A DNA stretch of 64,000 nt from the NCBI RefSeq assembly GCF_000299415.1, contig NZ_AMPG01000001.1:930001-994000 (forward strand). The letters are read 5' to 3'. The DNA is from Candidatus Microthrix parvicella Bio17-1 (GTDB lineage: Bacteria > Actinomycetota > Acidimicrobiia > Acidimicrobiales > Microtrichaceae). Under the pieces are notes generated by a model that was given only the letters and a program-made list of their open reading frames with translations, was not told where the DNA came from and did no database searches. Shown here in pieces: positions 1-64,000 of this stretch; position 1 is the stretch's first letter; the number at the start of each line of letters is the position of its first letter. The position numbers were made by a program, and so were the translations under genes.

Positions 1-336
1 CCACAACGTGCGGTTGGCAAAGCCCTCGTAGAAGAGCTCCACCTCGCCCCGCGACAACGGCACCGGCACCAGGGAGATGCCGTCAACCTCGATCGAGCCG
101 TCCTCGTCGGTGCCCGTGGTGCCGGACCATCCCAACCATTGGGCGTCGGTGCGCCCGGCCAGCAACGGGGCCAACGCGGTGACCAATCCACCCGGACTGG
201 TTTCCCAACCGGTGCCGTCGACGCCGGTCACCCGCCGGACCGGCAATCGGTTGGCCAACACCAGAAAACTTGCAGTGCCCGCTCTGGGTCCGTCGCCTGT
301 CTCGCCGCTCTCTGGTGTGATCTCGGGTGACGCCAT
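1..336 (-). CDS. otsA: Trehalose-6-phosphate synthase, N-terminal part (cut by window edge)
   Basis: GT20 enzyme that transfers glucose from UDP-glucose to glucose-6-phosphate, the first step of trehalose synthesis; cytoplasmic. The visible 112 residues from ATG at 336 contain the family landmarks in order: NRLPV (about residues 29-33), SPGGLVTAL (47-55), WLGWSG (68-73) and YEGFANRTLW at the window edge, matching the YEGFxNxxLWP motif. The first 25 residues are a variable polar leader. The remaining three quarters, with the nucleotide-sugar site, lie outside the window. It is on the same strand as the methyltransferase ending at 446, with a gap of 109 bases, so cotranscription is possible but not shown. 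Confidence 0.93.
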   Translation of the reverse strand, partial: MASPEITPESGETGDGPRAGTASFLVLANRLPVRRVTGVDGTGWETSPGGLVTALAPLLAGRTDAQWLGWSGTTGTDEDGSIEVDGISLVPVPLSRGEVELFYEGFANRTLW

Positions 337-445
337 GGCCCCAAGTTAGAAGCTGACGGGCGCAGTTGGGTTGTGGGACCTCGTGGCAGGCACCATCACG
401 TCGATCTCCACCGCACCAGATCCGCTTCCATTCAGGTCGGAAACC

Positions 446-1573
446 TCAGCGTGTTTCGTGTCCTTCGGCGGGCCCGAGGTTGGCGAGTTGGGCCGCAATG
501 CGTGACAACTGGAAGGTCCCGGTGCCACAGCACCCCCCGATCAGCCGCGCACCAAGATCGAGCCACGCCTCCAGGGGCCGGTGACCGGCCGATGAACTCC
601 CGTCTGAAACAGCACCAACAAATGCACCGGCGACGTGATCCCACGTGCCGCCCAGGTTTGGTTTGGCCACCAATGACAGATCGGTGGACATGGCCAGGCG
701 GTCGAGCGCCGGAGCCACATCCTGGGGCGCACAGCAGTTGACCCCCAACGCCACAGGCCGTGCCGGGTCGGTTGGGTCGAGCCGCAGCATCGGCGCCAAG
801 GCCTCATCGATGGGCGCGCCGGTGGGCACCCGCCCATCACGCCCCACCGTCATGGTCACGATCACCTCCGGCACCGGCAGACGGGCAACATCCAGTTCGG
901 CCAACACCGGCGCCAGCCCCGCAACCAGCGCCGCCACCTCGTCCGGATCAGGCACGGTCTCGAACCACCACACGTCGACCGAGGTCGGCGGGCTCGCCTG
1001 AGCGGCGGCGAGTACGTCCAAACGCTCCCGATGGAACGCGGTCAGCGCCGCCACCGTGAGCCCGTACTCACCCTGATACTCCGAACCGTCGGCCAGCGCC
1101 GCACCGAACGGTCCGATGGAGGCAGCGACCCAGGCTCGACCGGCGCACCCCGCCGAGACAGACGCCGTCGAGGCGGCCGGGACAGATGCCGTCGCAGTGG
1201 CCGAGATAGGCGCCGGCGAGGCTGCCGATGACGTTTCAGCATTGGCCGCCCAACCATCCCGGGCCTCGCGCACCAGCCGGTTCGCCTCAACGAGCAACCG
1301 ATCGGCGGTCGCTGCGGACCGTCCTGACAGCAGCGCGGTGCGACCGCTCACCTGATACCCGGAGGCCAGTATCACCTGCGCCCCGGCGTCCAACATGGCC
1401 CGATGGGCCCGTCGCACCTGGTCGGGCCGGGAGGCCAGCACCTCACCGGTCCACAACGGCCCGGACGCCGGGGTCCCGAGTTGGTCCAAGACGGTGGACA
1501 GCCCACCGTCGGCAACGATCGGGCCGCGGTCCAGCGCCGCTGCAAGGGTCGGGTTCGGGTTCGGGTATGCCAC
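446..1573 (-). CDS. Homocysteine S-methyltransferase family protein (MmuM-like)
   Basis: Zn-dependent methyltransferase fold that moves a methyl group to homocysteine, from S-methylmethionine or a related donor, making methionine. From the GTG at 1573 the protein has 375 residues. The zinc ligands are visible: GVNCCAP (Cys280) and GGCCGTG (Cys348, Cys349). The GTG start is chosen because GAGGG lies just upstream and the codon is 4 bases after the stop of the upstream RNA methyltransferase gene, suggesting translational coupling. About 60 residues longer than typical MmuM; the excess is an Ala/Ser-rich stretch at residues 111-147 that looks like an inserted low-complexity linker. The methyl donor cannot be told from sequence. 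Confidence 0.85.
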   Translation of the reverse strand: MAYPNPNPTLAAALDRGPIVADGGLSTVLDQLGTPASGPLWTGEVLASRPDQVRRAHRAMLDAGAQVILASGYQVSGRTALLSGRSAATADRLLVEANRLVREARDGWAANAETSSAASPAPISATATASVPAASTASVSAGCAGRAWVAASIGPFGAALADGSEYQGEYGLTVAALTAFHRERLDVLAAAQASPPTSVDVWWFETVPDPDEVAALVAGLAPVLAELDVARLPVPEVIVTMTVGRDGRVPTGAPIDEALAPMLRLDPTDPARPVALGVNCCAPQDVAPALDRLAMSTDLSLVAKPNLGGTWDHVAGAFVGAVSDGSSSAGHRPLEAWLDLGARLIGGCCGTGTFQLSRIAAQLANLGPAEGHETR

Positions 1574-1577
1574 GGAA

Positions 1578-2507
1578 TCAACCCTCACGTCGGCCTGTGC
1601 CACCTGTCTCGGCCTCCGGTGCATGCGTCCTGGCACGCCCGAGCGCGTAGGCCGCAACGGCAGCGGCTGCACCGACGTTGAGCGAGTCGACCCCGCCAGA
1701 CACCGGGATGCGAACCCGTCGCTGGGCCGCCGCCAGCGACGCAGCGCTCAACCCGGGGCCCTCCGAGCCCACCAACAACGCCACGGGGGCATCCGGGCCC
1801 ACCTGCAGGTGCGCGATATCGACGGCGTCACGCTCCGGCGTCAACGCCCACACTTCAAAGCCGGCCGCGGTCAGCGGCTCGAGACCACCCGGCAGCTGCT
1901 CCACCCGCGCGTGGGGCACGGCGAACACCTCGCCCATCGACACCCGGGAGGACCGACGATACAGCGGATCAGCGCTGCTCGGATCCAACAGCAGAGCCTC
2001 CGCCCCCATCGCAACCGCGCTGCGGGCGATCAGACCCAGGTTGACCGGGTTGGCGACACCCTCGGTCACCACAACGCTCCGGCGATCGACCACCACGTCG
2101 GCGGGATCGGCGGGCGCCGGGCGGGCAAACAGGCCCAGGCACCCGCTGTGCGTCGCCGAGCCGGTAATGGCCAGCACCAGGCCCGGACCCGCACCGATCA
2201 CCTGCGCTCCGGCGGCTCGGGCCGCTGCCACGCCGTCGGGCAGGGGCCGGCGTCGACCCTGCTCGATCAGCAGGCTCAACAACCGGTGGCCCGCTGCAAG
2301 CGCCCGCGCCACCACGACGTCGCCCTCGACCAGAAACCGACCATGTGGCCAATCGGCGCCGCCGCGCTCGCGCAGGGGTCGATCACGCAGGCCAACGAAC
2401 GGCGCCACCACGGCACTCTGCGCATCGTTCACGACCAGGTCCACCACCGGCCACGCCGACGTATCAACCTCCACATTGGCTCGTGGTTCATCACCGCGTC
2501 GCGTCAC
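1578..2507 (-). CDS. TrmH/SpoU-family RNA 2'-O-methyltransferase
   Basis: SPOUT-class AdoMet enzyme that methylates a ribose 2'-OH in rRNA or tRNA. All three SpoU motifs are seen: motif 1 NPVNLGLIARSA (residues 153-164, with the Asn and Arg of the active site), motif 2 LLVGSEGPGLS (244-254) and motif 3 IPVSGGVDSLNVGAAAAV (268-285), which forms the trefoil knot. The first 130 residues are a substrate-binding region of the RlmB/TsnR kind. Starts at GTG 2507. Its stop at 1578 lies 4 bases from the start of the homocysteine methyltransferase, so the two form an operon. The target nucleotide is unknown. Confidence 0.88.
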   Translation of the reverse strand: MTRRGDEPRANVEVDTSAWPVVDLVVNDAQSAVVAPFVGLRDRPLRERGGADWPHGRFLVEGDVVVARALAAGHRLLSLLIEQGRRRPLPDGVAAARAAGAQVIGAGPGLVLAITGSATHSGCLGLFARPAPADPADVVVDRRSVVVTEGVANPVNLGLIARSAVAMGAEALLLDPSSADPLYRRSSRVSMGEVFAVPHARVEQLPGGLEPLTAAGFEVWALTPERDAVDIAHLQVGPDAPVALLVGSEGPGLSAASLAAAQRRVRIPVSGGVDSLNVGAAAAVAAYALGRARTHAPEAETGGTGRREG

Positions 2508-2592
2508 ACCGACACGCTAGGGCTGCGATGGGTCGGTCGGCACTCCCTCCCGACCACCGAAGCAAGCCCGCCAGCCTGTACCGTCGGACCAC

Positions 2593-4362
2593 GTGTGGAG
2601 ATTCCTGCCCTCGACCCCCGATCCGGAGGAGCTGAAGGAACTCGGACGCGCCACCCGCGAGGTACTTCTGGTGTCGGCGCTGGTCGGCGCCCTGGCAGGT
2701 CTGGCCGCAGTCGTCTTCGACTGGAGCGTTTTCACGCTGCTGGAACTCTTTCGAGATTTCCCGCTGTGGACCGCGGCGATCATCCCCCCAGCCGGGATGC
2801 TCGCAGCTCACGTGATCATGCGAACGATCGGAGGCGGAGCGTCGCCTTCGACGTCGGACGAGTACTTCAAGCGCTTTCACCAGGAAGGCGGTGTCCTGGG
2901 CGGCAAACCCTTTCGTGGGCGCGTCATTGCCAGCATCGTTGCCCTGGGCACTGGCAACATGCTGGGATTGGAGGGTCCGGCGATCTATCTGGGGGCGTCG
3001 GCCGGCTCCACCGTGCAACGCCGTCTGCCCAGGCTCTTCGGACGGATCGATCATCGCCTGTTGCTGGTGGCGGGGGCGGCCGGCGGCGTTGCCGCAGTGT
3101 TCCGCGCGCCGGCCACAGGCGCCATCTTCGCCATCGAATCCCCGTACCAGGGTGACCTTGCCCACAGTTCCCTGCTGCCGGCTCTGATCGGTGCGTCGAC
3201 GGGCTACGTGACCTTCTCGATCATCCTCGGAAACGAACCGCTGTTTCCCGTCACCGGTCCGGCCGATGTGATGGTGCCGCAGTTGGCCATCGCGCTGCTG
3301 GTGGGCGCCTTGGCCGGGCTGGTCGCCCGATGGGGTGCTTCCGCTATCGCGCTTGCCAAGCGATTGTCGACCCGGGGACCCGACTGGCGGCGCCTGCTGC
3401 TGGCCGGCGTGGTCATCTCGGGCACCAGCGTCGCGGTGCGTATGGCCGCCGACACGTCCGGCGTGCTCGGCCCCGGCTACGGCCTGGTGAATTGGGCGCT
3501 GGAGGACAACCGTGCGATTTGGGCCTTGGTGGTGATCCTGGTGGCCAGAAACCTGGGAACGGCGGCGGCGGTCGCAGGGGGGATCCCAGGTGGCCTGTTC
3601 GTACCACTCGTCGTGGCAGGCGCGCTGCTGGGCCGCCTGACGGGCGAGTTGATCGGGTCAAACAACAGCACCTTGTTTCCGGTGATCGGCATCGCCGCCG
3701 TGCTCGGCGCCGGATACCGGGTGCCGCTGGCTTCGGTGATGTTCGTGGCCGAGACCACCGGACGACCCGGCTTTGTGGTTCCAGGCCTGCTCGCCGCGGT
3801 GGCGGCCGAGTTGATGATGGGTAACCACAGCTTTACCGCCTACCAGAAGAAGGCGCAGTTGATCGCCGGGCAGCGTGGCGGCCTTGGTGCCCAGCGGGCG
3901 ATCGAACCATTGAGCAGCGACGGTTCGGACGTGCCACCGCCCGGAGGTGCCCCTCCAGCCCGGCGACCGCGACGCACCGGAGACACACCGATTTCCGAGG
4001 TACCGGCACGTCCGGCCGCCGGCGAAACGTCGCGCCCCAAGCTGGTGGACCAGCGCAACGACACCTCCGAGATCCAACAACTGGCCACCGGCGGGGTCCG
4101 CCAGTCCACCGGCGAGGTGCGTCACCTCACCGGTGAGATGAAGACCATCACCGGGCAGGGTCAGGTGGAGGGTCCAGCTCCGGTCGAGGCCACCGAACTG
4201 CCCGCCGTTGAATCACCGCTTCCGCCCGCCGCGCCACCGCCGACGCTGCCCGGCGAGGTTTCACGCCGGGGCACCCGTCCATGGATCGCACACGACGAGG
4301 GCGCAGCCACCGCCGACGACGAGCCCAACGATCCGTTCCCCGAAGACTTCGACCACACCTGA
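2593..4362 (+). CDS. ClC-family chloride channel or H+/Cl- antiporter with long hydrophilic tail
   Basis: Integral membrane anion channel or exchanger. Residues about 25-415 hold the ClC helices: GLEGP (125-129, carrying the gating Glu127), APATGAIFAIE (172-182, with a glutamate near the internal proton-glutamate position), GGIPGGLFVP (329-338) and YRVPLASVMF (375-384). CBS domains, common in this family, are absent. Residues 430-589 form a long Pro/Thr/Glu-rich soluble tail with repeats of a TGEV/TGEM type around 500-520, unlike known ClC tails. GTG start at 2593, divergent from the methyltransferase operon across 85 bases. Whether it is a channel or an antiporter cannot be settled by reading. 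Confidence 0.87.
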   Translation: MWRFLPSTPDPEELKELGRATREVLLVSALVGALAGLAAVVFDWSVFTLLELFRDFPLWTAAIIPPAGMLAAHVIMRTIGGGASPSTSDEYFKRFHQEGGVLGGKPFRGRVIASIVALGTGNMLGLEGPAIYLGASAGSTVQRRLPRLFGRIDHRLLLVAGAAGGVAAVFRAPATGAIFAIESPYQGDLAHSSLLPALIGASTGYVTFSIILGNEPLFPVTGPADVMVPQLAIALLVGALAGLVARWGASAIALAKRLSTRGPDWRRLLLAGVVISGTSVAVRMAADTSGVLGPGYGLVNWALEDNRAIWALVVILVARNLGTAAAVAGGIPGGLFVPLVVAGALLGRLTGELIGSNNSTLFPVIGIAAVLGAGYRVPLASVMFVAETTGRPGFVVPGLLAAVAAELMMGNHSFTAYQKKAQLIAGQRGGLGAQRAIEPLSSDGSDVPPPGGAPPARRPRRTGDTPISEVPARPAAGETSRPKLVDQRNDTSEIQQLATGGVRQSTGEVRHLTGEMKTITGQGQVEGPAPVEATELPAVESPLPPAAPPPTLPGEVSRRGTRPWIAHDEGAATADDEPNDPFPEDFDHT

Positions 4363-4447
4363 CATCCGAAGCAGCCGCCGGGGCCCGCATCGCAGGTGAC
4401 CGCCGCTTGCGATCAACTCGTCCAGCCATGGCCCTGGCTCACCAGGA

Positions 4448-4804
4448 TCAGCCGCCGAGCAACTCGCGGATGCGCTCCTTGGGACGACCGATGATGGCGG
4501 TGTCGCCAACGACCACCACGGGTCGTTGCATGATCATCTTGTTGGCCAGAATCGTCTCGACGATCTGATCGACGGTCGACACGTCGGCGTCGGTCAACTC
4601 CAGCTTCTTGAAGAGCGCGTCGCGCCGCACCAAAGCGGTCGGCTCGTCCTCCAGCTTGCCGAGAATGTCGCGAAGGGTCGCCTCATCAGGCGGCTCCTTT
4701 CGGTAGTTCACCGCGACGTAGTCCACTCCAAGTTCCTCAGCAATGCTCACGGCATTGTTGGAGGAGCCTCAATTGGGGTTGTGATAGATGGTGACGTTGG
4801 CCAT
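4448..4804 (-). CDS. ArsC-type arsenate reductase-like selenoprotein (TGA at codon 12 read as selenocysteine)
   Basis: Reading from ATG 4804 gives 118 residues with one in-frame TGA at codon 12 (4771-4769). The context is YHNPN-TGA-GSSNN, exactly where glutaredoxin-type ArsC (plasmid R773) has YHNPxCGTSRN. The other ArsC active-site residues fall at the same numbers as in R773: His8, Arg60 (ALVRR), Arg94 (QRPVVV) and Arg107 (GRP). The frame is intact to the stop at 4448. A SECIS-like hairpin begins just after the TGA. The family reduces arsenate through the residue-12 thiol; here a selenol would do it. Unlike R773 ArsC it stops near residue 118, so an ArsC-like or Spx-like redox role is also possible. 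A caller treating TGA as stop would start at GTG 4750 and lose the active site. No selA, selB, selC or selD lies in this window. The alternative is a nonsense mutation of a Cys codon. Confidence 0.82.
4734..4771 (-). promoter_or_regulatory. Putative bacterial SECIS element next to the TGA codon
   Basis: After the TGA (4771-4769) the minus-strand RNA can fold into a stem-loop. CAAUGC (4757-4752) pairs perfectly with GCAUUG (4746-4741) around the 5-base loop CGUGA. The stem then continues through one A-C mismatch, two more pairs, a single bulged C and four further pairs (4765-4762 with 4737-4734). The loop starts 18 bases after the TGA and has G as its second base. A short apical loop with an early G at this distance is the pattern known for SelB-recognised bacterial SECIS. 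All of it is inside the coding sequence and is translated. Confidence 0.72.
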
Positions 4805-4868
4805 GAAGCCAGGTTACGCGACGCCCCGGCACCCGCCGAACCCCGTCACCGGTGCCCGGCGAGGAGGG

Positions 4869-5624
4869 TCAGCCACCAGACCCATCCGTGGCGGAGCCCT
4901 TCCCGGCGTCCGCATCATCGCCTGACTTCTCCGGCCGTTCGGGCCGCTGGGCTTTGAGATCCTCGGCCTTGGAGCGGACGGCGTCGGCCTCCTTCTGATC
5001 GATCGTCCCGGCGTCAACCGCGGCGCTCAGCGTCTCATCCAGCGCCTTGGTGCGTGCGGCCTCACGCGCCTCCCTGGCCTTGGTGCGCTCGGCCTCCGTC
5101 GGCCGGTCGCCGGCCGCAGGTCGGTCAGCTTCGGCTGGACGCTCCGGGCGATGCTCGACGAACAGCTTTCGCAACGCCGTCGCCTGATCATCGGTGAGCG
5201 TGCCGTCGTCCACCAGTGCCTTCAAGAAGCCACCCCTACCATCGCGGCCGCCCGGACCTCGATCGGCACCCGGACCCCGACCGTGTGGGCCACCGCGATC
5301 GCCCTCGCACCGACCCGGACCCCCCGCATCGGCGTCCCCATCGGCATCACCGGGGTGGTCTGCGGTTGCGTCGGCATCGCTCTTTTCGTCCGACCCCGCC
5401 TTGGCGCTGGTGGTTGGCGACGAGGCCGCCGACGGTTCGGTACCACCGGTCAGTGCGCCCGCCACCGGACCGCCCAACACGGCGCCCAACGCCAACAAGC
5501 TCGCTCCTCCCACCATGCCGACGGCCATCCGCCCCTTGGTAAATCCGCGCCGACCCGTCTCGGGACCCGCACCGGATGCGGGCTCATCAAGGTCGTGGTC
5601 GTGGCTGTCTGAACCGGGTTGCAT
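4869..5624 (-). CDS. Membrane-anchored charged protein of unknown function
   Basis: Not recognised as a named family. From ATG 5624, preceded by a strong AGGAGGAG ribosome-binding site, it has 251 residues: a polar N-terminus, a single hydrophobic Gly/Ala segment at about residues 30-60 (ending GALTGG) that can be a signal anchor or signal peptide, then a long Asp/Gly/Arg-rich low-complexity stretch. The C-terminal part has two helical segments of one pattern, DGTLTDDQATALRKL and AGTIDQKEADAVRSK, like the short repeats seen in secreted actinobacterial proteins. It lies divergent to a two-component system across 171 bases and 64 bases upstream of the ArsC selenoprotein on the same strand. A link to envelope sensing is inferred from context only. 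Confidence 0.7.
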   Translation of the reverse strand: MQPGSDSHDHDLDEPASGAGPETGRRGFTKGRMAVGMVGGASLLALGAVLGGPVAGALTGGTEPSAASSPTTSAKAGSDEKSDADATADHPGDADGDADAGGPGRCEGDRGGPHGRGPGADRGPGGRDGRGGFLKALVDDGTLTDDQATALRKLFVEHRPERPAEADRPAAGDRPTEAERTKAREAREAARTKALDETLSAAVDAGTIDQKEADAVRSKAEDLKAQRPERPEKSGDDADAGKGSATDGSGG

Positions 5625-5706
5625 GGATGCTCCTCCTGGACTGTTGGGCGCTGCGGACGATCGATCTCGACCTGGACCCCTGGCAACTTCCAGTGTGGCC
5701 GTCCAA

Positions 5707-5743
5707 GATGAGAACGAGATGAGAAGCACATGGGAATCCCATG
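5707..5743. promoter_or_regulatory. Candidate response-regulator binding site in divergent promoter
   Basis: In the 171 base gap between the divergent starts at 5624 and 5796 there is a direct repeat GATGAGAA at 5707-5714 and 5718-5725 (period 11 bases, one helical turn), followed by a perfect 15 base palindrome CATGGGAATCCCATG at 5729-5743. OmpR-type regulators typically bind direct repeats with about 11 base spacing, so autoregulation by the adjacent regulator is plausible. No binding data can be inferred beyond this. Confidence 0.45.
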
Positions 5744-5795
5744 GGACACAGCGATGCAGCCCCATGATCGCCCGTCGATCGGTGAGACTGGGCCG

Positions 5796-6512
5796 ATGCC
5801 CGACCAACCGACCCACAACTCGACCGTCTCGGTGCTGGTGGTCGAGGACGACCGGGCCGCGCGCGAAGCCCTCGACCGTGCCCTTCGGCTGGAGGGATAC
5901 GACGTGTCGACCGTCGCCGACGGCCGAGCCGCGCTCGAGGCCCAGACGCACCGCAGGGCCGACGTGGTGGTGCTCGACCTGATGTTGCCGCACCTGGACG
6001 GCGTCGGTGTAGCCACCGCACTCCGTCAACGCGGCGACGCCACGCCGATCCTGATGTTGACCGCCCGGGACGGCGTGGGCGACCGGGTTCGGGGGCTGGA
6101 CGCAGGCGCGGATGACTACCTGCCCAAGCCCTACGCCCTCGACGAGCTGCTCGCCCGACTACGGGCGCTGCTTCGTCGCCGATCAGCCGACGAGCCCGAA
6201 AGCAGCCAGGACGAACTGGAGGTGGCGGACCTCCGGCTGAACGAATCCGCCCGGCGGGCGTGGCGGGGCGACCGCGAGCTTGAGTTGTCACGCACCGAGT
6301 TCGACCTGCTGGCCATGCTGGCCCGCAACACCGAGATCGTGCTGGGACACGGCGCCCTCTACGAACAGGTGTGGGGCTACGACTACGGCGACTCCAACAA
6401 CCTGGCCGTCTACGTGCGTTACCTTCGCCGCAAGACCGAGGCCCACGGCGAATCCCGGCTGATCCACACCGTGCGCGGCGTGGGTTACGTGCTGTCGCCA
6501 CAGGCCCGATGA
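5796..6512 (+). CDS. OmpR/PhoB-family two-component response regulator
   Basis: DNA-binding regulator phosphorylated by the downstream kinase. 238 residues from ATG 5796. Receiver domain about 11-125: acidic pair EDD (17-19), phospho-acceptor Asp61 in VLDLMLPHLDG, the T of LTARD, and Lys in LPKPY. The C-terminal winged helix (about 145-236) has the typical RTEFDLL and YVRYLRRK segments and ends HTVRGVGYVL. The start at 5796 is preferred over upstream in-frame codons (from 5730) because the latter would translate the palindromic regulatory region and add a non-conserved leader. Most similar in layout to the MprA/CseB/TcrX group. The kinase gene starts 7 bases after its stop. Confidence 0.93.
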   Translation: MPDQPTHNSTVSVLVVEDDRAAREALDRALRLEGYDVSTVADGRAALEAQTHRRADVVVLDLMLPHLDGVGVATALRQRGDATPILMLTARDGVGDRVRGLDAGADDYLPKPYALDELLARLRALLRRRSADEPESSQDELEVADLRLNESARRAWRGDRELELSRTEFDLLAMLARNTEIVLGHGALYEQVWGYDYGDSNNLAVYVRYLRRKTEAHGESRLIHTVRGVGYVLSPQAR

Positions 6513-6519
6513 ACCCACG

Positions 6520-7950
6520 ATGAGCCTGCGCCTGAAGTTGGCCTTGCTCTCGGCAGCGCTGGTGGCGTTGGCCGTGAGCGTGGTGACCTTCACCTCGTCG
6601 ACGTTGATCGGCAACCGCCTGGACCAGGAGGTGGATCGTTCGTTGGTCGACGCGGCCACCAGGGCGGAGACGCTCGTCCCCGGTCGCGGTCGACCGTCAC
6701 GACCCCGACCGGCTCCGCCGCAGGGGCTTCAGCTGGGTCCCGTGGGTGTGGCGCTGCTGTCGGATCGGGGCGAGGTTTCGTCGTCGTTCGGTTTCGAGGT
6801 CAACTCGATCACCGACGGCGACCGCGCACTCGCACGGCTGGAGGGCGCTGGGGACCCCCGCCGTCCGGGCCGAGCCACCACCGGGGTGTTCAGCACCCGG
6901 AGCGTTGAATCCGGCGAAGTTCGAGCGCTCACCGTGCCGCTCCCCGGCACGGGAGCCATCGTGGCGGAGCGATCGCTCGACGAGGTGCGATCGGTCACCG
7001 GTGACCTCCGACGTCGGTCGGCGCTGGTCGGCGCACTGGTGGTGGCGGCCGCCGCTGCGCTGGGGTGGTGGCTGACCCGCCGGGCGACCGGCTCGCTCGA
7101 TCGGCTGAGGCTGGCCACCAGGGAACTCGCCGCCACCGGCCAGCTGTCGGAGCCGCTTCCCGCCGCCGGGTCGGACGAGGTCGGTCAGCTCGCCGGCAGC
7201 TTTTCGACGATGGTGACCGAGCTCGAGGCCAGCCGTGCCCAGCAGCGGGCGCTGGTGGAGGACGCCGGGCACGAGCTACGAACTCCCCTGACCAGCCTTC
7301 GGCTCAACCTGGAGGTGCTGGCCAGGTACCCCGAGTTGCCCGAGGCCGAGCGCGCTCCGCTGCTGGCCGACCTTGACGCCGAGGTCACCGAGCTGTCGAA
7401 GCTGACCAACGAAATCGTCGAGCTGGCAACCGACCGTCACGACGCCACCATCCCGGCGGAGCTCGACCTGGCCCGACTGGCCGAACGGGTGGCGCGGCGC
7501 GCACGACGTCGCACCGGGCGCGAGGTGCTGGTCGAAGCCGACGCGGTCACCGCGTGGGGATCCCCGGCCCAGGTGGAACGGGCCATGGCCAACCTGGTGG
7601 ACAACGCCTTGAAGTTCAGCAACGCCGGGTCGGCTTCTCCAACGCTGACGGTTCGATCGGCGCCAGTCGACGGGGGCGGCCCGGACGAATCGGCTCACGG
7701 CACGGTGTTGATCGAGGTCACCGACCACGGACCCGGCATACCGCCCGAGGACCTGCCCTTTGTCTTCGAACGATTCCACCGTTCGAAAGCCGCTCGGGCG
7801 GCACCCGGATCAGGCCTGGGCCTGGCCATCGTGGCGTCGGTGGCCGCCGGCCTGGGTGGCACCACCTGGGCCCGCAACAACCCCAACAGCGGATCAACCG
7901 GCGGATCAACCGGCGGATCAACTGTGGGGTTCAGTATTCGGAACCATTGA
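6520..7950 (+). CDS. Sensor histidine kinase, HAMP/HisKA/HATPase
   Basis: Membrane sensor partner of the preceding regulator; 476 residues. First transmembrane helix about 7-29, an extracytoplasmic sensor of about 135 residues rich in Pro/Arg near its start, second helix 168-187, HAMP about 186-240, then the H-box DAGHELRTPLTSL with phospho-acceptor His251, N-box NLVDNALKF, G1 DHGPGIP and G2 GSGLGLAIV. The layout is that of MprB/CseC-type kinases. The extreme C-terminus carries a 12 bp tandem repeat that encodes SGSTGGSTGGST, so the tail may vary in length among strains. The sensed signal is unknown. Confidence 0.92.
   Translation: MSLRLKLALLSAALVALAVSVVTFTSSTLIGNRLDQEVDRSLVDAATRAETLVPGRGRPSRPRPAPPQGLQLGPVGVALLSDRGEVSSSFGFEVNSITDGDRALARLEGAGDPRRPGRATTGVFSTRSVESGEVRALTVPLPGTGAIVAERSLDEVRSVTGDLRRRSALVGALVVAAAAALGWWLTRRATGSLDRLRLATRELAATGQLSEPLPAAGSDEVGQLAGSFSTMVTELEASRAQQRALVEDAGHELRTPLTSLRLNLEVLARYPELPEAERAPLLADLDAEVTELSKLTNEIVELATDRHDATIPAELDLARLAERVARRARRRTGREVLVEADAVTAWGSPAQVERAMANLVDNALKFSNAGSASPTLTVRSAPVDGGGPDESAHGTVLIEVTDHGPGIPPEDLPFVFERFHRSKAARAAPGSGLGLAIVASVAAGLGGTTWARNNPNSGSTGGSTGGSTVGFSIRNH
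7891..7923 (+). repeat. 12 bp tandem repeat in kinase C-terminus
   Basis: Unit GGATCAACCGGC in two full copies (7891-7902, 7903-7914) plus nine bases that match except the last. Length divisible by three, so copy-number change keeps the frame; it encodes a Gly/Ser/Thr tail. Confidence 0.9.
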
Positions 7951-7989
7951 GCTGTCCCGTCGGCCATCAGACCGTGACAGGCTCGGGTG

Positions 7990-9966
7990 ATGGGTGAGCC
8001 CGACGCCAATTCCGATTCCGACGCCCGGGCCGGGAGCGATTCCGGCGCTCGCGTCGACCGTTCGATGATCACCTCGCCGGTCCAGGGCCGGGTGCTGGAG
8101 GTGCGGGTCGGACCCGGCGACCGGGTGGCAAAGGGCATGGTGCTTGCGGTCATCGAGTCGATGAAGATGCACCACGACCTGGTGGCTCCGGCCGCCGCCA
8201 TGGTGATGTCGGTGTCGATCGATGTGGGCGCCCAGATCTCCGCCGGCACCAACGTGATGGAGCTTCGGTTCGTCGCTTCGATCGACGAACCGGAGGTGAC
8301 GCCGACGCACGTGGACCTCGCCCTCATCCGGGACGACCTCGATCGGGTGTTGTCTCGGCACCGCGCCGGGTTGGATGCGGGGAGGCCCGACGCGGTGAGG
8401 AAGGTTCACAGCAGGGGTCGGCGAACCGCCAGGGAAAACGTCGAGGACCTCATCGACGACGGGTCGTTCATCGAGTACGGCCCGCTGGTGATTGCCGCCC
8501 AGCGTCGACGCCGCAGCGAGGACGACCTGATCGCCCACACCCCGGCGGACGGCCTGATCGGCGGCATCGCAACGATCGGCGTCGACCGGGTTGGGCCGGA
8601 GCGGGCACGCGTGGTGGTGATGTCGTACGACTACACGGTGCTCGCCGGCACGCAGGGCCACCAGAACCACCGGAAAAAGGACCGGCTCTTCGAGCTGGCC
8701 GAGCGCCAACGGCTGCCGGTGGTGCTGTTCGCCGAGGGTGGCGGGGGACGGCCCGGCGATACCGACACCACCGTGGTGTCGGGTCTCGACACGATGGCGT
8801 TTTATCTGTTCGGACGCCTGTCCGGCACCGTTCCGCTGGTAGGCATCGCCTCGGGCCGATGCTTCGCCGGAAACGCCGCACTGCTCGGCTGCTGCGACGT
8901 GATCATCGCCACCGAGGACGCCAACATCGGCATGGGCGGACCCGCCATGATCTCCGGCGGCGGCCTGGGCGAGTTCGCTCCCGAGGACATCGGTCCCATC
9001 GACACCCAGCATGCCAATGGGGTGGTGGACATTCGGGTGGGCGACGACGCCGAGGCGGTGGATGTCGCCAGGCGCTACCTGACGTACTTCCAGGACGCCG
9101 ACGCAACCGCCCGCGGCTCAGCCGGTACAACAACCGACAGTGCAACAACCGACAGTGCAACAACCGACAGTGCAACAACCGACGGGGCCGCCAACTCGGC
9201 GGCCGACCAGCGGGACCTCCGCCACCTGATCCCGGAGAACCGCCTTCAGGTCTACAACGTCCGCGCCGTGGTGGAAACCCTGGTGGACACCGACAGCCAC
9301 CTGGAACTCAGAGCTGGTTTCGCTCCCGGCATGATCACCTCGCTGGCCCGTATCGACGGCCGCCCAGTGGCGATCCTGGCCAACGATCCGGCACACCTCG
9401 GCGGCGCCATCGACACCGAGGGGGCCGACAAGGCGGCGCGATTCCTCCAGATGTGCGACGCCCACGGCCTGCCGGTGCTGTTTTTGTGCGATACCCCCGG
9501 GTTCATGGTTGGTCCCGCCTCGGAGGCCGCCGCCGCGGTCCGCCACATGAGCCGCCTGTTCGTGACCGGCGCCAACCTGTCGGTGCCGTGCGCCACCGTC
9601 ATCCTGCGAAAGGCCTATGGCCTTGGCGCGCAGGCCATGGCGGCCGGCAGCTTCAAAGCACCGGAGTTCGTCGTGGCCTGGCCAACCGGCGAGCTGGGCG
9701 GCATGGGCCTGGAAGGTGCGGTGCGTCTGGGGTTCAGGGCCGAACTCGATGCCGAGCGCGATGCCGAAGCCAGACAGCGTCTGTTCGATTCGATGGTGGA
9801 GCTGGCCTACACAAACGGGAGGGCGGCCAACGTGGCGGCACAGTTTGAGATCGACGATGTGATCGACCCGGCGGACACCCGGCGCTGGATCATCACAGCG
9901 CTGCTCGGTACTTCGACCGGCCGAACAGCCGCCTCTCGTCGACGACCCAACATCGACACCTGGTAG
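7990..9966 (+). CDS. Biotinyl domain fused to acyl-CoA carboxylase carboxyltransferase
   Basis: Transfers carboxyl from carboxybiotin to an acyl-CoA. The N-terminus (about 26-95) is a biotin-carrier domain with ESMKMHH and biotinyl Lys59. Residues about 100-658 are a complete carboxyltransferase of the AccD/PccB/MccB type: an N-terminal half with GRRTARENVEDLIDDGSF, GGGGRPGD and FAGNAALLG, and a C-terminal half with CDTPGFMVGP and AYGLGAQAM. In most actinobacteria the carrier is fused to the biotin carboxylase instead; this order matches the second half of single-chain long-chain acyl-CoA carboxylases. A repeat-coded TTDSA linker interrupts the two halves at about 380-398. No biotin carboxylase gene is adjacent. 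GTG 7987 is an alternative start one codon upstream. The acyl substrate is not predictable. Confidence 0.88.
   Translation: MGEPDANSDSDARAGSDSGARVDRSMITSPVQGRVLEVRVGPGDRVAKGMVLAVIESMKMHHDLVAPAAAMVMSVSIDVGAQISAGTNVMELRFVASIDEPEVTPTHVDLALIRDDLDRVLSRHRAGLDAGRPDAVRKVHSRGRRTARENVEDLIDDGSFIEYGPLVIAAQRRRRSEDDLIAHTPADGLIGGIATIGVDRVGPERARVVVMSYDYTVLAGTQGHQNHRKKDRLFELAERQRLPVVLFAEGGGGRPGDTDTTVVSGLDTMAFYLFGRLSGTVPLVGIASGRCFAGNAALLGCCDVIIATEDANIGMGGPAMISGGGLGEFAPEDIGPIDTQHANGVVDIRVGDDAEAVDVARRYLTYFQDADATARGSAGTTTDSATTDSATTDSATTDGAANSAADQRDLRHLIPENRLQVYNVRAVVETLVDTDSHLELRAGFAPGMITSLARIDGRPVAILANDPAHLGGAIDTEGADKAARFLQMCDAHGLPVLFLCDTPGFMVGPASEAAAAVRHMSRLFVTGANLSVPCATVILRKAYGLGAQAMAAGSFKAPEFVVAWPTGELGGMGLEGAVRLGFRAELDAERDAEARQRLFDSMVELAYTNGRAANVAAQFEIDDVIDPADTRRWIITALLGTSTGRTAASRRRPNIDTW
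9130..9183 (+). repeat. 15 bp tandem repeat in carboxyltransferase linker
   Basis: Unit ACAACCGACAGTGCA in three perfect copies (9130-9174) plus nine bases of a fourth. Encodes TTDSA repeats between the two carboxyltransferase halves; the frame is preserved. Confidence 0.93.
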
Positions 9967-10009
9967 CTCCGCCGAGCAGATGTGATGGCCGCTACACACG
10001 CCTGAGATG

Positions 10010-10035
10010 TGACCTCCCGGCGCCGACCGAGGTCA
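10010..10035 (+). promoter_or_regulatory. Inverted repeat overlapping the ribosome-binding site of the 10044 gene
   Basis: TGACCTC (10010-10016) and GAGGTCA (10029-10035) are perfect reverse complements separated by 12 GC-rich bases that contain the self-complementary CGGCGCCG. The right arm includes GAGG, the only Shine-Dalgarno-like sequence before ATG 10044, so folding could hide the ribosome-binding site. It could instead act as an operator, or as a terminator for the gene ending at 9966, though no T-run follows. Confidence 0.4.
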
Positions 10036-10043
10036 GAACCCCG

Positions 10044-11444
10044 ATGACCACGTCTCAACCACACACCCGGGGCCCCGGCAGCAACGGCGACATCGACCGG
10101 CCCTCGGTCACCATCGATGGCCCAGCCCTCGACCAGACTGATTCCCACCCGAACGCCGACACATGCGAGGAAGCAGTGCCCGAGGAAGACCAGCCGATGG
10201 AGGCTCAGCCGACCAACACCGTGCCGACCAACACCGTGCCGACCAACACCGTGCCGACCAACACCGTGCCGACCAACACCGTGCCCGGCGAGAAACCGGA
10301 CGACATCCCAGACCGCCGACCAGGCCGATTTCGAGAGCGGCTGGAAGAAGCCTGGGGCGAGGCCCGGGAGCGACGACAACCGGAGGAGGAACCGGGCGGA
10401 GGCGAACACGGCGACGACCCCGAGGCATGGGCCCGCGCGCTCCTGCAGGCGGAGGACCCGAAGGAGTACTTCGACACCGTTTCGGGTCTGGCCAGAGTGG
10501 ATCAGAGTTCGGTGTTGAGCCCCCTGGAATTCGATCCGGACGTGCCGTTCCACCATCCGCAGGCGACGTATGTCGATCCGGAGCCGCAGGGCATCGAGAC
10601 GGTGAAGCTTTACGCCCGCACCGCATCACCAATTTTCGACACGCAGATCGCCGCCCCGTTTGCCAACCCGATGCGCGCCGACATGATCGCCGACATCTAC
10701 CAGCGCCTGATGCTGGACGGGCGCAACCTGGCGCTGATCACCAACCACGGCGACATCGTGGACATTGCCGTGGTACTTGCCGGATTGACCACGGCAATGT
10801 GCGACGGACGCACCTACGGCGTCCTCGAGGAGGAACTGGCACAGGAGGACCTTGCAGAGCATTTCAACATCATGGTGAGCCGCATGGTCACCACCCGGCA
10901 GGCATTCGGCATCCCCGCACTCAGCGTGGTGGCCAACATGGCACGCACCTTTCTCTCGCTGCCGCAAACCCACTCTCGACGGCGCGCACGGATCGACCCC
11001 GAACTGGTGCGGGCCTCCAACATGCTGATGCGAGCCGACCTCAGCCGTTACCTGGCACAGGGCGGACAGTTGCTGGCCATGGCCGCCAGCGGTTCACAGG
11101 ATCTGTCCTTGGCTGCCAACTTCGCCGCACGCGTGCGCAACGCCTGGCAGGGCTTCCGAGGCGAGGACCACGAAGGTCCCAGCATGCACCTCCAGCCGCT
11201 CTACCCCGGCACGATGAAGATCATGTTGGAATGTCAGGACGTACTGCCCCTGGCGGTGTGCATGGACCCCAAGAACCCCACCACCCAGTTGGGTTCGATC
11301 ACCCGGGTGCGCACCGAGGACGACTGCCACCGCGTGATGGATTGGATCGCCGCAGCCCATCAGCGGGGCACCGGCATCACCACCGTGTACCACGACGCCG
11401 AGGACGACCTCCTCACCAACATTCGGGCTGCAATCTCGCGCTAG
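10044..11444 (+). CDS. Putative glycerolphosphate-acyltransferase-like protein
   Basis: 466 residues; no firm family recognised. Residues 1-130 are disordered and polar, including five perfect PTNTV repeats (about 56-80). The folded part begins near residue 155. It holds NHGDIVD at about 234-240, an NH-x4-D pattern like block 1 of PlsB/PlsC acyltransferases, then GGQLLAMAASGSQD at the place of block 3 and PLYPGTMKIM followed by LPLAVCMD, resembling the PlsC block 4 region. On that basis a membrane-associated acyl-CoA:glycerol-phosphate acyltransferase-like role is possible. No transmembrane helix is seen. The fatty-acyl gene neighbourhood fits but does not prove this. A hairpin overlaps the ribosome-binding site. 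Confidence 0.6.
   Translation: MTTSQPHTRGPGSNGDIDRPSVTIDGPALDQTDSHPNADTCEEAVPEEDQPMEAQPTNTVPTNTVPTNTVPTNTVPTNTVPGEKPDDIPDRRPGRFRERLEEAWGEARERRQPEEEPGGGEHGDDPEAWARALLQAEDPKEYFDTVSGLARVDQSSVLSPLEFDPDVPFHHPQATYVDPEPQGIETVKLYARTASPIFDTQIAAPFANPMRADMIADIYQRLMLDGRNLALITNHGDIVDIAVVLAGLTTAMCDGRTYGVLEEELAQEDLAEHFNIMVSRMVTTRQAFGIPALSVVANMARTFLSLPQTHSRRRARIDPELVRASNMLMRADLSRYLAQGGQLLAMAASGSQDLSLAANFAARVRNAWQGFRGEDHEGPSMHLQPLYPGTMKIMLECQDVLPLAVCMDPKNPTTQLGSITRVRTEDDCHRVMDWIAAAHQRGTGITTVYHDAEDDLLTNIRAAISR
10209..10283 (+). repeat. Five perfect 15 bp tandem repeats
   Basis: Unit CCGACCAACACCGTG repeated five times without change (10209-10283), encoding PTNTV five times in the disordered N-terminal region. 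Perfect identity implies recent expansion by slippage. Confidence 0.96.
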
Positions 11445-11458
11445 AACCGCAAGCGCTT

Positions 11459-13258
11459 TTACAGCAAACGGGCAACGACCAGTGCCACGTCGTCGCGGTG
11501 CCCCAACCCGTGCGAGGTTTCGGCCAACAGCCGGTCGGCCTGTTGCTCCGGGGGCAGATGAGACAGTCGCCCAAACCGTGCCGACAGTGCCAGCAGGTCG
11601 GTGTCCACATCGCCGTCGCGGGTTTCGGCGAGACCGTCGGTGTAGGCGAGCAGCACTGAGCCCGGGGAATAGGACACGGTCTCCGGCCTGCTGAGGGACG
11701 ATCCGACGCCCAGCGGCGGGCGTAGGCTGGCTGCGAGCACGTCAACCGATCCATCCGGGGAGGCCAACAAGGGTGTCGGATGGCCGGCCAGCGTCGAGGT
11801 CAGGGTGCGTTGGGCCGTGTTGACCACCACCACCGCCACGGTTGCCATCGTCGACTGAGACCGGGGTGCCAGCACCTTGTCGCAACCTGCGAACAGCTCC
11901 GAGATGGGCATGCCGGTCTGGGCCAGGGTCGCGATCACGGTGCGCACCTGCGACATGCGGGCGGCCGCCGCGGCATTGTGACCGACCACGTCCCCCACGA
12001 TCACCGCCACACGGTGCCCATCGAGCGGGACGACGTCGTACCAGTCGCCACCGAACCCCAGCGAGTCGAGGGCCGGCACGTATCGCACGGCAAGGTCCAC
12101 CCCTGCCACCGGGGGCGGCGGACTGAGCAGTGCCGTCTGGAGCGACGCCACCAGTGCCCGTCGGTCGTCGGCCAGACGTGCACGAGCAATGCTCTGGGCA
12201 CACACCTCGGCCATCACCTCCAACTGCGAGAGGGGCATCACGCCCGGTGACATCTCATCGCTCCAACACGCGATCAACACCCCCAGGATGCTGCCTTCCG
12301 ATGTGCGCAACGGCACCGTGGCCGTGGCCTCGGCGCCCAACGAATCGGCGAGCATCACCCCATCGGGGTATTCGTCGACCCGTTGCGCGCTACTCCCGAC
12401 CGCAACCGTTTTTCCCGACCTCAGCGCCAACGCAAATGGGGCTGAGCCCGCCTGCGTTGGGTCGAGCCGCTCGCCGCCCCGGCCAGCGTCGTGTCCGACC
12501 AAAACGATCAGACCCGACTCGGCCTCCAGATGGCCAACCACCAACCGGTCGGCCCCCACCACGGCAGCACCGTTGGAATCGATGGCCTCGGCCACCTCGT
12601 CAACCGACTTGGCGCCGCTCAGCCGCCGGGTGAGGTGAGCCAACACGTCGAGCCAGCCACGCGACCGTACGTGTTCGGCCACGTCGATCAGTGCCGCTCT
12701 GGCCTGACTGGCATCTTCGTGAGCGCGCCGGGCAGCCAGGAGTTCCGTGGTCAGGGCGGACAACTCGTCGAGCAGGCGGGCATCATCGTCGTTCCAACGG
12801 CGAACGTCGGTGTCCACCACGCACACCGTGCCCAGCACCTCGCCCTCTGGAGAACGCAACGGCACTCCGGCCCAGGCCGCCACCCCCATCGATTCGATGG
12901 ACGGGTTGTGCATCGTGCGTTCGTCCAGACGGACGTCGTCCACCAACAACGCTTCGCCCAGCCCGATGACGTATTGGCAGAACGATTCCGACACGGAGCT
13001 CTGCCGCCCGGCCGGATCGGCGACGTCCACACCAGCGCAGGCCTTCCAAAACGAACGCTGCTCGTCGACGAAGGTCACAAACCCGAAGGGAGCCTCGAGA
13101 AGTCGGGATGCCATCAGGGCGATTCGATCGAACGCCGCCTCGGTTTGAGAGTCGAGCATGCCGGTCGCACGAACCGCAGCGGTGCGGCCCGGGTCGGCCA
13201 CCCGTTCGGCCATCCGCGCAACGAACTCCTCCAACGGCTCGGAGCCGACACCTCTCAC
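11459..13258 (-). CDS. GAF-GAF-SpoIIE serine phosphatase (RsbU-like)
   Basis: PP2C-type phosphatase that probably dephosphorylates an anti-sigma-factor antagonist in a partner-switching pathway. 599 residues. First GAF domain about 40-175, with the FCQYVI and LDERTMHNP segments common in GAF sensors; second GAF about 205-365; SpoIIE domain about 385-597. Catalytic features: GGDWYDV (near 408-414), VGDVVGH with the metal-binding Asp, GHPTPLL, and LAYTDGLAETRD near the end. No transmembrane segment, so it is a cytoplasmic sensor. No RsbV/RsbW-type kinase or antagonist lies nearby. Convergent with the acyltransferase-like gene, 14 bases apart. Confidence 0.9.
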   Translation of the reverse strand: MRGVGSEPLEEFVARMAERVADPGRTAAVRATGMLDSQTEAAFDRIALMASRLLEAPFGFVTFVDEQRSFWKACAGVDVADPAGRQSSVSESFCQYVIGLGEALLVDDVRLDERTMHNPSIESMGVAAWAGVPLRSPEGEVLGTVCVVDTDVRRWNDDDARLLDELSALTTELLAARRAHEDASQARAALIDVAEHVRSRGWLDVLAHLTRRLSGAKSVDEVAEAIDSNGAAVVGADRLVVGHLEAESGLIVLVGHDAGRGGERLDPTQAGSAPFALALRSGKTVAVGSSAQRVDEYPDGVMLADSLGAEATATVPLRTSEGSILGVLIACWSDEMSPGVMPLSQLEVMAEVCAQSIARARLADDRRALVASLQTALLSPPPPVAGVDLAVRYVPALDSLGFGGDWYDVVPLDGHRVAVIVGDVVGHNAAAAARMSQVRTVIATLAQTGMPISELFAGCDKVLAPRSQSTMATVAVVVVNTAQRTLTSTLAGHPTPLLASPDGSVDVLAASLRPPLGVGSSLSRPETVSYSPGSVLLAYTDGLAETRDGDVDTDLLALSARFGRLSHLPPEQQADRLLAETSHGLGHRDDVALVVARLL

Positions 13259-13310
13259 CCGCCTCAGCGTAGGTGAAACCGCTCAGGCGACCGGCAACCA
13301 CGGTCGGCGG

Positions 13311-13781
13311 TCAACGTGCCCGAGTGGCCGCCGTCCATACCGCCCGCCAGCCCAGCATGCCAACTCCCAACACCACGCAGGTCACCACCACAAAGCTTGC
13401 AGCGGTGCCGTCTCCAAAGACCAGGTTGCGAAGCACCAGACCACCGACCGCCGTCGTGACCCACAATGCGATGCCTGCGGGCCACAGCCGTTGCACCGAG
13501 AGGGTTCGGCCGGTCGTTGCAACCGTGCGGCGTGTCGCCAGGAGCATCACAACCCACGCCGCGCACAGCGCGATCAGAAACGGTGCCGCCACACCGAGGA
13601 CGGAGGCCGGAGTAAGGCCTTCGTCGTGATTGTTTCGTCCCATCAGCACAAAGGCCACCACGACGGCGGCGTCGGCCGCGATCGACGTTGCCGTCGATCC
13701 GAGGGATCGCGAGGTCGGCGCCGGTGACGCGGTGACGTCGGGCTGAGACGCACCGGATGCGGTCGAGCTGTCGAGGGCCAT
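13311..13781 (-). CDS. DUF3054 membrane protein
   Basis: Small integral membrane protein of a mainly actinobacterial family without known function. 156 residues from ATG 13781: a polar leader to about residue 35, then four hydrophobic segments. The family signature is visible at the first one: a pattern of Asp, hydrophobics, then MGRNNHDE. Longer in-frame starts (to 13919) would add a charged non-conserved leader and are not preferred. It lies 52 bases downstream of the phosphatase start on the same strand. The 254 bases between it and the synthetase start at 14036 hold no recognised feature. Confidence 0.75.
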   Translation of the reverse strand: MALDSSTASGASQPDVTASPAPTSRSLGSTATSIAADAAVVVAFVLMGRNNHDEGLTPASVLGVAAPFLIALCAAWVVMLLATRRTVATTGRTLSVQRLWPAGIALWVTTAVGGLVLRNLVFGDGTAASFVVVTCVVLGVGMLGWRAVWTAATRAR

Positions 13782-14035
13782 GACAAGCAGGCTAGAGGTG
13801 CGAACCTTGAGCGGTCCGGCGGGGCACGGCCCTTCACGCTCCGCCAGCCGGGCGACGGCCATTTCAGCAATGACGCCCGCTTCGGCGGACTTCCTCCGGC
13901 GGTAGGTTGCAACCACCATCCGACGAGGTCAGGAGACGGCCGCCATCGACACCGCACACCACCTTGATCAGCCCTCGGGCACCCGGTTGCCCGGCCTGCC
14001 TCGCCCTTCGCTGACGAGTTGACGGGACAGCTCCT

Positions 14036-15568
14036 GTGAGTGCGACGCACCGGCCTCCGACATCAAACGCCACGCCTCACTTCGTCGAGGTTGTCGCGGC
14101 GACCGTCGAACGGTTCGGCCATCGGCCCCTCCTTTCGGCCCACGGATCCGGCGCGGCGCTGACCTACGCCGACGTCTGGGGCTGGGCCGGAGCGAGCGCC
14201 CAACGGCTCGCCGGGGTGGGCGCCACCCCGGGCGAACGGGTGGTGGTTCGGGCGCCGAAGTCGGTCGAGATGCTCATCGCCTACCTTGCGGCGCTCCGCC
14301 TCGGCGCCGTCTGGACCCCTGTGGCACCAACGGCCACGACCACCGAGCTGAATCAGGTGATCGACGATGCCGAGCCGCGGGTGGTGATCGACGGCAACCG
14401 CGCACTCTGCGACATGGTGGGAGCGGCACCCGCTGGGGCACCAGAGCCCCAACCAGGCGATTGGCCCAACCCCACGCCAGGCCCAGACCAAATCGCCGCC
14501 ATGCTCTACACCTCGGGCACCACCGGTCGCCCCAAGGGCGTGCCGATCACCGGCGCGGCGCTGAGCGCCAACGCCCATGCACTGGTGGACGCGTGGCGGT
14601 TCACCGAACACGATGTGCTGGTGCACGCTCTGCCCATCCATCATGCCCACGGCCTGTTCGTGGCCGTGGGCTGCGTGCTGGCGTCTGGCTCGTCGATGCG
14701 GTGGATCGACCGATTTGATGCCACCGAGGTGATCGACGGGCTTCGGAAGGCCACGATGTTCATGGGGGTACCCACCCACTTCGTGCGCCTCTTGGAGGAC
14801 TCCGGCTTTGACCGCGCAACATGCGCATCCGTCAGATTGCTCATCTCCGGGTCGGCCCCACTTCCGGCGGTCACGTTTCAACACATCGCCGACCGCACCG
14901 GCCTTGAGGTCGTGGAGCGCTACGGCATGACCGAAACCCTGATGCTCGCCTCCAACCCAATCGACGGCATCCGCAAGCCCGGGTCGGTGGGACTGCCCCT
15001 GCCCGGGGTGGAGGTGCGTCTGGGGTCGTTTGACGATGCCGACCGGCCGGGGCGGGCGACGGAGGTCGGCATGGTGGAGGTGCGCGGGCCAAGCGTGTTT
15101 GAGCACTACTGGGGTCGCCCACCCGACCCGGCGGATCGAGCGTCGGCGGCCGATGACGACCATGCGGAAGGGCCGGCCCAACAGCCCTGGTTTCGCACCG
15201 GCGACCTGGGTCGCTTCGATGCTGACGGCTACCTCCACCTGGTTGGACGCTCCAAGGACCTGATCATCTCGGGAGGGCTCAACGTGTACCCCGCCGAGGT
15301 GGAAGCCGTCTTGGAAGGCCAACCCGGGGTGGCCGAGGTGGCGGTCATCGGCCTGCCAGACGACCACTGGGGCCAGCAGGTCACCGCCATCGTCGTGCCC
15401 GACACCGGCCCCGCCCCGTCCGACGAGTTCTGCGAACAGTTGGTGGCACCGGCCCGGGAACGGTTATCGGCCTACAAGCTCCCCCGGCAGGTTCACCTGA
15501 CCGATGCCCTGCCGCGCAACACGATGGGCAAGGTGGACAAGGCAGCACTGCGGCGCAGCTTCGGCTGA
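14036..15568 (+). CDS. Malonyl-CoA/acyl-CoA synthetase, ANL superfamily (MatB-like)
   Basis: ATP-dependent enzyme that activates a carboxylic acid to its CoA thioester through an acyl-adenylate. 510 residues, GTG start. Motifs: LYTSGTTGRPKG (P-loop, about 160-171), LPIHHAHGLFVA (about 200-211) and MFMGVPTHFVRLL, both typical of malonyl-CoA synthetases (MatB/ACSF3), then ERYGMTET, RTGDLGRFDADGY (ATP/ribose Asp) and the catalytic Lys in NTMGKVDK near the C-terminus. A short-chain dicarboxylate such as malonate is the likely substrate; a generic fatty-acid ligase cannot be excluded. The yaaA-like gene follows 73 bases downstream. Confidence 0.88.
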   Translation: MSATHRPPTSNATPHFVEVVAATVERFGHRPLLSAHGSGAALTYADVWGWAGASAQRLAGVGATPGERVVVRAPKSVEMLIAYLAALRLGAVWTPVAPTATTTELNQVIDDAEPRVVIDGNRALCDMVGAAPAGAPEPQPGDWPNPTPGPDQIAAMLYTSGTTGRPKGVPITGAALSANAHALVDAWRFTEHDVLVHALPIHHAHGLFVAVGCVLASGSSMRWIDRFDATEVIDGLRKATMFMGVPTHFVRLLEDSGFDRATCASVRLLISGSAPLPAVTFQHIADRTGLEVVERYGMTETLMLASNPIDGIRKPGSVGLPLPGVEVRLGSFDDADRPGRATEVGMVEVRGPSVFEHYWGRPPDPADRASAADDDHAEGPAQQPWFRTGDLGRFDADGYLHLVGRSKDLIISGGLNVYPAEVEAVLEGQPGVAEVAVIGLPDDHWGQQVTAIVVPDTGPAPSDEFCEQLVAPARERLSAYKLPRQVHLTDALPRNTMGKVDKAALRRSFG

Positions 15569-15641
15569 CCTGTCCGCCGCAGGCCCTTCGGTCCCACCCG
15601 GTCACAGGACTTGCCCACCGCAGCCCCGCCGACCTACACCC

Positions 15642-16334
15642 ATGGCCGTGCGCAAACTCTCGATCCTCCTCCCCCACAGCCGCGGAACCACCGATGGGGG
15701 CACCGGACGGCCCTGGGCCCCAGGAGTTTCGGCCCTCGCCGACCTTGATGCCCGCCGGGCGCAGGTGGTGGCAGCCGCCGGCCTTGGCGACGCACCGACC
15801 CGCCGTGTGGTGGATCGATTCTCCGGCGTGTTGTTTCGAGAGCTGGACTATCCGACGCTGGACGAGACCGCCCGGCGGCGAGCCCGTGGCTCGGTGCTGG
15901 TCTTCAACGGCCTGTCCGGCGTCTCGGCGCTGGGCGACCCGATGCCCGATCACCGCCTCGGCCCCGGCGACGCCCTCGCTCCGATGGGCCGGCTGTCCAC
16001 CTGGTGGCGGCCCCACCTCACCGCAGCGCTCGCCGACCACCTTCGTGGCGCCGTGATCTGGGATCTGCTGCCCGGTGAGCATTCGGCCGCATGGACCCCT
16101 GCGGAGGTGCCCAGCCATCGACGGATCACCGTGCGGTTCCTCGACGCCTCCGGACGCACCGTGTCGCACTGGAACAAGCTGCTCAAGGGCGCGCTGGTGC
16201 GCCACATCGTCAAGAATCGTTTGCTCGAACCCGCCGGTCTGATCGATTTCGAACATCCTGCCGGGTATCACCTGGACGAAACGGTCTCCATCCTGGACGG
16301 CGACCAGCCGCAGGTGATTCTGCGAGCGGGGTAG
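15642..16334 (+). CDS. yaaA: YaaA/DUF328-family peroxide-stress protein
   Basis: Member of the DNA-binding YaaA family, known in E. coli to limit free iron during hydrogen peroxide stress. 230 residues from ATG 15642. Family landmarks: LSILLPHSRG at the N-terminus, SGVLFRELDYPTLD (about 65-78), LVFNGLSGVSALGDPMPDHRL (split over about 87-107), LSTWWRP and VSHWNKLLKGALVRHI (about 168-183) with the conserved Lys-rich end. Earlier in-frame codons overlapping the synthetase gene would add a non-conserved leader. Actinobacterial versions are slightly shorter than E. coli YaaA, as here. Confidence 0.82.
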   Translation: MAVRKLSILLPHSRGTTDGGTGRPWAPGVSALADLDARRAQVVAAAGLGDAPTRRVVDRFSGVLFRELDYPTLDETARRRARGSVLVFNGLSGVSALGDPMPDHRLGPGDALAPMGRLSTWWRPHLTAALADHLRGAVIWDLLPGEHSAAWTPAEVPSHRRITVRFLDASGRTVSHWNKLLKGALVRHIVKNRLLEPAGLIDFEHPAGYHLDETVSILDGDQPQVILRAG

Positions 16335-16383
16335 GCCAACCCGGCCAGGTCGGCGTGGCACACTTCCCAACGGGGAGGTGCCG

Positions 16384-17481
16384 ATGAGAGCAGCACTGTT
16401 GGAGACAGCCGGCGAACCGGTGACGATGACCGACGATCTGGAGGTGGCGGGTCCCGGACCCGGCCAGGTGACCGTCGACGTCGAGTGGTGCGGATTGTGT
16501 CATAGCGACCTGTCGCTGCTGACCGGAGTGCATCCGGCACCGCTGCCGATCGTGCTGGGTCACGAAGCTGCAGGGCGGGTTGCCGAGCTGGGCTCCGGCG
16601 TCACCCGCCTGGCCGTCGGCGATGCGGTGGTACTCACGCCCATCCCCCCGTGCGGCACCTGCTACTGGTGCGTGCGCGATCAGGCGAGCCATTGCGTCAA
16701 CTCGATTTCGTTGCTGACCAACGCCTTCCCCGACGGCTCTACGGCCCTCTCGCTCCATGGGGAGGTTGTCTACCGGGGCTTGGGCGTCGGGGGTTTCGCC
16801 CAACGGGTGTTGGCCGACCAAAACGCGGTGATCGTGGTGCCCGACGACGTTCCGCTGGACGTCGCCGCCGTCATCGGATGCGCCGTCCAAACCGGGCTGG
16901 GCGCCGTGTTCAACACCGCTCGGGTGCGCCCGGGCGACACGGTGGCGGTGCTGGGACTGGGTGGCGTCGGCATGTCGGTGGTGGCGGGCGCCCGCATCGC
17001 CGGGGCATCGCGCATCGTCGTCTCCGACCCGCAGCCTCACCGACTGGATCTGGCTTCCGATGTTGGCGCAACCGACCTGGTCGACCCTCGAAGCGCCGAC
17101 GTGATCTCGACCGTGCAGCGGGTCACCAACAACATCGGAGTCGATTGTGCCTTTGAGGCCGTCGGGTCGGCGGCGGTGGTGGAGACCGCTCTGGCCGCCA
17201 CGCGCAACGGCGGCACCACCGTGCTGGTGGGGGCAGGACCGATCGACGAGTCGATCCAGTTGTCGCCGACGTTCTTCGCCGTCTCCGGCAAACGGCTGAT
17301 GGGCTGCCTACTCGGCGGGGTGAACTCACTTCGCGACGTCCCCATGATCATCGAACTGCATCGATCCGGCCGGCTCGACCTGGAGGCCCTCATCACCGCC
17401 AGGCGGCCGTTACAGGAACTGGGAGAAGCGGTTGCCGACATGGAGGCGGGAGTCGGCCTCCGCACGCTCCTTGCCATCTGA
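16384..17481 (+). CDS. Zn-dependent alcohol dehydrogenase, MscR/class III-like
   Basis: Medium-chain NAD(P)-dependent dehydrogenase, 365 residues from ATG 16384, chosen over GTG 16378 because GGGGAGG sits 6 bases upstream. Catalytic zinc ligands: Cys in CGLCHSD, His in GHEAAG and the later Cys of GCAVQTG. Structural zinc: a CGTCYWC cluster with a further Cys in HCVN, so four Cys ligands. Rossmann motif [10 protein letters not shown] near 190. Closest in pattern to mycothiol-dependent formaldehyde dehydrogenase/S-nitrosomycothiol reductase relatives. The exact substrate is not determinable. It stands alone, with a 42 base gap to a convergent fluoride-channel gene. Confidence 0.88.
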
Positions 17482-17523
17482 ACCACATCCACCGATGTCG
17501 GTCGTGCGTCGGTGCAGCAGGCC

Positions 17524-18021
17524 TCATTCGTCACGCACGGCGGTCCGTCCCAGCCACAACCCGACGGCAGCGGCGGCGACCCCCAGCATCACGCTGAGCA
17601 GCCCATAGCCCAACGCAGTGGCCAGGTGAGTCTGGCCCAGCCGGGTGTCGAGCTCGACGGCGAAGGTGGAGTAGGTGGTGAAGCTGCCCAGTACGCCCAC
17701 CCCTAGAAACGGCCGGAGATATTGATGGTCGGGGAACCGTGCGATTGCAACCGCGGTGAGCACACCCAGCAACAGGCTGCCGCCCACGTTGGCGATCAGC
17801 GTCGCCCAGGGGACACCCAGGCCGTCGGTCGCCACCGCCTGGGCCAGGCCGTATCTTCCCAATGCCCCCAAGGCCCCGCCCAGGCTCACCGCCACCATCA
17901 CCTCGAGGCCGGGCCACACCTCCCGGCGCAGTACCTGATCCGGGCGCTCCAGCAGGTCCGGGTCGATCGCCGCGTCGACGACGGGCAGGCCGGGTGAAAC
18001 TGCGGGCTCGTTCGGGGTCAT
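17524..18021 (-). CDS. crcB: Fluoride channel subunit, first copy
   Basis: Fluc/CrcB family four-helix protein; two subunits pair antiparallel to export fluoride. 165 residues from ATG 18021, with a 40-residue N-terminal extension before GGALGALGRYG. Other motifs: NVGGSLLLG and GVLGSFTTYSTFAVE; of the usual TTFSTF box it has Tyr in the first aromatic position and keeps the second Phe. Four hydrophobic helices are visible. It is divergent from a second copy at 18064, with only 42 bases between start codons. Heterodimer formation with that copy is likely by analogy to paired crcB genes. Confidence 0.9.
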   Translation of the reverse strand: MTPNEPAVSPGLPVVDAAIDPDLLERPDQVLRREVWPGLEVMVAVSLGGALGALGRYGLAQAVATDGLGVPWATLIANVGGSLLLGVLTAVAIARFPDHQYLRPFLGVGVLGSFTTYSTFAVELDTRLGQTHLATALGYGLLSVMLGVAAAAVGLWLGRTAVRDE

Positions 18022-18026
18022 CACCG

Positions 18027-18060
18027 ACGAGCGTAGAACCGGGCATCGTCCTACGCTCGT
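18027..18060. promoter_or_regulatory. Perfect inverted repeat between divergent crcB genes
   Basis: ACGAGCGTAG (18027-18036) and CTACGCTCGT (18051-18060) are perfect reverse complements around 14 bases. They fill nearly the whole 42 base gap between the two start codons, so the site is symmetric with respect to both genes. A shared operator for a dimeric regulator, or a hairpin in one leader, are both possible. Confidence 0.55.
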
Positions 18061-18063
18061 AGG

Positions 18064-18450
18064 ATGGTCTGGTTGGCGGTTGGGATTGGCGGAGCACTCG
18101 GCGCCCCCCTTCGCTTCGTCACCGACCGCTGGGTGCAGGAGCGACGCTTTGGCGACGACGAACTGACCGCCTGGCCGTTGGGCACGCTGGCGGTCAACGT
18201 GATCGGTGGGTTGATGCTCGGGGTGATCGTGGGAGCAAGCCGCTACGGCACATTGGGAGCGGTCCCGGTCGCCGTCATGGGCACCGGGTTTTGCGGCGCG
18301 CTCACCACCTTCTCCACCGCGTCGGTCGAGACGATTCGGCTGGCCGAAGCCGATCGCTGGCCGGCGGCGCTGGCCGTGGCGGCATCCAACCTGCTGCTCA
18401 CCATGACGGCCGCAGCATTGGGGCTGGGGCTGACCGCCGCCATCTGGTGA
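18064..18450 (+). CDS. crcB: Fluoride channel subunit, second copy
   Basis: Second Fluc/CrcB protein, 128 residues with four hydrophobic helices and no N-terminal extension. Motifs: GGALGAPLRF near the N-terminus, NVIGGLMLG, and GFCGALTTFSTASVE. In the phenylalanine box the second aromatic is Ala (FSTA rather than FSTF), whereas the divergent copy keeps it. Such loss in one partner is expected when two subunits specialise as a heterodimer, since one of two pores may be dispensable. The very short intergenic region implies leaderless or near-leaderless transcripts. Confidence 0.9.
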   Translation: MVWLAVGIGGALGAPLRFVTDRWVQERRFGDDELTAWPLGTLAVNVIGGLMLGVIVGASRYGTLGAVPVAVMGTGFCGALTTFSTASVETIRLAEADRWPAALAVAASNLLLTMTAAALGLGLTAAIW

Positions 18451-18510
18451 CGATCCCCGTCTGGGCTCCAACCAGGGTCATCGACCACGGAGCCGCCGCC
18501 CACCTCGGAT

Positions 18511-18900
18511 TCACACCTCGCCGATCTCGTGGCGCCATCGGTCGATCTGCCGCCTGTCCCGCTTGGTCGGACGCCCTGCGCCAGGATCGCGTTGAGCCCA
18601 CGCGGCCGCCGTCCCGGCGGGCTCCGGCCGATCCTCGGCCAGCACCCGGTAGCTTGCCTCGGCCAGCGGGGCGCCCACGCGTTTGGAGCGCAGTTCGACC
18701 ACCTCCACCTCCACCTCCAGACGCCAGGCGCCCCTGCGCACCTCCACCCGGTCGCCAACCGACACCTTGGTGGACGCCTTCACGGCAGCGCCGTCCAGGC
18801 GTACCCGCCCCGCCTTGACCGCGTCGGTTGCCGCGGTGCGGGTCTTGGCCATCCGCACCGCCCAGACCCACGCGTCCAACCGGACGGTTGCCCCGCTCAT
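18511..18900 (-). CDS. S4-domain RNA-binding protein (Hsp15-like)
   Basis: Small RNA-binding protein of the Hsp15/YabO group, in which some members bind ribosomal subunits carrying stalled peptides. 129 residues from ATG 18900. The S4 fold is at about 7-55: RLDAWVWAVRMAKTRTAA, then AVKAGRVRLDGAAVKAS and VSVGDRVEVR. The C-terminus is Arg/Pro-rich and basic (GRPTKRDRRQIDRWR), typical for this group and suited to RNA contact. It follows the pentose phosphate operon on the same strand with a 27 base gap, so it may be cotranscribed. Confidence 0.85.
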   Translation of the reverse strand: MSGATVRLDAWVWAVRMAKTRTAATDAVKAGRVRLDGAAVKASTKVSVGDRVEVRRGAWRLEVEVEVVELRSKRVGAPLAEASYRVLAEDRPEPAGTAAAWAQRDPGAGRPTKRDRRQIDRWRHEIGEV

Positions 18901-18927
18901 GAAGCATTCATCGTGCACTCGGCGGTG

Positions 18928-19686
18928 TCACGTTCGATCCGACCCGCCGGGTGGATCGCCATCGGTCACGATGACGGTCGAGGCGCGCTCAACCCGACCG
19001 GCGGGCACGGAGACGTCGCCCGTCACCAGCGAGTGCAGTGCCCGGGCCTTGGTGTGATCCTGTCCAGAGACAACCCACCACACCCGGGCCCTGGCCGCGT
19101 TCAGCACCGGATAGGTCAGGGTCAGGCGGCGGTGGCCCTGGTACGGCCCGGTCAGCGCCACAGGTCGATCGACGACGTCCAGCACCGGGTCACCCGGAAC
19201 CAAGGAGGCGGTGTGTCCATCCGGGCCGAGCCCCAACTGGAGCACATCGAAGCGGGTCTCAGCCCCGGCGAGCTGCACGAGCCGACGACGGGCCTCGTCA
19301 CGCCAACGCCCGCCCCCGACGGCGTCCGTCACCTCGACGTCCTCCACCGGCAGCAGCGCCACCGACGCCGGTCGAACCGGCAAGGCATCGACGAGACGGG
19401 TCAAGAGCACGGCTGCATTGCGATCGGGGTGCGCAGGGGCCACCACCCGCTCGTCCACCTGGCCCACCGACACGCGTTCCCAATCGACGTACAGGTCGGC
19501 GGTTGGCGGTTGGGTGGCCAGCGCCACCAACGCGTCGAACACCGGGCCCACCGTCGAACCACCCGAGAACCCCACGGACGCCCGACCTCGCTGGGAGACG
19601 GCACGGGACAACATCCTGGCGGTCGTCTCGGCTGCCAGGACGGCAAACCGTTCGGGACCGGCGGCCACCGCCTCCAAATCAGCCAT
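18928..19686 (-). CDS. pgl: 6-phosphogluconolactonase
   Basis: Hydrolyses 6-phosphogluconolactone, the middle step of the oxidative pentose phosphate pathway. 252 residues from ATG 19686, whose first base is the last base of the zwf stop (TGATG), so translation is coupled. Motifs: GFSGGST (phosphate loop, about 40-46), VDERVV (near 78) and LGLGPDGHTASLVPG (near 150-164) with the catalytic His. Length and motif order are typical of the NagB-fold SOL/DevB family. Confidence 0.95.
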   Translation of the reverse strand: MADLEAVAAGPERFAVLAAETTARMLSRAVSQRGRASVGFSGGSTVGPVFDALVALATQPPTADLYVDWERVSVGQVDERVVAPAHPDRNAAVLLTRLVDALPVRPASVALLPVEDVEVTDAVGGGRWRDEARRRLVQLAGAETRFDVLQLGLGPDGHTASLVPGDPVLDVVDRPVALTGPYQGHRRLTLTYPVLNAARARVWWVVSGQDHTKARALHSLVTGDVSVPAGRVERASTVIVTDGDPPGGSDRT

Positions 19687-21203
19687 CACCCGACACCAAC
19701 ATCACTCACACCACCGTCGGGCAGCAGGGGGTGATGCCAGCCACCGTCGGGCGTGGCCGCCATGAGACGCGTCAGGTCGTCGGGTCGCAGATCCTCATGC
19801 AGTTCAGGCCCCCAACTCCCCACCGCATAGGGCAGGGCGGCCGGGGCGGAGGCAACCACCGGGTCGACCACCCGCCAGGCCTCCTCCACCGACTGGGCCC
19901 GTGCGAACAGCGTTTGATCCCCACGCAGCGCATCCCCGATCAGCCGGGCGTAGGCCTCCTGATGCGGGCCATCACGCGTCGAGTCGTACTCGTAGCGCAT
20001 GTCAACCGCCTGCGACACGATCGACTCGCCGGGGCCCTTCACCGACACCAGCAGCGACACACCCTCCCCCGGCTTCATGCGGAACCGCAGGTGGTTGGAG
20101 TGGGGACGTATGGCCTGTGGATCGGCGTAGAACATCTGAGCGGGGTTCTGGAACTCCACCACCACCTCGGTGGCGGTGACCGCCATGGCCTTACCGGCTC
20201 GGATGTAGAACGGCACCCCCGCCCAGCGCCACGAATCCACCCAGGCGCGCAGCGCTACATAGGTCTCCACCTGGGAATCCCCCGCCACGCCGTCCTCGCC
20301 CCGGTAGCCGTCGTACTGACCCCGCACCACGTCGTTGGGATCAACGGTCCGCATCGCCCGCATCACCTTCATCTTCTCTTCGGCCAACTCCCGGGCGCTG
20401 GTGTCGATCGGTGGCTCCATCGCAACCAGGGCCAGAACCTGAAGCAGGTGATTCTGCACTACATCGCGGATGGTGCCCACCTCCTCATAGAACCGTCCCC
20501 GGCCCTCGACACCGAAGTCCTCGGCCATCGTGATCTGCACGCTGGCGATGTGGTGGCGGTCCCATGCGGGATGGAACATGGCGTTGGCCATGCGAAACAC
20601 CAGCAGATCCAACGTGGGCTCCTTGCCCAGAAAATGGTCGATGCGGAAGATCTGCTCGTCGTCGTAGGACGAGTTCAGCGTGGCATTGAGCTCCCGGGCG
20701 CTCGCCAGGTCTCGGCCGAACGGCTTCTCGACAACCACCCGTCCCGCCTGGTTGGCCCCGATGTCGTCCAGGCCTTTCACGACGGTTTCAAAGAGGCTGG
20801 GGGGGATGGCCAGGTAGGCCAACGGGGCGGTTGCACCGTCCAACGCTGCGGAGACCCGGCCGAACGTGTCGGCATCGCCGTAGTTCCCCGACACATAGCT
20901 CAGCCGGTCGACGATGCAACCCACCGCGTCGTGGTCGAGCGCGCCGTCCACCTCCTCCTCCAGTGAGGACCGCACCCGATCGCACAACTGCTCCAGCGTC
21001 CAGTCGCTGCTGGCCACCCCGACGATCGGCACGTTGAGTCGGCCCGCCAACGCCAGGTCGTACAACGCCGGAAACAGCTTCTTGCGGGCCAGGTCGCCCG
21101 TGGGGCCAAACAGGATGATGGCGTCGGAATGCTCGGCTGTGCCACACGCCGTGAGCCCGGCGGCCGCCGGACCCCGCCCGCCTGGGGCTTCGGTCACGTT
21201 CAC
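19686..21203 (-). CDS. zwf: Glucose-6-phosphate 1-dehydrogenase
   Basis: Oxidises glucose-6-phosphate to 6-phosphogluconolactone with reduction of NADP+; entry step of the oxidative pentose phosphate pathway. 505 residues. Nucleotide-binding FGPTGDLARKK at 32-42, EKPFG (159-163) and active-site RIDHFLGKE (187-195) with the catalytic His. Starts at GTG 21203, which overlaps the gnd stop by four bases (GTGA), and overlaps pgl at its other end. The order gnd-zwf-pgl puts all three steps from glucose-6-phosphate to ribulose-5-phosphate in one unit. Confidence 0.97.
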   Translation of the reverse strand: MNVTEAPGGRGPAAAGLTACGTAEHSDAIILFGPTGDLARKKLFPALYDLALAGRLNVPIVGVASSDWTLEQLCDRVRSSLEEEVDGALDHDAVGCIVDRLSYVSGNYGDADTFGRVSAALDGATAPLAYLAIPPSLFETVVKGLDDIGANQAGRVVVEKPFGRDLASARELNATLNSSYDDEQIFRIDHFLGKEPTLDLLVFRMANAMFHPAWDRHHIASVQITMAEDFGVEGRGRFYEEVGTIRDVVQNHLLQVLALVAMEPPIDTSARELAEEKMKVMRAMRTVDPNDVVRGQYDGYRGEDGVAGDSQVETYVALRAWVDSWRWAGVPFYIRAGKAMAVTATEVVVEFQNPAQMFYADPQAIRPHSNHLRFRMKPGEGVSLLVSVKGPGESIVSQAVDMRYEYDSTRDGPHQEAYARLIGDALRGDQTLFARAQSVEEAWRVVDPVVASAPAALPYAVGSWGPELHEDLRPDDLTRLMAATPDGGWHHPLLPDGGVSDVGVG

Positions 21204-22234
21204 GCCCCTACCCCCGTGCCGTCATCGGTCTTCTCGTGGTGACCACCGAACTGATATCGCATGGCGGAGAGCACCTTGTTGGCAAAGTCGTCCCGGCCCC
21301 GGCTGGCGAAGCGCTCATAAAGCGCCGCCGACAGCACCGGCGTGGGCACACCGGTCTCCACCGCGGACAGCACCGTCCAGCGGCCCTCACCCGAGTCGGA
21401 CACGCGCCCGGCAAAGCCGTCCAGCGTGGGGGCCTCAACCAGGGACGCGGCGGTCAGGTCCAGCAGCCACGACGGGATCACGCTGCCCCGACGCCACAGT
21501 TCGGCGATCTCGGGTACGTCGAGGTCGAACCGATAGGCGTCGGGTTCACGCAGCGGCGTGGTCTCGGCGTCCAGGTCCACCTCCTGGGCGCCGATGTTGG
21601 CGTGATGCAACAGGTTGAAACCTTCGGCGTAGGCCGCCATCAGCCCGTACTCGATGCCGTTGTGCACCATCTTCACAAAGTGTCCGGCTCCCGGGGGGCC
21701 GCAGTGCAGGTAGCCGCGTTCGGCCTGGCTGGGCTCTCCTGTGCGTCCCGGTGTCCGGTCGACCCCCTCCACCCCGGGGGCCAGGTCGGCCAGGATCGGC
21801 TCGATATGGCCCACGGCATCGTCGGTGCCGCCGACCATGAGGCAATAGCCACGCTGTTCACCAAAGACTCCCCCCGACGTGCCGGCATCGACGTACGCAA
21901 TGCCCTGATCGGCCAGGTCGGCCGCCCGAGCCATATCGTCCCGGTAATAGCTGTTGCCGCCGTCGATCACGATGTCGTCGGCTTCAAGCAGCGAGGTCAG
22001 CTCGTCGACGACTCCGGACACCGCTCCCGCAGGCACCATCACCCACACCACCCGCCGGGGCTTCAGCAGCGACACGAACTCGCCGAGGGAGGACGACGGG
22101 GTGGCCCCCTCCGCCGCCAACGCCTCCACCGGTTCAGGATCCAGGTTGTACACAACGCACTCGTGACCGGCGCTCATCAGTCGCCGCACCATGGCGGCCC
22201 CCATCCGGCCCAGTCCGATCATTCCCAGTTGCAT
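21200..22234 (-). CDS. gnd: 6-phosphogluconate dehydrogenase, decarboxylating, short form
   Basis: Oxidatively decarboxylates 6-phosphogluconate to ribulose-5-phosphate. 344 residues from ATG 22234, with AAGGGG five bases upstream; the in-frame codons further up have no such site. Motifs: GLGRMG (dinucleotide fold, 7-12), GGNSYY (substrate site), GTSGGVFGEQRG and HFVKMVHNGIEYGLM with catalytic Lys and Glu. The length is that of the short GntZ/YqeC-like group, often NAD-preferring, rather than the 470-residue Gnd. First gene of the gnd-zwf-pgl operon. Confidence 0.93.
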   Translation of the reverse strand: MQLGMIGLGRMGAAMVRRLMSAGHECVVYNLDPEPVEALAAEGATPSSSLGEFVSLLKPRRVVWVMVPAGAVSGVVDELTSLLEADDIVIDGGNSYYRDDMARAADLADQGIAYVDAGTSGGVFGEQRGYCLMVGGTDDAVGHIEPILADLAPGVEGVDRTPGRTGEPSQAERGYLHCGPPGAGHFVKMVHNGIEYGLMAAYAEGFNLLHHANIGAQEVDLDAETTPLREPDAYRFDLDVPEIAELWRRGSVIPSWLLDLTAASLVEAPTLDGFAGRVSDSGEGRWTVLSAVETGVPTPVLSAALYERFASRGRDDFANKVLSAMRYQFGGHHEKTDDGTGVGA

Positions 22235-22292
22235 GCCTACCCCTTGGTGGTGTCGGCCCGACGGGCCTCGGCACTGTTCTACCCCCTGTGCG

Positions 22293-23954
22293 CTACTGGG
22301 GCGCGTCGTCGCCACCGGCCTCGGGTGGCGGACGGCCGCCGTACACCACCAGACCCGCCTCGCGAGGTGTCACCCGCTGATCGAAGCTGATCACCCAATA
22401 GCTGCCGATGTGCACCTCCTCTGCAATCGGCGTGCCACTGAAATAGGCCCAGCCCTGCAGCCGCTTGGCGTTCTTCAACCCCCCGTCCTCCAGCACGAAG
22501 GTGGTTTCGGGCACTGCCAATGCCAACTGCTCGAACTCCACCACCCGAGGTGCACCAAAGGACGAGGCAATGATCTTGCCGCCGGAGAGAAAGTGGATCT
22601 GCATGCCGGCGGTGTCGGTGGTGACGACCGTGTGGCCACGCTTCTCCAAGTACCGCACCACCCGCTCGATGCCTGGTGATGCGATGAAGCTGTTGGGCAC
22701 GTCGTACTTCGCCAACGACTCCATACCTTGCAGGCCCCACACCGTCGTCGACGCAAGCAACGCCACCACCCCCACGGCCCACAACGCGTCGCCACCGCGC
22801 CGCCGATGAGGCACCAGCACGGCGATCACCACGGCCAGCGTCGGGACCAACGGGTACAGGTACCGAGGGGCACCCGGGCTGAGTGCCAGGACCAGGTTGA
22901 GTGGGGCTGTCAGCCCGCTCACGATCACAATTCCCGGCAGAAACCATCCGACCGCATGACGGGTTCGCCGCCACGCCACCGCCAGCGCGAGGCCCAGCAG
23001 CGCTGCACCCAACCACCACGGCAACAGGTTGCGGTCCAGGTCCCATGGAGTGGCGGTTCCGCTCAGCAGGCCGAGGCTGCGGAGCCATGCCGAGGCGCCA
23101 TCCAACCAATCGAGGCCCTTCAGTCGACCGCCGGTCAGCGATTCCCAGCGGTTGGTGACGTTCCACACCAGCCACGGGGCGGCCCCGACCACGGTCGAGC
23201 TGATCAGGATTGGGAGCCGACGGCGCGCCGGCTTCGACCGTGCGATCACCCATCCGCCCGCGGCCAGCGCTACCGGTGCCAACAGCGGCGTGGTCCACCA
23301 GCCGACCCCGGCCACCAGCCCCAGCGCCATGACGTCGACCGGCCCGGCGTCCTCCTGGTCGATACGCAGTGCCAGCAGCATCGTGAGCGCAGCCAACACG
23401 ATGGCAATTCCGTAGAAGCCACGCTCTTTGGTGGAATTCCACACCATCCCGGCCGGAAAGACCCAGGCGATGCAGGGCGCCAGGAGGCGGGCCAGGCGGT
23501 CTTCGGTGATCCTGCGGGCCACCCTCCAGCACAGCACCACCGCCACCACGTGCAGCACCAACGGCACCAGCTTGAGCATGAACACGTTGGAGCCGCCGAT
23601 GGCGAAGGCACCGGCCACCAGGGCCACTTCGGGCGTGCCGCCGTAGGGCTGGTTCAAGAAGAACACACCCAGGCGGCCGTCCAGAAACTGATTGGCCTGG
23701 GTTGCCACGGTGGCCGCATCCAGATCGGGAATGCCCATCGGCCCGTCGATCACCCAGGCCCTCGCCGCCACGCCAAACACAGCGGCCGCCAAACCGACCC
23801 AAAACAGGGGATCGCCGGCCCACGTGACGAGGCGCGATCTCAGCGCGGCCATGCGGCCACTTCCACCGCGCCCACCGTCATCGGTGGTCGGCACCATGGC
23901 CCGGCCGGCCAACTCCGCCCCGCGTGCGTCGGCACTTCTCTGCTCAGTCGGCAC
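22293..23954 (-). CDS. GT-C-fold membrane glycosyltransferase (GT39/ArnT-like)
   Basis: Polytopic membrane enzyme of the polyprenyl-phosphate-sugar-dependent type; about ten to twelve hydrophobic helices over 553 residues. After the first helix (about 50-70) an acidic loop with PDLDAA (Asp77, Asp79) matches the catalytic Asp motif of GT-C enzymes. The C-terminal 130 residues form a soluble domain. GTG 23954 is chosen because GGAGG lies 8 bases before it; GTG 23978 is a weaker alternative. It is divergent from the Nudix gene. The acceptor (protein, lipid or cell-wall glycan) is not predictable. Confidence 0.78.
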   Translation of the reverse strand: MPTEQRSADARGAELAGRAMVPTTDDGGRGGSGRMAALRSRLVTWAGDPLFWVGLAAAVFGVAARAWVIDGPMGIPDLDAATVATQANQFLDGRLGVFFLNQPYGGTPEVALVAGAFAIGGSNVFMLKLVPLVLHVVAVVLCWRVARRITEDRLARLLAPCIAWVFPAGMVWNSTKERGFYGIAIVLAALTMLLALRIDQEDAGPVDVMALGLVAGVGWWTTPLLAPVALAAGGWVIARSKPARRRLPILISSTVVGAAPWLVWNVTNRWESLTGGRLKGLDWLDGASAWLRSLGLLSGTATPWDLDRNLLPWWLGAALLGLALAVAWRRTRHAVGWFLPGIVIVSGLTAPLNLVLALSPGAPRYLYPLVPTLAVVIAVLVPHRRRGGDALWAVGVVALLASTTVWGLQGMESLAKYDVPNSFIASPGIERVVRYLEKRGHTVVTTDTAGMQIHFLSGGKIIASSFGAPRVVEFEQLALAVPETTFVLEDGGLKNAKRLQGWAYFSGTPIAEEVHIGSYWVISFDQRVTPREAGLVVYGGRPPPEAGGDDAPQ

Positions 23955-23997
23955 GATGGCCACCTCCGCAACCCGCACAAGGCATGATACTCAGCCC

Positions 23998-24642
23998 ATG
24001 ACCAGCCCCTCCGACCCGGGCTCGTTGCTGAGTGCCCCTCCCCCAGGTGCACTCGACGAGTCCTCCGACCTCGACGTCACCCGGACCCAGCTCCACGCCA
24101 CGCTGGTGGACCGGCCGGATGCGATTGCACACCGCCGCAACATTTTGGTCTTCATCGACGAACATCCCGATGCTGCCCACCGCAGCTGCGCCGAGGCGCA
24201 CCTCACCGGTTCGGCCGTCATCGTCAGCGCCGACGGCACCCGGGCGCTGATGATGCTGCACGCCAAGGTGGGCCGCTGGCTCCAGATGGGCGGTCACGCC
24301 GACGGCAACACCAACCTGGCCTCGGTGGCGCTCCGGGAGGCCAGCGAGGAGTCGGGCATCGACGGCCTGAGAATCCTGCTCCCAGCCATCGACGTCGACG
24401 CCCACACGATCAGTCACCCACAGGACGGCTGCCACGATCACCTCGACCTGAGGTTCCTGGTGCTCGCCCCCGAGGGTGCGGTCGAGCGACGCAATGCCGA
24501 GAGCCACGAGCTGCGCTGGGTCGCGGCCGATGAGGTGGGCCTGCTCGAGCCCGCAGTCGACGAGGTCACCGCCTGGCTGATTCGACGGGCGCTCACCTCT
24601 GCGCCCACCTCCGAAGGTGGCTCCTCAGCCGCCGCCCGCTGA
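23998..24642 (+). CDS. Nudix hydrolase
   Basis: Hydrolase of nucleoside-diphosphate-linked compounds. 214 residues from ATG 23998, 43 bases from the divergent glycosyltransferase start. The Nudix box is at about 98-120: GGHADG then LREASEESGI, with the REUxEExGU core intact. The Glu normally found at the start of the box (GX5E) is Thr or Asn here, which I recall as common in the actinobacterial GGHADG subgroup. N-terminal residues 1-60 may be a substrate-specific helical cap. The substrate is unknown. Confidence 0.85.
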   Translation: MTSPSDPGSLLSAPPPGALDESSDLDVTRTQLHATLVDRPDAIAHRRNILVFIDEHPDAAHRSCAEAHLTGSAVIVSADGTRALMMLHAKVGRWLQMGGHADGNTNLASVALREASEESGIDGLRILLPAIDVDAHTISHPQDGCHDHLDLRFLVLAPEGAVERRNAESHELRWVAADEVGLLEPAVDEVTAWLIRRALTSAPTSEGGSSAAAR

Positions 24643-24780
24643 CGGGTCGTCGTCGCCGACGATCACGTCCTCGTCAATCGGGTCCTCGCCAGCAAACAGG
24701 TGGGCCCAGCACGGCGCGTCGCCGCCCTCGTCGGCGGGGTCGTTTTCAGACGCCGGCTCGCGGAGATCGTCGGCCCTCAT
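24625..24780 (-). CDS. Small acidic protein with CWAHLF motif
   Basis: 51 residues from ATG 24780. Very acidic, with one short hydrophobic segment, DAPCWAHLFAGEDPIDEDV. I associate this kind of CWAHL motif with small actinobacterial hypothetical proteins but cannot name a family. It is divergent from the luciferase-like gene at 24816 and its last 18 bases overlap the Nudix gene tail on the other strand. No clear ribosome-binding site. It could be an unused reading frame; the acidic, non-repetitive composition in this frame argues for a gene. Confidence 0.5.
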   Translation of the reverse strand: MRADDLREPASENDPADEGGDAPCWAHLFAGEDPIDEDVIVGDDDPSAGGG

Positions 24781-24815
24781 CTCGTTCAGGCTACGACCAC
24801 ATCTACGATCAGCCC

Positions 24816-25823
24816 ATGGCTTCCACCCAACCCGACCCCGGTTCGGGCGACATCGGCGCCGCGGCCTCCGCCGTCGCCTCCTCCGCCCAACGCCCAACGA
24901 TGACCGTGGGCCTGGCGCTGCCCACCATGGCGACGGGCTGGGACCGATCCACGCTGGTCAACTGGTGCGACCTGATCGATGACGGCCCTTTCAGCTCGGT
25001 CAGCTGTGGTGAACGCATGACCTTCCACAACCCTGAGATGATCACGACGCTGGGCGCGGCAGCCGGCCGGTGCGACCGCGCCACGATCTTCCTCAACCTG
25101 GCGGTGGCCCCGTGGCACGCCACCGCGTTGCTCGCCAAGCAGGTGGCCACCCTGGACGTCCTGACCGACGGGCGGGTGGAGCTCGGGCTTGGCGTTGGTG
25201 GGCGCCGGGAGGACTACGACGCCCTGGGCGCGCCCTGGGCCGGACGCCATCAGCGCCTCGACGACCAGGTTGCCGAGCTGCGGCGGTGGTGGGCGGGCGA
25301 GACCGTACTGGAAGGCGCTCCCCCGCTGGGCCCACCGGTGTTCCAACCCGGTGGGCCGCGGCTGTTCGCAAGCGCAAGCGGCCCCAAGGCGCTGGCCCGT
25401 GCGGCCCGGTGGGCCGACGGCAACAGCTGGTTCGACTTCAACCTCGACGTCGACGCGGTGCTCGACGGCGCGAGGCGCACGGCCGACGCCTGGACGACCG
25501 CCGGAACGGCCGTCCGTCCGAAGTTCAAGGTGGCGTGCTTTGCATCGCTCGGCCACGATGCCGCCGCCACGCTCGCCTCGTTCACCGCCGCGTACCTGGC
25601 CGTGTTCGGCCGCCGCTTCTCCTCGGCGACCGCAGAGGCCACGCAGTTGCACGACGACAGCGTGCTGAGGGAGCGCATCGAGGCGCTGGCAGCCACCGGC
25701 GCCGTCGACGAGGTCATCCTGGTTCCCGCCACCACCGACATCGGATGTGCCACGTCGATGGCCGAGCTGGTCGACGCCGCCAACCTCACCATGCCCGCGA
25801 AGGCTGTACCGTCTGACCCATGA
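24816..25823 (+). CDS. Luciferase-like (LLM) F420-type oxidoreductase
   Basis: TIM-barrel flavin- or F420-dependent oxidoreductase, 335 residues. An Ala/Ser-rich leader of about 28 residues precedes MTVGLALPTM. Family pattern: VSCGERMTFHNPEM, LNLAVAPWHATALLAKQVATLD, then LGLGVGGRREDYDALG (about 126-141), the signature of actinobacterial LLM proteins, followed by FASASGPKALARAARWADG near 185-203. Cofactor F420 is inferred from the family and phylum, not seen. The CDF transporter start lies within 30-60 bases downstream. Confidence 0.85.
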   Translation: MASTQPDPGSGDIGAAASAVASSAQRPTMTVGLALPTMATGWDRSTLVNWCDLIDDGPFSSVSCGERMTFHNPEMITTLGAAAGRCDRATIFLNLAVAPWHATALLAKQVATLDVLTDGRVELGLGVGGRREDYDALGAPWAGRHQRLDDQVAELRRWWAGETVLEGAPPLGPPVFQPGGPRLFASASGPKALARAARWADGNSWFDFNLDVDAVLDGARRTADAWTTAGTAVRPKFKVACFASLGHDAAATLASFTAAYLAVFGRRFSSATAEATQLHDDSVLRERIEALAATGAVDEVILVPATTDIGCATSMAELVDAANLTMPAKAVPSDP

Positions 25824-25848
25824 TGCGGGCGGGACAACGGGCTCAGCG

Positions 25849-26844
25849 TTGACGAACCACGGCGACCCGGGTTCCGTCGTGCCGCTGGACAAGTCATCCA
25901 GGCGACACCGCAATCGACTGGTGGTGGCGTTCGGGCTGTCGGCGGTCTTCCTGGTGGCCGAGGTGGTCGCCGCCATCCTCACCGACTCGCTGGCCCTGTG
26001 GGCCGGCGCGGGCCACATGCTCGCCGACGTGGTCGGCATGGGCATGGCCCTCTCAGCGATCGGCCTCGTCGAACGTCAGCGACGACGCCATCGGATCGAT
26101 CCCTCGGCCACCTCGCGCGTCTTGGGGCCGTACCGCTTGGAGATGGCGGCGGCGTTCATCACGTCGGTGGCCCTCGCCGCCGTGGCCGTCTACGTCGTGG
26201 TCGACGGCATCGGACGGCTCTTTGGCGAGTCCGGCGTTCGAGGGTTGGGCATGCTTGTGGTGGCGACCGCCGGGCTGCTGGTCAACCTCGCCACCTTCGT
26301 GTTGCTCCGGGAGGGCGACCGGGTGTCGCTCAACCTCTCCGGCGACTCCCTGGAGGTGCTGGCCGACACGCTCGACACGATGGGCGTCATCGTCGCTGCG
26401 CTCATGCTCGACGTGCTGGGATGGGCATGGGCCGACTCCGTGGTCGGCGTGGCCCTGGCCCTGTGGCTGGTCCCGCGGGCCCACCGGCTTGGCCGCCACG
26501 CCATGCGAATCCTGCTGAGGGACACCCCACCCGATCTCGACGTGGGCGAGTTGGAGCAAACGCTTCGCCGCTTCGAGGGCGTGGTCGACGTGCGCGACCT
26601 ACGTGTCTGGACGCTCAGCTCCGAGCTGGATGCCGCCTCGGTTCATCTGGTGGTGGTCGACGCCGAGGCCCAGCACTCGATCTCGGAACACGTCCGCGAA
26701 CTTTTCGAGCACCACTGCGACATCTCCCATGGCACGGTCACGCTCAGCGTCGAAAACCAGTCTGAGGGCGGTCAGCCCCAGTCCGGGCAGTCCGGGTCCG
26801 GGCAGCCCCAGTCCGAGCAGTCCCGGTCCGAGGTGCGCTGGTAA
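25849..26844 (+). CDS. Cation diffusion facilitator (CDF) family transporter
   Basis: Zn2+/Co2+/Cd2+-type efflux protein of the CzcD/ZitB branch: six hydrophobic helices followed by a cytoplasmic domain (about 235-315, VVDVRDLRVWTLSSE). Transport-site residues: helix 2 HMLAD (HxxxD, as in ZitB); helix 5 EVLAD, i.e. Glu where His or Asp is more usual. Start uncertain: TTG 25849 is used; GTG 25879 is equally possible, as no ATG lies in this frame after the LLM stop. The C-terminal 25 residues are an imperfect Gly/Gln/Ser repeat. It overlaps the decayed cadI-like gene on the other strand by about 100 bases. Metal unknown. Confidence 0.82.
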   Translation: MTNHGDPGSVVPLDKSSRRHRNRLVVAFGLSAVFLVAEVVAAILTDSLALWAGAGHMLADVVGMGMALSAIGLVERQRRRHRIDPSATSRVLGPYRLEMAAAFITSVALAAVAVYVVVDGIGRLFGESGVRGLGMLVVATAGLLVNLATFVLLREGDRVSLNLSGDSLEVLADTLDTMGVIVAALMLDVLGWAWADSVVGVALALWLVPRAHRLGRHAMRILLRDTPPDLDVGELEQTLRRFEGVVDVRDLRVWTLSSELDAASVHLVVVDAEAQHSISEHVRELFEHHCDISHGTVTLSVENQSEGGQPQSGQSGSGQPQSEQSRSEVRW

Positions 26845-27187
26845 GCACCAACGGTCGTGGTGTCAGGTGCTCTGCCGAGGCCGGGGCCCAACACGCTGAT
26901 TCGCCGTCACCGACCACCCGGTTCGTCAACACCTCGCTATCTCCCGCGCGCACGTAGTACTCCCACGCCAGCCCGTCGGGGCCGTCCACCCAGGTCTCGG
27001 TCGTGGCGGCGTAGCAGCACTCGGTGTCGTCAACGGCCTCGAACAGCACCAGCTTGAGCGACGGGTACCCGATGACGAAGTTGGCGTAGCCCGGCCGAAC
27101 CCGAGCCGGTTCGGCGTCAAACATGCGGCCGTAGAAGCCGATGGCCGCGTCCAGGTCAGTGACGTCGAGTGCGAGTTGCAGACGCAT
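26744..27187 (-). pseudogene. Internally deleted CadI/ArsI-type glyoxalase-fold gene
   Basis: From ATG 27187 the reading is MRLQLALDVTDLDAAIGFY, then GYANFVIGYPSLKLVLFE, the normal start of cadmium-induced CadI/ArsI proteins (VOC fold). The next segment jumps straight to CCYA, WVDGPDGLAWEYYV and CWAPASAEH. The central block of some 35-40 residues (NHLGVEV region, with its metal/substrate His) that the family has between these is missing. The frame stays open to 26744, where the tail merely mirrors the CDF gene repeats. Probably non-functional. It lies head-to-head with an ArsR remnant, the usual cad/ars arrangement. Confidence 0.6.
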
Positions 27188-27422
27188 GGGAACTGCCCAG
27201 ATTCCTAGAGATGTTGATCGGCTCCGGGGGGCGAGGATTGTGCCTGCGACCTCACCGAGCCCTTGGGGCGTTCCCAGCCGACGGTCAGCCATCACCAGCC
27301 AGTTGGTGGCGGGCGGCATCCTCGAGCGCGAGCAGCGGGGCCGTCGGGCCTGGTTCCGGCTGCGACCCCAGCGGCTCCTCGCCCTGGCAGACGCACTCTC
27401 GGGCCACCGCCCGGGCCCGTAG
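27188..27422 (+). pseudogene. Frameshifted ArsR-family metal regulator remnant
   Basis: Pieces of an ArsR/SmtB repressor appear in order but in three frames: FLEMLIGSGG (about 27202-27231), then EDCACDLTEPLGRSQPTVSHH (27233-27295, with the CxC metal motif and recognition helix), then SQLVAGGILEREQRG and AWFRLRPQRLLAL (27297 to stop at 27422). At least two frame changes and loss of the first 25-30 residues make it a pseudogene. It is divergent from the damaged cadI-like gene, so a metal(loid)-response pair has decayed here. Confidence 0.7.
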
Positions 27423-27431
27423 GATCATCCG

Positions 27432-28712
27432 ATGATCAAGCGATTCCTCCCCGTCATCGCAGCTCTTGCACTGATCGCCTCCGGGTGCGCCGGCGACGAC
27501 TCGGCGAACGAGACCGCGAACTCAACCGCCACAACCGCCACAACCGCCACAACCGCCACAACCGCCACAACCGCCACAACCGATGGCAGCGTCGACGCGG
27601 GCACGTTGAAGCGGTACTCCAAGTACACGCCTCAGCAGTATGCGGGCACCAACAACTGGCTGTGCCATCCAGACGCCGACGACCTGTGCGACGACGACAT
27701 GGACGCCACCCAGGTCAACGCCGACGGGTCAACCAAGGTGATCCCCTGGACTCCGGCGAAGAACGCGCCGGTCGACTGCTTCTACGTCTACCCCACCATC
27801 AGCGCCGACCCGGGCTCCAACAGCGACCTCAACCCTTCGCCCGAGCAGGAGGGCTACGCAGCCCGCAATCAGGTCGCCCGTTTGGGCGAGCAATGCCGGG
27901 TCTTTGCGCCCGTCTACCGCCAGGTCACCTTGGCAGGGCTGACCGGCAAGGCGTCGCCCGATGCTTGGGACATCGCATACGACGACATATTGGACGCCTG
28001 GAAGAGCTACATGGCGCAGGCCAACGACGGCCGGGGCGTGGTGCTGATCGGCCACTCCCAGGGCGCAGGCATGCTCAAGCGTCTGATTGAGGAGGAGGTC
28101 GACCCCAACGACGACGTGCGCTCACACCTGGTGTCGGCCTACCTCGCCGGAGGCTCCGTTGCGGTCCCGAAGGGCAAGCTCGTCGGGGGCGACTTCAAGC
28201 ACATCGCGCTGTGCTCCAAGGCCGACGAGGCCGGCTGTGTCGTGACGTGGTCCACCTTCCGTTCCACCGCCCCACCACCCGACGATGCCATCTTCGGCCG
28301 AACGACCGAGGCGGGCATGCGGGCCGGATGCGTCAGCCCGGCCAAGCTGGCGAGCGGATCAACCAACCTGCACGGCTTCTTTCCCGCCGATCGGAGCGCC
28401 ACCATCCTGGCCGGCGGTCAGGCCGGACCGCCCGCAACTCCCACTGTGGAGAACTCATGGGTGGATCCCAAGGTGGGCGTGGTCGACACCCCGTTCGTCA
28501 CGCTGCCCGGCCTCACCAGCGGCGCCTGCGCCTCCAACGACTCCGCCGACTGGCTGGAGATCACCGTCAACGGCGACCCTGCCGACCCGCGGGCCGACAA
28601 CATCGGTGGCGACCTGTCGCCCCAGTGGGGCCTGCACCTGGTGGACATCAGCCTGGTGATGGGCGATATTCAGACCGCGGTGGACTCCCAGACCTCCGCC
28701 TACACGGGCTGA
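27432..28712 (+). CDS. DUF3089 alpha/beta-hydrolase-like lipoprotein
   Basis: Secreted lipoprotein, 426 residues. Signal peptide with lipobox LIASGC and lipidated Cys19. Residues about 28-52 are a repeat-coded Thr/Ala linker. The mature domain has DCFYVYPTI (near 115) and GHSQGAG (nucleophile elbow, near 202), typical of DUF3089, a hydrolase-fold family of unknown substrate. Several Cys (LCHPDADDLC, EQC, LCSK, AGC) may form disulfides outside the cell. It is followed 3 bases later by the amidotransferase/nitroreductase gene, hence probably cotranscribed. Confidence 0.82.
   Translation: MIKRFLPVIAALALIASGCAGDDSANETANSTATTATTATTATTATTATTDGSVDAGTLKRYSKYTPQQYAGTNNWLCHPDADDLCDDDMDATQVNADGSTKVIPWTPAKNAPVDCFYVYPTISADPGSNSDLNPSPEQEGYAARNQVARLGEQCRVFAPVYRQVTLAGLTGKASPDAWDIAYDDILDAWKSYMAQANDGRGVVLIGHSQGAGMLKRLIEEEVDPNDDVRSHLVSAYLAGGSVAVPKGKLVGGDFKHIALCSKADEAGCVVTWSTFRSTAPPPDDAIFGRTTEAGMRAGCVSPAKLASGSTNLHGFFPADRSATILAGGQAGPPATPTVENSWVDPKVGVVDTPFVTLPGLTSGACASNDSADWLEITVNGDPADPRADNIGGDLSPQWGLHLVDISLVMGDIQTAVDSQTSAYTG
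27522..27584 (+). repeat. 9 bp tandem repeat in lipoprotein linker
   Basis: Unit ACAACCGCC in five perfect copies (27531-27575), flanked by a one-base variant at 27522-27530 and a partial copy to 27584. Encodes a TTA linker between the lipidated Cys and the folded domain. Confidence 0.95.
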
Positions 28713-28715
28713 GCC

Positions 28716-30173
28716 GTGCACCTGATCGTGGTCGAGCACGAGGCAGCGGCCTCGGTCGGGCGTCTGGCCCCCCACCTGGTCGAGCACCGGGTGACCACCG
28801 TCCGGCCCGCGAATGGTGACCCGTTCCCCGTCGTCGCAGACCGTGATGATGCCGGCGGCGAAGCCGACAACCAGGTGGACGGCGTGATCGTGCTCGGTGG
28901 CTCGATGGGCGCCTACGAGGAGTTCGCCCACCCGTGGCTGATCGATGAGAAGTGTTGGATCGCACAGGTGGTTGGCGCCCAGGTGCCGCTGTTGGGCATC
29001 TGCCTCGGCTCGCAACTGTTGGCCGACGCCACCGGTGGGCGGGCATACCGGGCCGAGGGCCGGTTGGAGGCCGGGGTCCTCAACCTGCACCTGACCGACG
29101 CCGGACAGGTCGACCCGGTGGTTGCCAAGGCAGGACCCCGGGTGTTCGCCGTGCACGGCGACACCTTCGAACTGCCTCCGGACGCCACCCTGATGGCGCG
29201 AACCGACGACTACCAGCAGGCATTTCGCATCGGTTCGGCACTTGGCGTGCAATTTCACCCCGAAACCGACGCCGACACGGCCATCGACTGGGCACAGTCA
29301 CTCGTCGGCCCGGTGCTCGACCGGGCCGGGGTCACCCAGTCCGAGTTCGCCACGCAACTTCGCGACGCCGAAGACGAACTCGCGTCCGCCGCACACAACC
29401 TCTTCGCCGCCTGGCTCGACGAGGTGGACCGCAGGATCACGACCCCCGGGTGGGTGCAGGCCGCTCGGGCAAGGCACACTTCACAGGCACTGACCGTTGT
29501 TCCCATTCCCGAAGGACTCCCCGTGAAGATCGATTTCTGGTTTGACCCCGCCTGCCCCTGGTGCTGGCTCACGTCGCGCTGGGTGGAGACCGTGGTCCCC
29601 AAGCGCGACCTGGAGATCACGTGGCGCTCGATCAGCCTGTTCTTCAAGAACAACCCCGACCCCGACCACAGGCTGTACGAGCCCACCCTGTGGAGCCGCA
29701 ACCTGCTCCGGGTGGTCGAAGCCGTGCGAGAGGCCGGGCACGAGGATCGCGTCGGCGAGCTCTACACCCGCTTCGGCACCCACATCCATCACGAGGAGAG
29801 CATCGACTTCCACGTGGCCGACGATCTGGAAGCGCTGGGGCTCGACCCAGCCTTGGCGGCGGCTCTTGACGACGAGACCTACGACGACGCCATCCGAGCG
29901 TCAATGGACGCGGCGTTGGACCTCACCGGGGAGGACGTCGGCACACCCCTGATCGCCTTTGACGACACCGACGGCGAGCGGGTTGGACTCTTCGGTCCGG
30001 TGATGTCCAACGTGCCCACCGGCGACGCGGCCGTCGAGGCCTGGGACGCCTTCGTCACGTTGGCCCGGACGCCCGGCTTTTGGGAGACCAAGCGCTCCCG
30101 CAGCGAGAACCCAAACCTTGACAGCGTGCCCCCCGGCGTCCGCTGCGAACCCCCGACAGCGGGGTCGAACTAG
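28716..30173 (+). CDS. Class I glutamine amidotransferase fused to mycothiol-dependent nitroreductase-like DsbA domain
   Basis: 485 residues in one frame. Residues 1-245 are a class I amidotransferase with nucleophile Cys96 in GICLGSQ and His181/Glu183 in GVQFHPE. Residues 270-485 match Rv2466c-type mycothiol-dependent reductases: DFWFDPACPWCW (Cys280, Cys283), EDVGTPLI, LFGPVMSNVP and FWETKRSR. The two are joined by about 25 unstructured residues. The second part also has its own possible start, GTG 29523, with AAGGA 7 bases upstream, and read from there it has the normal length of Rv2466c-like proteins. So this is either a true fusion or two genes fused by loss of a stop codon, with some independent translation. 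Its stop shares the sequence CTAG with the stop of the convergent LLM gene. Confidence 0.83.
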   Translation: MHLIVVEHEAAASVGRLAPHLVEHRVTTVRPANGDPFPVVADRDDAGGEADNQVDGVIVLGGSMGAYEEFAHPWLIDEKCWIAQVVGAQVPLLGICLGSQLLADATGGRAYRAEGRLEAGVLNLHLTDAGQVDPVVAKAGPRVFAVHGDTFELPPDATLMARTDDYQQAFRIGSALGVQFHPETDADTAIDWAQSLVGPVLDRAGVTQSEFATQLRDAEDELASAAHNLFAAWLDEVDRRITTPGWVQAARARHTSQALTVVPIPEGLPVKIDFWFDPACPWCWLTSRWVETVVPKRDLEITWRSISLFFKNNPDPDHRLYEPTLWSRNLLRVVEAVREAGHEDRVGELYTRFGTHIHHEESIDFHVADDLEALGLDPALAAALDDETYDDAIRASMDAALDLTGEDVGTPLIAFDDTDGERVGLFGPVMSNVPTGDAAVEAWDAFVTLARTPGFWETKRSRSENPNLDSVPPGVRCEPPTAGSN

Positions 30174-31045
30174 CTCAGCGCGGCGGCGACCAAGCCCAGA
30201 TAATCGATGTGGGCCTCGGTGGAATCCAACCCGAGCCCCATGGTGACGATACCGGCGTGGGTCCCGCCCGAGGCACGCCACTGCTGCACCTTGGCAGCCA
30301 CGTCTCCTGGGCCCTTGTTCGACAGGATCAGGTACTCGGCACCAAACCCGTCCAGCGGTCGCCCGGCCTCATGGAGCAGGTCCTTCAACCGCTCCCACGA
30401 CCGCTGCACACCGATGCGTGGCCCACCGAAGATGAACCCGTCACCAAGCGCCACCGCTCGACGCAGCGACGCGTCTCCGAAGCCGCCGATCCACACCGGC
30501 ACCGGCTGAAGCGGGCGGGGCAGGATGCCGGCACGGTCCACCCGGTCGAAACGCCCCGCAAAACTGACGGTGCGCTCGCTCCAGTAGCGACGCAGCAGGC
30601 CGATCTGCTCGTCGGCCCGCCTGCCCCGGGTGGAGAAGTCCTCGCCGAGCGCGTCGTACTCCACCGGGTTCCAACCAACGCCCACGCCCATGCGAAATCG
30701 ATCACCCGAGAGCACCGCCAGGTCGGCGGCCTGCTTGGCCACCAGGGCCGTTTGACGTTGGGGCAGGATCAGGATGCCGGACGCAAACTCCAGCGTCTCG
30801 CTGCGACCGGCCAGATAGGCAAACAACACGAACGGATCGTGAAATGGATCATCCTCGTCGTAGGGGCCGGTGAGCTCTGGCTCTCGGTTCGCGTGATCGG
30901 CGCCCAGCACGTGGTCATAGGCCACCAGGTGCCGGTAACCCTGGGCCTCAACAGCGTCGGCGAGCGACCGCACCGCTTCGGGGTCGCCGTTCAATTCAAT
31001 CTGCGGGTAGACGACGCCCACCTGGATGCCGGCGTCAATGCTCAC
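30170..31045 (-). CDS. LLM-class F420-type oxidoreductase
   Basis: TIM-barrel oxidoreductase, 291 residues from GTG 31045, which overlaps the upstream stop (GTGA). Family pattern: GVVYPQIELNGD at the N-terminus, YDHVLGAD, FASGILILPQRQTALVAKQA, then GVGVGWNPVEYDALG (near 108-122) and VWIGGFGDASLRRA (near 165). Third gene of a tightly coupled operon with a Ddn-like F420 protein and a DAP/amine-dehydrogenase-like protein; the partners make F420 use likely. Substrate unknown. Confidence 0.87.
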   Translation of the reverse strand: MSIDAGIQVGVVYPQIELNGDPEAVRSLADAVEAQGYRHLVAYDHVLGADHANREPELTGPYDEDDPFHDPFVLFAYLAGRSETLEFASGILILPQRQTALVAKQAADLAVLSGDRFRMGVGVGWNPVEYDALGEDFSTRGRRADEQIGLLRRYWSERTVSFAGRFDRVDRAGILPRPLQPVPVWIGGFGDASLRRAVALGDGFIFGGPRIGVQRSWERLKDLLHEAGRPLDGFGAEYLILSNKGPGDVAAKVQQWRASGGTHAGIVTMGLGLDSTEAHIDYLGLVAAALS

Positions 31046-32115
31046 CGCGATGCTCCGCCCGTCGCTCCTCCGGTGGCATCCGCCGAGTACACCGGCAGAT
31101 CGAGCATGGTCACCAAACCGGGCTCGGCGGCCACCACGGCCGGGACGGCGTTCAGCACGTGCATGGCGGTGGCCAGGCATCCGGCAAAGTTGTGGTCGCC
31201 GTTGGGCGAGCTCAACCCCAACTCGAGGGTGACGTTGGGGTCGCCGGTGATCTCGATGCGATAGCCCGAGCCCTGGGGCCAGTCGGGCCGGTCCTCGTCT
31301 CGCAGCCGGGTGACGTGCTCCAACACGATGCGCTCGACACCGTCGATCATGCCGACCACCTCGAAGCGCATGCCGGAGATGCCTCCGACGGGCACGGAGC
31401 CCGACGCGATCTCGATGGGCTCGTCCGCGTGGATCACCTCGTGGCGCTCGACGATCTCATCGAAGCTCAGGCCGACCGCCTGGGCCACCAGCTCGATCAC
31501 CGGGCCCCATGCGATCGACGTGGTGCCCTGGGCCAGCAGCAGCGACTCGGCCTCGTCGGCCTTACCGAACCCCATGATCTCAAACATGGTGAACGGGTTG
31601 TTCCAGGTGGCGTAGTTGACGATTTCAACCATTCGCACCGTGTCCACCTGCTTGCATAACGCCAGAGCGCCAATGGTGACGCCCACGTTGCCAAACCCCG
31701 GGTCGATGCCCGAGGTGTACAGGGTGGCGCCACCCTCGATGGCGGCGGCCCGCAGCCTGTCGGCCACGCCGGGCCCGGCCGACTCGGGGAACAGCAGCGG
31801 CACGTGCGACGTGTTGACCACGTTCTTGCCCAGGCGCAGCATGCGTTCCAGGTCGTCGATGACCCCGTCGGGGCGAAGATCACTGTTGGCGGTGTAACAG
31901 ACCACCTCGGCGTCGGAGGCCAGCAGCTCGTCGGCATCGCGGGTGGCGATCACGCCGGTGGGTTCGATGCCCACCAGCCCACCGGCGTCGATGCCCTCTT
32001 TGGATTCCGAGTGCACCCACAGCCCTGCCAGCTCCAGCTGTGGATGGGCGACGATGCCCCGAACGGCATGCTCGCCCACCGTGCCGGTTGCCCACTGGAT
32101 CACCTTGATCGTCAT
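31042..32115 (-). CDS. NAD(P)-dependent amine dehydrogenase-like protein (DapB-fold)
   Basis: 357 residues from ATG 32115, which overlaps the upstream stop (ATGA). The N-terminus IKVIQWATGTVGEHAVRGI is a dinucleotide-binding fold as in dihydrodipicolinate reductase and 2,4-diaminopentanoate dehydrogenase relatives. Further landmarks are NTSHVPLLFP and TLYTSGIDPGFGN near 130-145. Large actinobacterial families of this type have no assigned substrate. Context with two F420-type enzymes suggests one oxidation pathway. Annotators often call such proteins dihydrodipicolinate reductase, which is probably wrong here. Confidence 0.78.
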   Translation of the reverse strand: MTIKVIQWATGTVGEHAVRGIVAHPQLELAGLWVHSESKEGIDAGGLVGIEPTGVIATRDADELLASDAEVVCYTANSDLRPDGVIDDLERMLRLGKNVVNTSHVPLLFPESAGPGVADRLRAAAIEGGATLYTSGIDPGFGNVGVTIGALALCKQVDTVRMVEIVNYATWNNPFTMFEIMGFGKADEAESLLLAQGTTSIAWGPVIELVAQAVGLSFDEIVERHEVIHADEPIEIASGSVPVGGISGMRFEVVGMIDGVERIVLEHVTRLRDEDRPDWPQGSGYRIEITGDPNVTLELGLSSPNGDHNFAGCLATAMHVLNAVPAVVAAEPGLVTMLDLPVYSADATGGATGGASR

Positions 32116-32549
32116 TGGACACGCTCCAAGAGCACCAGCGGAATCACCCGGTCGGTCGAGGCCTGATAGTCGTCGTAGGCCGGCCACACGTCGGTGGCCC
32201 GTTTCCACCAGGTGGCCTTCTCCTTCCCACCGCTCTCCCGGGCAACCAACTCGTGCACCTCGGCTCCGTCCTGGATGGTCGCCTCGGCCTCATCGGCCAG
32301 GTTGTGGTACCACTCGGGATGGTTCGGCGCCCCACCCATCGAGGCGACGACCGCGTAGCTGCCGTCGTGTTCCACCCGAATCAAGGGCGTCTTGCGCAGG
32401 TTGCCCGACTTGTGGCCACGCGTGGTGAGGATCACGCATGGCGCCCCCTCCATCTCGCCGCCCTCCTCACCTCCGCTGGACTCATACTGGGCCACCTGGG
32501 TGGCGATCGGTTCCCAGGGGCTGGGCACGTACATTCCGATGAGCGGCAT
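32112..32549 (-). CDS. Deazaflavin (F420)-dependent nitroreductase family protein
   Basis: Ddn/Rv3547-like split-barrel protein, 145 residues from ATG 32549 (MPLIGMYVPSPWEPI). Signature segments: VAQYESSGG, GAPCVILTTRGHKSG with the F420-contacting Lys region, TPLIRVEHDGSYAVVAS and GGAPNHPEWYHNL. First gene of an operon whose next two genes each overlap by four bases. Divergent from the desaturase across 28 bases; on the plus side TAACAT (about 32566-32571) could be a -10 element for a leaderless transcript. Confidence 0.88.
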   Translation of the reverse strand: MPLIGMYVPSPWEPIATQVAQYESSGGEEGGEMEGAPCVILTTRGHKSGNLRKTPLIRVEHDGSYAVVASMGGAPNHPEWYHNLADEAEATIQDGAEVHELVARESGGKEKATWWKRATDVWPAYDDYQASTDRVIPLVLLERVQ

Positions 32550-32577
32550 CTCCCTACGGTACCCGTAACATTGCTCC

Positions 32578-33570
32578 ATGGAGACCGCGCCACCCACCGA
32601 CTCCGGCGGAGCGACCGCCGGGCCGGTCCACTCAATGGTGCCTCCGGCTTCGGCCCTACCCGACGTCCTTCCCACCGACCGGCTGGCAGCGTCGGGCAAA
32701 GCCAAGCCTCCGCTGCGCGACGACCTCCGCCGAGTCGCTTCCTACCGCAACATCGGCACCGTCATGGGCCTGTGGGCCGTCATCGTCGGCGCCTGGGTAG
32801 CGGCGTTCTGGTGGGACGCTCCCGTGGGTTTCGCAGCGCTCTTCGTGTTCATGGGCCCGATGTTCGCCCGGTTGGCGATCCTGGCCCACGAGGCCGCTCA
32901 TCGGCTGTTGTTTCGCAACCGCCAAGCCAATGACGTCGTCGGCAACTGGCTGCTGGCCTGCCCCGGGTTCGTGCCGTTCTCCCTGTATCGCCGCAGCCAC
33001 TTCGCTCACCACCGGGACGAGTTCGGTCCCGACGAGCCCGACATCGCGCTGTACGCCGGCTACCCGATCAGCCGGGCGTCATTGCGGCGCAAGCTGACCC
33101 GCGATGCGCTGGGCAGTTCGGGCTGGAAGAACCTGAAGCCCCTCCTACGGTCGATGCGCAGCGCAGAGGGCCGCCGCATCGGCGGCTCGATCCTGGGTGT
33201 TCAGGCTGCGATCTGGGTGGTCACCGCGCTTGCCACCGGCGCATGGTGGGCGTACCCGGTGTTGTGGCTGGGGCCATGGATGACGCTGTGGCGGGTGCTG
33301 AATCGGCTCCGGGCCATCGCCGAGCACGGCGGCATGGAGCGGTCGAAGGACCGACGTCGCACCACCCACCACATCCACCAGAGTCGAACTGCCGACTGCT
33401 GGATCACGCCCTACAACACCGGCTGGCACCTGGCCCATCACACCGACATGGGCGTGCCGTGGCGCAACCTGCCGCGCTACCACGCCGAGCTTGAGGCAGC
33501 CGGGTGGATCACCCCCGAGATCACCTACCCCAGCTACCGGGCGTTCTGGAAGGCGGCCTCGACCGGGTAG
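32578..33570 (+). CDS. Membrane fatty acid desaturase-like protein
   Basis: Di-iron membrane oxygenase that inserts a double bond or hydroxyl into acyl or related lipids. 330 residues. Three His boxes: HEAAH (104-108), HFAHH (141-145) and HLAHH (about 282-286). Two hydrophobic pairs lie around 60-100 and 120-140, and more around 200-225. An RNRQAND segment follows the first box. The first 55 residues are a polar leader. Electron donor genes are not adjacent. The substrate could be a fatty acid, carotenoid or alkane; only the superfamily is certain. Confidence 0.85.
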   Translation: METAPPTDSGGATAGPVHSMVPPASALPDVLPTDRLAASGKAKPPLRDDLRRVASYRNIGTVMGLWAVIVGAWVAAFWWDAPVGFAALFVFMGPMFARLAILAHEAAHRLLFRNRQANDVVGNWLLACPGFVPFSLYRRSHFAHHRDEFGPDEPDIALYAGYPISRASLRRKLTRDALGSSGWKNLKPLLRSMRSAEGRRIGGSILGVQAAIWVVTALATGAWWAYPVLWLGPWMTLWRVLNRLRAIAEHGGMERSKDRRRTTHHIHQSRTADCWITPYNTGWHLAHHTDMGVPWRNLPRYHAELEAAGWITPEITYPSYRAFWKAASTG

Positions 33571-33628
33571 CCCCCACAGAGCCGACCCACGGAACCGGAC
33601 CCGCAGGTCTTCTGGGTAGCGTTGGGCC

Positions 33629-34642
33629 ATGCCCGCCACGCAACCCCCCTCCCAGCCGTCCGCCCAGGCCCAGATCACCTTTCCTGGATCGTCCCGGTCG
33701 TGCGCCCCCCTCGGCGTCGGCACCTGGGCGTGGGGCGACATGAGCACCTGGGGCATGGGCGGCTACGACACCAACCTGACCGAGCAGACGATCTCCGAAG
33801 CATTCGATGCGTCAATGGAGGCGGGCGTCACCTTGTTTGACACCGCCGAGGTGTACGGCGGTGGGGAGAGCGAGCGCATCATCGGCCGCCTGCTGGCCAA
33901 CGACCAGGCCCGGCGCGAACGGGCAATCCTGGCCACCAAGTTCATGCCGTCCCCCTGGAAACTCAACGTGCGCACCGCCCTGCGCACTGCGCTGGAGGGT
34001 TCACTCGAGCGCCTCGGCGTCGACCGGGTGGACCTGTACCAACTGCACGGGCCGGTCAGCCTCCGCTCGCACTCGGCGCTGGCCGACGCGCTGGCCGAGG
34101 TGGTGGAGGCCAAGCTGTGCGACGCCGTCGGCGTCTCCAACTACTCGGTGGGGGAGATGGGCTCGATGCACGCCCAGTTGGCCGCCCGCGGTGTGCCGCT
34201 GGCCTCCAACCAGATCGAATTTTCGCTGCTGCGGCGCCGCCCGGAAACCACCGGGCTGATCGAAGCCTGCCGACGCCTTGGCGTCGTGCCGCTGGCCTAC
34301 TCCCCCATTGGGCAGGGTCGCCTCACCGGCAAATACTCAGCGTCCAACCCGCCACCGAAGTCGCGCACGTTCTCCGCCCACCCGATGGAACAGGTCGACC
34401 GGATCACCGCCGAACTGGCCCGCATCGGCGAACCCCACGATCGCTCCCCGGCCCAGGTGTCGCTCGCCTGGCTGATCGCCAAGGGCGCCGTGCCCATCCC
34501 CGGCGCCAAGAACGCTGAGCAGGCCACCCAGAACGCAGGCGCGCTCGGATGGAGCCTGACGCCCGAAGAGATCGACGTGCTCGACAACCTGGCGCTGCCA
34601 GGCCAGCGCACGATCAAACAGCGCATCTGGCAGCACGGCTAA
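33629..34642 (+). CDS. Aldo/keto reductase
   Basis: NADPH-dependent TIM-barrel reductase, 337 residues. Catalytic tetrad: Asp and Tyr in FDTAEVYGGGESE (about 70-82), Lys in ATKFMPSP and His in YQLHGP. NADPH-binding end: YSPIGQGRLTGKY and PIPGAKNAEQATQN. A 20-residue Gln/Ser/Pro leader precedes the barrel. The layout fits the AKR11/AKR12-like bacterial group. Convergent with regX3, 68 bases apart. Substrate not predictable. Confidence 0.92.
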   Translation: MPATQPPSQPSAQAQITFPGSSRSCAPLGVGTWAWGDMSTWGMGGYDTNLTEQTISEAFDASMEAGVTLFDTAEVYGGGESERIIGRLLANDQARRERAILATKFMPSPWKLNVRTALRTALEGSLERLGVDRVDLYQLHGPVSLRSHSALADALAEVVEAKLCDAVGVSNYSVGEMGSMHAQLAARGVPLASNQIEFSLLRRRPETTGLIEACRRLGVVPLAYSPIGQGRLTGKYSASNPPPKSRTFSAHPMEQVDRITAELARIGEPHDRSPAQVSLAWLIAKGAVPIPGAKNAEQATQNAGALGWSLTPEEIDVLDNLALPGQRTIKQRIWQHG

Positions 34643-34710
34643 CCGGGCCACACAAGGCTGGGATGACGGAATACCGCGTGAGCAGTCCCTCCGTTTCGCC
34701 GATTTTGAGC

Positions 34711-35457
34711 TCAGCTCACCGACTGGAACTTGTAGCCGACGCCACGCACGGTGACGATGCGCTCCGGGGTCGACGGGTTGGGTTCCACCCGGCTGCGTAG
34801 ACGTTTGATGTGCACATCGAGGGTCTTGGTGTCACCCACGTAGTCCCCGCCCCACACCCGATCGATCAGGGTCGCCCTCGACAGCACCCGGCCCGGGTTC
34901 TCAAGCAGCACGGTCAGCAGGTCGAACTCCTTCAGCGGCAGGTTCACCGGCTCTCCCCGCACGGTCACCTCATGACGGTCGAGGTCGACGGTGACGTCCC
35001 CGCCGACCAGACGGTCGGCCAGAGGATCATGCATCGCGCCGTCCGTGTCACGCTCGCCATCGACCGGGGTCGGCGAACGTCGACGCATCACCGCACCGAT
35101 GCGGGCCACCAACTCCCGAAGACGGTAGGGCTTGGTCACGTAGTCGTCGGCACCCACCTCCAACCCGACCACCGTGTCGATCTCCGAACTCTTGGCCGTC
35201 ACCATGATGATCGGCACGTTCGAGGACGCCCGGATCTCCCTGCACACGTCCAGACCCGACACGTTGGGCAACATCACGTCGAGCAGAACCAGGTCGGGGT
35301 TGACCTCGGAAAAACGCGTCAGGGCCTCAGCACCGGTTCGGGCAACCACCACCTCAAAGCCCTCACGTCCCAACCCAACGGTCAGCGCGTCGACGTAGGA
35401 CTCCTCGTCCTCCACAACCAGGATCACCGCCTGGCTCGCGCGCTCCGCTCTGCTCAT
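34711..35457 (-). CDS. regX3: Phosphate-responsive response regulator (RegX3/PhoB-like)
   Basis: OmpR-family DNA-binding regulator of phosphate starvation genes; 248 residues from ATG 35457. Receiver with acidic VVEDEES (14-20), phospho-acceptor Asp60 in LLDVMLPNVSG, Thr in VTAKS and Lys in VTKPY. C-terminal winged helix from about 155 with LPLKEFDLL, VLSRATLIDRVWG and HIKRLRSRVE, ending RGVGYKF. Last gene of the pst-phoU-senX3-regX3 unit, coupled to senX3 by an ATGA overlap. The PHO-box array at 41392-41424 is a likely target. Confidence 0.93.
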   Translation of the reverse strand: MSRAERASQAVILVVEDEESYVDALTVGLGREGFEVVVARTGAEALTRFSEVNPDLVLLDVMLPNVSGLDVCREIRASSNVPIIMVTAKSSEIDTVVGLEVGADDYVTKPYRLRELVARIGAVMRRRSPTPVDGERDTDGAMHDPLADRLVGGDVTVDLDRHEVTVRGEPVNLPLKEFDLLTVLLENPGRVLSRATLIDRVWGGDYVGDTKTLDVHIKRLRSRVEPNPSTPERIVTVRGVGYKFQSVS

Positions 35458-36599
35458 GGGCGCTCCGCTCGGACCGCCGGCAACCTCACGGTAAAGGTGG
35501 TGCCAACACCCTCGGTGGAGGTCACCTCCACCGAACCGCCGTGGTTCTGGGTGACGTGGCGCACGATGGCCAGGCCCAGCCCGGTGCCTCCGGTGTCCCG
35601 TCCGCGCGAGCGGTCCACCCGGTAGAAACGCTCGAAGATCCGCTCGAGGTCGACGCCCGGAATGCCGATGCCCGAGTCGGACACCTCGACGACGATGTCG
35701 CCGGGGTGGCTTCGGTAAACGTCGACCGCCACATCCCCACCGTCGGCCGAGTACTTCACCGCGTTGTCCACCAGGTTGAACAGCGCCGAGCCCAACTGGC
35801 GATGGTCGCCCCGCACCAACAGCCCCGACCGCTCGGCCGGACCGCAAACCGAAAGCTCGCGTTCCTCTGCCACCGAGGCGATGCGGGCGAGCACCTCGTC
35901 GATCACCTCATCGAGTGCGACGACAACCGAGCCGTCGGGTAGCCCGAACTCAATTTGCGTGAGCTCCAGCAGGTCGTCGACCGAACTACCCAGTCGTGTC
36001 ACCTCGGCCTCGATTCGAGCGGCGAAGCGGCGGGCGGTGGCCGGGTCGGGCTCGTCGGCCATCATCTCGGCCAGCAAAGCGACCGCCCCGACCGGCGTCT
36101 TCAACTCGTGGGAGATGTTGGCCACAAAATCGCGCCGCACCGCCTCGGTGCGGGCCACGTCGGAGTCGTCCTGCACCACGGCCATCGCGCCGCCACCATC
36201 AAGGGGAACCGCCGTGATGAGGTAGCGCTCAAGTGGTGGTCCGATCAGTTCCTCGGTGCGTCTCACCCGGCGCCCCTCCGTTGCCTCCGCCAAGGCCCCC
36301 CGCACCGCCCGCCCAACAAACGCGGACTCGATACGCGGCGCCAGCAGGTGTTCACCAGCGGCGTTGCTCACGCGAACAATGCCCGAGGCATCAACGATGA
36401 TCGCCGCCACCGGCAGCGCATCGATCACCCGTTGAAGACCCAACCGTTCGTCTGTGGTCCCCGGCTGCGACTCGTTCGTCGGCAGCAATGCTCGCTGCTG
36501 CGACGCCGCAAGCAGCGATCTGGTGCGCAGCAACGCACCCACCAGGTATGCACACACCACCGCCAGGATGGCCAACGCCACCCAGCAGCCCGGGTTCAC
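35454..36599 (-). CDS. senX3: Phosphate sensor histidine kinase (SenX3/PhoR-like)
   Basis: 381 residues from GTG 36599, which overlaps the phoU stop (GTGA). One transmembrane helix (about 5-24), a PAS-like domain at about 55-145 and the dimerisation domain with NISHELKTPVGAV and phospho-acceptor His164. Then N-box LFNLVDNAVKYS, G1 SDSGIGIP, F-box FERFYRVDRS and G2 GTGLGLAIV. SenX3 of mycobacteria usually has two short helices; only one is evident with this start. It probably reads transport state through PhoU and the Pst complex. Confidence 0.92.
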   Translation of the reverse strand: MNPGCWVALAILAVVCAYLVGALLRTRSLLAASQQRALLPTNESQPGTTDERLGLQRVIDALPVAAIIVDASGIVRVSNAAGEHLLAPRIESAFVGRAVRGALAEATEGRRVRRTEELIGPPLERYLITAVPLDGGGAMAVVQDDSDVARTEAVRRDFVANISHELKTPVGAVALLAEMMADEPDPATARRFAARIEAEVTRLGSSVDDLLELTQIEFGLPDGSVVVALDEVIDEVLARIASVAEERELSVCGPAERSGLLVRGDHRQLGSALFNLVDNAVKYSADGGDVAVDVYRSHPGDIVVEVSDSGIGIPGVDLERIFERFYRVDRSRGRDTGGTGLGLAIVRHVTQNHGGSVEVTSTEGVGTTFTVRLPAVRAERP

Positions 36600-37363
36600 G
36601 GCCCGTCGACCGCGCCCGCAGATCGCTGAGCGGCTCGTGCAGCGCCCTTCTGCTCGGGCATCCAACCGGTCACCATGTAACGGACCCGTTCACCGATATT
36701 GACCGCATGGTCACCGATACGTTCGTAATAGCGGCCGATCAGCGCCAACTGCACGCCCTCCTGCAAGGTCAGGCATTCCTCGTCATGGGCGGCGAAAATC
36801 TCGGCGATGTAGTCGCGATGCAAAGAATCGAGCCGGTCGTCGAGGTCGTCCAGCGCCGCCGCCATCGGCGCGTCGGCCTCGGCGTAGGCCTGGATGGCCA
36901 GCCTGTAGAGCCGTGTGGCCTCCTCGCCCATCGAGGCGATCAAGCCGCGCAACCGAGGGGTGATCGTGATGCCGTACAGACGCCGGGTGGCCTTGGCGAT
37001 GTTGACGGCCAGATCGCCCGACCGCTCGATCTCCGACACCATGCGGATGGCCGCCACGATGGCCCGCATGTCGCCGGCCATCGGCTGTTGCAGCGCCAGT
37101 ACCCGGTAGCAGGCCTCCTCCAACTCCAACATCAGGCTGTCGAGGATGTCGTCGTCGTCGATGATGGCCTGCGCCTCGGCCAGGTCGATGGCCAGCAGAG
37201 TTTCGGTGGCCCGGGGGATCGTCTCGGTCACCACCGCAGCCATGCCCACCAACCGGGTGGTGATGTCGTCCAGGTCATCGTGAAACGACTTGCGAATATC
37301 GTGCGGTTCCACCACACCCGCAAGTATCCCACCTGCGCCCGGCTCATCCATCCGGCCACTCAT
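36596..37363 (-). CDS. phoU: Phosphate signalling protein PhoU
   Basis: Negative regulator linking the Pst transporter to the SenX3/RegX3 kinase pair. 255 residues from ATG 37363, which overlaps the pstB stop (ATGA). Two three-helix PhoU repeats are visible: the first with [11 protein letters not shown] at about 24-34 and [18 protein letters not shown] near 108-125, the second with LDSLHRDY and [16 protein letters not shown] near 214-229. The two ER(S/I)GD motifs are metal-binding hallmarks. The C-terminal 20 residues are an Ala-rich tail. Confidence 0.95.
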
Positions 37364-38304
37364 CCGAACCTACCCGTGATGTAGTTCTCGGTGCGTTCGT
37401 CGGACGGATTGGAGAAGATCTTCTCCGTATCGCCGAACTCCACCTGGATGCCGGTGCGGCGATCGCCCACGTCGGTCGGTTCTGTGGAGAAGAACGCGGT
37501 CTTGTCGCTGACGCGCGCGGCCTGGGCCATGTTGTGGGTGACGATGACGATCGTGTACTCGCTCTGAAGCTCACGCATGAGTTCCTCGATGCGTGCGGTG
37601 GCGATGGGGTCGAGAGCGGAGCACGGCTCGTCCATCAACACCACCTCCGGTCCCGATGCGATGGCCCGAGCGATACAGAGGCGCTGTTGCTGGCCTCCCG
37701 ACAGCCCGAGGGCCAAATCGCCCAAGCGGTCCTTCACCTCATCCCACAGCGCGGCCTTGGTCAGGCTGGTCTCCACGATCTCGTCGAGGTCGGCCTTCCT
37801 GGCGCCGCCCACCTTGGGCCCGTATGCCACGTTGGCGTAGATCGACTTGGGAAACGGGTTGGGTTTCTGAAACACCATGCCCACCCGACGGCGAACCTCC
37901 ACCGGGTTGACCGCCGGGTCGTACAGGTCGACACCGCGGAAATTGACGGCGCCGGTGACCCGTGCCCCTTCGATCAGGTCGTTCATGCGGTTGAAGCAGC
38001 GCAGCACGGTGCTCTTCCCGCAGCCCGACGGTCCGATGAACGCAGTGATCTCACCGCTTCTGATGGTCATCGACACGTCGCTGACCGCCCGGAACACGCC
38101 GTAGTACACCGACAACTCCGACACCTCGAAGACCGGGGAGGTGAGCAGATCCGGCAGGTGGTCGAGCTCCCCAGGACGTGCGGCGGCGTCGACGGCGTCG
38201 GCTACGGCACGGTCGGGAACTGAGGTGTCGGTTGCGGGCCCGACAGGGTTCGGGGAGACCCCCGGATTGGGGCCTTTGGTGGGGCGCGGAGTTGTGAAGA
38301 TCAT
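37360..38304 (-). CDS. pstB: Phosphate ABC transporter ATP-binding protein
   Basis: ATPase of the PstSCAB high-affinity phosphate importer. 314 residues from ATG 38304 (ATGA overlap with pstA). Walker [10 protein letters not shown] (91-99), Q-loop VFQKPNPFP, signature LSGGQQQR, Walker [14 protein letters not shown] and H-loop VTHN. An N-terminal extension of about 55 Pro/Ala/Asp-rich residues precedes the core and is longer than in most PstB. Ends with NYITGRFG, the usual PstB terminus. Confidence 0.96.
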
Positions 38305-39281
38305 TGACGCTTCCTCTCGAAATGATTGCGGGCCAGAATCGACCCTGCGTTGGCAATGAGCAGCACCACCATGAGCACCACGATCACCGTGGCGGTCACA
38401 GCGGGCCAACCCTGCGATTCGGGTCGTTTCAGGGTGCCGTAGATCAACATCGGAAGGGCCGTGAAGTTGCCGGTGAGCTGATCCGGGACGTTGTCGTAGG
38501 TGGGCAACAGCCCGGTGATGGCACCCACCATCAGTAGCGGTGCAGCCTCGCCGATCGCCCGCGAGAACGAGAGGACGGTACCGGTCAGAATCCCGGGCGC
38601 CGCGTAGGGCAGGACGTGGCTGCGGATCACTTCGGAGTGGGTTGCACCCACACCAAAGCCGGCCTCGCGGAGGCTCTTGGGCACCGCCCGGATGGCCTCC
38701 GCCGAGGTGATGATGACGATGGGCATCACCAGGATGGCCATCGTCAGCCCGGCGCTGATCAGCGTGGGTCCGCCCGTGAACTGCCACCACGCGGCGTCGG
38801 ACGAACCGGCGCCGCCCAGCAGTTCCTTGAACACAGCCAGTCCGAGGATGCCGTAGACCACCGACGGCACGCCGGCGAGGTTGCGGATGATCAGGTTGAC
38901 CATCCGGGTAAAGCGGGTGTCCCGGGCGTACTCCTCCAGGTAGATCCCCGCTGCCACGCCAACGGGGAAGGTCAGGAGTGCGACGAAAATGAGGATCCAG
39001 ACCGAGCCGATGATGCCCTGCGACACCCCATAGGTGGCCGGTTCGCTGGACAGGGTTCCGCCGAGGAACCCCAAGAAGCCCCGGTTGGACACGTACGGCT
39101 TGGATTCGATGGCCACGTCGGCGAACAGCCAGATCAGCAGGCCCATGATGATGAGCAGGCATCCGGTCACCAGGCCCTTGAACACCAGCCCGGCGGTGTC
39201 GACCTTGCCTCGGGTGATGGCCTGGCGCACGGCATCCACCGTGGCCTCGCGTTGGCGGCGGCGTGAGAACGCGATCGTCAT
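38301..39281 (-). CDS. pstA: Phosphate ABC transporter permease PstA
   Basis: Inner-membrane permease, 326 residues with about six hydrophobic helices. The cytoplasmic coupling segment [20 protein letters not shown] is near 190-210, and [18 protein letters not shown] is typical of PstA. A charged 30-residue N-terminus precedes the first helix. Gap to pstC is 11 bases; overlap with pstB is ATGA. Confidence 0.95.
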
Positions 39282-39292
39282 GACGTCTGCCC

Positions 39293-40231
39293 CTAGTAGC
39301 TCTGGCGAAACCGGCGCACGAGCCGGTCGCCGACGAAGTTGAGGCCCAACGTGACCAGGAACAACACCAGACCAACGACGTAGAGCGAGTTGACCGGGTT
39401 GAGGGTCACCCCGGTTCCCACCGCCACCGAGTCCGACCCGGCCGCCAGGTTTGCCATGGCCGACGTCATGGTGATGCCGCCCGATGCGGACGCCGGGCCC
39501 AGCGCCCTGGCAGACCCGTTGGCGCCCCCGGCCACCAACGTGACCAACATGGTTTCGCCCAGCGCCCGGCTGGCGCCGACGATGAGCGCCGCAGTGACCC
39601 CCGAAACGGCGGCCGGCAGCACCACCCGCACGGTGGTGCCCGCCTTCCGGGCGCCCAAGCCCACGCTGGCCTCCCTCAGCGAGTTGGGCACCGCGGAAAG
39701 TGCGTCCTCGGTGACCGAGGCGATGATCGGGATGGTGAGGATGCCCACACCCACCCCTGCGGCGAACAGTGTGTACTTGCTGTCAAGCACACCTTCGAGC
39801 GCGGTCTGGTAGATCACCTGGAGGATGAAGTAGGCCACAACCACCGACGGCAGGCCGGCCAGGATCTCCACCGAGGGCTTCAGCCACCGACGCACCCGCG
39901 CCGAGCAGTACTCCGCGAGGTAGACGGCGGCGCCGACCCCGATCGGTGTGGCCACCATCAGCGCAATCCCGGTCACCCAGAGCGAACCCAACAGCAGCGT
40001 GACCAGGTCAAAGCGGTTGCTGCGCGGAAACCAGCCCAACGAACTCGCCAGCGACGACCAGTTCACGTGGGCCAGGAAGCCAACCGAGCGCACGACCAGC
40101 ACGGCCAGGATCGCCAGGCTGATCACGATGCTGAGCGAGGCCGCCGAGCCGACGACCGCCTTCACCGCCGCTTCAACCCGGTTGCGGCGCCTGGACCCCG
40201 CCAGGTCGTCGAGAGAGAACTGGACGCTCAC
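39293..40231 (-). CDS. pstC: Phosphate ABC transporter permease PstC
   Basis: Second permease subunit, 312 residues, GTG 40231 start overlapping the pstS stop (GTGA). Six hydrophobic helices; a coupling-helix segment [15 protein letters not shown] and [18 protein letters not shown] identify PstC. The loop at about 245-262 is Ala/Ser/Gly-rich. Works with PstA as a heterodimer around PstB. Confidence 0.95.
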
Positions 40232-41298
40232 GGCGTGTCGGTCGCGGTCTTGGCAACCCTATCCTTGGCAACCCCATCCTTGGCCGGCGCATCCTTGGCA
40301 ATCCCGGCTTTGGCGTCCTGCCACACAGCTCGGGTCGCTTGCAGATCCGCTGGTGCCAGGGGCACATAACCCACCTCGGAGACAGCGCTCATACCCTGGT
40401 CAGACAGGTAGAAGTCGACGAAGTCGGCCAGGTCGGGGGCGTCGGCCAGCTTCTCGTTGTTGATGTAGATGAACAGCGGCCTGGCCAGCGGGTACGTGCC
40501 GTCGGCGACGGTCGCAGCCGACGGGGCGACGCATCCCTCACCACCGTCGACCTTCAATTCCCGCGCGCCGGACGACGCTTCGGCAAAGGCGAAGCCCACC
40601 CAACCGAATCCGGAGTCGACCGACTGGAGCCCGGAGATGATCTCGTTGTCATTGGGCAGTCCGCCGTAGTCGGGACGGATCTGCTCGTTCTCCGGTACAC
40701 CTTTGGCCTCGGCGATGTCCTTGATGGCCAGTTCGTAGAAGGAGTCGTAGGTACCCGACTCGGTTCCGGGGGCAAAGATGTCCAGCGGAATGTTGGGAAG
40801 CTTCGAGGTGGCGCCCTTGGCCTTGGCGTCGGACCACGTCTTCACGCCCTCGGCTTGTGGCCCCACCAGCCCGTAGAGGTCCTCGAAGGTGAGGCATGCG
40901 ACCGAGTCGTTCTTCTCGTTGGTCAGCACCGTGATGGCATCGTTGGCGATCCGCAGTTCGGTGAAGGTGATCCCGGCCTTGGCGCAGGCAGCCTGCTCCT
41001 CGTCTTTGATCGCCCGTGAGGCGTCCGAAATGTCCGTCTCACCGGCGCAGAACTTCTTAAAGCCGTCGCCCGTCCCCGGGCCTTCCACCGACGGAAGCAC
41101 CCCACCGCTCTTGGCGAACATCTCACCGACTCGCACTGAAATTGGTTCCACCGTGGACGACCCCGAGATGGTGATCTCACCTCCGGCGACGCCCGCACCC
41201 GTTCCGCTGTTGCTTGGGCTGCAGGCACTCACCACCAGGCCGCCGGTGAGCGCCAAGGCCGCAAGTCGGAGGGTTGTCGGACCGATTCCTTGCTTCAA
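40228..41298 (-). CDS. pstS: Periplasmic-type phosphate-binding lipoprotein PstS
   Basis: Substrate-binding subunit of the phosphate importer, 356 residues. Signal peptide with lipobox VVSAC and lipidated Cys26. Binding motifs: ISGSSTVEPIS (about 44-54), GTGDGFKKFC, ISDASRAIKDEE and PGTESGTYD (near 177-185), all phosphate-contacting in PstS homologues. The C-terminal 30 residues are an unusual Lys/Asp/Ala repeat coded by 15 bp units. First gene of the seven-gene unit ending with regX3; a PHO-box-like array lies about 95 bases upstream. Confidence 0.95.
   Translation of the reverse strand: MKQGIGPTTLRLAALALTGGLVVSACSPSNSGTGAGVAGGEITISGSSTVEPISVRVGEMFAKSGGVLPSVEGPGTGDGFKKFCAGETDISDASRAIKDEEQAACAKAGITFTELRIANDAITVLTNEKNDSVACLTFEDLYGLVGPQAEGVKTWSDAKAKGATSKLPNIPLDIFAPGTESGTYDSFYELAIKDIAEAKGVPENEQIRPDYGGLPNDNEIISGLQSVDSGFGWVGFAFAEASSGARELKVDGGEGCVAPSAATVADGTYPLARPLFIYINNEKLADAPDLADFVDFYLSDQGMSAVSEVGYVPLAPADLQATRAVWQDAKAGIAKDAPAKDGVAKDRVAKTATDTP
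40250..40309 (-). repeat. Imperfect 15 bp repeats in pstS tail
   Basis: Four consecutive 15 base units (40250, 40265, 40280, 40295), on the plus strand TTGGCAACCCCATCC or variants. They code for an AKDxx-type basic/acidic tail at the PstS C-terminus. Divergence between units suggests an older expansion than the perfect arrays. Confidence 0.85.
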
Positions 41299-41391
41299 TT
41301 CGTCGCCTCTGTAGTCGTTCCGCCGGATGTTGGGCGGGGATCTTCTGGACGAGACGAACGGTACGGAGGCGAGTTAACAGTTGGGTTCCCC

Positions 41392-41424
41392 CCAGGTAAA
41401 CACGAGCTGAACACAGGATAAATC
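41392..41424 (-). promoter_or_regulatory. PHO-box-like direct repeats upstream of pstS
   Basis: On the minus strand three adjacent 11 base units run towards pstS: GATTTATCCTG (41424-41414), TGTTCAGCTCG (41413-41403) and TGTTTACCTGG (41402-41392). The last two resemble the GTTCACC-type units of actinobacterial PHO boxes bound by PhoP/RegX3, and the 11 base period is the one expected. The array sits about 95 bases before the pstS ATG, so activation by RegX3 at low phosphate is likely. Confidence 0.65.
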
Positions 41425-41571
41425 TTGGGAGAGCCCGACATCGCACCGGCGCGAATCGCGACCTACCCGCCGGCGAAAGGCACGCATCGGTCTGACACAC
41501 ACCACCCGTCCGCCAGATGCCACCAGCAGTTGGCAGAACGAGAATCCTTCCCCGCTTCCAACGGTGGTGTT

Positions 41572-41598
41572 TGCCGCATTATGCCGAATGCGGCATAA
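41572..41598. repeat. Nested palindrome (TGCCGCATT / TTATGCCG type)
   Basis: Two overlapping perfect inverted repeats share bases. TGCCGCATT (41572-41580) pairs with AATGCGGCA (41587-41595) around ATGCCG; TTATGCCG (41579-41586) pairs with CGGCATAA (41591-41598) around AATG. ATGCCG thus serves as loop in one fold and arm in the other. It could be an operator for a multimeric repressor or a bistable RNA hairpin. It lies 150 bases before the thioesterase start. Confidence 0.55.
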
Positions 41599-41747
41599 GC
41601 CACACAGCGGAGCACTGTTCCCGGGGTTGGTGGGGCCATCACGGGAGTGTTCAGTGAGGTGGCCGACCTCACACGCCGAGAGCGGGAGGCGACGTCCGGG
41701 GAGGTTCAACCCACCCAACCGGTGGGACCCAGCGGTACCGTTGGTCC

Positions 41748-42221
41748 GTGACCTTCACCGGCATTCCCAACCCGACCGACTTTGCGGCGCTCCCATCCGA
41801 GGCCACCGAGAAGTGGGGAACATTCCCCGGCCACATGGGGGGCGCCAACTTCGCCCAGTTGGTCGGCCTCCAACTGGAGGAGGTACGAGCCGACTATGCC
41901 CGCATGCGGGTGCCGTGGAGGCCCGAGATACGCCAACCTGCGGGCATGATGCACGGCGGCGCGCTCGCGACGCTGGTGGACACCGTGGTGGTGCCTGCGA
42001 TCGCCTGCGCCTACGAGAAGGTGCCGGTCATGCTGACCCTCAACCTGAGCCTTTCCTACCTCGGCGGCATCCTCGGCAGCGATGCCATCGCCCACGGGTG
42101 GGTCACACGACGAGGCCGGTCGATCGTGTTCTGCGAAGCCGTGGTGGCCGACGAGTCCGGCAACCTCGCCGTGCGCGGCACGCTCACCTACAAGGTGTCG
42201 ACACCACGACCAACCAACTGA
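41748..42221 (+). CDS. PaaI-type hotdog thioesterase
   Basis: Acyl-CoA or aryl-CoA thioesterase of the hotdog fold, 157 residues from GTG 41748. The family signature is QPAGMMHGGALATLVDT (about 64-80), where the HGG turn and following Asp form the active site, followed by TLNLSLSYLGG and RGRSIVFCEAVVAD. Cytoplasmic, expected to be a tetramer. The substrate is unknown; no phenylacetate genes are adjacent. Confidence 0.88.
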   Translation: MTFTGIPNPTDFAALPSEATEKWGTFPGHMGGANFAQLVGLQLEEVRADYARMRVPWRPEIRQPAGMMHGGALATLVDTVVVPAIACAYEKVPVMLTLNLSLSYLGGILGSDAIAHGWVTRRGRSIVFCEAVVADESGNLAVRGTLTYKVSTPRPTN

Positions 42222-42309
42222 AATCACTGCCCAAGCACGGGCTCATCAACTCACCTTTCGGCGCACCCACTCAGGAGATGGCCGGTGAAGCCTCAGAGGA
42301 GCGCCGAGG

Positions 42310-43833
42310 TTACGCGGCGTCGGTGACCGCCGGTGCCACCATGGGCCAAGGACGCTCCCGCTCGACGGCGAGGGCCACGTCGAAGAGCAGCGGGTCCTCA
42401 TGGTGGCGGGCCAGAACCTGCATGCCCACCGGCAGCCCGCCCACCGTCCCGGCCGGGATCGACACAGCGGGGTTGCCGTAGATGTTGGCGATGATGGTGA
42501 GCGCGCCCATGTTGACCATCTCGGGGAACTTCTCCGAGACCCGGCCCAACAGGTTGCTCGGCAGCTTGGGGGCAAACGTGGACGCCAGCTTGGTGCCAAA
42601 CAGGGCGGTGCGAAGCGCCCCCTTGGCCGCGGTGCTGGACTTGGCCTTCTCGATCAGGTTGTTCTCGGTGCTGCTCATCGACGACTCGGCCGGGAACGCC
42701 GGGCCGGGGTTGGACGCTGCGATGATCAGGTCGACCTGCTCGAAGGCCCGAGCCATCGCCTGGTTGGCCTCGACCCGCATCTCCTCAGCGACCGCCGCGG
42801 TGCGCAGGTTGTACATCGACTGGCTGAGGTACAGGCCGATCGCCACCTCATCGGTGAGGTCCTTGGCACACTTGGGCCACATGTCCCCCAGTTCGACCAG
42901 CAGGGTGGACAGGTTGCCCATCATCCATTGGGCAGCCAGGTTGGGCGGACGAACGTCGACGTTCACCTGCACCATGTTGTTGTCGGCGATGAGAGCTGCC
43001 GCCTCGTCGCGGATGCGCTGCTCCACTCCGTCCTCGAGGGTGACGCCGCCCAGGTTGGGAACCACGGCCACGCGGAGACCTGCCAGATCATGGGTGCCCA
43101 GGTTGGCCTCCCAGTCGCCCGCCGACGGCAGGCTGGTGGGATCGTAGGGGTCGACGCCCGCGCAGACGTCGTAGAAGCGAGCCGCGTCGCGAACCGATCT
43201 GGACAGGTTGCCCTGCACCACGGTGTTGGGACGGCTGAACGCCACCGGGCCGCGGGTGATGCGGCCAAAAGTGCCTTTCATCCCCAGCAGGCCGGTGTAG
43301 CCGGCGGGGATACGAATGGACCCGCCGCCATCGCCACCGGTAGCCAGGCTGACCAGCCCACCGGCCACCGAGGCCGCTGCGCCGCCGGACGAGCCACCCA
43401 CCGTGCGACCGTGACGCCACGGGTTGTGTGTCACGCCGTTCAGCTTGGTGATGCTGACGTTGAGGCCGCCGAACTCGCTGGCGGTGGTCAGCCCCACCGG
43501 GACCACGCCACCGCGATTGAACAGCAGTTTGTTCGAGTTGCTGTTCACCGTGGCCACCCGGTTGGCGAACGCCAACGAGGCACCGGTGTCAGGCCACCCC
43601 TTCACCTGTTCCAGTTCCTTGATGCCGGTCGGCACGCCACCGAAGGGCAGGCTGACGTCGGCCGACTTGGCAGCCTCCAGCGCGCGCTCAGGGTCAACAA
43701 AGGAAAAGCTGTTCAGCTTGGAGTTGCCGATGGCCGCCAGCGTCGCCTCGGTTTCCTCGACGGGCGAGCGCTCGCCCGCTCGGAACGCGTCCACGAGCGA
43801 GGAGGCATCGCCCTGCCAGGGTGTATCGGTCAT
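42310..43833 (-). CDS. Amidase signature-family hydrolase
   Basis: Ser-Ser-Lys amidase, 507 residues from ATG 43833, with AGGAGAAG 8 bases upstream. Catalytic Lys72 (GIKELEQVKG), the cis-Ser in GGSSGG (147-151) and nucleophile Ser172 in GDGGGSIRIPA. Not GatA: the neighbouring gatB/gatC genes are absent and the C-terminal half differs. Its start is 4 bases after the stop of the GH3 glucosidase, so the two are cotranscribed. The substrate may be an amide or ester of a small molecule. Confidence 0.9.
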   Translation of the reverse strand: MTDTPWQGDASSLVDAFRAGERSPVEETEATLAAIGNSKLNSFSFVDPERALEAAKSADVSLPFGGVPTGIKELEQVKGWPDTGASLAFANRVATVNSNSNKLLFNRGGVVPVGLTTASEFGGLNVSITKLNGVTHNPWRHGRTVGGSSGGAAASVAGGLVSLATGGDGGGSIRIPAGYTGLLGMKGTFGRITRGPVAFSRPNTVVQGNLSRSVRDAARFYDVCAGVDPYDPTSLPSAGDWEANLGTHDLAGLRVAVVPNLGGVTLEDGVEQRIRDEAAALIADNNMVQVNVDVRPPNLAAQWMMGNLSTLLVELGDMWPKCAKDLTDEVAIGLYLSQSMYNLRTAAVAEEMRVEANQAMARAFEQVDLIIAASNPGPAFPAESSMSSTENNLIEKAKSSTAAKGALRTALFGTKLASTFAPKLPSNLLGRVSEKFPEMVNMGALTIIANIYGNPAVSIPAGTVGGLPVGMQVLARHHEDPLLFDVALAVERERPWPMVAPAVTDAA

Positions 43834-43837
43834 GGGC

Positions 43838-46411
43838 CTATCTTCTCCTGCCTGGCCGAGTGAACCCAACACTGCGCCCCGGCGGGCGGCCGGGTGGGTG
43901 ACCGGCTGGGTGACCGGGCATCCGATTGGCCAGCGCGATCAAGCGGTTGATCGCCGACATCGGCACCCGCCCCTGGCTCATCACCGCCAGGTTGCGGAGC
44001 GGCAGTTCGCCCAACGACCGGTCGATCATCGCCCCCAGGCCACCCTCATCATGAGCGCCACCAGTGGTGTGGGCAACGATCGCCCGGACAAGGGCCAGCA
44101 ACGGGCGACCAAGGCGGGTCTCCCCCAGCTCGCCCAGGGTGGTGTTGCGGGTGAACGGCCGCACCGGGGTGGGCTCGGGTACCGACCGGCCAAGCAACGC
44201 TTCGAACGCCGCAACACCCGGGTCCCAGTCGTCGGGTCGAGGGTTTCGGTATGGATCGAGGGCGGGGTCGGGCTCGGGGGCCGACCACGACGAGGCCACC
44301 TCAACCATCAGACCATGGGGAAGGTTGCCGGAGGAGCACCCCACCGCCACACCCCAGGTGCCTGCCGAGACCGCCCAGCCCCTGTCGGCAGGGTGCCAAT
44401 GGCACAGCGCCCGGGCGTGCACATCCACCGTCGCCTCCCTGGTCGAGTTTGGTTCGAGGTTCACCTTGGCGAACCCCACAAGGTGGCGGTGCGCGGCGGG
44501 GCGACCGGTATCCGGCGATTCCAGATACACCTGCACCACCTCGCTCCCCGCCCGATCGCCGGCGTTGGTGAGCGGGACCGTCACCGTGAATGCAACCGGC
44601 CCGGCGCCCGGAGGCGGCACCTCTGCGGGAGCCACTACGTCGGTGCCACCAAGTAGCACGCCGGCATCAACGTGCTGGGCACTCAGGGTCGGCACTCCAA
44701 GAGTGATCTCGGCGTAGCTGAGACCATGGCCGAAGGGGAACAACGGTGTGGCGCCGGAGGCGTCGAACCAGCGGTAGCCGATGTAGGGACCCTCCCGATA
44801 GGTCACCTGATGCGGCTCCCCCGGAAACCACCGGTCGGATGCCACGTCAGCCGAGCGCACCGGGAAGGTTTCGGCGAGGCGCCCGCCCGGTTCGGCGGCG
44901 CCCACCAGCACGTCGGCCAATGCACCACCGGCCGCCTGACCTCCGAGGTAACCGTGGATGATGGCCGCCGGTTGATCGACCCAGTCCATCGTCACCGGCG
45001 ACCCCGCCACCACGATCACCACCGTGTTGGGGTTGGCCGCGCACACGGCCCGAACCAGGATGTTGTGGGATTCGGGAAGGTGGAGATGATCGCGGTCAAA
45101 GCCCTCGGACTCGACGGCGTCGGGCAGCCCGACCACCACGACCGCCACCTCGGCACCCCGGGCGATCGACACGGCCTCGTCGACCCGTCGGGCGGGCTCT
45201 CCCGGGCGGTCGTCACGGGCACGCAGCACATAGCCGGGCGCGTACTGCACCCGACCTCCAGCCGCGTCGACATGCGTGCGTAGTTCGGCGTGCAGGTTGT
45301 CGCTGCGGGTGGCCTTCACCTGCGAGCTGCCCCCACCCTGAAACCGGGGATGCGCCGCGAACTCCCCGATCAGCGCCACGTGCCCCGAGGGTGCCAGCGG
45401 CAATGTGCCGTCGTTGGTCAACAGCACCGTTCCCGCCGCTGCCGCCCGGCGAGCCAGTTGGTGATGTTCGCGGTGAAGGGCGTCGGGATCCGCGCCCGGC
45501 CGGGGCGATGCCATGGCACTGCCCGGTCGACCTGACCGTGCGCCGTCAGCGCGCTCCAGCAGGGCAAGTACCCGGCGCACGCACCCGTCGAGGTCGGCTC
45601 GATGGAGTGATCCATCGGCCAGCGCCGCCAGTACCGCCGCGTCGTGGGTGCCGTGGCCGCCGGGCATCTCCAGGTCTTGACCGGCGCGGATACCGGCCAC
45701 CCGATCGTCGTTGGCTCCCCAGTCGGTCACCACCAGCCCGTCGAAGCCCCACTGATCTCGAAGCAACTCGCTGAGCAACCATGGGTCTTCCGAGCAGTAC
45801 ACGCCGTTCAGCAGGTTGTAGGCCGACATGACCGTCCAGGGTCGGCTGCGACGAACAGCCGCCTCGAACGCGCCCAAGTACAACTCTCGCAACGTCGCCG
45901 GGTCGACGACGGCGTCGACCACCATGCGGTTGGCCTCCTGGTTGTTGACGGCGAAGTGCTTCAGCGAGGCCCCCACCCCTTCCCCCTGCACGCCGTCGAT
46001 CCAGGCCACCGCCAACTCCCCGGCCAGGAACGGGTCCTCGGAGAAGTACTCAAAGTTCCGGCCTGCTGCCGGATGACGTTTCAGGTTCACGGCCGGGCCA
46101 AGCACCACACCGACTCCCTCGGCCACAGCCTCCCGGCCGATCGCCCGCCCCACGTCGCCCGCCAGGACGCGATCCCAGGTGGCGGCGAGCGCGCTTCCGG
46201 TCGGGAAACAGGTCGCCGGTTCGCTGGCCTGGAGGTCGGCCAGCGACGCGCTCATCACCTTGCGCAGGCCGTGTGGGCCGTCGGCCATCATCACCGCTTC
46301 CAAGCCGAGCTCAGGGACGGCTTCGGTGTGCCAGTCGTCCGCTCCAGACAGCAGCGCCACCTTGCGCTGGTCACTCAGCTCCGTCTTCGAGTTGGCCCCG
46401 TCGTCTTCCAT
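43838..46411 (-). CDS. GH3 beta-glucosidase-type glycoside hydrolase
   Basis: 857 residues from ATG 46411. The N-terminal TIM barrel has substrate motif RNFEYFSEDP (118-127), KHF (151-153) and nucleophile Asp230 in VVTDWGAN. The alpha/beta sandwich has an SQVKATRSDN-type active-site loop and GYLGGQAAGGALADVLVG. It is followed by a fibronectin-III-like domain with VYREGPYIGYRWFD-like and FPFGHGLSYAE segments, the usual GH3 architecture. The last 120 residues are an additional tail ending in imperfect GHPPGRP repeats. No signal peptide, so cytoplasmic. Longer starts to 46591 would cover the divergent promoter. Aglycone specificity unknown. Confidence 0.9.
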   Translation of the reverse strand: MEDDGANSKTELSDQRKVALLSGADDWHTEAVPELGLEAVMMADGPHGLRKVMSASLADLQASEPATCFPTGSALAATWDRVLAGDVGRAIGREAVAEGVGVVLGPAVNLKRHPAAGRNFEYFSEDPFLAGELAVAWIDGVQGEGVGASLKHFAVNNQEANRMVVDAVVDPATLRELYLGAFEAAVRRSRPWTVMSAYNLLNGVYCSEDPWLLSELLRDQWGFDGLVVTDWGANDDRVAGIRAGQDLEMPGGHGTHDAAVLAALADGSLHRADLDGCVRRVLALLERADGARSGRPGSAMASPRPGADPDALHREHHQLARRAAAAGTVLLTNDGTLPLAPSGHVALIGEFAAHPRFQGGGSSQVKATRSDNLHAELRTHVDAAGGRVQYAPGYVLRARDDRPGEPARRVDEAVSIARGAEVAVVVVGLPDAVESEGFDRDHLHLPESHNILVRAVCAANPNTVVIVVAGSPVTMDWVDQPAAIIHGYLGGQAAGGALADVLVGAAEPGGRLAETFPVRSADVASDRWFPGEPHQVTYREGPYIGYRWFDASGATPLFPFGHGLSYAEITLGVPTLSAQHVDAGVLLGGTDVVAPAEVPPPGAGPVAFTVTVPLTNAGDRAGSEVVQVYLESPDTGRPAAHRHLVGFAKVNLEPNSTREATVDVHARALCHWHPADRGWAVSAGTWGVAVGCSSGNLPHGLMVEVASSWSAPEPDPALDPYRNPRPDDWDPGVAAFEALLGRSVPEPTPVRPFTRNTTLGELGETRLGRPLLALVRAIVAHTTGGAHDEGGLGAMIDRSLGELPLRNLAVMSQGRVPMSAINRLIALANRMPGHPAGHPPGRPPGRSVGFTRPGRRR

Positions 46412-46531
46412 GTCCGCATCGTAGGCAGCGAGCCGGCCGGCGGCCGCCGATGCACCAGGACCTGTGCACGACCGCTGCTGCACGACCGCCGATACACGAC
46501 TCCATGTCGACGCCCATGGGAGAATGCGCGG

Positions 46532-47380
46532 ATGCGCATCGTGGAGCTGTGGCGGTACCCCATCAAGTCGCTGGGCGGCGAGCGCCTGCAAACCTCAGCG
46601 GTCACCGAACTTGGTCTGGTGGGTGATCGTTCCTGGGGCATCGAGGACGTGGCAACCGGCAGGGTGCTCACAGCCCGCCGGGAAGCAACGCTGCTGTTGG
46701 CAGCGGGTCGACTCGCCGAGGACGGCAGCGCCGAGGTGCACCTTGGCGACGACGTGCTGCGGAGCGACGATGAACTGTCGGACTGGCTTGGACGCCGGGT
46801 TCGTTTGCGCGCCGCCGACCACAACTCCGGCGGGACCTTCGAGGCACCACTCGACGACCTTGACGAGTCGAGCTGCAACTGGATGCAATGGACCGGCCCT
46901 CCGGGGGCGTTCCACGACAGCAAACGCACCCGGGTGTCGCTCATCAGTACAACCACGCTGGCCGGACAGGACCCACGGAGGTTCCGCGCCAACGTGGTGC
47001 TCGACCAGGACGGCACCGTGGGCGAGAGCACCGAGAGCACCGAGGACGGCTGGGTGGGGCAATCGCTCGTGATCGGTGGTGTCACCTTGGACGTGCGTCG
47101 ACACATCGGCCGCTGCGTCATGGTGACGCGACCGCAGCCGGGGCTTGCTCGTGACCTCGATGTGCTACAGCGGCTCAATGCTGAACGTGCCGGACTGGCA
47201 GCGATCGGGGCGCTGGTCACGCAGCCGGGTGAGATTTCCGTTGGCGACACCGTGATGCCCAGAGTCGATTCGACCGTCAGCCGCCTGCTTCGGCCGACGG
47301 TATCCAAGACAGTCCGCCGAGCCGCTCGACAACTGCCGAAACTCGACCGACTGCGCCGAAGCACCAGCCGCCGGGCCTGA
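46532..47380 (+). CDS. MOSC-domain protein
   Basis: 282 residues from ATG 46532 (MRIVELWRYPIKSLGGERL). The N-terminal beta-barrel part and a C-terminal MOSC core (about 150-245) are present, with RFRANVVLD and RRHIGRCVMVTRPQPGLARD. The conserved Cys of the MOSC core (GRCVMVT) is there; in YcbX/MARC-type proteins it binds the molybdenum cofactor. A molybdenum-dependent reductase of N-hydroxylated compounds is therefore possible. No 2Fe-2S domain is fused. Divergent from the GH3 gene across 120 bases. Confidence 0.85.
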   Translation: MRIVELWRYPIKSLGGERLQTSAVTELGLVGDRSWGIEDVATGRVLTARREATLLLAAGRLAEDGSAEVHLGDDVLRSDDELSDWLGRRVRLRAADHNSGGTFEAPLDDLDESSCNWMQWTGPPGAFHDSKRTRVSLISTTTLAGQDPRRFRANVVLDQDGTVGESTESTEDGWVGQSLVIGGVTLDVRRHIGRCVMVTRPQPGLARDLDVLQRLNAERAGLAAIGALVTQPGEISVGDTVMPRVDSTVSRLLRPTVSKTVRRAARQLPKLDRLRRSTSRRA

Positions 47381-47577
47381 CCGCGGACATCAAGCCGCAG
47401 CCCCACATCCACGTGGGGTCGCTCGCTGCCCACCACGCCTGATAGGTGGAAGGCGGAACCGCTGGGAGCCGGCGCACCGGGTCAGGCGGACCCGCAACTG
47501 AATGCGGAACAGCGGGCGACGTTCAACGTCCCGCTGCAACCAACCGACCAGACGCCCACTCGATAGCGTGGGCGTTG

Positions 47578-47868
47578 ATGCCAACCATGTCTGCTTTGCC
47601 CACAAGGTCGTCCGGCCCAGCGGCGCCAACGCTTGTACCGGTCGAGACCGAGGCGCCACGCACCGACGTCACCCCCTCCACCGACGACGGTGACCACGAC
47701 CGCTACGCCCATATCGTGTCCAAGGCCGACGCCAGCCGGGCCTACGTCACCGGCGAACCCATCACGGCGCTCTGCGGCAAGAAGTGGACGCCCAGCCGCG
47801 ACCCCGATCGCTACCCGGTGTGCCCCAGTTGCAAGGAAGTACTGGCGTCGCTGAACGCTGAGGAGTAG
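47578..47868 (+). CDS. DUF3039 protein
   Basis: Small actinobacterial protein of unknown function, 96 residues from ATG 47578 (ATG 47587 possible). The N-terminal 30 residues are variable. The conserved core has DDGDHDRYAHIVSK, then VTGEPITALCGKKWTPSRDP and PVCPSCKEV. The three Cys (one in ALCGK, two in CPSC) suggest a metal-binding knuckle; that is inference. The 197 bases upstream after the MOSC gene show no recognised feature. Confidence 0.85.
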   Translation: MPTMSALPTRSSGPAAPTLVPVETEAPRTDVTPSTDDGDHDRYAHIVSKADASRAYVTGEPITALCGKKWTPSRDPDRYPVCPSCKEVLASLNAEE

Positions 47869-47889
47869 CAACCACCCGGGAACCCGGTT

Positions 47890-50547
47890 TCAGGCGTCGG
47901 CACCCGGTGCCGCCAGGAGCAGGCTCATCATCTCGCGGGCCACCATCGGCCCGGCATTTTGGTTCTGGCCGGTCACCAGGTTGCCGTCGACCACCCAATG
48001 GTTGGACAACGGGTCCCGAAATCGGGTCTCAGATTCGAATCGGGCTCCCACGCGTCGCAGCTCGGTCTCAGGATGATGCGGGGTCGAGGTGATGCCAAGC
48101 TCGGACACCTGCTTGTCGGTCACCGACGAGACCCGGCGGCCTGTCACCAACGGCGTACCGTCGGCCGCCTTGGCGTTGATCAACCCCAGCGGACCGTGGC
48201 ACACGCCCCCGATCACCTTGCCCAGCGCGTTGGCCGTGGTCATCGCCTCGGCGAGCGGCTTGGAGAAGCCGAAGTCGAACGCCGCTCCCCAGCCGCCGGC
48301 GAGGAACACCAGGTCGAAGTCGGCCACGTCGAGGTCACCGATGGCCAGTGAGTCGTTGACCTGAGCCCGCAGCTCGTCGTCGGCCAGGAACCGGTCGTCG
48401 GACTCGCTGCGAAGCACAGGCTTGAGCGACAGCGGGTCGACGGGGATCAGGCCGCCCTTGGGGCTGGCGAGGTCGACGTTCATGCCGGCGTCCTGGAACG
48501 CGTAGTAGGGCACGGTCATCTCGCTGGCGAACAGGCCGGTGGGCTTGCCGACGTCCAGCCAACCGTGGTTGGTGCACACGATCAAGGCCTTGCGCCCGAG
48601 CAACTCGACTCCGCCGTCGATCGGGCCTGCCGGATCGACGGGATGCATCCCCAGGCGTTGCACCACCCGACGCAGCAGGCGCGCCGGGGGCGGTGGCTGC
48701 TTCGCAGCGGGAACCGTCGGCTGCCGCTCGGCGTAGGGCCACGGCTCGTTGCGTTCCGGCACCGAGGCGGCTCGCTGGGCCTTCAGTACCTGACGCAGAT
48801 GGGCAAACACGGCCGCATCCTCAGCTGCCGGCCGGCGGTCGGTGCCGCCCGGCCTGGGGGCCCGGTTGTTTGCCTCGATCGGATCGGCCGTCAGGTCGTA
48901 CAGCTCCCACTGATCGGCCAGCGGCTCGGTGCGATACCGGGGGCCACCTGCGCCGTTTGCCGCCAGGTGGCGCTTTCCCGGCTCGGTCCAGGTGGCGGGG
49001 TCGTCGAAGGAGCGCACCAGCTTCCACAGGTGGCCCTTCCCACCCTCGGCGTCGGTGTCCCCGACCCGGGCCACCACCCCCTCAAAGTTGGACGCCACAT
49101 GGGCGGGTACCTCGATCCGCAACGGCGCCGGAACCTTGGTGCGGCCAAGCCGACGGGCCAACCCCGACAGCTCGCTGTCACCCTCCAACACGTTGTCTCG
49201 GGTCATCAGGTACACGCAACGCTGCGGATCGGGTTCGGCGGTGCCGTCGACGATCCCCATCAGATCGCGCCCCGGCAGCTCGTGGACCTCAGAGAAGTCT
49301 GCAGCCAACCGAGCAGCCGTCGACACCGGATCGATGCCCGCCGCCGCCAGCAACGTGGGCACGAGGTCGACGTGCGACGTGGGCATGTCATCGACCGTGC
49401 GGCCCGTCGTGGCGTCCACACCAATGCGGGCAATGGCCATCGGCACCCTGGTGGCCTCGTCGTACAGGTTGAACCACTTCTGATGCAGGCCACCGTGCGA
49501 GCCGAGCAGGTCGCCGTGGTCGGAGGTTCGCACCAGCACGGTGCCACCCGATGCGTCGGCGGCTGCTTCGTTGCTGCCCGAGCCGTCGGTCACCGCCCGA
49601 CGCACCCGATCGAGTGGCCCGTCCACCTCGGCGTGCAGGCGGTAGTACAAGTCCCGGTACTGCTGCGCGTTGGCGCTGTAGGTCCGCTCGATCAGGGCCG
49701 GGGGTCCGTACGCGGTCGGGTAGCTCGCCCGATAGGCAATTTGGGCGGCAGGCTTCGTGGACAGGTCCTCATCGGCGGTTGGTGACGGAGGTACCGATGG
49801 CGGGTCCAGCGGCGACGGCTCCATCGGGTTGCGCCGCACCCAGGCGGGAAACAGCACAATGTCGTGCGGGTTGACGAAACTTGCCACCAGGAGGAACGGC
49901 CGCTGCGCTGCAGGGTCGCCCGCAGACCTTCGGGCATAGCGGTCCTCCAGCCAGGCAACCACCCGGTTGGCGATCAGCGCATCCCGCCGGATGCCCGCGT
50001 TGGCCAGGGGCGCGCCGTGGGGCTCGGGCCCAACCCAACCGGAGAACCCAAACGGTTCAAGCGGGTCGGCGTCCAGGTATGCCTGAACAGCCACCGGGTC
50101 CACCTGCCCGTCGGCATCGTTGGTGGCCAGCGGCCTGCCGGTATCCGGGCTGATCAGGTCGGCGTGGCTGATGTGCCACTTGCCGTCGTAGTGGGTGTCG
50201 TAGCCGGCGGCCCGAAACCAGTTGCCCAGCGTGGGCACCTCCCCCTGATGCAGCCAGCGGAGCCGGGAGTCGTCGGCGGTCTTTCCCAGACCGTCGGTCT
50301 GGGTGACCCCGTGAAGGTCCGGGTACTGCCCGGTGAACAGCGTGGGTCTACTGGGCACGCAGGCCAACGAGCCGGTGTAGTGCCGGGCGAAGCCAACCCC
50401 ATGGGCATCAAACCAGGCCCTTCCGGGCAGCGTGTCCCGCCGCCAGGTCCGCAACTCGTCGCTTTCGTAAGGCGGGATGGCCCGCTCCTCGTCGGTCATG
50501 ATGATGACCACGTCGGGGCGCCCCGACGTCTGATCCGGATCAGGCAT
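47890..50547 (-). CDS. Sulfatase fused to DJ-1/PfpI-like domain
   Basis: 885 residues. Residues 10-620 are an alkaline-phosphatase-fold sulfatase: DVVIIMTDEERAIP with metal Asp, CVPSRPTLFTG at 63-73 with Cys63 as the formylglycine precursor (CxPSR), DGKWHISHADL and VLVRTSDHGDLLGSHG. Residues about 660-885 are a DJ-1/PfpI class I amidotransferase-like domain with LVFLAGGWGAAFDF and nucleophile elbow GGVCHGPLG (Cys783), as in Hsp31-type proteins. A Pro-rich linker of about 40 residues joins them. Each half is complete. The formylglycine-generating enzyme is not in the window. No signal peptide. The two activities in one chain are unusual; a substrate cannot be inferred. Confidence 0.9.
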   Translation of the reverse strand: MPDPDQTSGRPDVVIIMTDEERAIPPYESDELRTWRRDTLPGRAWFDAHGVGFARHYTGSLACVPSRPTLFTGQYPDLHGVTQTDGLGKTADDSRLRWLHQGEVPTLGNWFRAAGYDTHYDGKWHISHADLISPDTGRPLATNDADGQVDPVAVQAYLDADPLEPFGFSGWVGPEPHGAPLANAGIRRDALIANRVVAWLEDRYARRSAGDPAAQRPFLLVASFVNPHDIVLFPAWVRRNPMEPSPLDPPSVPPSPTADEDLSTKPAAQIAYRASYPTAYGPPALIERTYSANAQQYRDLYYRLHAEVDGPLDRVRRAVTDGSGSNEAAADASGGTVLVRTSDHGDLLGSHGGLHQKWFNLYDEATRVPMAIARIGVDATTGRTVDDMPTSHVDLVPTLLAAAGIDPVSTAARLAADFSEVHELPGRDLMGIVDGTAEPDPQRCVYLMTRDNVLEGDSELSGLARRLGRTKVPAPLRIEVPAHVASNFEGVVARVGDTDAEGGKGHLWKLVRSFDDPATWTEPGKRHLAANGAGGPRYRTEPLADQWELYDLTADPIEANNRAPRPGGTDRRPAAEDAAVFAHLRQVLKAQRAASVPERNEPWPYAERQPTVPAAKQPPPPARLLRRVVQRLGMHPVDPAGPIDGGVELLGRKALIVCTNHGWLDVGKPTGLFASEMTVPYYAFQDAGMNVDLASPKGGLIPVDPLSLKPVLRSESDDRFLADDELRAQVNDSLAIGDLDVADFDLVFLAGGWGAAFDFGFSKPLAEAMTTANALGKVIGGVCHGPLGLINAKAADGTPLVTGRRVSSVTDKQVSELGITSTPHHPETELRRVGARFESETRFRDPLSNHWVVDGNLVTGQNQNAGPMVAREMMSLLLAAPGADA

Positions 50548-51037
50548 GTGACGACTCCTTCATCGAGTGGGCCAGCCCAGACAGCATCGTGTCGGAGTCG
50601 CCTGCCATGCGGCGGGCGATCAGCCGCGCAACCAGCTTCTGGGGCGGACGGGGCCCGCATTCAACCGTCGTGGCCAACGTGACCCGGGTGTGATGCGCCC
50701 CGGCACCGCCCGCGCCGGCACCGCAGGCGCCGGCAGCGACCGACTGGAGGCGCCACTCGTTCTGCAGGCTCGTCACCACCGGCGGCAGGCCCTCGATCTG
50801 ATAGGCCAAGCGTTGAGGCTCGTCCCACACCACCACCCGCTCCACCAGGGTGCGGCGGCCAACCTGCACCCGCCGGGTTGCTCCCACCCCCACCGGCGAA
50901 ACCTCCCCGCCGGGATGCAGCAGGCATGAGTGATCGACATTGTCCGCCCACGCACTGATCGCCTCGAAATCAGCCAAACGATCCCACACCTGCTGAGGCG
51001 GATGGGGAACGTCGAGTCGTCGCTCGATGGTGATCAC
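50540..51037 (-). CDS. SRPBCC-fold (polyketide cyclase/START-like) protein
   Basis: 165 residues forming a helix-grip fold: ITIERRLDVPHPPQQVWDRLADFEAISAW at the start (pattern over about 2-30), VGATRRVQVGRRTLVERVV in the middle and a long C-terminal helix region after GPRPPQKLVARLIARRMAGD. A Gly/Ala-rich loop (about 102-113) comes from a short repeat. Binds a hydrophobic ligand in the family. It overlaps the sulfatase start by eight bases, so translation is coupled, and it lies 10 bases after the dehalogenase gene: a three-gene unit. Confidence 0.82.
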   Translation of the reverse strand: MITIERRLDVPHPPQQVWDRLADFEAISAWADNVDHSCLLHPGGEVSPVGVGATRRVQVGRRTLVERVVVWDEPQRLAYQIEGLPPVVTSLQNEWRLQSVAAGACGAGAGGAGAHHTRVTLATTVECGPRPPQKLVARLIARRMAGDSDTMLSGLAHSMKESSHA

Positions 51038-51047
51038 AGCCGAACCG

Positions 51048-51965
51048 TCACGGTGTCGCAGCGATGAAGTCGTTGATCACCTGTGCCAACCGTGGGCCTC
51101 GATCCTCTTGAAGGAAGTGGCCGCCACCCTCGACGGTGGTGTGCGGCTGCCCCTGCGCCCCTGCCACCTTGGCCTGGAATGGTGCCTCTCCGCCTCCGGT
51201 GATCGGATCGCCATCGCTGAAGGCCGTCAGGAACGGTCGATCAAAGGCCGTCAGCACCTCCCAGGCAGCGATGTTGTCGGCGCTGGCGGGGTCGTCGAGG
51301 CTGGTCGGCACGAGCGCAGGCAGGGCGCGGGCACCCGCTGTGAACGTGTCGTCGGGGAACGGTGCGTCGTAGGCGGCGACAACCTCGCTGCTCAGGTCGG
51401 TGGTGCAGCCGCTGTTGATGATGAAGCCCACCGGAAACTCTTCGGTGGTCTGGCTGAACTCCTGCCAGGCGAGGAACGCCTCGGTGGGCTTCCCGTGCCC
51501 GGTGGGCAGCCCCGTGTTGCCCACCACCACCCGGGTAAAGCGATCGGGCCGGGCGGCGACGAGGCGCAGGCCGATCAGGCCACCCCAGTCCTGTCCAAAG
51601 AAGGTGATGTGCCGCAGGTCGAGGTGGCCAAAGAGCAACTCGCTCATCCAGCCGACATGGCGTGCGTAGGTGTGGTCGCCCTGCTCGGTTGGTTTGTCGC
51701 TGCGACCGAAACCCACCAGGTCGGGGGCGATCACCCGATGCCCGGCCGCAACGAGCACGGGGATCATGTGGCGGTAGAGGTAGCTCCAGGTGGGCTCACC
51801 GTGCATCAGCAGTACCGGGGCGGCATCGGCCGGGCCCTCGTCGAGGTAGTGCACCCGCATGGTGCCACGGTCCGTTTCATCGGCCTGAACCTGGGCGTAG
51901 TTCGGGGCAAACGGGTAGCCGACCAGGTCGGCGAACCGGTCGTCGGGTGTGCGCACGGTCTGCAT
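51048..51965 (-). CDS. Haloalkane dehalogenase-like alpha/beta hydrolase
   Basis: 305 residues from ATG 51965, with GAGGAG six bases upstream. Motifs typical of haloalkane dehalogenase subfamily I: HGEPTWSYLYRHM (oxyanion side), GFGRSDKPTEQ, nucleophile Asp followed by the halide-binding Trp in GQDWGG, a second acid in SDGDPI and catalytic His in GGGHFLQED. So hydrolysis of a carbon-halogen bond is likely, though related enzymes of this subgroup can be slow dehalogenases with other roles. Divergent from a TetR repressor, suggesting ligand-induced expression. First gene of the unit with SRPBCC and sulfatase genes. Confidence 0.85.
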   Translation of the reverse strand: MQTVRTPDDRFADLVGYPFAPNYAQVQADETDRGTMRVHYLDEGPADAAPVLLMHGEPTWSYLYRHMIPVLVAAGHRVIAPDLVGFGRSDKPTEQGDHTYARHVGWMSELLFGHLDLRHITFFGQDWGGLIGLRLVAARPDRFTRVVVGNTGLPTGHGKPTEAFLAWQEFSQTTEEFPVGFIINSGCTTDLSSEVVAAYDAPFPDDTFTAGARALPALVPTSLDDPASADNIAAWEVLTAFDRPFLTAFSDGDPITGGGEAPFQAKVAGAQGQPHTTVEGGGHFLQEDRGPRLAQVINDFIAATP

Positions 51966-52012
51966 GGTCGGCTCCTCAAATCGGGTGGCACCAGGGCGGG
52001 GACAAGTGAGAG

Positions 52013-52023
52013 TAACACTGTCA
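52013..52023. promoter_or_regulatory. Candidate TetR operator and dehalogenase -35 region
   Basis: TAACACTGTCA at 52013-52023 is a near-perfect 11 base palindrome (four of five pairs around a central base) inside the 112 base divergent promoter. On the minus strand it is part of TTGACAGTGTTAC, whose TTGACA is a consensus -35 box facing the dehalogenase gene. A repressor bound here would block that promoter. On the plus side TACGAT (52065-52070) is a possible -10 for the TetR gene. Confidence 0.4.
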
Positions 52024-52077
52024 AAAGGTTCTGGGAGTCCGCATCGCACAACGACCAATCCGCCCTACGATGGTTTA

Positions 52078-52704
52078 ATGTCCGATGCGATCCCAACCGC
52101 CGACGTTCCCGGTGAAGCCAACACCGTCGACGGCCGTCGCGCCCGTCGCGCCAGGGGCCGCACCGCCGTGGTGGACGCACTCTTCGCCCTTCTTCAGGAA
52201 CAGGGTGTGCAGCCCGCCGTCGAGGAGATCGCCGCGCGCGCCGGAGTGTCGGTCTCGTCCATTTTTCGCTACTTCGACGGCCTGGACGACCTGCGTGAGC
52301 TCGCCATCGGACGGTACTTCGAACGGTTCGCCCCGCTCTTCGAGATCCCCAACCTCGGCGAAGGCCAGCTCCCCCGTCGCCTTTCGGCCATGGTCGATTC
52401 CCGCCTTGCGCTCTACCATGCCATCGCGCCCATCGCCCACATCGCCCGGCTTCGGGCGCTGGAAACACCACGGTTCGCCACCACCCTCGCAACAACCCGG
52501 GCGGGCTCGGCCAACCAGGTCCGCACCCACTTCGCCGCCGAACTCGGAACCCGCACTCCGGCCCGGGGCGACGACCTGGTGGGGGTGATCGACTCGATCA
52601 CATCGTTCGAGTCGTGGGAACTTCTGCGCGACACCCACGGCCGTTCCCAATCACAGATCCGTCGCGCCTGGACCGAGTGCCTCCAGGTGCTGCTCGCGTC
52701 CTGA
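52078..52704 (+). CDS. TetR-family transcriptional regulator
   Basis: 208 residues from ATG 52078. N-terminal helix-turn-helix at about 30-75: VEEIAARAGVSVSSIFRYFDGLDDL, in which VSVSSIFRYF is the recognition helix. The C-terminal ligand domain is all-helical. Placed head-to-head with the haloalkane dehalogenase gene; local repressor of that unit and of itself is the usual arrangement. The ligand is unknown. Immediately downstream the DNA changes character (remnants and lower GC). Confidence 0.9.
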   Translation: MSDAIPTADVPGEANTVDGRRARRARGRTAVVDALFALLQEQGVQPAVEEIAARAGVSVSSIFRYFDGLDDLRELAIGRYFERFAPLFEIPNLGEGQLPRRLSAMVDSRLALYHAIAPIAHIARLRALETPRFATTLATTRAGSANQVRTHFAAELGTRTPARGDDLVGVIDSITSFESWELLRDTHGRSQSQIRRAWTECLQVLLAS

Positions 52705-52763
52705 TCACCCACACGGCGTCTCACCGACGGTGCCGCCGCCCACCGACCACGCGTGCCGCCCCT

Positions 52764-52856
52764 TCAGGTTGCGACCCGATACGACTCGACCACCGGGGCC
52801 AGTTCCGCCGGGGTGGAGCCGTGCATGATGACGGCGTCCGCCCCCTGGCCCAGTTG
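52764..52856 (-). pseudogene. C-terminal remnant of an LLM-class oxidoreductase gene
   Basis: On the minus strand the last 30 codons read QLGQGADAVIMHGSTPAEL then APVVESYR and a stop. GADxVIxHGxTPxELxPVVxxYR is a common C-terminus of F420-type luciferase-like proteins. Upstream of about 52857 the frame stays open but the sequence no longer resembles that family, and the other strand carries the glycosyltransferase fragment. So the gene was cut at about 52857 by the rearrangement that created the accessory patch. Confidence 0.55.
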
Positions 52857-52893
52857 ACCCCGCACCGTCGCACAACAGTGGGACCGTTCTAGC

Positions 52894-53513
52894 TGTGAGG
52901 TCGTCTCCGTTAAGGGTGGAGCGCTGGCGCCACTCGCAACGCTGGCGTGGCCCGAGCTTCGACCGCTTGGGTTACATATTTGGATGGCGATGATCTGATC
53001 CACCCGATGGCGATGGCGATGGCGATGGCGATGGCCAACGCTGCGGCTGCGGCCGAACTAGCGGACGTGTACACGACCGGCATGTGGTACATCGACGACC
53101 ATGGTGGAACAGCGGCCGTACCCGACTCGTTGTCGTACATCCCCACTCCAAGACTGCTTCTTGATGACCCTGACATCAGCGGAGCGAAGCCGCACCTGCA
53201 TCAGCTCGTGGTCTTTCGAAAAGCTGTCCGGGAGTGGTACCCGTACTATGAGGGAGCGCCAGGCGAGGACTTGGACTTCATGCTGCATCAGCTCGCGCTC
53301 AATAGGGTTCGGAAGATTCCCACTGCGCTTTACGGCCACCGTCGAACTCTCGACGGCTTCTCGAGACGGGGCAGTCGGGCAAGGGGCGTCGAGTGTGACT
53401 GTCCGCGCTCGCGACGGTACAGCCGTGGCTCTTGCAACGCTCTATTGCGATCGGCGCGGGATGTGGCGGCGGCCAACTTCACAGAAGAGTTCATCTGCGA
53501 GATCGAGTGGTAA
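52894..53513 (+). pseudogene. 5'-truncated, frameshifted family 2 glycosyltransferase
   Basis: From about 52914 the frame reads ATRNAGVARASTAWV then YLDGDD (the DXD-type metal site), LIHP, later GEDLDFMLHQLAL (catalytic base region) and YGHRRTLDGFSRRG, all typical of GT2 enzymes. The N-terminal nucleotide-binding strand is missing. A CEVVSVKGG fragment just upstream (from 52894) lies in another frame and a stop (TAA 52911) precedes the intact frame. Right after the DXD site a hexanucleotide array inserts repeated Met-Ala. GTG 52947 could still start a 188-residue product. Probably inactive. Confidence 0.65.
53006..53035 (+). repeat. Hexanucleotide array in the glycosyltransferase fragment
   Basis: GATGGC five times in a row (53006-53035), encoding alternating Met-Ala directly after the DGDD-LIHP site. 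It probably grew from the neighbouring Asp-Gly-Asp codons. Changes by whole units keep the frame. Confidence 0.95.
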
Positions 53514-54004
53514 GCACTACGGAGGTTTTCAGAAATCCCTTCTGGGCCGTCCACGCTGTCCCTCACGGGCTGGACACCTACTACGTTGTCAAGCAAGGTG
53601 ATTCGGTACCAGTGATCGCTCGGATGCCCGACGAGCGCACCGTCCTGGTCGACACATGGAGGATCGCTCATCAGAAGACGTTCACAGAATTCCCCGGAGG
53701 AGCGATTGATGAGGGCGAGACTCCTCGGGAAGCTGCCGTGCGGGAACTTGAGGAGGAGACAGGCATACGCGGTACCTCCTGTGAAGTCATCGGACAGGTC
53801 ACCCCGTCGACGGCCCTTACAACGGAGACGTGTCACGTTTGCATGGTGCGAGACATCCTCGAGGTCGGAACCCCGAGCACTGACGAGGTCGATCGTGTCC
53901 GACTCGTCAATGCCGACCGGGTGGTCGACGAGCTCGTGACGGGTGGGTGTGATGCGGTCGCCGCAGCGGCGTGGGCACTAGCCGGATGGCGCCTACCTCG
54001 ATGA
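53507..54004 (+). CDS. Nudix hydrolase, ADP-ribose pyrophosphatase-like
   Basis: 165 residues from GTG 53507, which overlaps the stop of the glycosyltransferase frame. The Nudix box is complete at about 64-86: GGAIDEGET then REAAVRELEEETG, with all catalytic Glu residues. An upstream strand with VLVDTWRIAHQKTF resembles ADP-ribose/sugar-nucleotide pyrophosphatases of the NudF type. Its stop overlaps the start of the PIG-L gene (ATGA), so the two are coupled. Codon use and local GC look lower than in flanking genes, suggesting transfer. Confidence 0.85.
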   Translation: MVSTTEVFRNPFWAVHAVPHGLDTYYVVKQGDSVPVIARMPDERTVLVDTWRIAHQKTFTEFPGGAIDEGETPREAAVRELEEETGIRGTSCEVIGQVTPSTALTTETCHVCMVRDILEVGTPSTDEVDRVRLVNADRVVDELVTGGCDAVAAAAWALAGWRLPR

Positions 54005-54654
54005 TCGACCAACTTGTGGGGAGCGGGCTCACCCGCGCCATGGTCATTCTCGCTCACCCGGATGACGAGGCGCTTTTGTGTGGTGGGACGATTGCGGAGC
54101 TGACAAGAATCGATGTCGAGACCACCGTCGTCTGCTTCTCAGACGGAGCTCAAGGGCGCGACGAGGCGTTTAAACAGGTATGCACCCTCTTGGGGGCACA
54201 GAGCCGACTCTTGAAGTTCGAGACAGGGTCGATGCGGGTCGACGCCGAGCTCGTAGGTGCAACCGACGACCTCATCAGAGAAAGCGAGCCGCAGCTTGTC
54301 ATCACTCATGCACGCAGCGGCATCCAGAACCAGGACCACATCGCACTACATGACGCTGTTCGTTTGAGTACGCGTCGTTGGCCAAGTCCTGCGATCGTGC
54401 TTGGGGTTGAGCCACCGATCTCTTCCTCCGACTTCGACGGCAATGTCTTCTGTGAAGTTGGGCAGTCATGGGCCTCCAAGGTTGCGGCCGTGACGGCATA
54501 CCAAAACCTGTTGGACCGGCCATACATGTGTGAGGAGTACCTGCAAACGAGGGCGAGCTGGTGGGCGCAGGTCGCCGGGCAACCGGGCGCCTTGATGGAA
54601 GCGTTCGAGCTTGCAGTATGGCGGCCGGCCGGGGCGTGCGGTGTGCACGGCTGA
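54001..54654 (+). CDS. PIG-L/LmbE-family N-acetylglucosamine deacetylase-like protein
   Basis: Zn-dependent deacetylase fold, 217 residues from ATG 54001. Zinc site AHPDDE (18-23) and the distal His region NQDHIALHDAV (about 109-119). The family removes acetyl from N-acetylglucosaminyl or similar groups in mycothiol, bacillithiol, glycan or antibiotic synthesis. With the Nudix gene and a glycosyltransferase fragment it forms a small sugar-modification cluster, apparently broken upstream. Lower GC than the surroundings. The IS element begins 31 bases after its stop. Confidence 0.87.
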   Translation: MIDQLVGSGLTRAMVILAHPDDEALLCGGTIAELTRIDVETTVVCFSDGAQGRDEAFKQVCTLLGAQSRLLKFETGSMRVDAELVGATDDLIRESEPQLVITHARSGIQNQDHIALHDAVRLSTRRWPSPAIVLGVEPPISSSDFDGNVFCEVGQSWASKVAAVTAYQNLLDRPYMCEEYLQTRASWWAQVAGQPGALMEAFELAVWRPAGACGVHG

Positions 54655-54685
54655 GGAAGACACCGCTTTCGTCGTCGGCGACCAT

Positions 54686-55790
54686 CTAGATGAGTAGTTC
54701 CGAGGGGTAGCGGGCTGGGCCTGTGTTGGTGGGGCTGTTTCGCGTCTGAGAGTGACCTTGCGCGCTCCGCGCGAAGATCCACCACTTAGCGAGAGCGTCC
54801 AGGATCAGCGGTGATCACACGCACCGGCCCTGGAGGACCTGCGAATGAACGCCAACCTGGACACCCTCGCGACCACACGCTACGTGAGGATTGACGACGC
54901 CTTGAAGGATCATCCCGCATGGGCACCCGAACGGCCCGCGATCGGGATCCCCCCGAAACTGACCGACGCCGAGCTGATCACCCTCGCGATCATCCAAGCT
55001 CTCCTCGGGTTCGCCTCCGAGGCACAGTTCCTCCGCCATGCCCGGGCCCACCTCCGCCCATGGTTCCCCTGCCTCCCCCAACGGTCCGGCTACAACAAAC
55101 GGCTCAGGAACCCGGTGGTCCTGATGCAACACCTCATGGCCGTGTTCCGCCGCGATTGTGAGACCTACCACGAAGACCTCTGGCTTGTGGACTCCACACC
55201 GGTCGAGTGCGGACGGTCCCGCGAAACAGCGAAACGCTCCGACCTTGCCGGGTGGGCCAGCTACGGGTACTGCGCGTCGCGCTCCCGGTTCTTCGGGGGC
55301 CTCCGCCTGCATCTGATCTGCACGCCCTCCGGGCTCCCCATCGCCGCAGCGCTCACCGGCGACCAAGGCGACGAACGAGCCGCCGCGATCGCGATGTTGG
55401 ACACCGATCCGGCCATGTATCGGCCCGGCCAGAAGCTCAAGACCGACAAGGGCTACCGGTCAGCAGCGTTCGAAGCCGAGCTGAACGCCCAGGGCATCAC
55501 CCTGATCCGACCCACTCGCAAAGGCGAGAAACAACGACCAGGCAGACGGTTCCTGCAGCCGTTCCGTCAGATCATCGAGTCGGTCAACCAGACCCTCAAA
55601 GCACAACTCGACCTCGAACGACACGGCGGACGTAAGGCCGAAGGGGTCTGCGCCCGGGTCCTCCAGCGGCTTCTCGCGCTCACCACAGCAATCTGGCACA
55701 ACGGAACCACCAGCCGACCAGGACCAGCCCGCCACCTCACCCCATACGACCACCAACCGCGGTCAACACCCCTTGGAACTACTCATCCAG
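54686..55790 (+). mobile_element. IS982-family insertion sequence, about 1.1 kb
   Basis: Bounded by imperfect terminal inverted repeats of about 24 bases: left 54686-54709 and right 55767-55790. They share GATGAGTAGTTCC and AGGGGT, with three mismatches in all. A single transposase gene fills most of it. Between the left end and the gene are short self-complementary stretches (GCGCGCTCCGCGCG near 54758). I find no matching target-site duplication: the bases before the left end (ACCAT) and after the right end (GTTCC) differ. So the element is old, or recombined, or the true tips differ by a few bases. Confidence 0.85.
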
Positions 55791-55930
55791 GTTCCCGGCC
55801 ACCGGCTAGGGCGGCGACAACGCTGCTCAGAATGGCAGTTTGTCGGCTTGGAGGTGTCGCAACTCATCGAACATCGCCCGGCACGAAGCCTCGTCCGGCG
55901 GCGAGCACGGATCCTCGCGGACCGCTTTGA
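54845..55930 (+). CDS. IS982-family transposase, reading out of the element
   Basis: DDE transposase, 361 residues as read. ATG 54845 has GGAGGA seven bases upstream. Catalytic residues: Asp116 (LVDSTPVECGRS), Asp201 (KTDKGYRS) and Glu245 (IIESVNQTLK). GWASYGYC and RFFGGLRLHL are typical of actinobacterial IS982 members, which usually end near a YDH motif, here residues 301-303. In this copy no stop follows YDH. The frame runs through the right inverted repeat and about 46 codons of flanking DNA, antisense to the GH4 gene tail, to 55930. It is probably still active in principle, but the tail is foreign. Confidence 0.9.
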   Translation: MNANLDTLATTRYVRIDDALKDHPAWAPERPAIGIPPKLTDAELITLAIIQALLGFASEAQFLRHARAHLRPWFPCLPQRSGYNKRLRNPVVLMQHLMAVFRRDCETYHEDLWLVDSTPVECGRSRETAKRSDLAGWASYGYCASRSRFFGGLRLHLICTPSGLPIAAALTGDQGDERAAAIAMLDTDPAMYRPGQKLKTDKGYRSAAFEAELNAQGITLIRPTRKGEKQRPGRRFLQPFRQIIESVNQTLKAQLDLERHGGRKAEGVCARVLQRLLALTTAIWHNGTTSRPGPARHLTPYDHQPRSTPLGTTHPGSRPPARAATTLLRMAVCRLGGVATHRTSPGTKPRPAASTDPRGPL

Positions 55931-57200
55931 ACGCCAGGTCGGCATCCCCGGCAAGCGCGGCCTCCACCACCAACTCCTGAAGCTCCACCTGAGTCTTCAC
56001 CCATCCCGCCAATGGTTCGCCCAGTGGGTCCATGTGCTCGGGGTGGATCCCGTCACCGTCGACCACGGCGCCAACCTCGACGATCGCCCCTTCGGCCACG
56101 TCCGGAAGGTAGCCGTCGTTGGGCACGTTGACCGCCAGGATCCTCGCCGGCTCGTCGTTCCACATGGCATCGATGATGGCCGCCACCTCCTCGCCCGACA
56201 TGCCCGCAATCTGCATCGGCAGCGGCACTCTGGTGTCGGCCGCCCACGCGGCCGCCCGCTCGGCCAGCTCTGAGAACGGCTGATGAAAGTCCATCGGGAC
56301 GGGCATCCAGTCGGCGACATCCAGCGCGAAGGGCAGATACTCGCCGATGTGACTGTCCACCGAACACGGCACCAGGCCGTGCTCGCGCACCACGTGGGTC
56401 ACCAAGGGCATGTAGTTGAACTCCACCAGACCGGCACCTCCCAGGGATCGGTCCAGCCGCCGCGCCACGCGCTGGGTCCTCGGTGAGTAGTCGAAGACCG
56501 GCTTCTCGAACCAGGCCCGGATCGTTGGCAGCAGGTCTTCACCGGTCCGCTTGTTTCGAAACTCGGTGAAGAACGTGAAGTGGTTGATGCCAGACGCCCG
56601 AGCCTCGATGTCGCTGCGTTTCACGCGCAGGCGTCGCGCCAGACGATTGATGCCCATCGGCATCTCGTGACACATTCCAACGTTGCGCACCTTGGTGGCC
56701 CGGTTGATCGCCAAGGTCACGCGGCTCATCGGATTGGTCAGGTTGATGAGGAACGCGTCGGGACAGTACCGCTCGATGTCGGCGCAGATTCCCAGCGTGT
56801 TGGTGATGGATCGCAGCGAGTGGAACACCGCTCCCGGACCTCCGTTCTCGCCGGTGATCTGCCGTGCGCCGTGCCGGTTGGGGATCTCGTAGTCCTGGCG
56901 CCAGTGCTCGAACCGACCGAACTCGGCACTGGAAAGCACGAAGTCGGCTCCAGTGAGTGCCTCGGCGGGGTCGGTGGTGCGGTCAAGGATCACCGGGGCA
57001 CCGCTGGACGCGTTGAGCTTCGCAGCAAAGCGGTAGGCCCGGTCGAGGCGCTCGCGGTTCACGTCGTGCAGCACCAGCCGGGCGCCGCTCAGGCCGGCGG
57101 TGTGCACCACGTCGTTGACCATGGTCGGCCCAAACGACATGCCGCCGGCACCGACCATGGTGATCTTGGGTGCCTCGGCCGTGATACGAGTCGATGACAT
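55827..57200 (-). CDS. GH4-family alpha-glycosidase
   Basis: NAD+- and Mn2+-dependent glycosidase (alpha-galactosidase/alpha-glucosidase type) that cleaves by an oxidation-elimination mechanism. 457 residues. NAD fold GAGGMSFGPTMVND (about 18-31), NLTNPMSRV (metal/substrate site, near 152-160), Mn ligand Cys and following His in GMCHEMP, and GINHFTFF near 208-215. Cytoplasmic. The start at ATG 57200 opens directly with the NAD fold. Its 3' end lies 36 bases from the IS element and is intact. Substrate specificity is not readable. Confidence 0.9.
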   Translation of the reverse strand: MSSTRITAEAPKITMVGAGGMSFGPTMVNDVVHTAGLSGARLVLHDVNRERLDRAYRFAAKLNASSGAPVILDRTTDPAEALTGADFVLSSAEFGRFEHWRQDYEIPNRHGARQITGENGGPGAVFHSLRSITNTLGICADIERYCPDAFLINLTNPMSRVTLAINRATKVRNVGMCHEMPMGINRLARRLRVKRSDIEARASGINHFTFFTEFRNKRTGEDLLPTIRAWFEKPVFDYSPRTQRVARRLDRSLGGAGLVEFNYMPLVTHVVREHGLVPCSVDSHIGEYLPFALDVADWMPVPMDFHQPFSELAERAAAWAADTRVPLPMQIAGMSGEEVAAIIDAMWNDEPARILAVNVPNDGYLPDVAEGAIVEVGAVVDGDGIHPEHMDPLGEPLAGWVKTQVELQELVVEAALAGDADLAFKAVREDPCSPPDEASCRAMFDELRHLQADKLPF

Positions 57201-57333
57201 CAGTGGAGTCCCCCGTCGATCTGAAGCGTTGCTTTGATGCGCCTCACGATACGGCCGGCCCCCTTCAAATGCGTCCTCGAGCCCCTCTGGCGGCGCCAGG
57301 ACCCAGTTGAAAATGCGCTGTGTATTCTCCAGC

Positions 57334-58161
57334 TCAGGCCAGGTGATCCAGGATCATCGGGGCGATCGTGTCGGCGGCCACGTCGGGGATCCAATGGTTG
57401 ACGCCGTCGAGCACCTCGTAGGTGTAGGGGCCGCTGACGTAGCTCCCGGTCAGGTCGGCGGCCTTGCCGCCCAGCGCCACGTCGTCGGTGCTGTAGATGT
57501 AAAGCGTCGGCACCCGAATCTTCCCACCGGCGGGCTTGCCGGCAAACGGAAGCGCCCGGTACCAGCCCAGGGCACCGCGGGCGGCGCCGCCGCGCAACAT
57601 GTCCAGGCGGGACTCGGCCTCAGCGGGCGCCATGCCGGCATCGATGAGCGCCTGACGCACCCGGGTGCCGCCACGCTTCGAGGAGATCGCCGCCTCCGGC
57701 AGCCACGGCAGTTGGAACGCCAACATGTACCAGCTCTTCAGCGCCTGGTTGCTGCGCACCATGGCGGCGACCATCGCCCGTGGGTGGGGCGTCGACAGCG
57801 ACGTCATCGACAGCAACCGTTCGGGATGACGCTCGGCGAGCGCCCAGGCGGCCCCGCCTCCCCAGTCGTGGCCGACCACGTGAAACCGTCGGGCACCCGC
57901 GTTGTCGGCCAGAGCAACGATGTCGGCGACCAGCAGGTCGATCGCGTAATCGCGGCGACGTTTCGGGCGCGCACCCGGCGAGTAGCCCCGCTGGTCGGGG
58001 GCGAGCACGCGGTAGCCGGCTTGCACCAGATGCGGCGTCAGCTTCGACCAGCTGGTGCGTGACTGCGGGAAGCCGTGCAACAGCACCACCACCTCGCCGT
58101 CCCCACCGCTGTCGTCGACCTCGAAGGTCAACCCGTCGTTGCGATACGAAGTCAGCGCCAT
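57334..58161 (-). CDS. Alpha/beta hydrolase, epoxide-hydrolase-like
   Basis: 275 residues from ATG 58161. LLHGFPQSRTSW (oxyanion HGFP, about 28-39), APDQRGYSPGARP, nucleophile Asp in GHDWGGGAAW (about 97-106), Asp of IYSTDDVALG and catalytic His in VNHWIPD near the end. The HGFP plus GHDWGG pattern is that of soluble epoxide hydrolases and related dehalogenases. Gap to GH4 is 133 bases with no clear feature. Same strand as the DegT gene, 41 bases downstream of it. Confidence 0.87.
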   Translation of the reverse strand: MALTSYRNDGLTFEVDDSGGDGEVVVLLHGFPQSRTSWSKLTPHLVQAGYRVLAPDQRGYSPGARPKRRRDYAIDLLVADIVALADNAGARRFHVVGHDWGGGAAWALAERHPERLLSMTSLSTPHPRAMVAAMVRSNQALKSWYMLAFQLPWLPEAAISSKRGGTRVRQALIDAGMAPAEAESRLDMLRGGAARGALGWYRALPFAGKPAGGKIRVPTLYIYSTDDVALGGKAADLTGSYVSGPYTYEVLDGVNHWIPDVAADTIAPMILDHLA

Positions 58162-58202
58162 CACCGGATGCTACGCAACGCTCCGGTTCTGACGAGGCGC
58201 TG

Positions 58203-59450
58203 CTACGAACCCGCGAGCCCGTCCAGAGCGGCCGTGACCGTCTCGCAGATGTAGGCGACGGCGTCGTCGTCGATCGCATGATTGCAGGGCAGCACCAGGC
58301 CGGTCTCCATCACCCGGTCGGCATTGGGTAGGCCACCGGACGGCTGCTTGAAGGTGATGTCAGCGAAGGCCGGTTGGCGGGTGGCGTTGCCGGTCCACAC
58401 CATGCGGGTGTCGACGCCGGCCCGCTCCATGTGCAGCTGAAAGTCGCCCCGATCGATTGGTGACTCCGGTCGGATCTGGATGGGAAACATGTGCCAGGCC
58501 GTATCGACGTCGGGGGTGAGCTGCGGCGTCACGAAGTGCTCGGGGTGTTGATCGAAGAACTCGGTCAGCAACAACGCGTTGCGCTTGCGGCGCTCGAGGA
58601 AACCATCCAACCGGTCCATCTGCACAACACCGAACGCAGCCGACAGCTCGGACGGCTCGAAGTTCCAGCCCAGCTCGTCGAAGATGAACAGGTCGTCGTA
58701 GGTCTGGCCGTCGGGCAACTGCGAGAAGAACCGTCGTTCGCCCTCCTCCACAGGTGCGCCCCGTTTGGAGCCCCACAGCGCCACCTCGCTTCGGCGCCCC
58801 CAGCGGCGCAGCTTCAGCGCCCTGTCGATCCACTCATCGTCGTTCAAACAGATCATGCCGCCCGTGCCCGCCGCCGTGATGATGTGGGACAGCGCAAAAC
58901 TGGTGAGGGACATATCGGACCGGGCTCCGGTGGGGGTACCCCGCAGCGTTGCACCCATGCAGTCGCAGCTGTCCTCGATGACCACCAGGTCGTGGCGGTC
59001 GGCCACGTCCCTGATCACGTCCCAGTCGGGACAGTTGCCGATCAGGTTGGGCACCAGGATGGCGGTGGTTCGGTCGGTGACCGCCGCCTCCAGCGACACG
59101 GTATCCAGCTGGTAGGTGTTGGGCGTCACGTCGACGAACACCGGGGTGACCCCGGCTCGGGCCATCGGCGCGATGTCGGTGGAGAACGTCACCGGCGAGG
59201 TGATGATCTCGTCGCCCGGCTGGGGTCGCAGCAACTCGACCGCCAGGTACAGCGCCGACGAGCCGCTGTTCACCATCACGCCGCGTTCCTTGGCGAAGGT
59301 GGCGGCCACCAGTTGTTCCAGCTTGCGCACGTTCTTGCCGATGCGAAGTGCGGTCGGCGACCCGCTCAGCACCTCGACGACGGCGGCGATCTCCGCCTCG
59401 TCGTGAACGCTGCCCGCATAATCAATCCGCTTCCTCGGTGTCTCGCCCAT
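58203..59450 (-). CDS. DegT/DnrJ/EryC1-fold protein with His in place of the PLP lysine
   Basis: 415 residues from ATG 59450. Fold type I PLP domain: NSGSSALYLA (61-70), VTFSTDIAP, PLP-ring Asp160 in IEDSCDCMGA. The motif that normally carries the Schiff-base Lys reads SFALSHIITAAGTGG, with His189 at that place. A His here is the hallmark of PMP-dependent sugar 3-dehydrases (ColD His188, E1/AscC/DdhC), which dehydrate 4-keto-6-deoxysugars rather than transaminate. The Fe-S cysteine cluster of E1 is absent, as in ColD. So a ColD-like 3-deoxygenating enzyme is a better guess than an aminotransferase. Operonic with the upstream SDR (11 base gap); no other deoxysugar genes nearby. Confidence 0.85.
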   Translation of the reverse strand: MGETPRKRIDYAGSVHDEAEIAAVVEVLSGSPTALRIGKNVRKLEQLVAATFAKERGVMVNSGSSALYLAVELLRPQPGDEIITSPVTFSTDIAPMARAGVTPVFVDVTPNTYQLDTVSLEAAVTDRTTAILVPNLIGNCPDWDVIRDVADRHDLVVIEDSCDCMGATLRGTPTGARSDMSLTSFALSHIITAAGTGGMICLNDDEWIDRALKLRRWGRRSEVALWGSKRGAPVEEGERRFFSQLPDGQTYDDLFIFDELGWNFEPSELSAAFGVVQMDRLDGFLERRKRNALLLTEFFDQHPEHFVTPQLTPDVDTAWHMFPIQIRPESPIDRGDFQLHMERAGVDTRMVWTGNATRQPAFADITFKQPSGGLPNADRVMETGLVLPCNHAIDDDAVAYICETVTAALDGLAGS

Positions 59451-59461
59451 GGTTCCCCCTG

Positions 59462-60322
59462 TTACTCGCGGGTGTCCTTGCCGGGCCCCATGCTCTCCAG
59501 CACGGTGCCGTCGAGCCCCCGAACCTCGACCCCCCACTCATCGAGCAGGTCAAGGCTGACCATAGACGCACCCGTCACCTCGGCGGGACAGTCGCAGAGT
59601 GCCACAACGGCCTCCACCATCTGCTCCAAGGTCTCCATCTGATCGGGCCGAAGTTTCCCGCCCATCAACGCTTCGGCACCCTCGGTCAGCACCGCCCCAC
59701 GAGGCTCGATGGTATTCACCCGGATGCCGGTGCCGTGCAGTTCGGCGGCGAGTCCATTGGTCATGCGGTTGAGTGCCGCCTTCGATGCCCCGTAGGCGGT
59801 GGTTGTCGCACCCTGTGTGCCAAGAGTGAACGGGGGTCCGGCCCACGGCCTGGCCGTCGCGCTCGACACGTTGACGATCCAGCCCTCCCGCTCCGCCCGC
59901 ATCGCCGGAATCGCCGCCTGCGCCAGATCCAACGGTGCGTGCACGTTCAACTCGAACAACAACCGGCGCCGTTTCAGCGGCATGTCGGCGACCTCGCCAT
60001 ACATCGCCGCAGCCGCGTTGTTCACCAGGATGTCGATCGGTCCATCCAGCCGCTCGGACGCCTTCTCGATCACCTGCGCCCGAGCTTCGGGATCGGACAG
60101 ATCCACCGGCACCAGCGCCACGCTCACGCTGTAGCCGGCCAAACGGTCGGCCGTCTCCTGCAAGCTGCCGCTCAGGCGATCATGCTGCTCGACGGTTCGA
60201 GCGACCAGCGCCACCGCCGCACCTTCTGCAGCCAACCGTTCCGCCACCCCGGCGCCGATCCCCCGGCTCGCCCCGGTCACGATTGCTCGCCGCCCCAAGA
60301 ATCGTTGGTTCACCACGCGCAC
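59462..60322 (-). CDS. Short-chain dehydrogenase/reductase
   Basis: Classical SDR, 286 residues from GTG 60322 (GTG 60316 possible). NAD(P) motif TGASRGIG (17-24), NNAAA near 98, catalytic Ser in NVSSA and YxxxK in AYGASKAAL. A slightly long C-terminus (VSLDLLDEWGVEVRGLDG) replaces the usual GG-rich end. Upstream of the DegT gene by 11 bases and probably cotranscribed; it may act on the same sugar or on an acyl substrate. Cofactor preference not decided. Confidence 0.92.
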   Translation of the reverse strand: MRVVNQRFLGRRAIVTGASRGIGAGVAERLAAEGAAVALVARTVEQHDRLSGSLQETADRLAGYSVSVALVPVDLSDPEARAQVIEKASERLDGPIDILVNNAAAAMYGEVADMPLKRRRLLFELNVHAPLDLAQAAIPAMRAEREGWIVNVSSATARPWAGPPFTLGTQGATTTAYGASKAALNRMTNGLAAELHGTGIRVNTIEPRGAVLTEGAEALMGGKLRPDQMETLEQMVEAVVALCDCPAEVTGASMVSLDLLDEWGVEVRGLDGTVLESMGPGKDTRE

Positions 60323-60326
60323 CTCA

Positions 60327-60488
60327 CTACCACCACGGGTCCCACGGCTCTTCCGCGATCGAGGCGATCGAGGCGATCGAGGCGATCGAGGCGATAGCCA
60401 AGGCGTCCACCCGGATCAACGGCGCATCAGGCAGGTTGATGGTGATCTGTGGGCTCACGGGCCGAGCGTAGCCAGCCAGGGTGGTCAT
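60327..60488 (-). CDS. Possible small protein with repeat-coded IAS segment
   Basis: 53 codons from ATG 60488 to TAG 60327, four bases before the SDR start. N-terminal MTTLAGYARPVSPQITINLP looks like an ordinary protein start; the rest is ALAIASIASIASIAS from a 9 bp repeat, then PWDPWW. No family recognised. The tight spacing to the SDR suggests it is translated, perhaps as a leader, but it may be chance. Confidence 0.35.
   Translation of the reverse strand: MTTLAGYARPVSPQITINLPDAPLIRVDALAIASIASIASIASIAEEPWDPWW
60361..60405. repeat. 9 bp tandem repeat upstream of the SDR gene
   Basis: GAGGCGATC in four perfect copies (60361-60396) and a fifth with one change (60397-60405). It encodes Ile-Ala-Ser repeats if the small minus-strand frame is real. 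Confidence 0.95.
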
Positions 60489-60509
60489 GGTCTCGCCTAC
60501 CCTCACGTT

Positions 60510-61190
60510 GTGCACGAGGAACGCATCGAGAACGGCGGGGTCCCCGCCAGGCTGTGCCGGCCGGAGGGCGCAACCGGCTTGCTCCTGCTGGGGCACGGCG
60601 GCGGATACAGCAAGGATGGCACTCGTTTCGTTCGCCTGTGCAGGCGGTATGCCGAGGCAACCGGACTTGCCGTGGCGTGTATCGACGCCATCGCCCACGG
60701 GGAACGAAAGGCGAAGGATGCCGTTCCCGGATCGCTCCCTCGCCAGTGGCACTCAACGAACAGCCCACAGATGGTTCGTGATTGGCAGACGACTGCCCAT
60801 GCCTTACACGAGATCGGGGCTCCCGTCGCCTACGTCGGCTTCTCGATGGGTGCCCTGTTCGGCTTCCCCACGGTGGCTGCCATGCCCTCGATCAGGGCCG
60901 CCGTGTTCGTCGTGTCTGGATACCCCGACGGGGGTGGCATCGACGACGAGCCGCTGAACGATCTGCTCACCGACAGCGCCTCACACCTCCAGCACGCGTC
61001 GGTGCTGATGCTGAACACGACCAACGATCACATCTTTCCGGTCCCCGGCGTGCATCGCCTTTTCCACGCAATTCACGCCGCCGGCAAGCAGCTAACGTTT
61101 TGGGAAGGGGAGCACAACGATTGGTCGGACGAGATGATCACCACCTCGGAGTCGTTCATCACCAACCGGGCGGCGGACGCCCAGCCTTGA
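60510..61190 (+). CDS. Dienelactone-hydrolase-like alpha/beta hydrolase
   Basis: 226 residues from GTG 60510. LLLLGHGGGYSKDG (oxyanion region, about 23-36), CIDAIAHGERK, nucleophile elbow VGFSMGALFGFP with Ser (about 109-120), NTTNDHIFP with the acid residue and His in WEGEHNDW near 198-205. Lid segments are short. Likely a carboxylesterase or dienelactone hydrolase-type enzyme; substrate unknown. Divergent from the small frame at 60488. Confidence 0.83.
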   Translation: MHEERIENGGVPARLCRPEGATGLLLLGHGGGYSKDGTRFVRLCRRYAEATGLAVACIDAIAHGERKAKDAVPGSLPRQWHSTNSPQMVRDWQTTAHALHEIGAPVAYVGFSMGALFGFPTVAAMPSIRAAVFVVSGYPDGGGIDDEPLNDLLTDSASHLQHASVLMLNTTNDHIFPVPGVHRLFHAIHAAGKQLTFWEGEHNDWSDEMITTSESFITNRAADAQP

Positions 61191-61218
61191 TGATCACAGC
61201 GCCTGATCGCACCAATGC

Positions 61219-61308
61219 TCGCCCACCGGGGAATCAACGGCCTCGCCGACGCCGCAGCGCTGATCGCCCACCGGGGAATCAACGGCCTCGCCGACGCCGC
61301 AGCGCTGA
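61219..61308. repeat. Perfect 45 bp tandem duplication in intergenic DNA
   Basis: Two identical, contiguous 45 base units, 61219-61263 and 61264-61308, each beginning TCGCCCACCGGGGAATCAAC. They lie in the 169 base gap between the hydrolase and the DUF1214 gene. No frame through them resembles a protein. A recent duplication; it may affect the promoter spacing of the gene at 61360. Confidence 0.95.
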
Positions 61309-61359
61309 TCGCGCTCCGGACGGCTTGAGACGAAGCGGCCGTTGGATACCCTGCCGCGC

Positions 61360-62502
61360 ATGACCGCTGATGCGATGCGCCGCCTGTTGGACCATGTGGG
61401 AGAAGCGCTCGAGGAGATGGGGCCCTTCGACAGCGCGCAGGAGGAGGCCGACGCTCATCGACACCTGCTGCGGCTCTGCTCGGCTGGTCTTGAGCTGTAC
61501 GTCGAGCGGGCCGACCCGGCCCGGCCGCTGCCGACCGTGTGGATGTCGCCCACCCGCAAGTTCCTTGGCGACAGCCCGGACACGATTTACACCACGGTCC
61601 CGGTGTCACCGGACCATACCTACGCCCTGACGATCCAGCCCGGCAATGCCGTCTACATCGGCGTGGTCGTCTATGCACGGGACGAGCCGGGCGGCCCGGT
61701 GAGAGCGGTGTCGAGCGTGATCGACACCAGGTTGGAGTCGGTCGACGGACGGTTCGAGATCAAGGTCGGGTCCGACGTCGACCCGGATGACCCCCAGGGC
61801 CTCCTTCTTGACGATCGGTCGTTCTGGATCATGGTGCGCGAGTACTTCTCCGACCCCCGCAACCATCGAGCGTCGACGATCACGATCGAACGAACCGACG
61901 GCGACATCACCGACGGACTCCCGAACCCAGACGATCTGACGGCCGGCATCGATGCCGCCGCCGACTGGATACTCAGCCAGGCCCGCGCCGATGCCGCCCT
62001 CTACGGGTTGATGGCCTTCCCGCAGGGATCGAGTGTTCAGGCAGAACAGGATGTCGAGGTTCCCGACGACCTGGTGTCGCTGTTCTACCCGACGCCTGAC
62101 ATCGCCTATCAGGGGTGTCGGTTCACGCTCGAAACCGACGACCAGCTTGAGATCACATTCAGGCCGCCGGCGTGCCGGTTCTGGTCGGTCGTGGTGTCCA
62201 CCCCGTGGTTCGAGTCGTTGGAGCAGCGCTCCACCCCGGCGTCGATCAACAGCGCCACGGCCGAGGTCGACGAAGACGGCAAAGTGACCGTCGTCGTCTC
62301 GGAGAGCAACCCGGGCCTCGCCAACTGGATCCCGTTACGCGGGTATCGCAAGGGCCAGGTCGCGTATCGGGTACTGCTTGGCGAGTCGGAGCTCTCCGAG
62401 GCCACTTACGTCGTCGGCACAAACCGGAGGAGCGGGGACTCCGAACCTTTGGCAGTATTGGCAACGACCAAGCTCGACGGTAGGGACGACGGCGGGCGGT
62501 GA
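61360..62502 (+). CDS. DUF1214-type protein
   Basis: 380 residues from ATG 61360. No transmembrane or signal segment. An N-terminal helical part (1-55) is followed by beta-rich regions with DTIYTTVPVSPDHTYAL (about 73-89) and, near the C-terminus, FWSVVVSTPWF, VVVSESNPGLANWIPL and RVLLGESE, a layout seen in DUF1214/DUF1254 proteins. Function of that family is unknown. A longer TTG start at 61342 is possible but lacks support. Convergent with the ABC exporter. Confidence 0.7.
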   Translation: MTADAMRRLLDHVGEALEEMGPFDSAQEEADAHRHLLRLCSAGLELYVERADPARPLPTVWMSPTRKFLGDSPDTIYTTVPVSPDHTYALTIQPGNAVYIGVVVYARDEPGGPVRAVSSVIDTRLESVDGRFEIKVGSDVDPDDPQGLLLDDRSFWIMVREYFSDPRNHRASTITIERTDGDITDGLPNPDDLTAGIDAAADWILSQARADAALYGLMAFPQGSSVQAEQDVEVPDDLVSLFYPTPDIAYQGCRFTLETDDQLEITFRPPACRFWSVVVSTPWFESLEQRSTPASINSATAEVDEDGKVTVVVSESNPGLANWIPLRGYRKGQVAYRVLLGESELSEATYVVGTNRRSGDSEPLAVLATTKLDGRDDGGR

Positions 62503-62572
62503 GGGCGAAATATTTGATCGCTCATGACCGCTCAAGCTGGGTACCGGCCACAGCCACAGCGCATTCGTCGAC

Positions 62573-64000
62573 CTACACGACCTCGCGGGCGGCACCGGCG
62601 AACTGGGCGTTGTACAGCGTGGCATAGGCACCGCCGGCGGCCAGCAGCTCGTCGTGGTTGCCCTGCTCGACGATGTGGCCGTCATCCATCACCAGGATGA
62701 TGTCCGCATCGCGGATCGTCGACAGGCGGTGCGCAATCACAAAGGAGGTGCGGTTCGTCCGCAGCGCCGCCATCGCATGCTGAATCAGCACCTCGGTGCG
62801 GGTATCGACCGACGACGTCGCCTCATCCAAAATCAGAATCGCCGGTTTCGCGAGGAACGCACGGGCAATGGTCAGCAACTGCTTCTCGCCCGCCGAAACG
62901 TTGCCGCCCTCGTCGTCGATCACCGTGTCGTACCCGTCGGGCAGGGTGCGGACGAACCGGTCGACGTAGGTGGCCTTCGCGGCCGACATGATCTCCTCCT
63001 CGGACGCCTCGAGGTTGCCGTAGGCGATGTTCTCGCGGATGGTGCCGCCAAACAGCCACGTGTCCTGGAGCACCATGCCCATCGACGCCCGCAGGTGATG
63101 ACGGGTCATCTCCGAAACGTCGACCCCGTCGATCGTGATCGTGCCCGAATCAATGTCGTAGAACCGCATCAACAGGTTGACCAGCGTGGTCTTGCCGGCA
63201 CCCGTCGGCCCCACAATCGCCACCGTCTCGCCCGGCTCGGCAACCAGCGAGAGGTCCCGGATCAGAGGACGGTCCGGATCGTACGAGAACGACACGTCGG
63301 CGAACTCCACCCGGCCCTCTACCGTGCCCTCGATCTCGGCAGGCACGACCGCGTCGGGAGACTCCTCGTCCACGTCGAGCAACGCGAACACCCGCTCGAT
63401 CGATGCCACACCCGACTGGAACACGTTCGCCATCGCCGCAACCTGGGTGAGCGGCTGAGTGAACTGCCGCGAGTACTGGATGAATGCCTGCACGTCACCC
63501 AGCGACAACGCACCCGACGCCACCCGCAACCCGCCGATCACCGCGATGGCCACAAAGTTGAGGTTGCCGAGGAACATCATCGCCGGCTGGATGATCCCCG
63601 AGATGAACTGGGCACCGAAGCTGGCCTCATACAGCTCCTCGTTGACCTCGTTGAATTTCTCCTCGGCTTCAGCCTGGCGGCCGAACACCTTCACCAATGC
63701 GTGACCGGTGAAGGACTCCTCCACCTGAGCATTCAACGTGCCCGTGTGCTTCCACTGGGCGATGAACTTGGTCTTCGACCGTGACGCAATGAACTTGGTG
63801 AGAAAGAGTGCGCTGGGGATCGTGATCAACGCAACCAGCGCCAGAAGCGGGGAGATGATGAACATCATCACCATCACGCCGACGATGGTGAACAGCGAGG
63901 TCAGCATCTGGCCCAGGGTCTGCTGAAGGCTCTGGGCCACGTTGTCGATGTCGTTGGTGACCCGGCTGAGTAGGTCACCGCGGGGCTGCCGGTCGACATA
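62573..64000 (-). CDS. ABC exporter, fused permease-ATPase (cut by window edge)
   Basis: Multidrug/lipid-type half transporter (ABCB/MsbA-like) running off the right edge; 475 residues visible. The first visible residues [19 protein letters not shown] are the usual cytoplasmic loop after helix 2. At least three hydrophobic helices follow, then the ATPase: Walker [11 protein letters not shown]-loop [15 protein letters not shown], signature NVSAGEKQ (SAGEK rather than SGGQ), Walker [13 protein letters not shown] and H-loop IAHRLSTI. The partner half-transporter is probably upstream, outside the window. Confidence 0.94.

Follow-up and report, generated by a model that had tools for sequence, protein, structure and literature searches.

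Is a TGA codon within a small gene of Candidatus Microthrix parvicella Bio17-1 a stop, or does it encode the catalytic residue of an arsenate reductase? The gene lies in a 64,000-nucleotide stretch of the genome, which we will call the window. If the TGA is read through, the protein resembles the glutaredoxin-linked arsenate reductase ArsC, with the TGA in place of the catalytic cysteine. Our analysis of the sequences indicates that this ArsC-family reductase very probably has selenocysteine (Sec, or U) at catalytic position 12. What the enzyme reduces is a separate question, which we consider afterwards.

A reading frame interrupted only at the catalytic codon

The initial annotation placed the gene at 4448-4804, which is correct; the strand, which it did not state, is minus. 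(The plus-strand translation of 4448-4804 does not give an ArsC-type protein.) The features of the locus are:

4448..4804, minus strand: Sec-ArsC gene, with ATG at 4804-4802 and terminal TGA at 4450-4448; 118 residues with U12
4769..4771, minus strand: in-frame TGA at codon 12 (predicted Sec), in the column of the catalytic Cys12
4448..4750, minus strand: GTG-started open reading frame of 100 amino acids without the active site, from the standard list of open reading frames
2593..4362, plus strand: neighboring gene for a ClC-type chloride channel, with no match beside the loci of 92 relatives

With codon 12 read as U, there is a single open frame of 118 residues, intact on either side of the TGA as had been claimed, and the protein begins with MANVTIYHNPNU-GSS. 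A TAA four codons upstream of the ATG bounds the start region. The terminal TGA, in this gene and in many relatives, comes after the last conserved residues. The standard list of open reading frames contains only the part after the internal TGA, starting from the GTG at 4750, so the initial annotation rightly warned that conventional annotation loses the active site. Because this standard reading removes the active site, surveys of arsenic genes may miss the catalytic residue.

The protein belongs to the ArsC family

With C substituted for U, the protein matches PF03960 (ArsC) at 53 bits, versus a gathering cut-off of 24, and it is the only PF03960 member that we found in this genome. It also matches the arsC equivalog model TIGR00014 nearly end to end, again with C for U, but at 90.5 bits, which is below the curated cut-off of 106.05. 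A glutaredoxin-family profile is marginally above its cut-off (26.4 versus 22.9 bits). Profiles for the Spx and YffB branches of PF03960 match weakly, with lower scores than arsC.

As reported initially, H8, R60, R94, and R107 are all present (these residues and position 12 are numbered as in R773 ArsC). The three arginines are invariant in 37 of 37 aligned proteins, including the window's, and the three arginine motifs are present in all 80 named loci that we examined (the best 80 of at least 386 relatives). So the catalytic residue 12 and the three arginines that go with TIGR00014 arsenate reductases are in place, with Sec for Cys.

The predicted structure of the protein is of high confidence (pLDDT 94.8). 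The top-ranked solved folds are ArsC proteins: 3rdw, with a TM score of 0.85, and E. coli ArsC entries, with 0.81-0.83. (We take structures 1i9d, 1jzw, 1sk0, and 1s3c to be of the R773 enzyme.) Spx structures also match, with TM scores of up to 0.82, so the fold alone does not decide whether the protein is an arsenate reductase.

Selenocysteine machinery in the genome

The genome assembly (4,202,850 bases in 13 contigs, 95% complete) contains all of the components that the initial annotation had proposed looking for. SelA (394.5 bits) and SelB (262.6 bits) are encoded next to each other, and both are over their cut-offs, as is SelD (345.6 bits). There is one tRNA-Sec, with a score of 67.8 bits versus a gathering score of 47 (the same model is also above its cut-off in 5 of the 14 genomes used as controls). 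ARAGORN classifies this same tRNA as tRNA-SeC with the anticodon tca.

SelD (L017, G000:C3:23101-24048) carries one in-frame TGA, in GAG-U-ACKLG, and is itself a candidate selenoprotein. That makes at least two candidate selenoprotein genes in the genome. We also noticed that in the window's order, the SelA match to TIGR00474 mostly starts only at position 53-70, and that SelA in many other members of the class matches from position 1-2. The N-terminal part of SelA seems to have diverged in the window's order.

In relatives, codon 12 is either TGA or cysteine

We drew 198 genomes from the Acidimicrobiia (the class sample) and accepted homologues at E values of 1e-8 or better. Homologues were found in 67 of these genomes, 65 of which have a readable codon 12. 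(In G162 and G178, the match is near a contig end and begins past residue 12.) Codon 12 was TGA in 19 genomes, with 21 genes, and Cys in 46; in the 65 readable genomes, we saw nothing else at this position. We rejected as Sec a TGA in G107, G110, G184, and G197 and a TAG in G131, which are at the end of the match, past the last conserved residues.

SelA is present in 134 of the 198 genomes. It was found in 19 of 19 genomes with Sec-ArsC and in 26 of 46 genomes with Cys-ArsC (Fisher p = 0.00025; the genomes are related, so this value is only a guide). Within a single genus (code g9), G051 has the Sec form and a match to SelA, and G019 has the Cys form and no match to SelA. All four other genomes from the window's family have Cys; G095, G177, and G190 lack a match to SelA and G087 has SelA.

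Among named genomes, we considered the best 80 of at least 386 confirmed relatives, a choice which favors close relatives. Codon 12 is TGA in 75 of these 80 loci and Cys in 5 (that of L168 was assigned by eye), and the matched stretches of the 80 have no other internal stop. These loci include one from the isolate Ilumatobacter nonamiensis YM16-303 (L103). The named and class sets overlap, as L104, L135, L159, and L160 seem to lie on contigs that also supplied loci to the class set.

Thus, relatives carry TGA or Cys at the column of the catalytic Cys12, as the initial annotation suggested checking. It had also named two findings that would count against Sec, namely missing Sec machinery and relatives with random stops or frameshifts, and we found neither.

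A tree of 145 protein rows and 117 columns requires no fewer than 8 switches between the Sec and Cys states, but its well-supported branches force only 2 of them; many forks in this tree are unresolved. Nine of the Sec genes (L038, L048b, L049, and L050-L055) form a second Sec branch, in a region of the tree where Sec and Cys genes are mixed. Two genomes, G187 (L048) and G169 (L051), each have two Sec-ArsC genes, which belong to different branches and are separated by about 8 and 2 kilobases, respectively.

A candidate SECIS hairpin just after the TGA

In bacteria, the stem-loop that directs Sec insertion (SECIS) has been modelled as having an apical loop 16-37 nucleotides from the UGA, an upper stem of at least 4 base pairs, and a G within the first two positions of the loop (PMC13188914). 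The window has a candidate that agrees with this model, with a 6-bp stem and the loop CGUGA at +18, whose second base is G:

4741..4757, minus strand: candidate SECIS apical hairpin, CAATGC-CGTGA-GCATTG, whose loop begins 18 nt after the UGA
4734..4765, minus strand: the same hairpin with a predicted lower stem, TCCTC/GAGGA, a prediction from the window's sequence alone

Most relatives have a hairpin with the loop CGUG(A/C) at +18 after the UGA. All six pairs are formed in 69 of 81 distinct Sec segments, a set that leaves out the second Sec branch; with that branch included, the count is 70 of 89. When the Sec segments were resampled synonymously 200 times, the number with all six pairs averaged 0.66 and was never above 4. 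In the same register, none of 51 distinct Cys segments forms all six pairs. For 39 of these 69 segments, a count of the pairs gave 100% pairing, with one compensated pair (L168).

The wobble bases of the hairpin are also fixed, contrary to the usual codon choice of these genes. Ile21 is encoded by ATT in 68 of 69 cases, versus 42 of 461 isoleucine codons from codon 29 on in the 75 named Sec genes. Similarly, Asn17 is encoded by AAT in 68 of 74 cases, versus 24 of 73 in that downstream part of the named genes. A permissive SECIS scan finds stems of at least 6 bp in 14 of the 51 distinct Cys segments as well, so it is these frozen wobble bases that carry the weight. In the nine genes of the second Sec branch, the permissive scan found no common hairpin. 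The folding stability of the window's own segment is unremarkable (z = -0.59 for 57 nt and -1.89 for 42 nt), and 5.7% of its synonymous variants are equally stable.

Ten of the twelve Sec segments that remain from the set of 81 form another hairpin instead (L161-L164, L167, L169, L029, L037, L048a, and L051a). This hairpin is CC(T/G)T(G/A)GC-GGTC-GC(C/T)(G/A)(A/C)GG, and its loop begins 24 nt after the UGA, or six bases further downstream than the loop of the window's type. Pairing holds in 70 of 70 cells, and two of the pairs are compensated; for versions of the hairpin shifted along the sequence, the paired share is 30-69%. (The hairpin came from a search of these very sequences, and its pairing is therefore not an independent test.) The ten segments correspond to a starred clade in the tree. 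Neither hairpin fits the last two segments, L155 and L045. We slightly favor the explanation that the SECIS moved within one lineage of this selenoprotein gene, with the signal replaced in place and the protein and the Sec codon kept. If so, these genes would be a natural series for studying how well SelB tolerates changes in the position of the SECIS.

Selenocysteine or another reading of the TGA

The machinery, the exchange of TGA and Cys at a single column, the conserved candidate SECIS, and the presence of SelA in each class-sample genome that carries Sec-ArsC together make the decoding of codon 12 as Sec a strongly supported prediction. We also considered other readings of this codon. By ordinary rules, the gene stops at codon 12, as would be expected for a pseudogene or for an error in sequencing or assembly. 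That the same codon is TGA in most of the named loci and in the 19 class genomes, with the frame intact and the protein sequence conserved to either side and with SelA in each of the 19, leaves this explanation a negligible probability, and we reject it; the same-codon pattern of TGA or Cys across relatives excludes a chance TGA. Nor is it credible that TGA is recoded throughout the genome (such as to tryptophan) or is read through leakily, for which we see nothing beyond the in-frame TGA itself. This gene and many relatives also end in a TGA stop, the alternative residue at the column of codon 12 is always Cys and never Trp, and SelA, SelB, tRNA-Sec, and SelD are present, so we reject general recoding. 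Finally, translation might begin at the GTG at 4750 and yield a 100-residue protein without the active site. The open reading frame exists, but its product would miss the first strand as well as the catalytic residue, and relatives conserve the residues ahead of the catalytic column, so we consider an internal start to be extremely improbable.

Does the enzyme act on arsenate?

We propose that SelB and tRNA-Sec would decode the UGA at codon 12 as Sec, directed by the stem-loop just downstream, to give a thioredoxin-fold reductase of the ArsC family. The selenolate of Sec12 would then attack an oxyanion that R60, R94, and R107 keep in place. With arsenate, the product would be a seleno-arsenate adduct, to be resolved by a redoxin and a low-molecular-weight thiol, the latter probably mycothiol. 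The resulting arsenite could be exported by Acr3, which is encoded elsewhere in the genome. Mycothiol is suggested as the resolving thiol because MshC is probably present: the candidate scores 414 bits, below the cut-off of 485.

On balance, we favor arsenate as the main substrate. The three arginines are invariant, ArsC folds rank first, and this is the only PF03960 gene found. Also, elsewhere in the genome (L077 8408-10416; G000:C1 at about 1276.4-1278.4 kb), genes for an ArsR-family regulator, ArsI/CadI, and Acr3 are clustered, without an arsC among them. Taken with the probable MshC, these observations make arsenate reduction by Sec12 plausible. (Further fragments of Acr3, in more than one piece, are at C1:1173772-1174183 of this genome. 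Another Acr3 match, at G067:C22:8292-9245, contains a single in-frame TGA; SelA has no match in that genome, and the Acr3 gene is perhaps a broken copy.)

The genomic context does not link the gene to arsenic. The ClC-type channel lacks a match beside the loci of the 92 relatives, so we do not consider it to be part of the system. Of seven genes of the window other than Sec-ArsC, one of them at 4869-5624, none had a match beside those 92 loci except for one carboxyltransferase hit. We found no conserved operon around Sec-ArsC; the recurrent clusters of neighbors are small or resemble shadow open reading frames. Within 3 kb of 80 relatives (several of whose loci are cut by contig ends), we found 354 open reading frames of at least 100 residues, and none of them was a match to the Acr3, ArsR, or ArsI of the window's genome. 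Nor does the ArsC family co-occur with arsenite export across the class. In the class sample, Acr3 was in 14 of 67 genomes with ArsC and in 22 of 131 without it (p = 0.56), which is no association, and it was in 5 of 19 Sec genomes. ArsB was in just 2 of the 198 genomes, neither of which has ArsC. The one gene of the LMW-phosphatase family that we found in the window's genome could encode an alternative arsenate reductase.

So we also considered that the protein might be a thiol or selenol oxidoreductase with the ArsC fold, Sec at the active site, and a natural substrate other than arsenate. It might be a glutaredoxin-like deglutathionylase or demycothiolase, or it might reduce another oxyanion; the decoding of the TGA would be the same and only the chemistry would differ. 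We consider this to be possible, if somewhat doubtful. It would fit with the lack of ars genes among the open reading frames near relatives, the lack of association with Acr3 and the rarity of ArsB, the score under the arsC equivalog cut-off, the glutaredoxin-family match slightly over its own cut-off, and a fold that is common to other members of PF03960 such as Spx. Against it, all three of the R773 oxyanion-binding arginines are invariant in the 37 aligned proteins, with matching motifs in every one of the 80 named loci (the best 80 of at least 386), and the genome has an acr3 cluster without arsC.

The initial annotation had described Sec12 as the selenol of an arsenate reductase. Selenocysteine at the catalytic position is strongly supported, given the machinery, the Cys column, the candidate SECIS, and SelA. 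The identity of the protein as an arsenate reductase is less secure: the missed TIGR00014 cut-off (90.5 versus 106.05 bits), the lack of ars neighbors among the open reading frames tested, the lack of co-occurrence with Acr3, and the match to the Spx fold count against it.

Comparison with known systems

Arsenate reductases with Sec have been predicted before. A 2005 survey of the Sargasso Sea gives 14 arsenate reductase selenoproteins with a UxxS motif and names one of them in a figure on predicted SECIS elements; its findings are said to implicate selenium in arsenate reduction (PMC1088965). In 2008, the GOS survey listed, as "ArsC 1" under pfam03960 with UxxS, 77 Sec and 784 Cys sequences (PMC2398784). 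Reviews from 2022 and 2026 repeat the UxxS family and also list an ArsC-type selenoprotein with UxxC (PMC9312934; PMC13188914), and the latter describes nearly all of the such proteins that it lists as largely uncharacterized in function (PMC13188914). The initial annotation's statement that these proteins had been predicted only rarely is therefore out of date, as there were 14 sequences in 2005 (PMC1088965) and 77 in 2008 (PMC2398784), and Sec-ArsC is common in the set that we searched. Titles and the openings of abstracts, from a search that most subscription papers lay outside, gave nothing on Sec-ArsC in Acidimicrobiia or on assays of the enzyme. The terms "selen" and "arsen" are absent from the main text that we examined on Candidatus Microthrix parvicella.

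So the family is not new, and the window's gene is a well-anchored further member of the predicted Sec-ArsC family. It ties a family of selenoproteins from ocean metagenomes to a near-complete genome with Sec machinery. Sec-ArsC is common in the Acidimicrobiia that were sampled, including in a named isolate, Ilumatobacter nonamiensis. Because there are natural pairs of Sec and Cys forms, one of them within a single genus with and without SelA, the benefit of selenium to the reductase is directly testable. The two registers of the SECIS are a further lead.

Compared to the glutaredoxin-linked ArsC of R773 and E. coli, the window's protein is alike in fold (TM scores of about 0.81-0.83) and in having H8, the catalytic position 12, R60, R94, and R107. 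It differs in having Sec for Cys12, just 26-27% identity, and a shorter C-terminus, and its gene is outside of any ars operon and in an actinobacterial thiol context. The Spx and YffB branch of PF03960 shares the fold and matches the protein's sequence weakly. The motif of Spx is CxxC; the window's protein has UxxS, retains all three of the ArsC arginines, and scores lower against the Spx and YffB profiles than against arsC. NF041106, the arsenate reductase-like selenoprotein, is also of the ArsC type, but it has UxxC instead of UxxS, and it is not among the NCBIfam matches of the window's protein up to E = 0.1.

The closest counterpart is the "arsenate reductase, UxxS" family of the two surveys, as they describe it: it belongs to the same ArsC family (COG1393/PF03960) and has UxxS, homologues with Cys, and a predicted SECIS after the UGA. 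In both surveys the family is metagenomic, while the window's gene is in a near-complete genome with the Sec machinery. And unlike in those two surveys, here the Sec or Cys state was compared to the presence of SelA across genomes.
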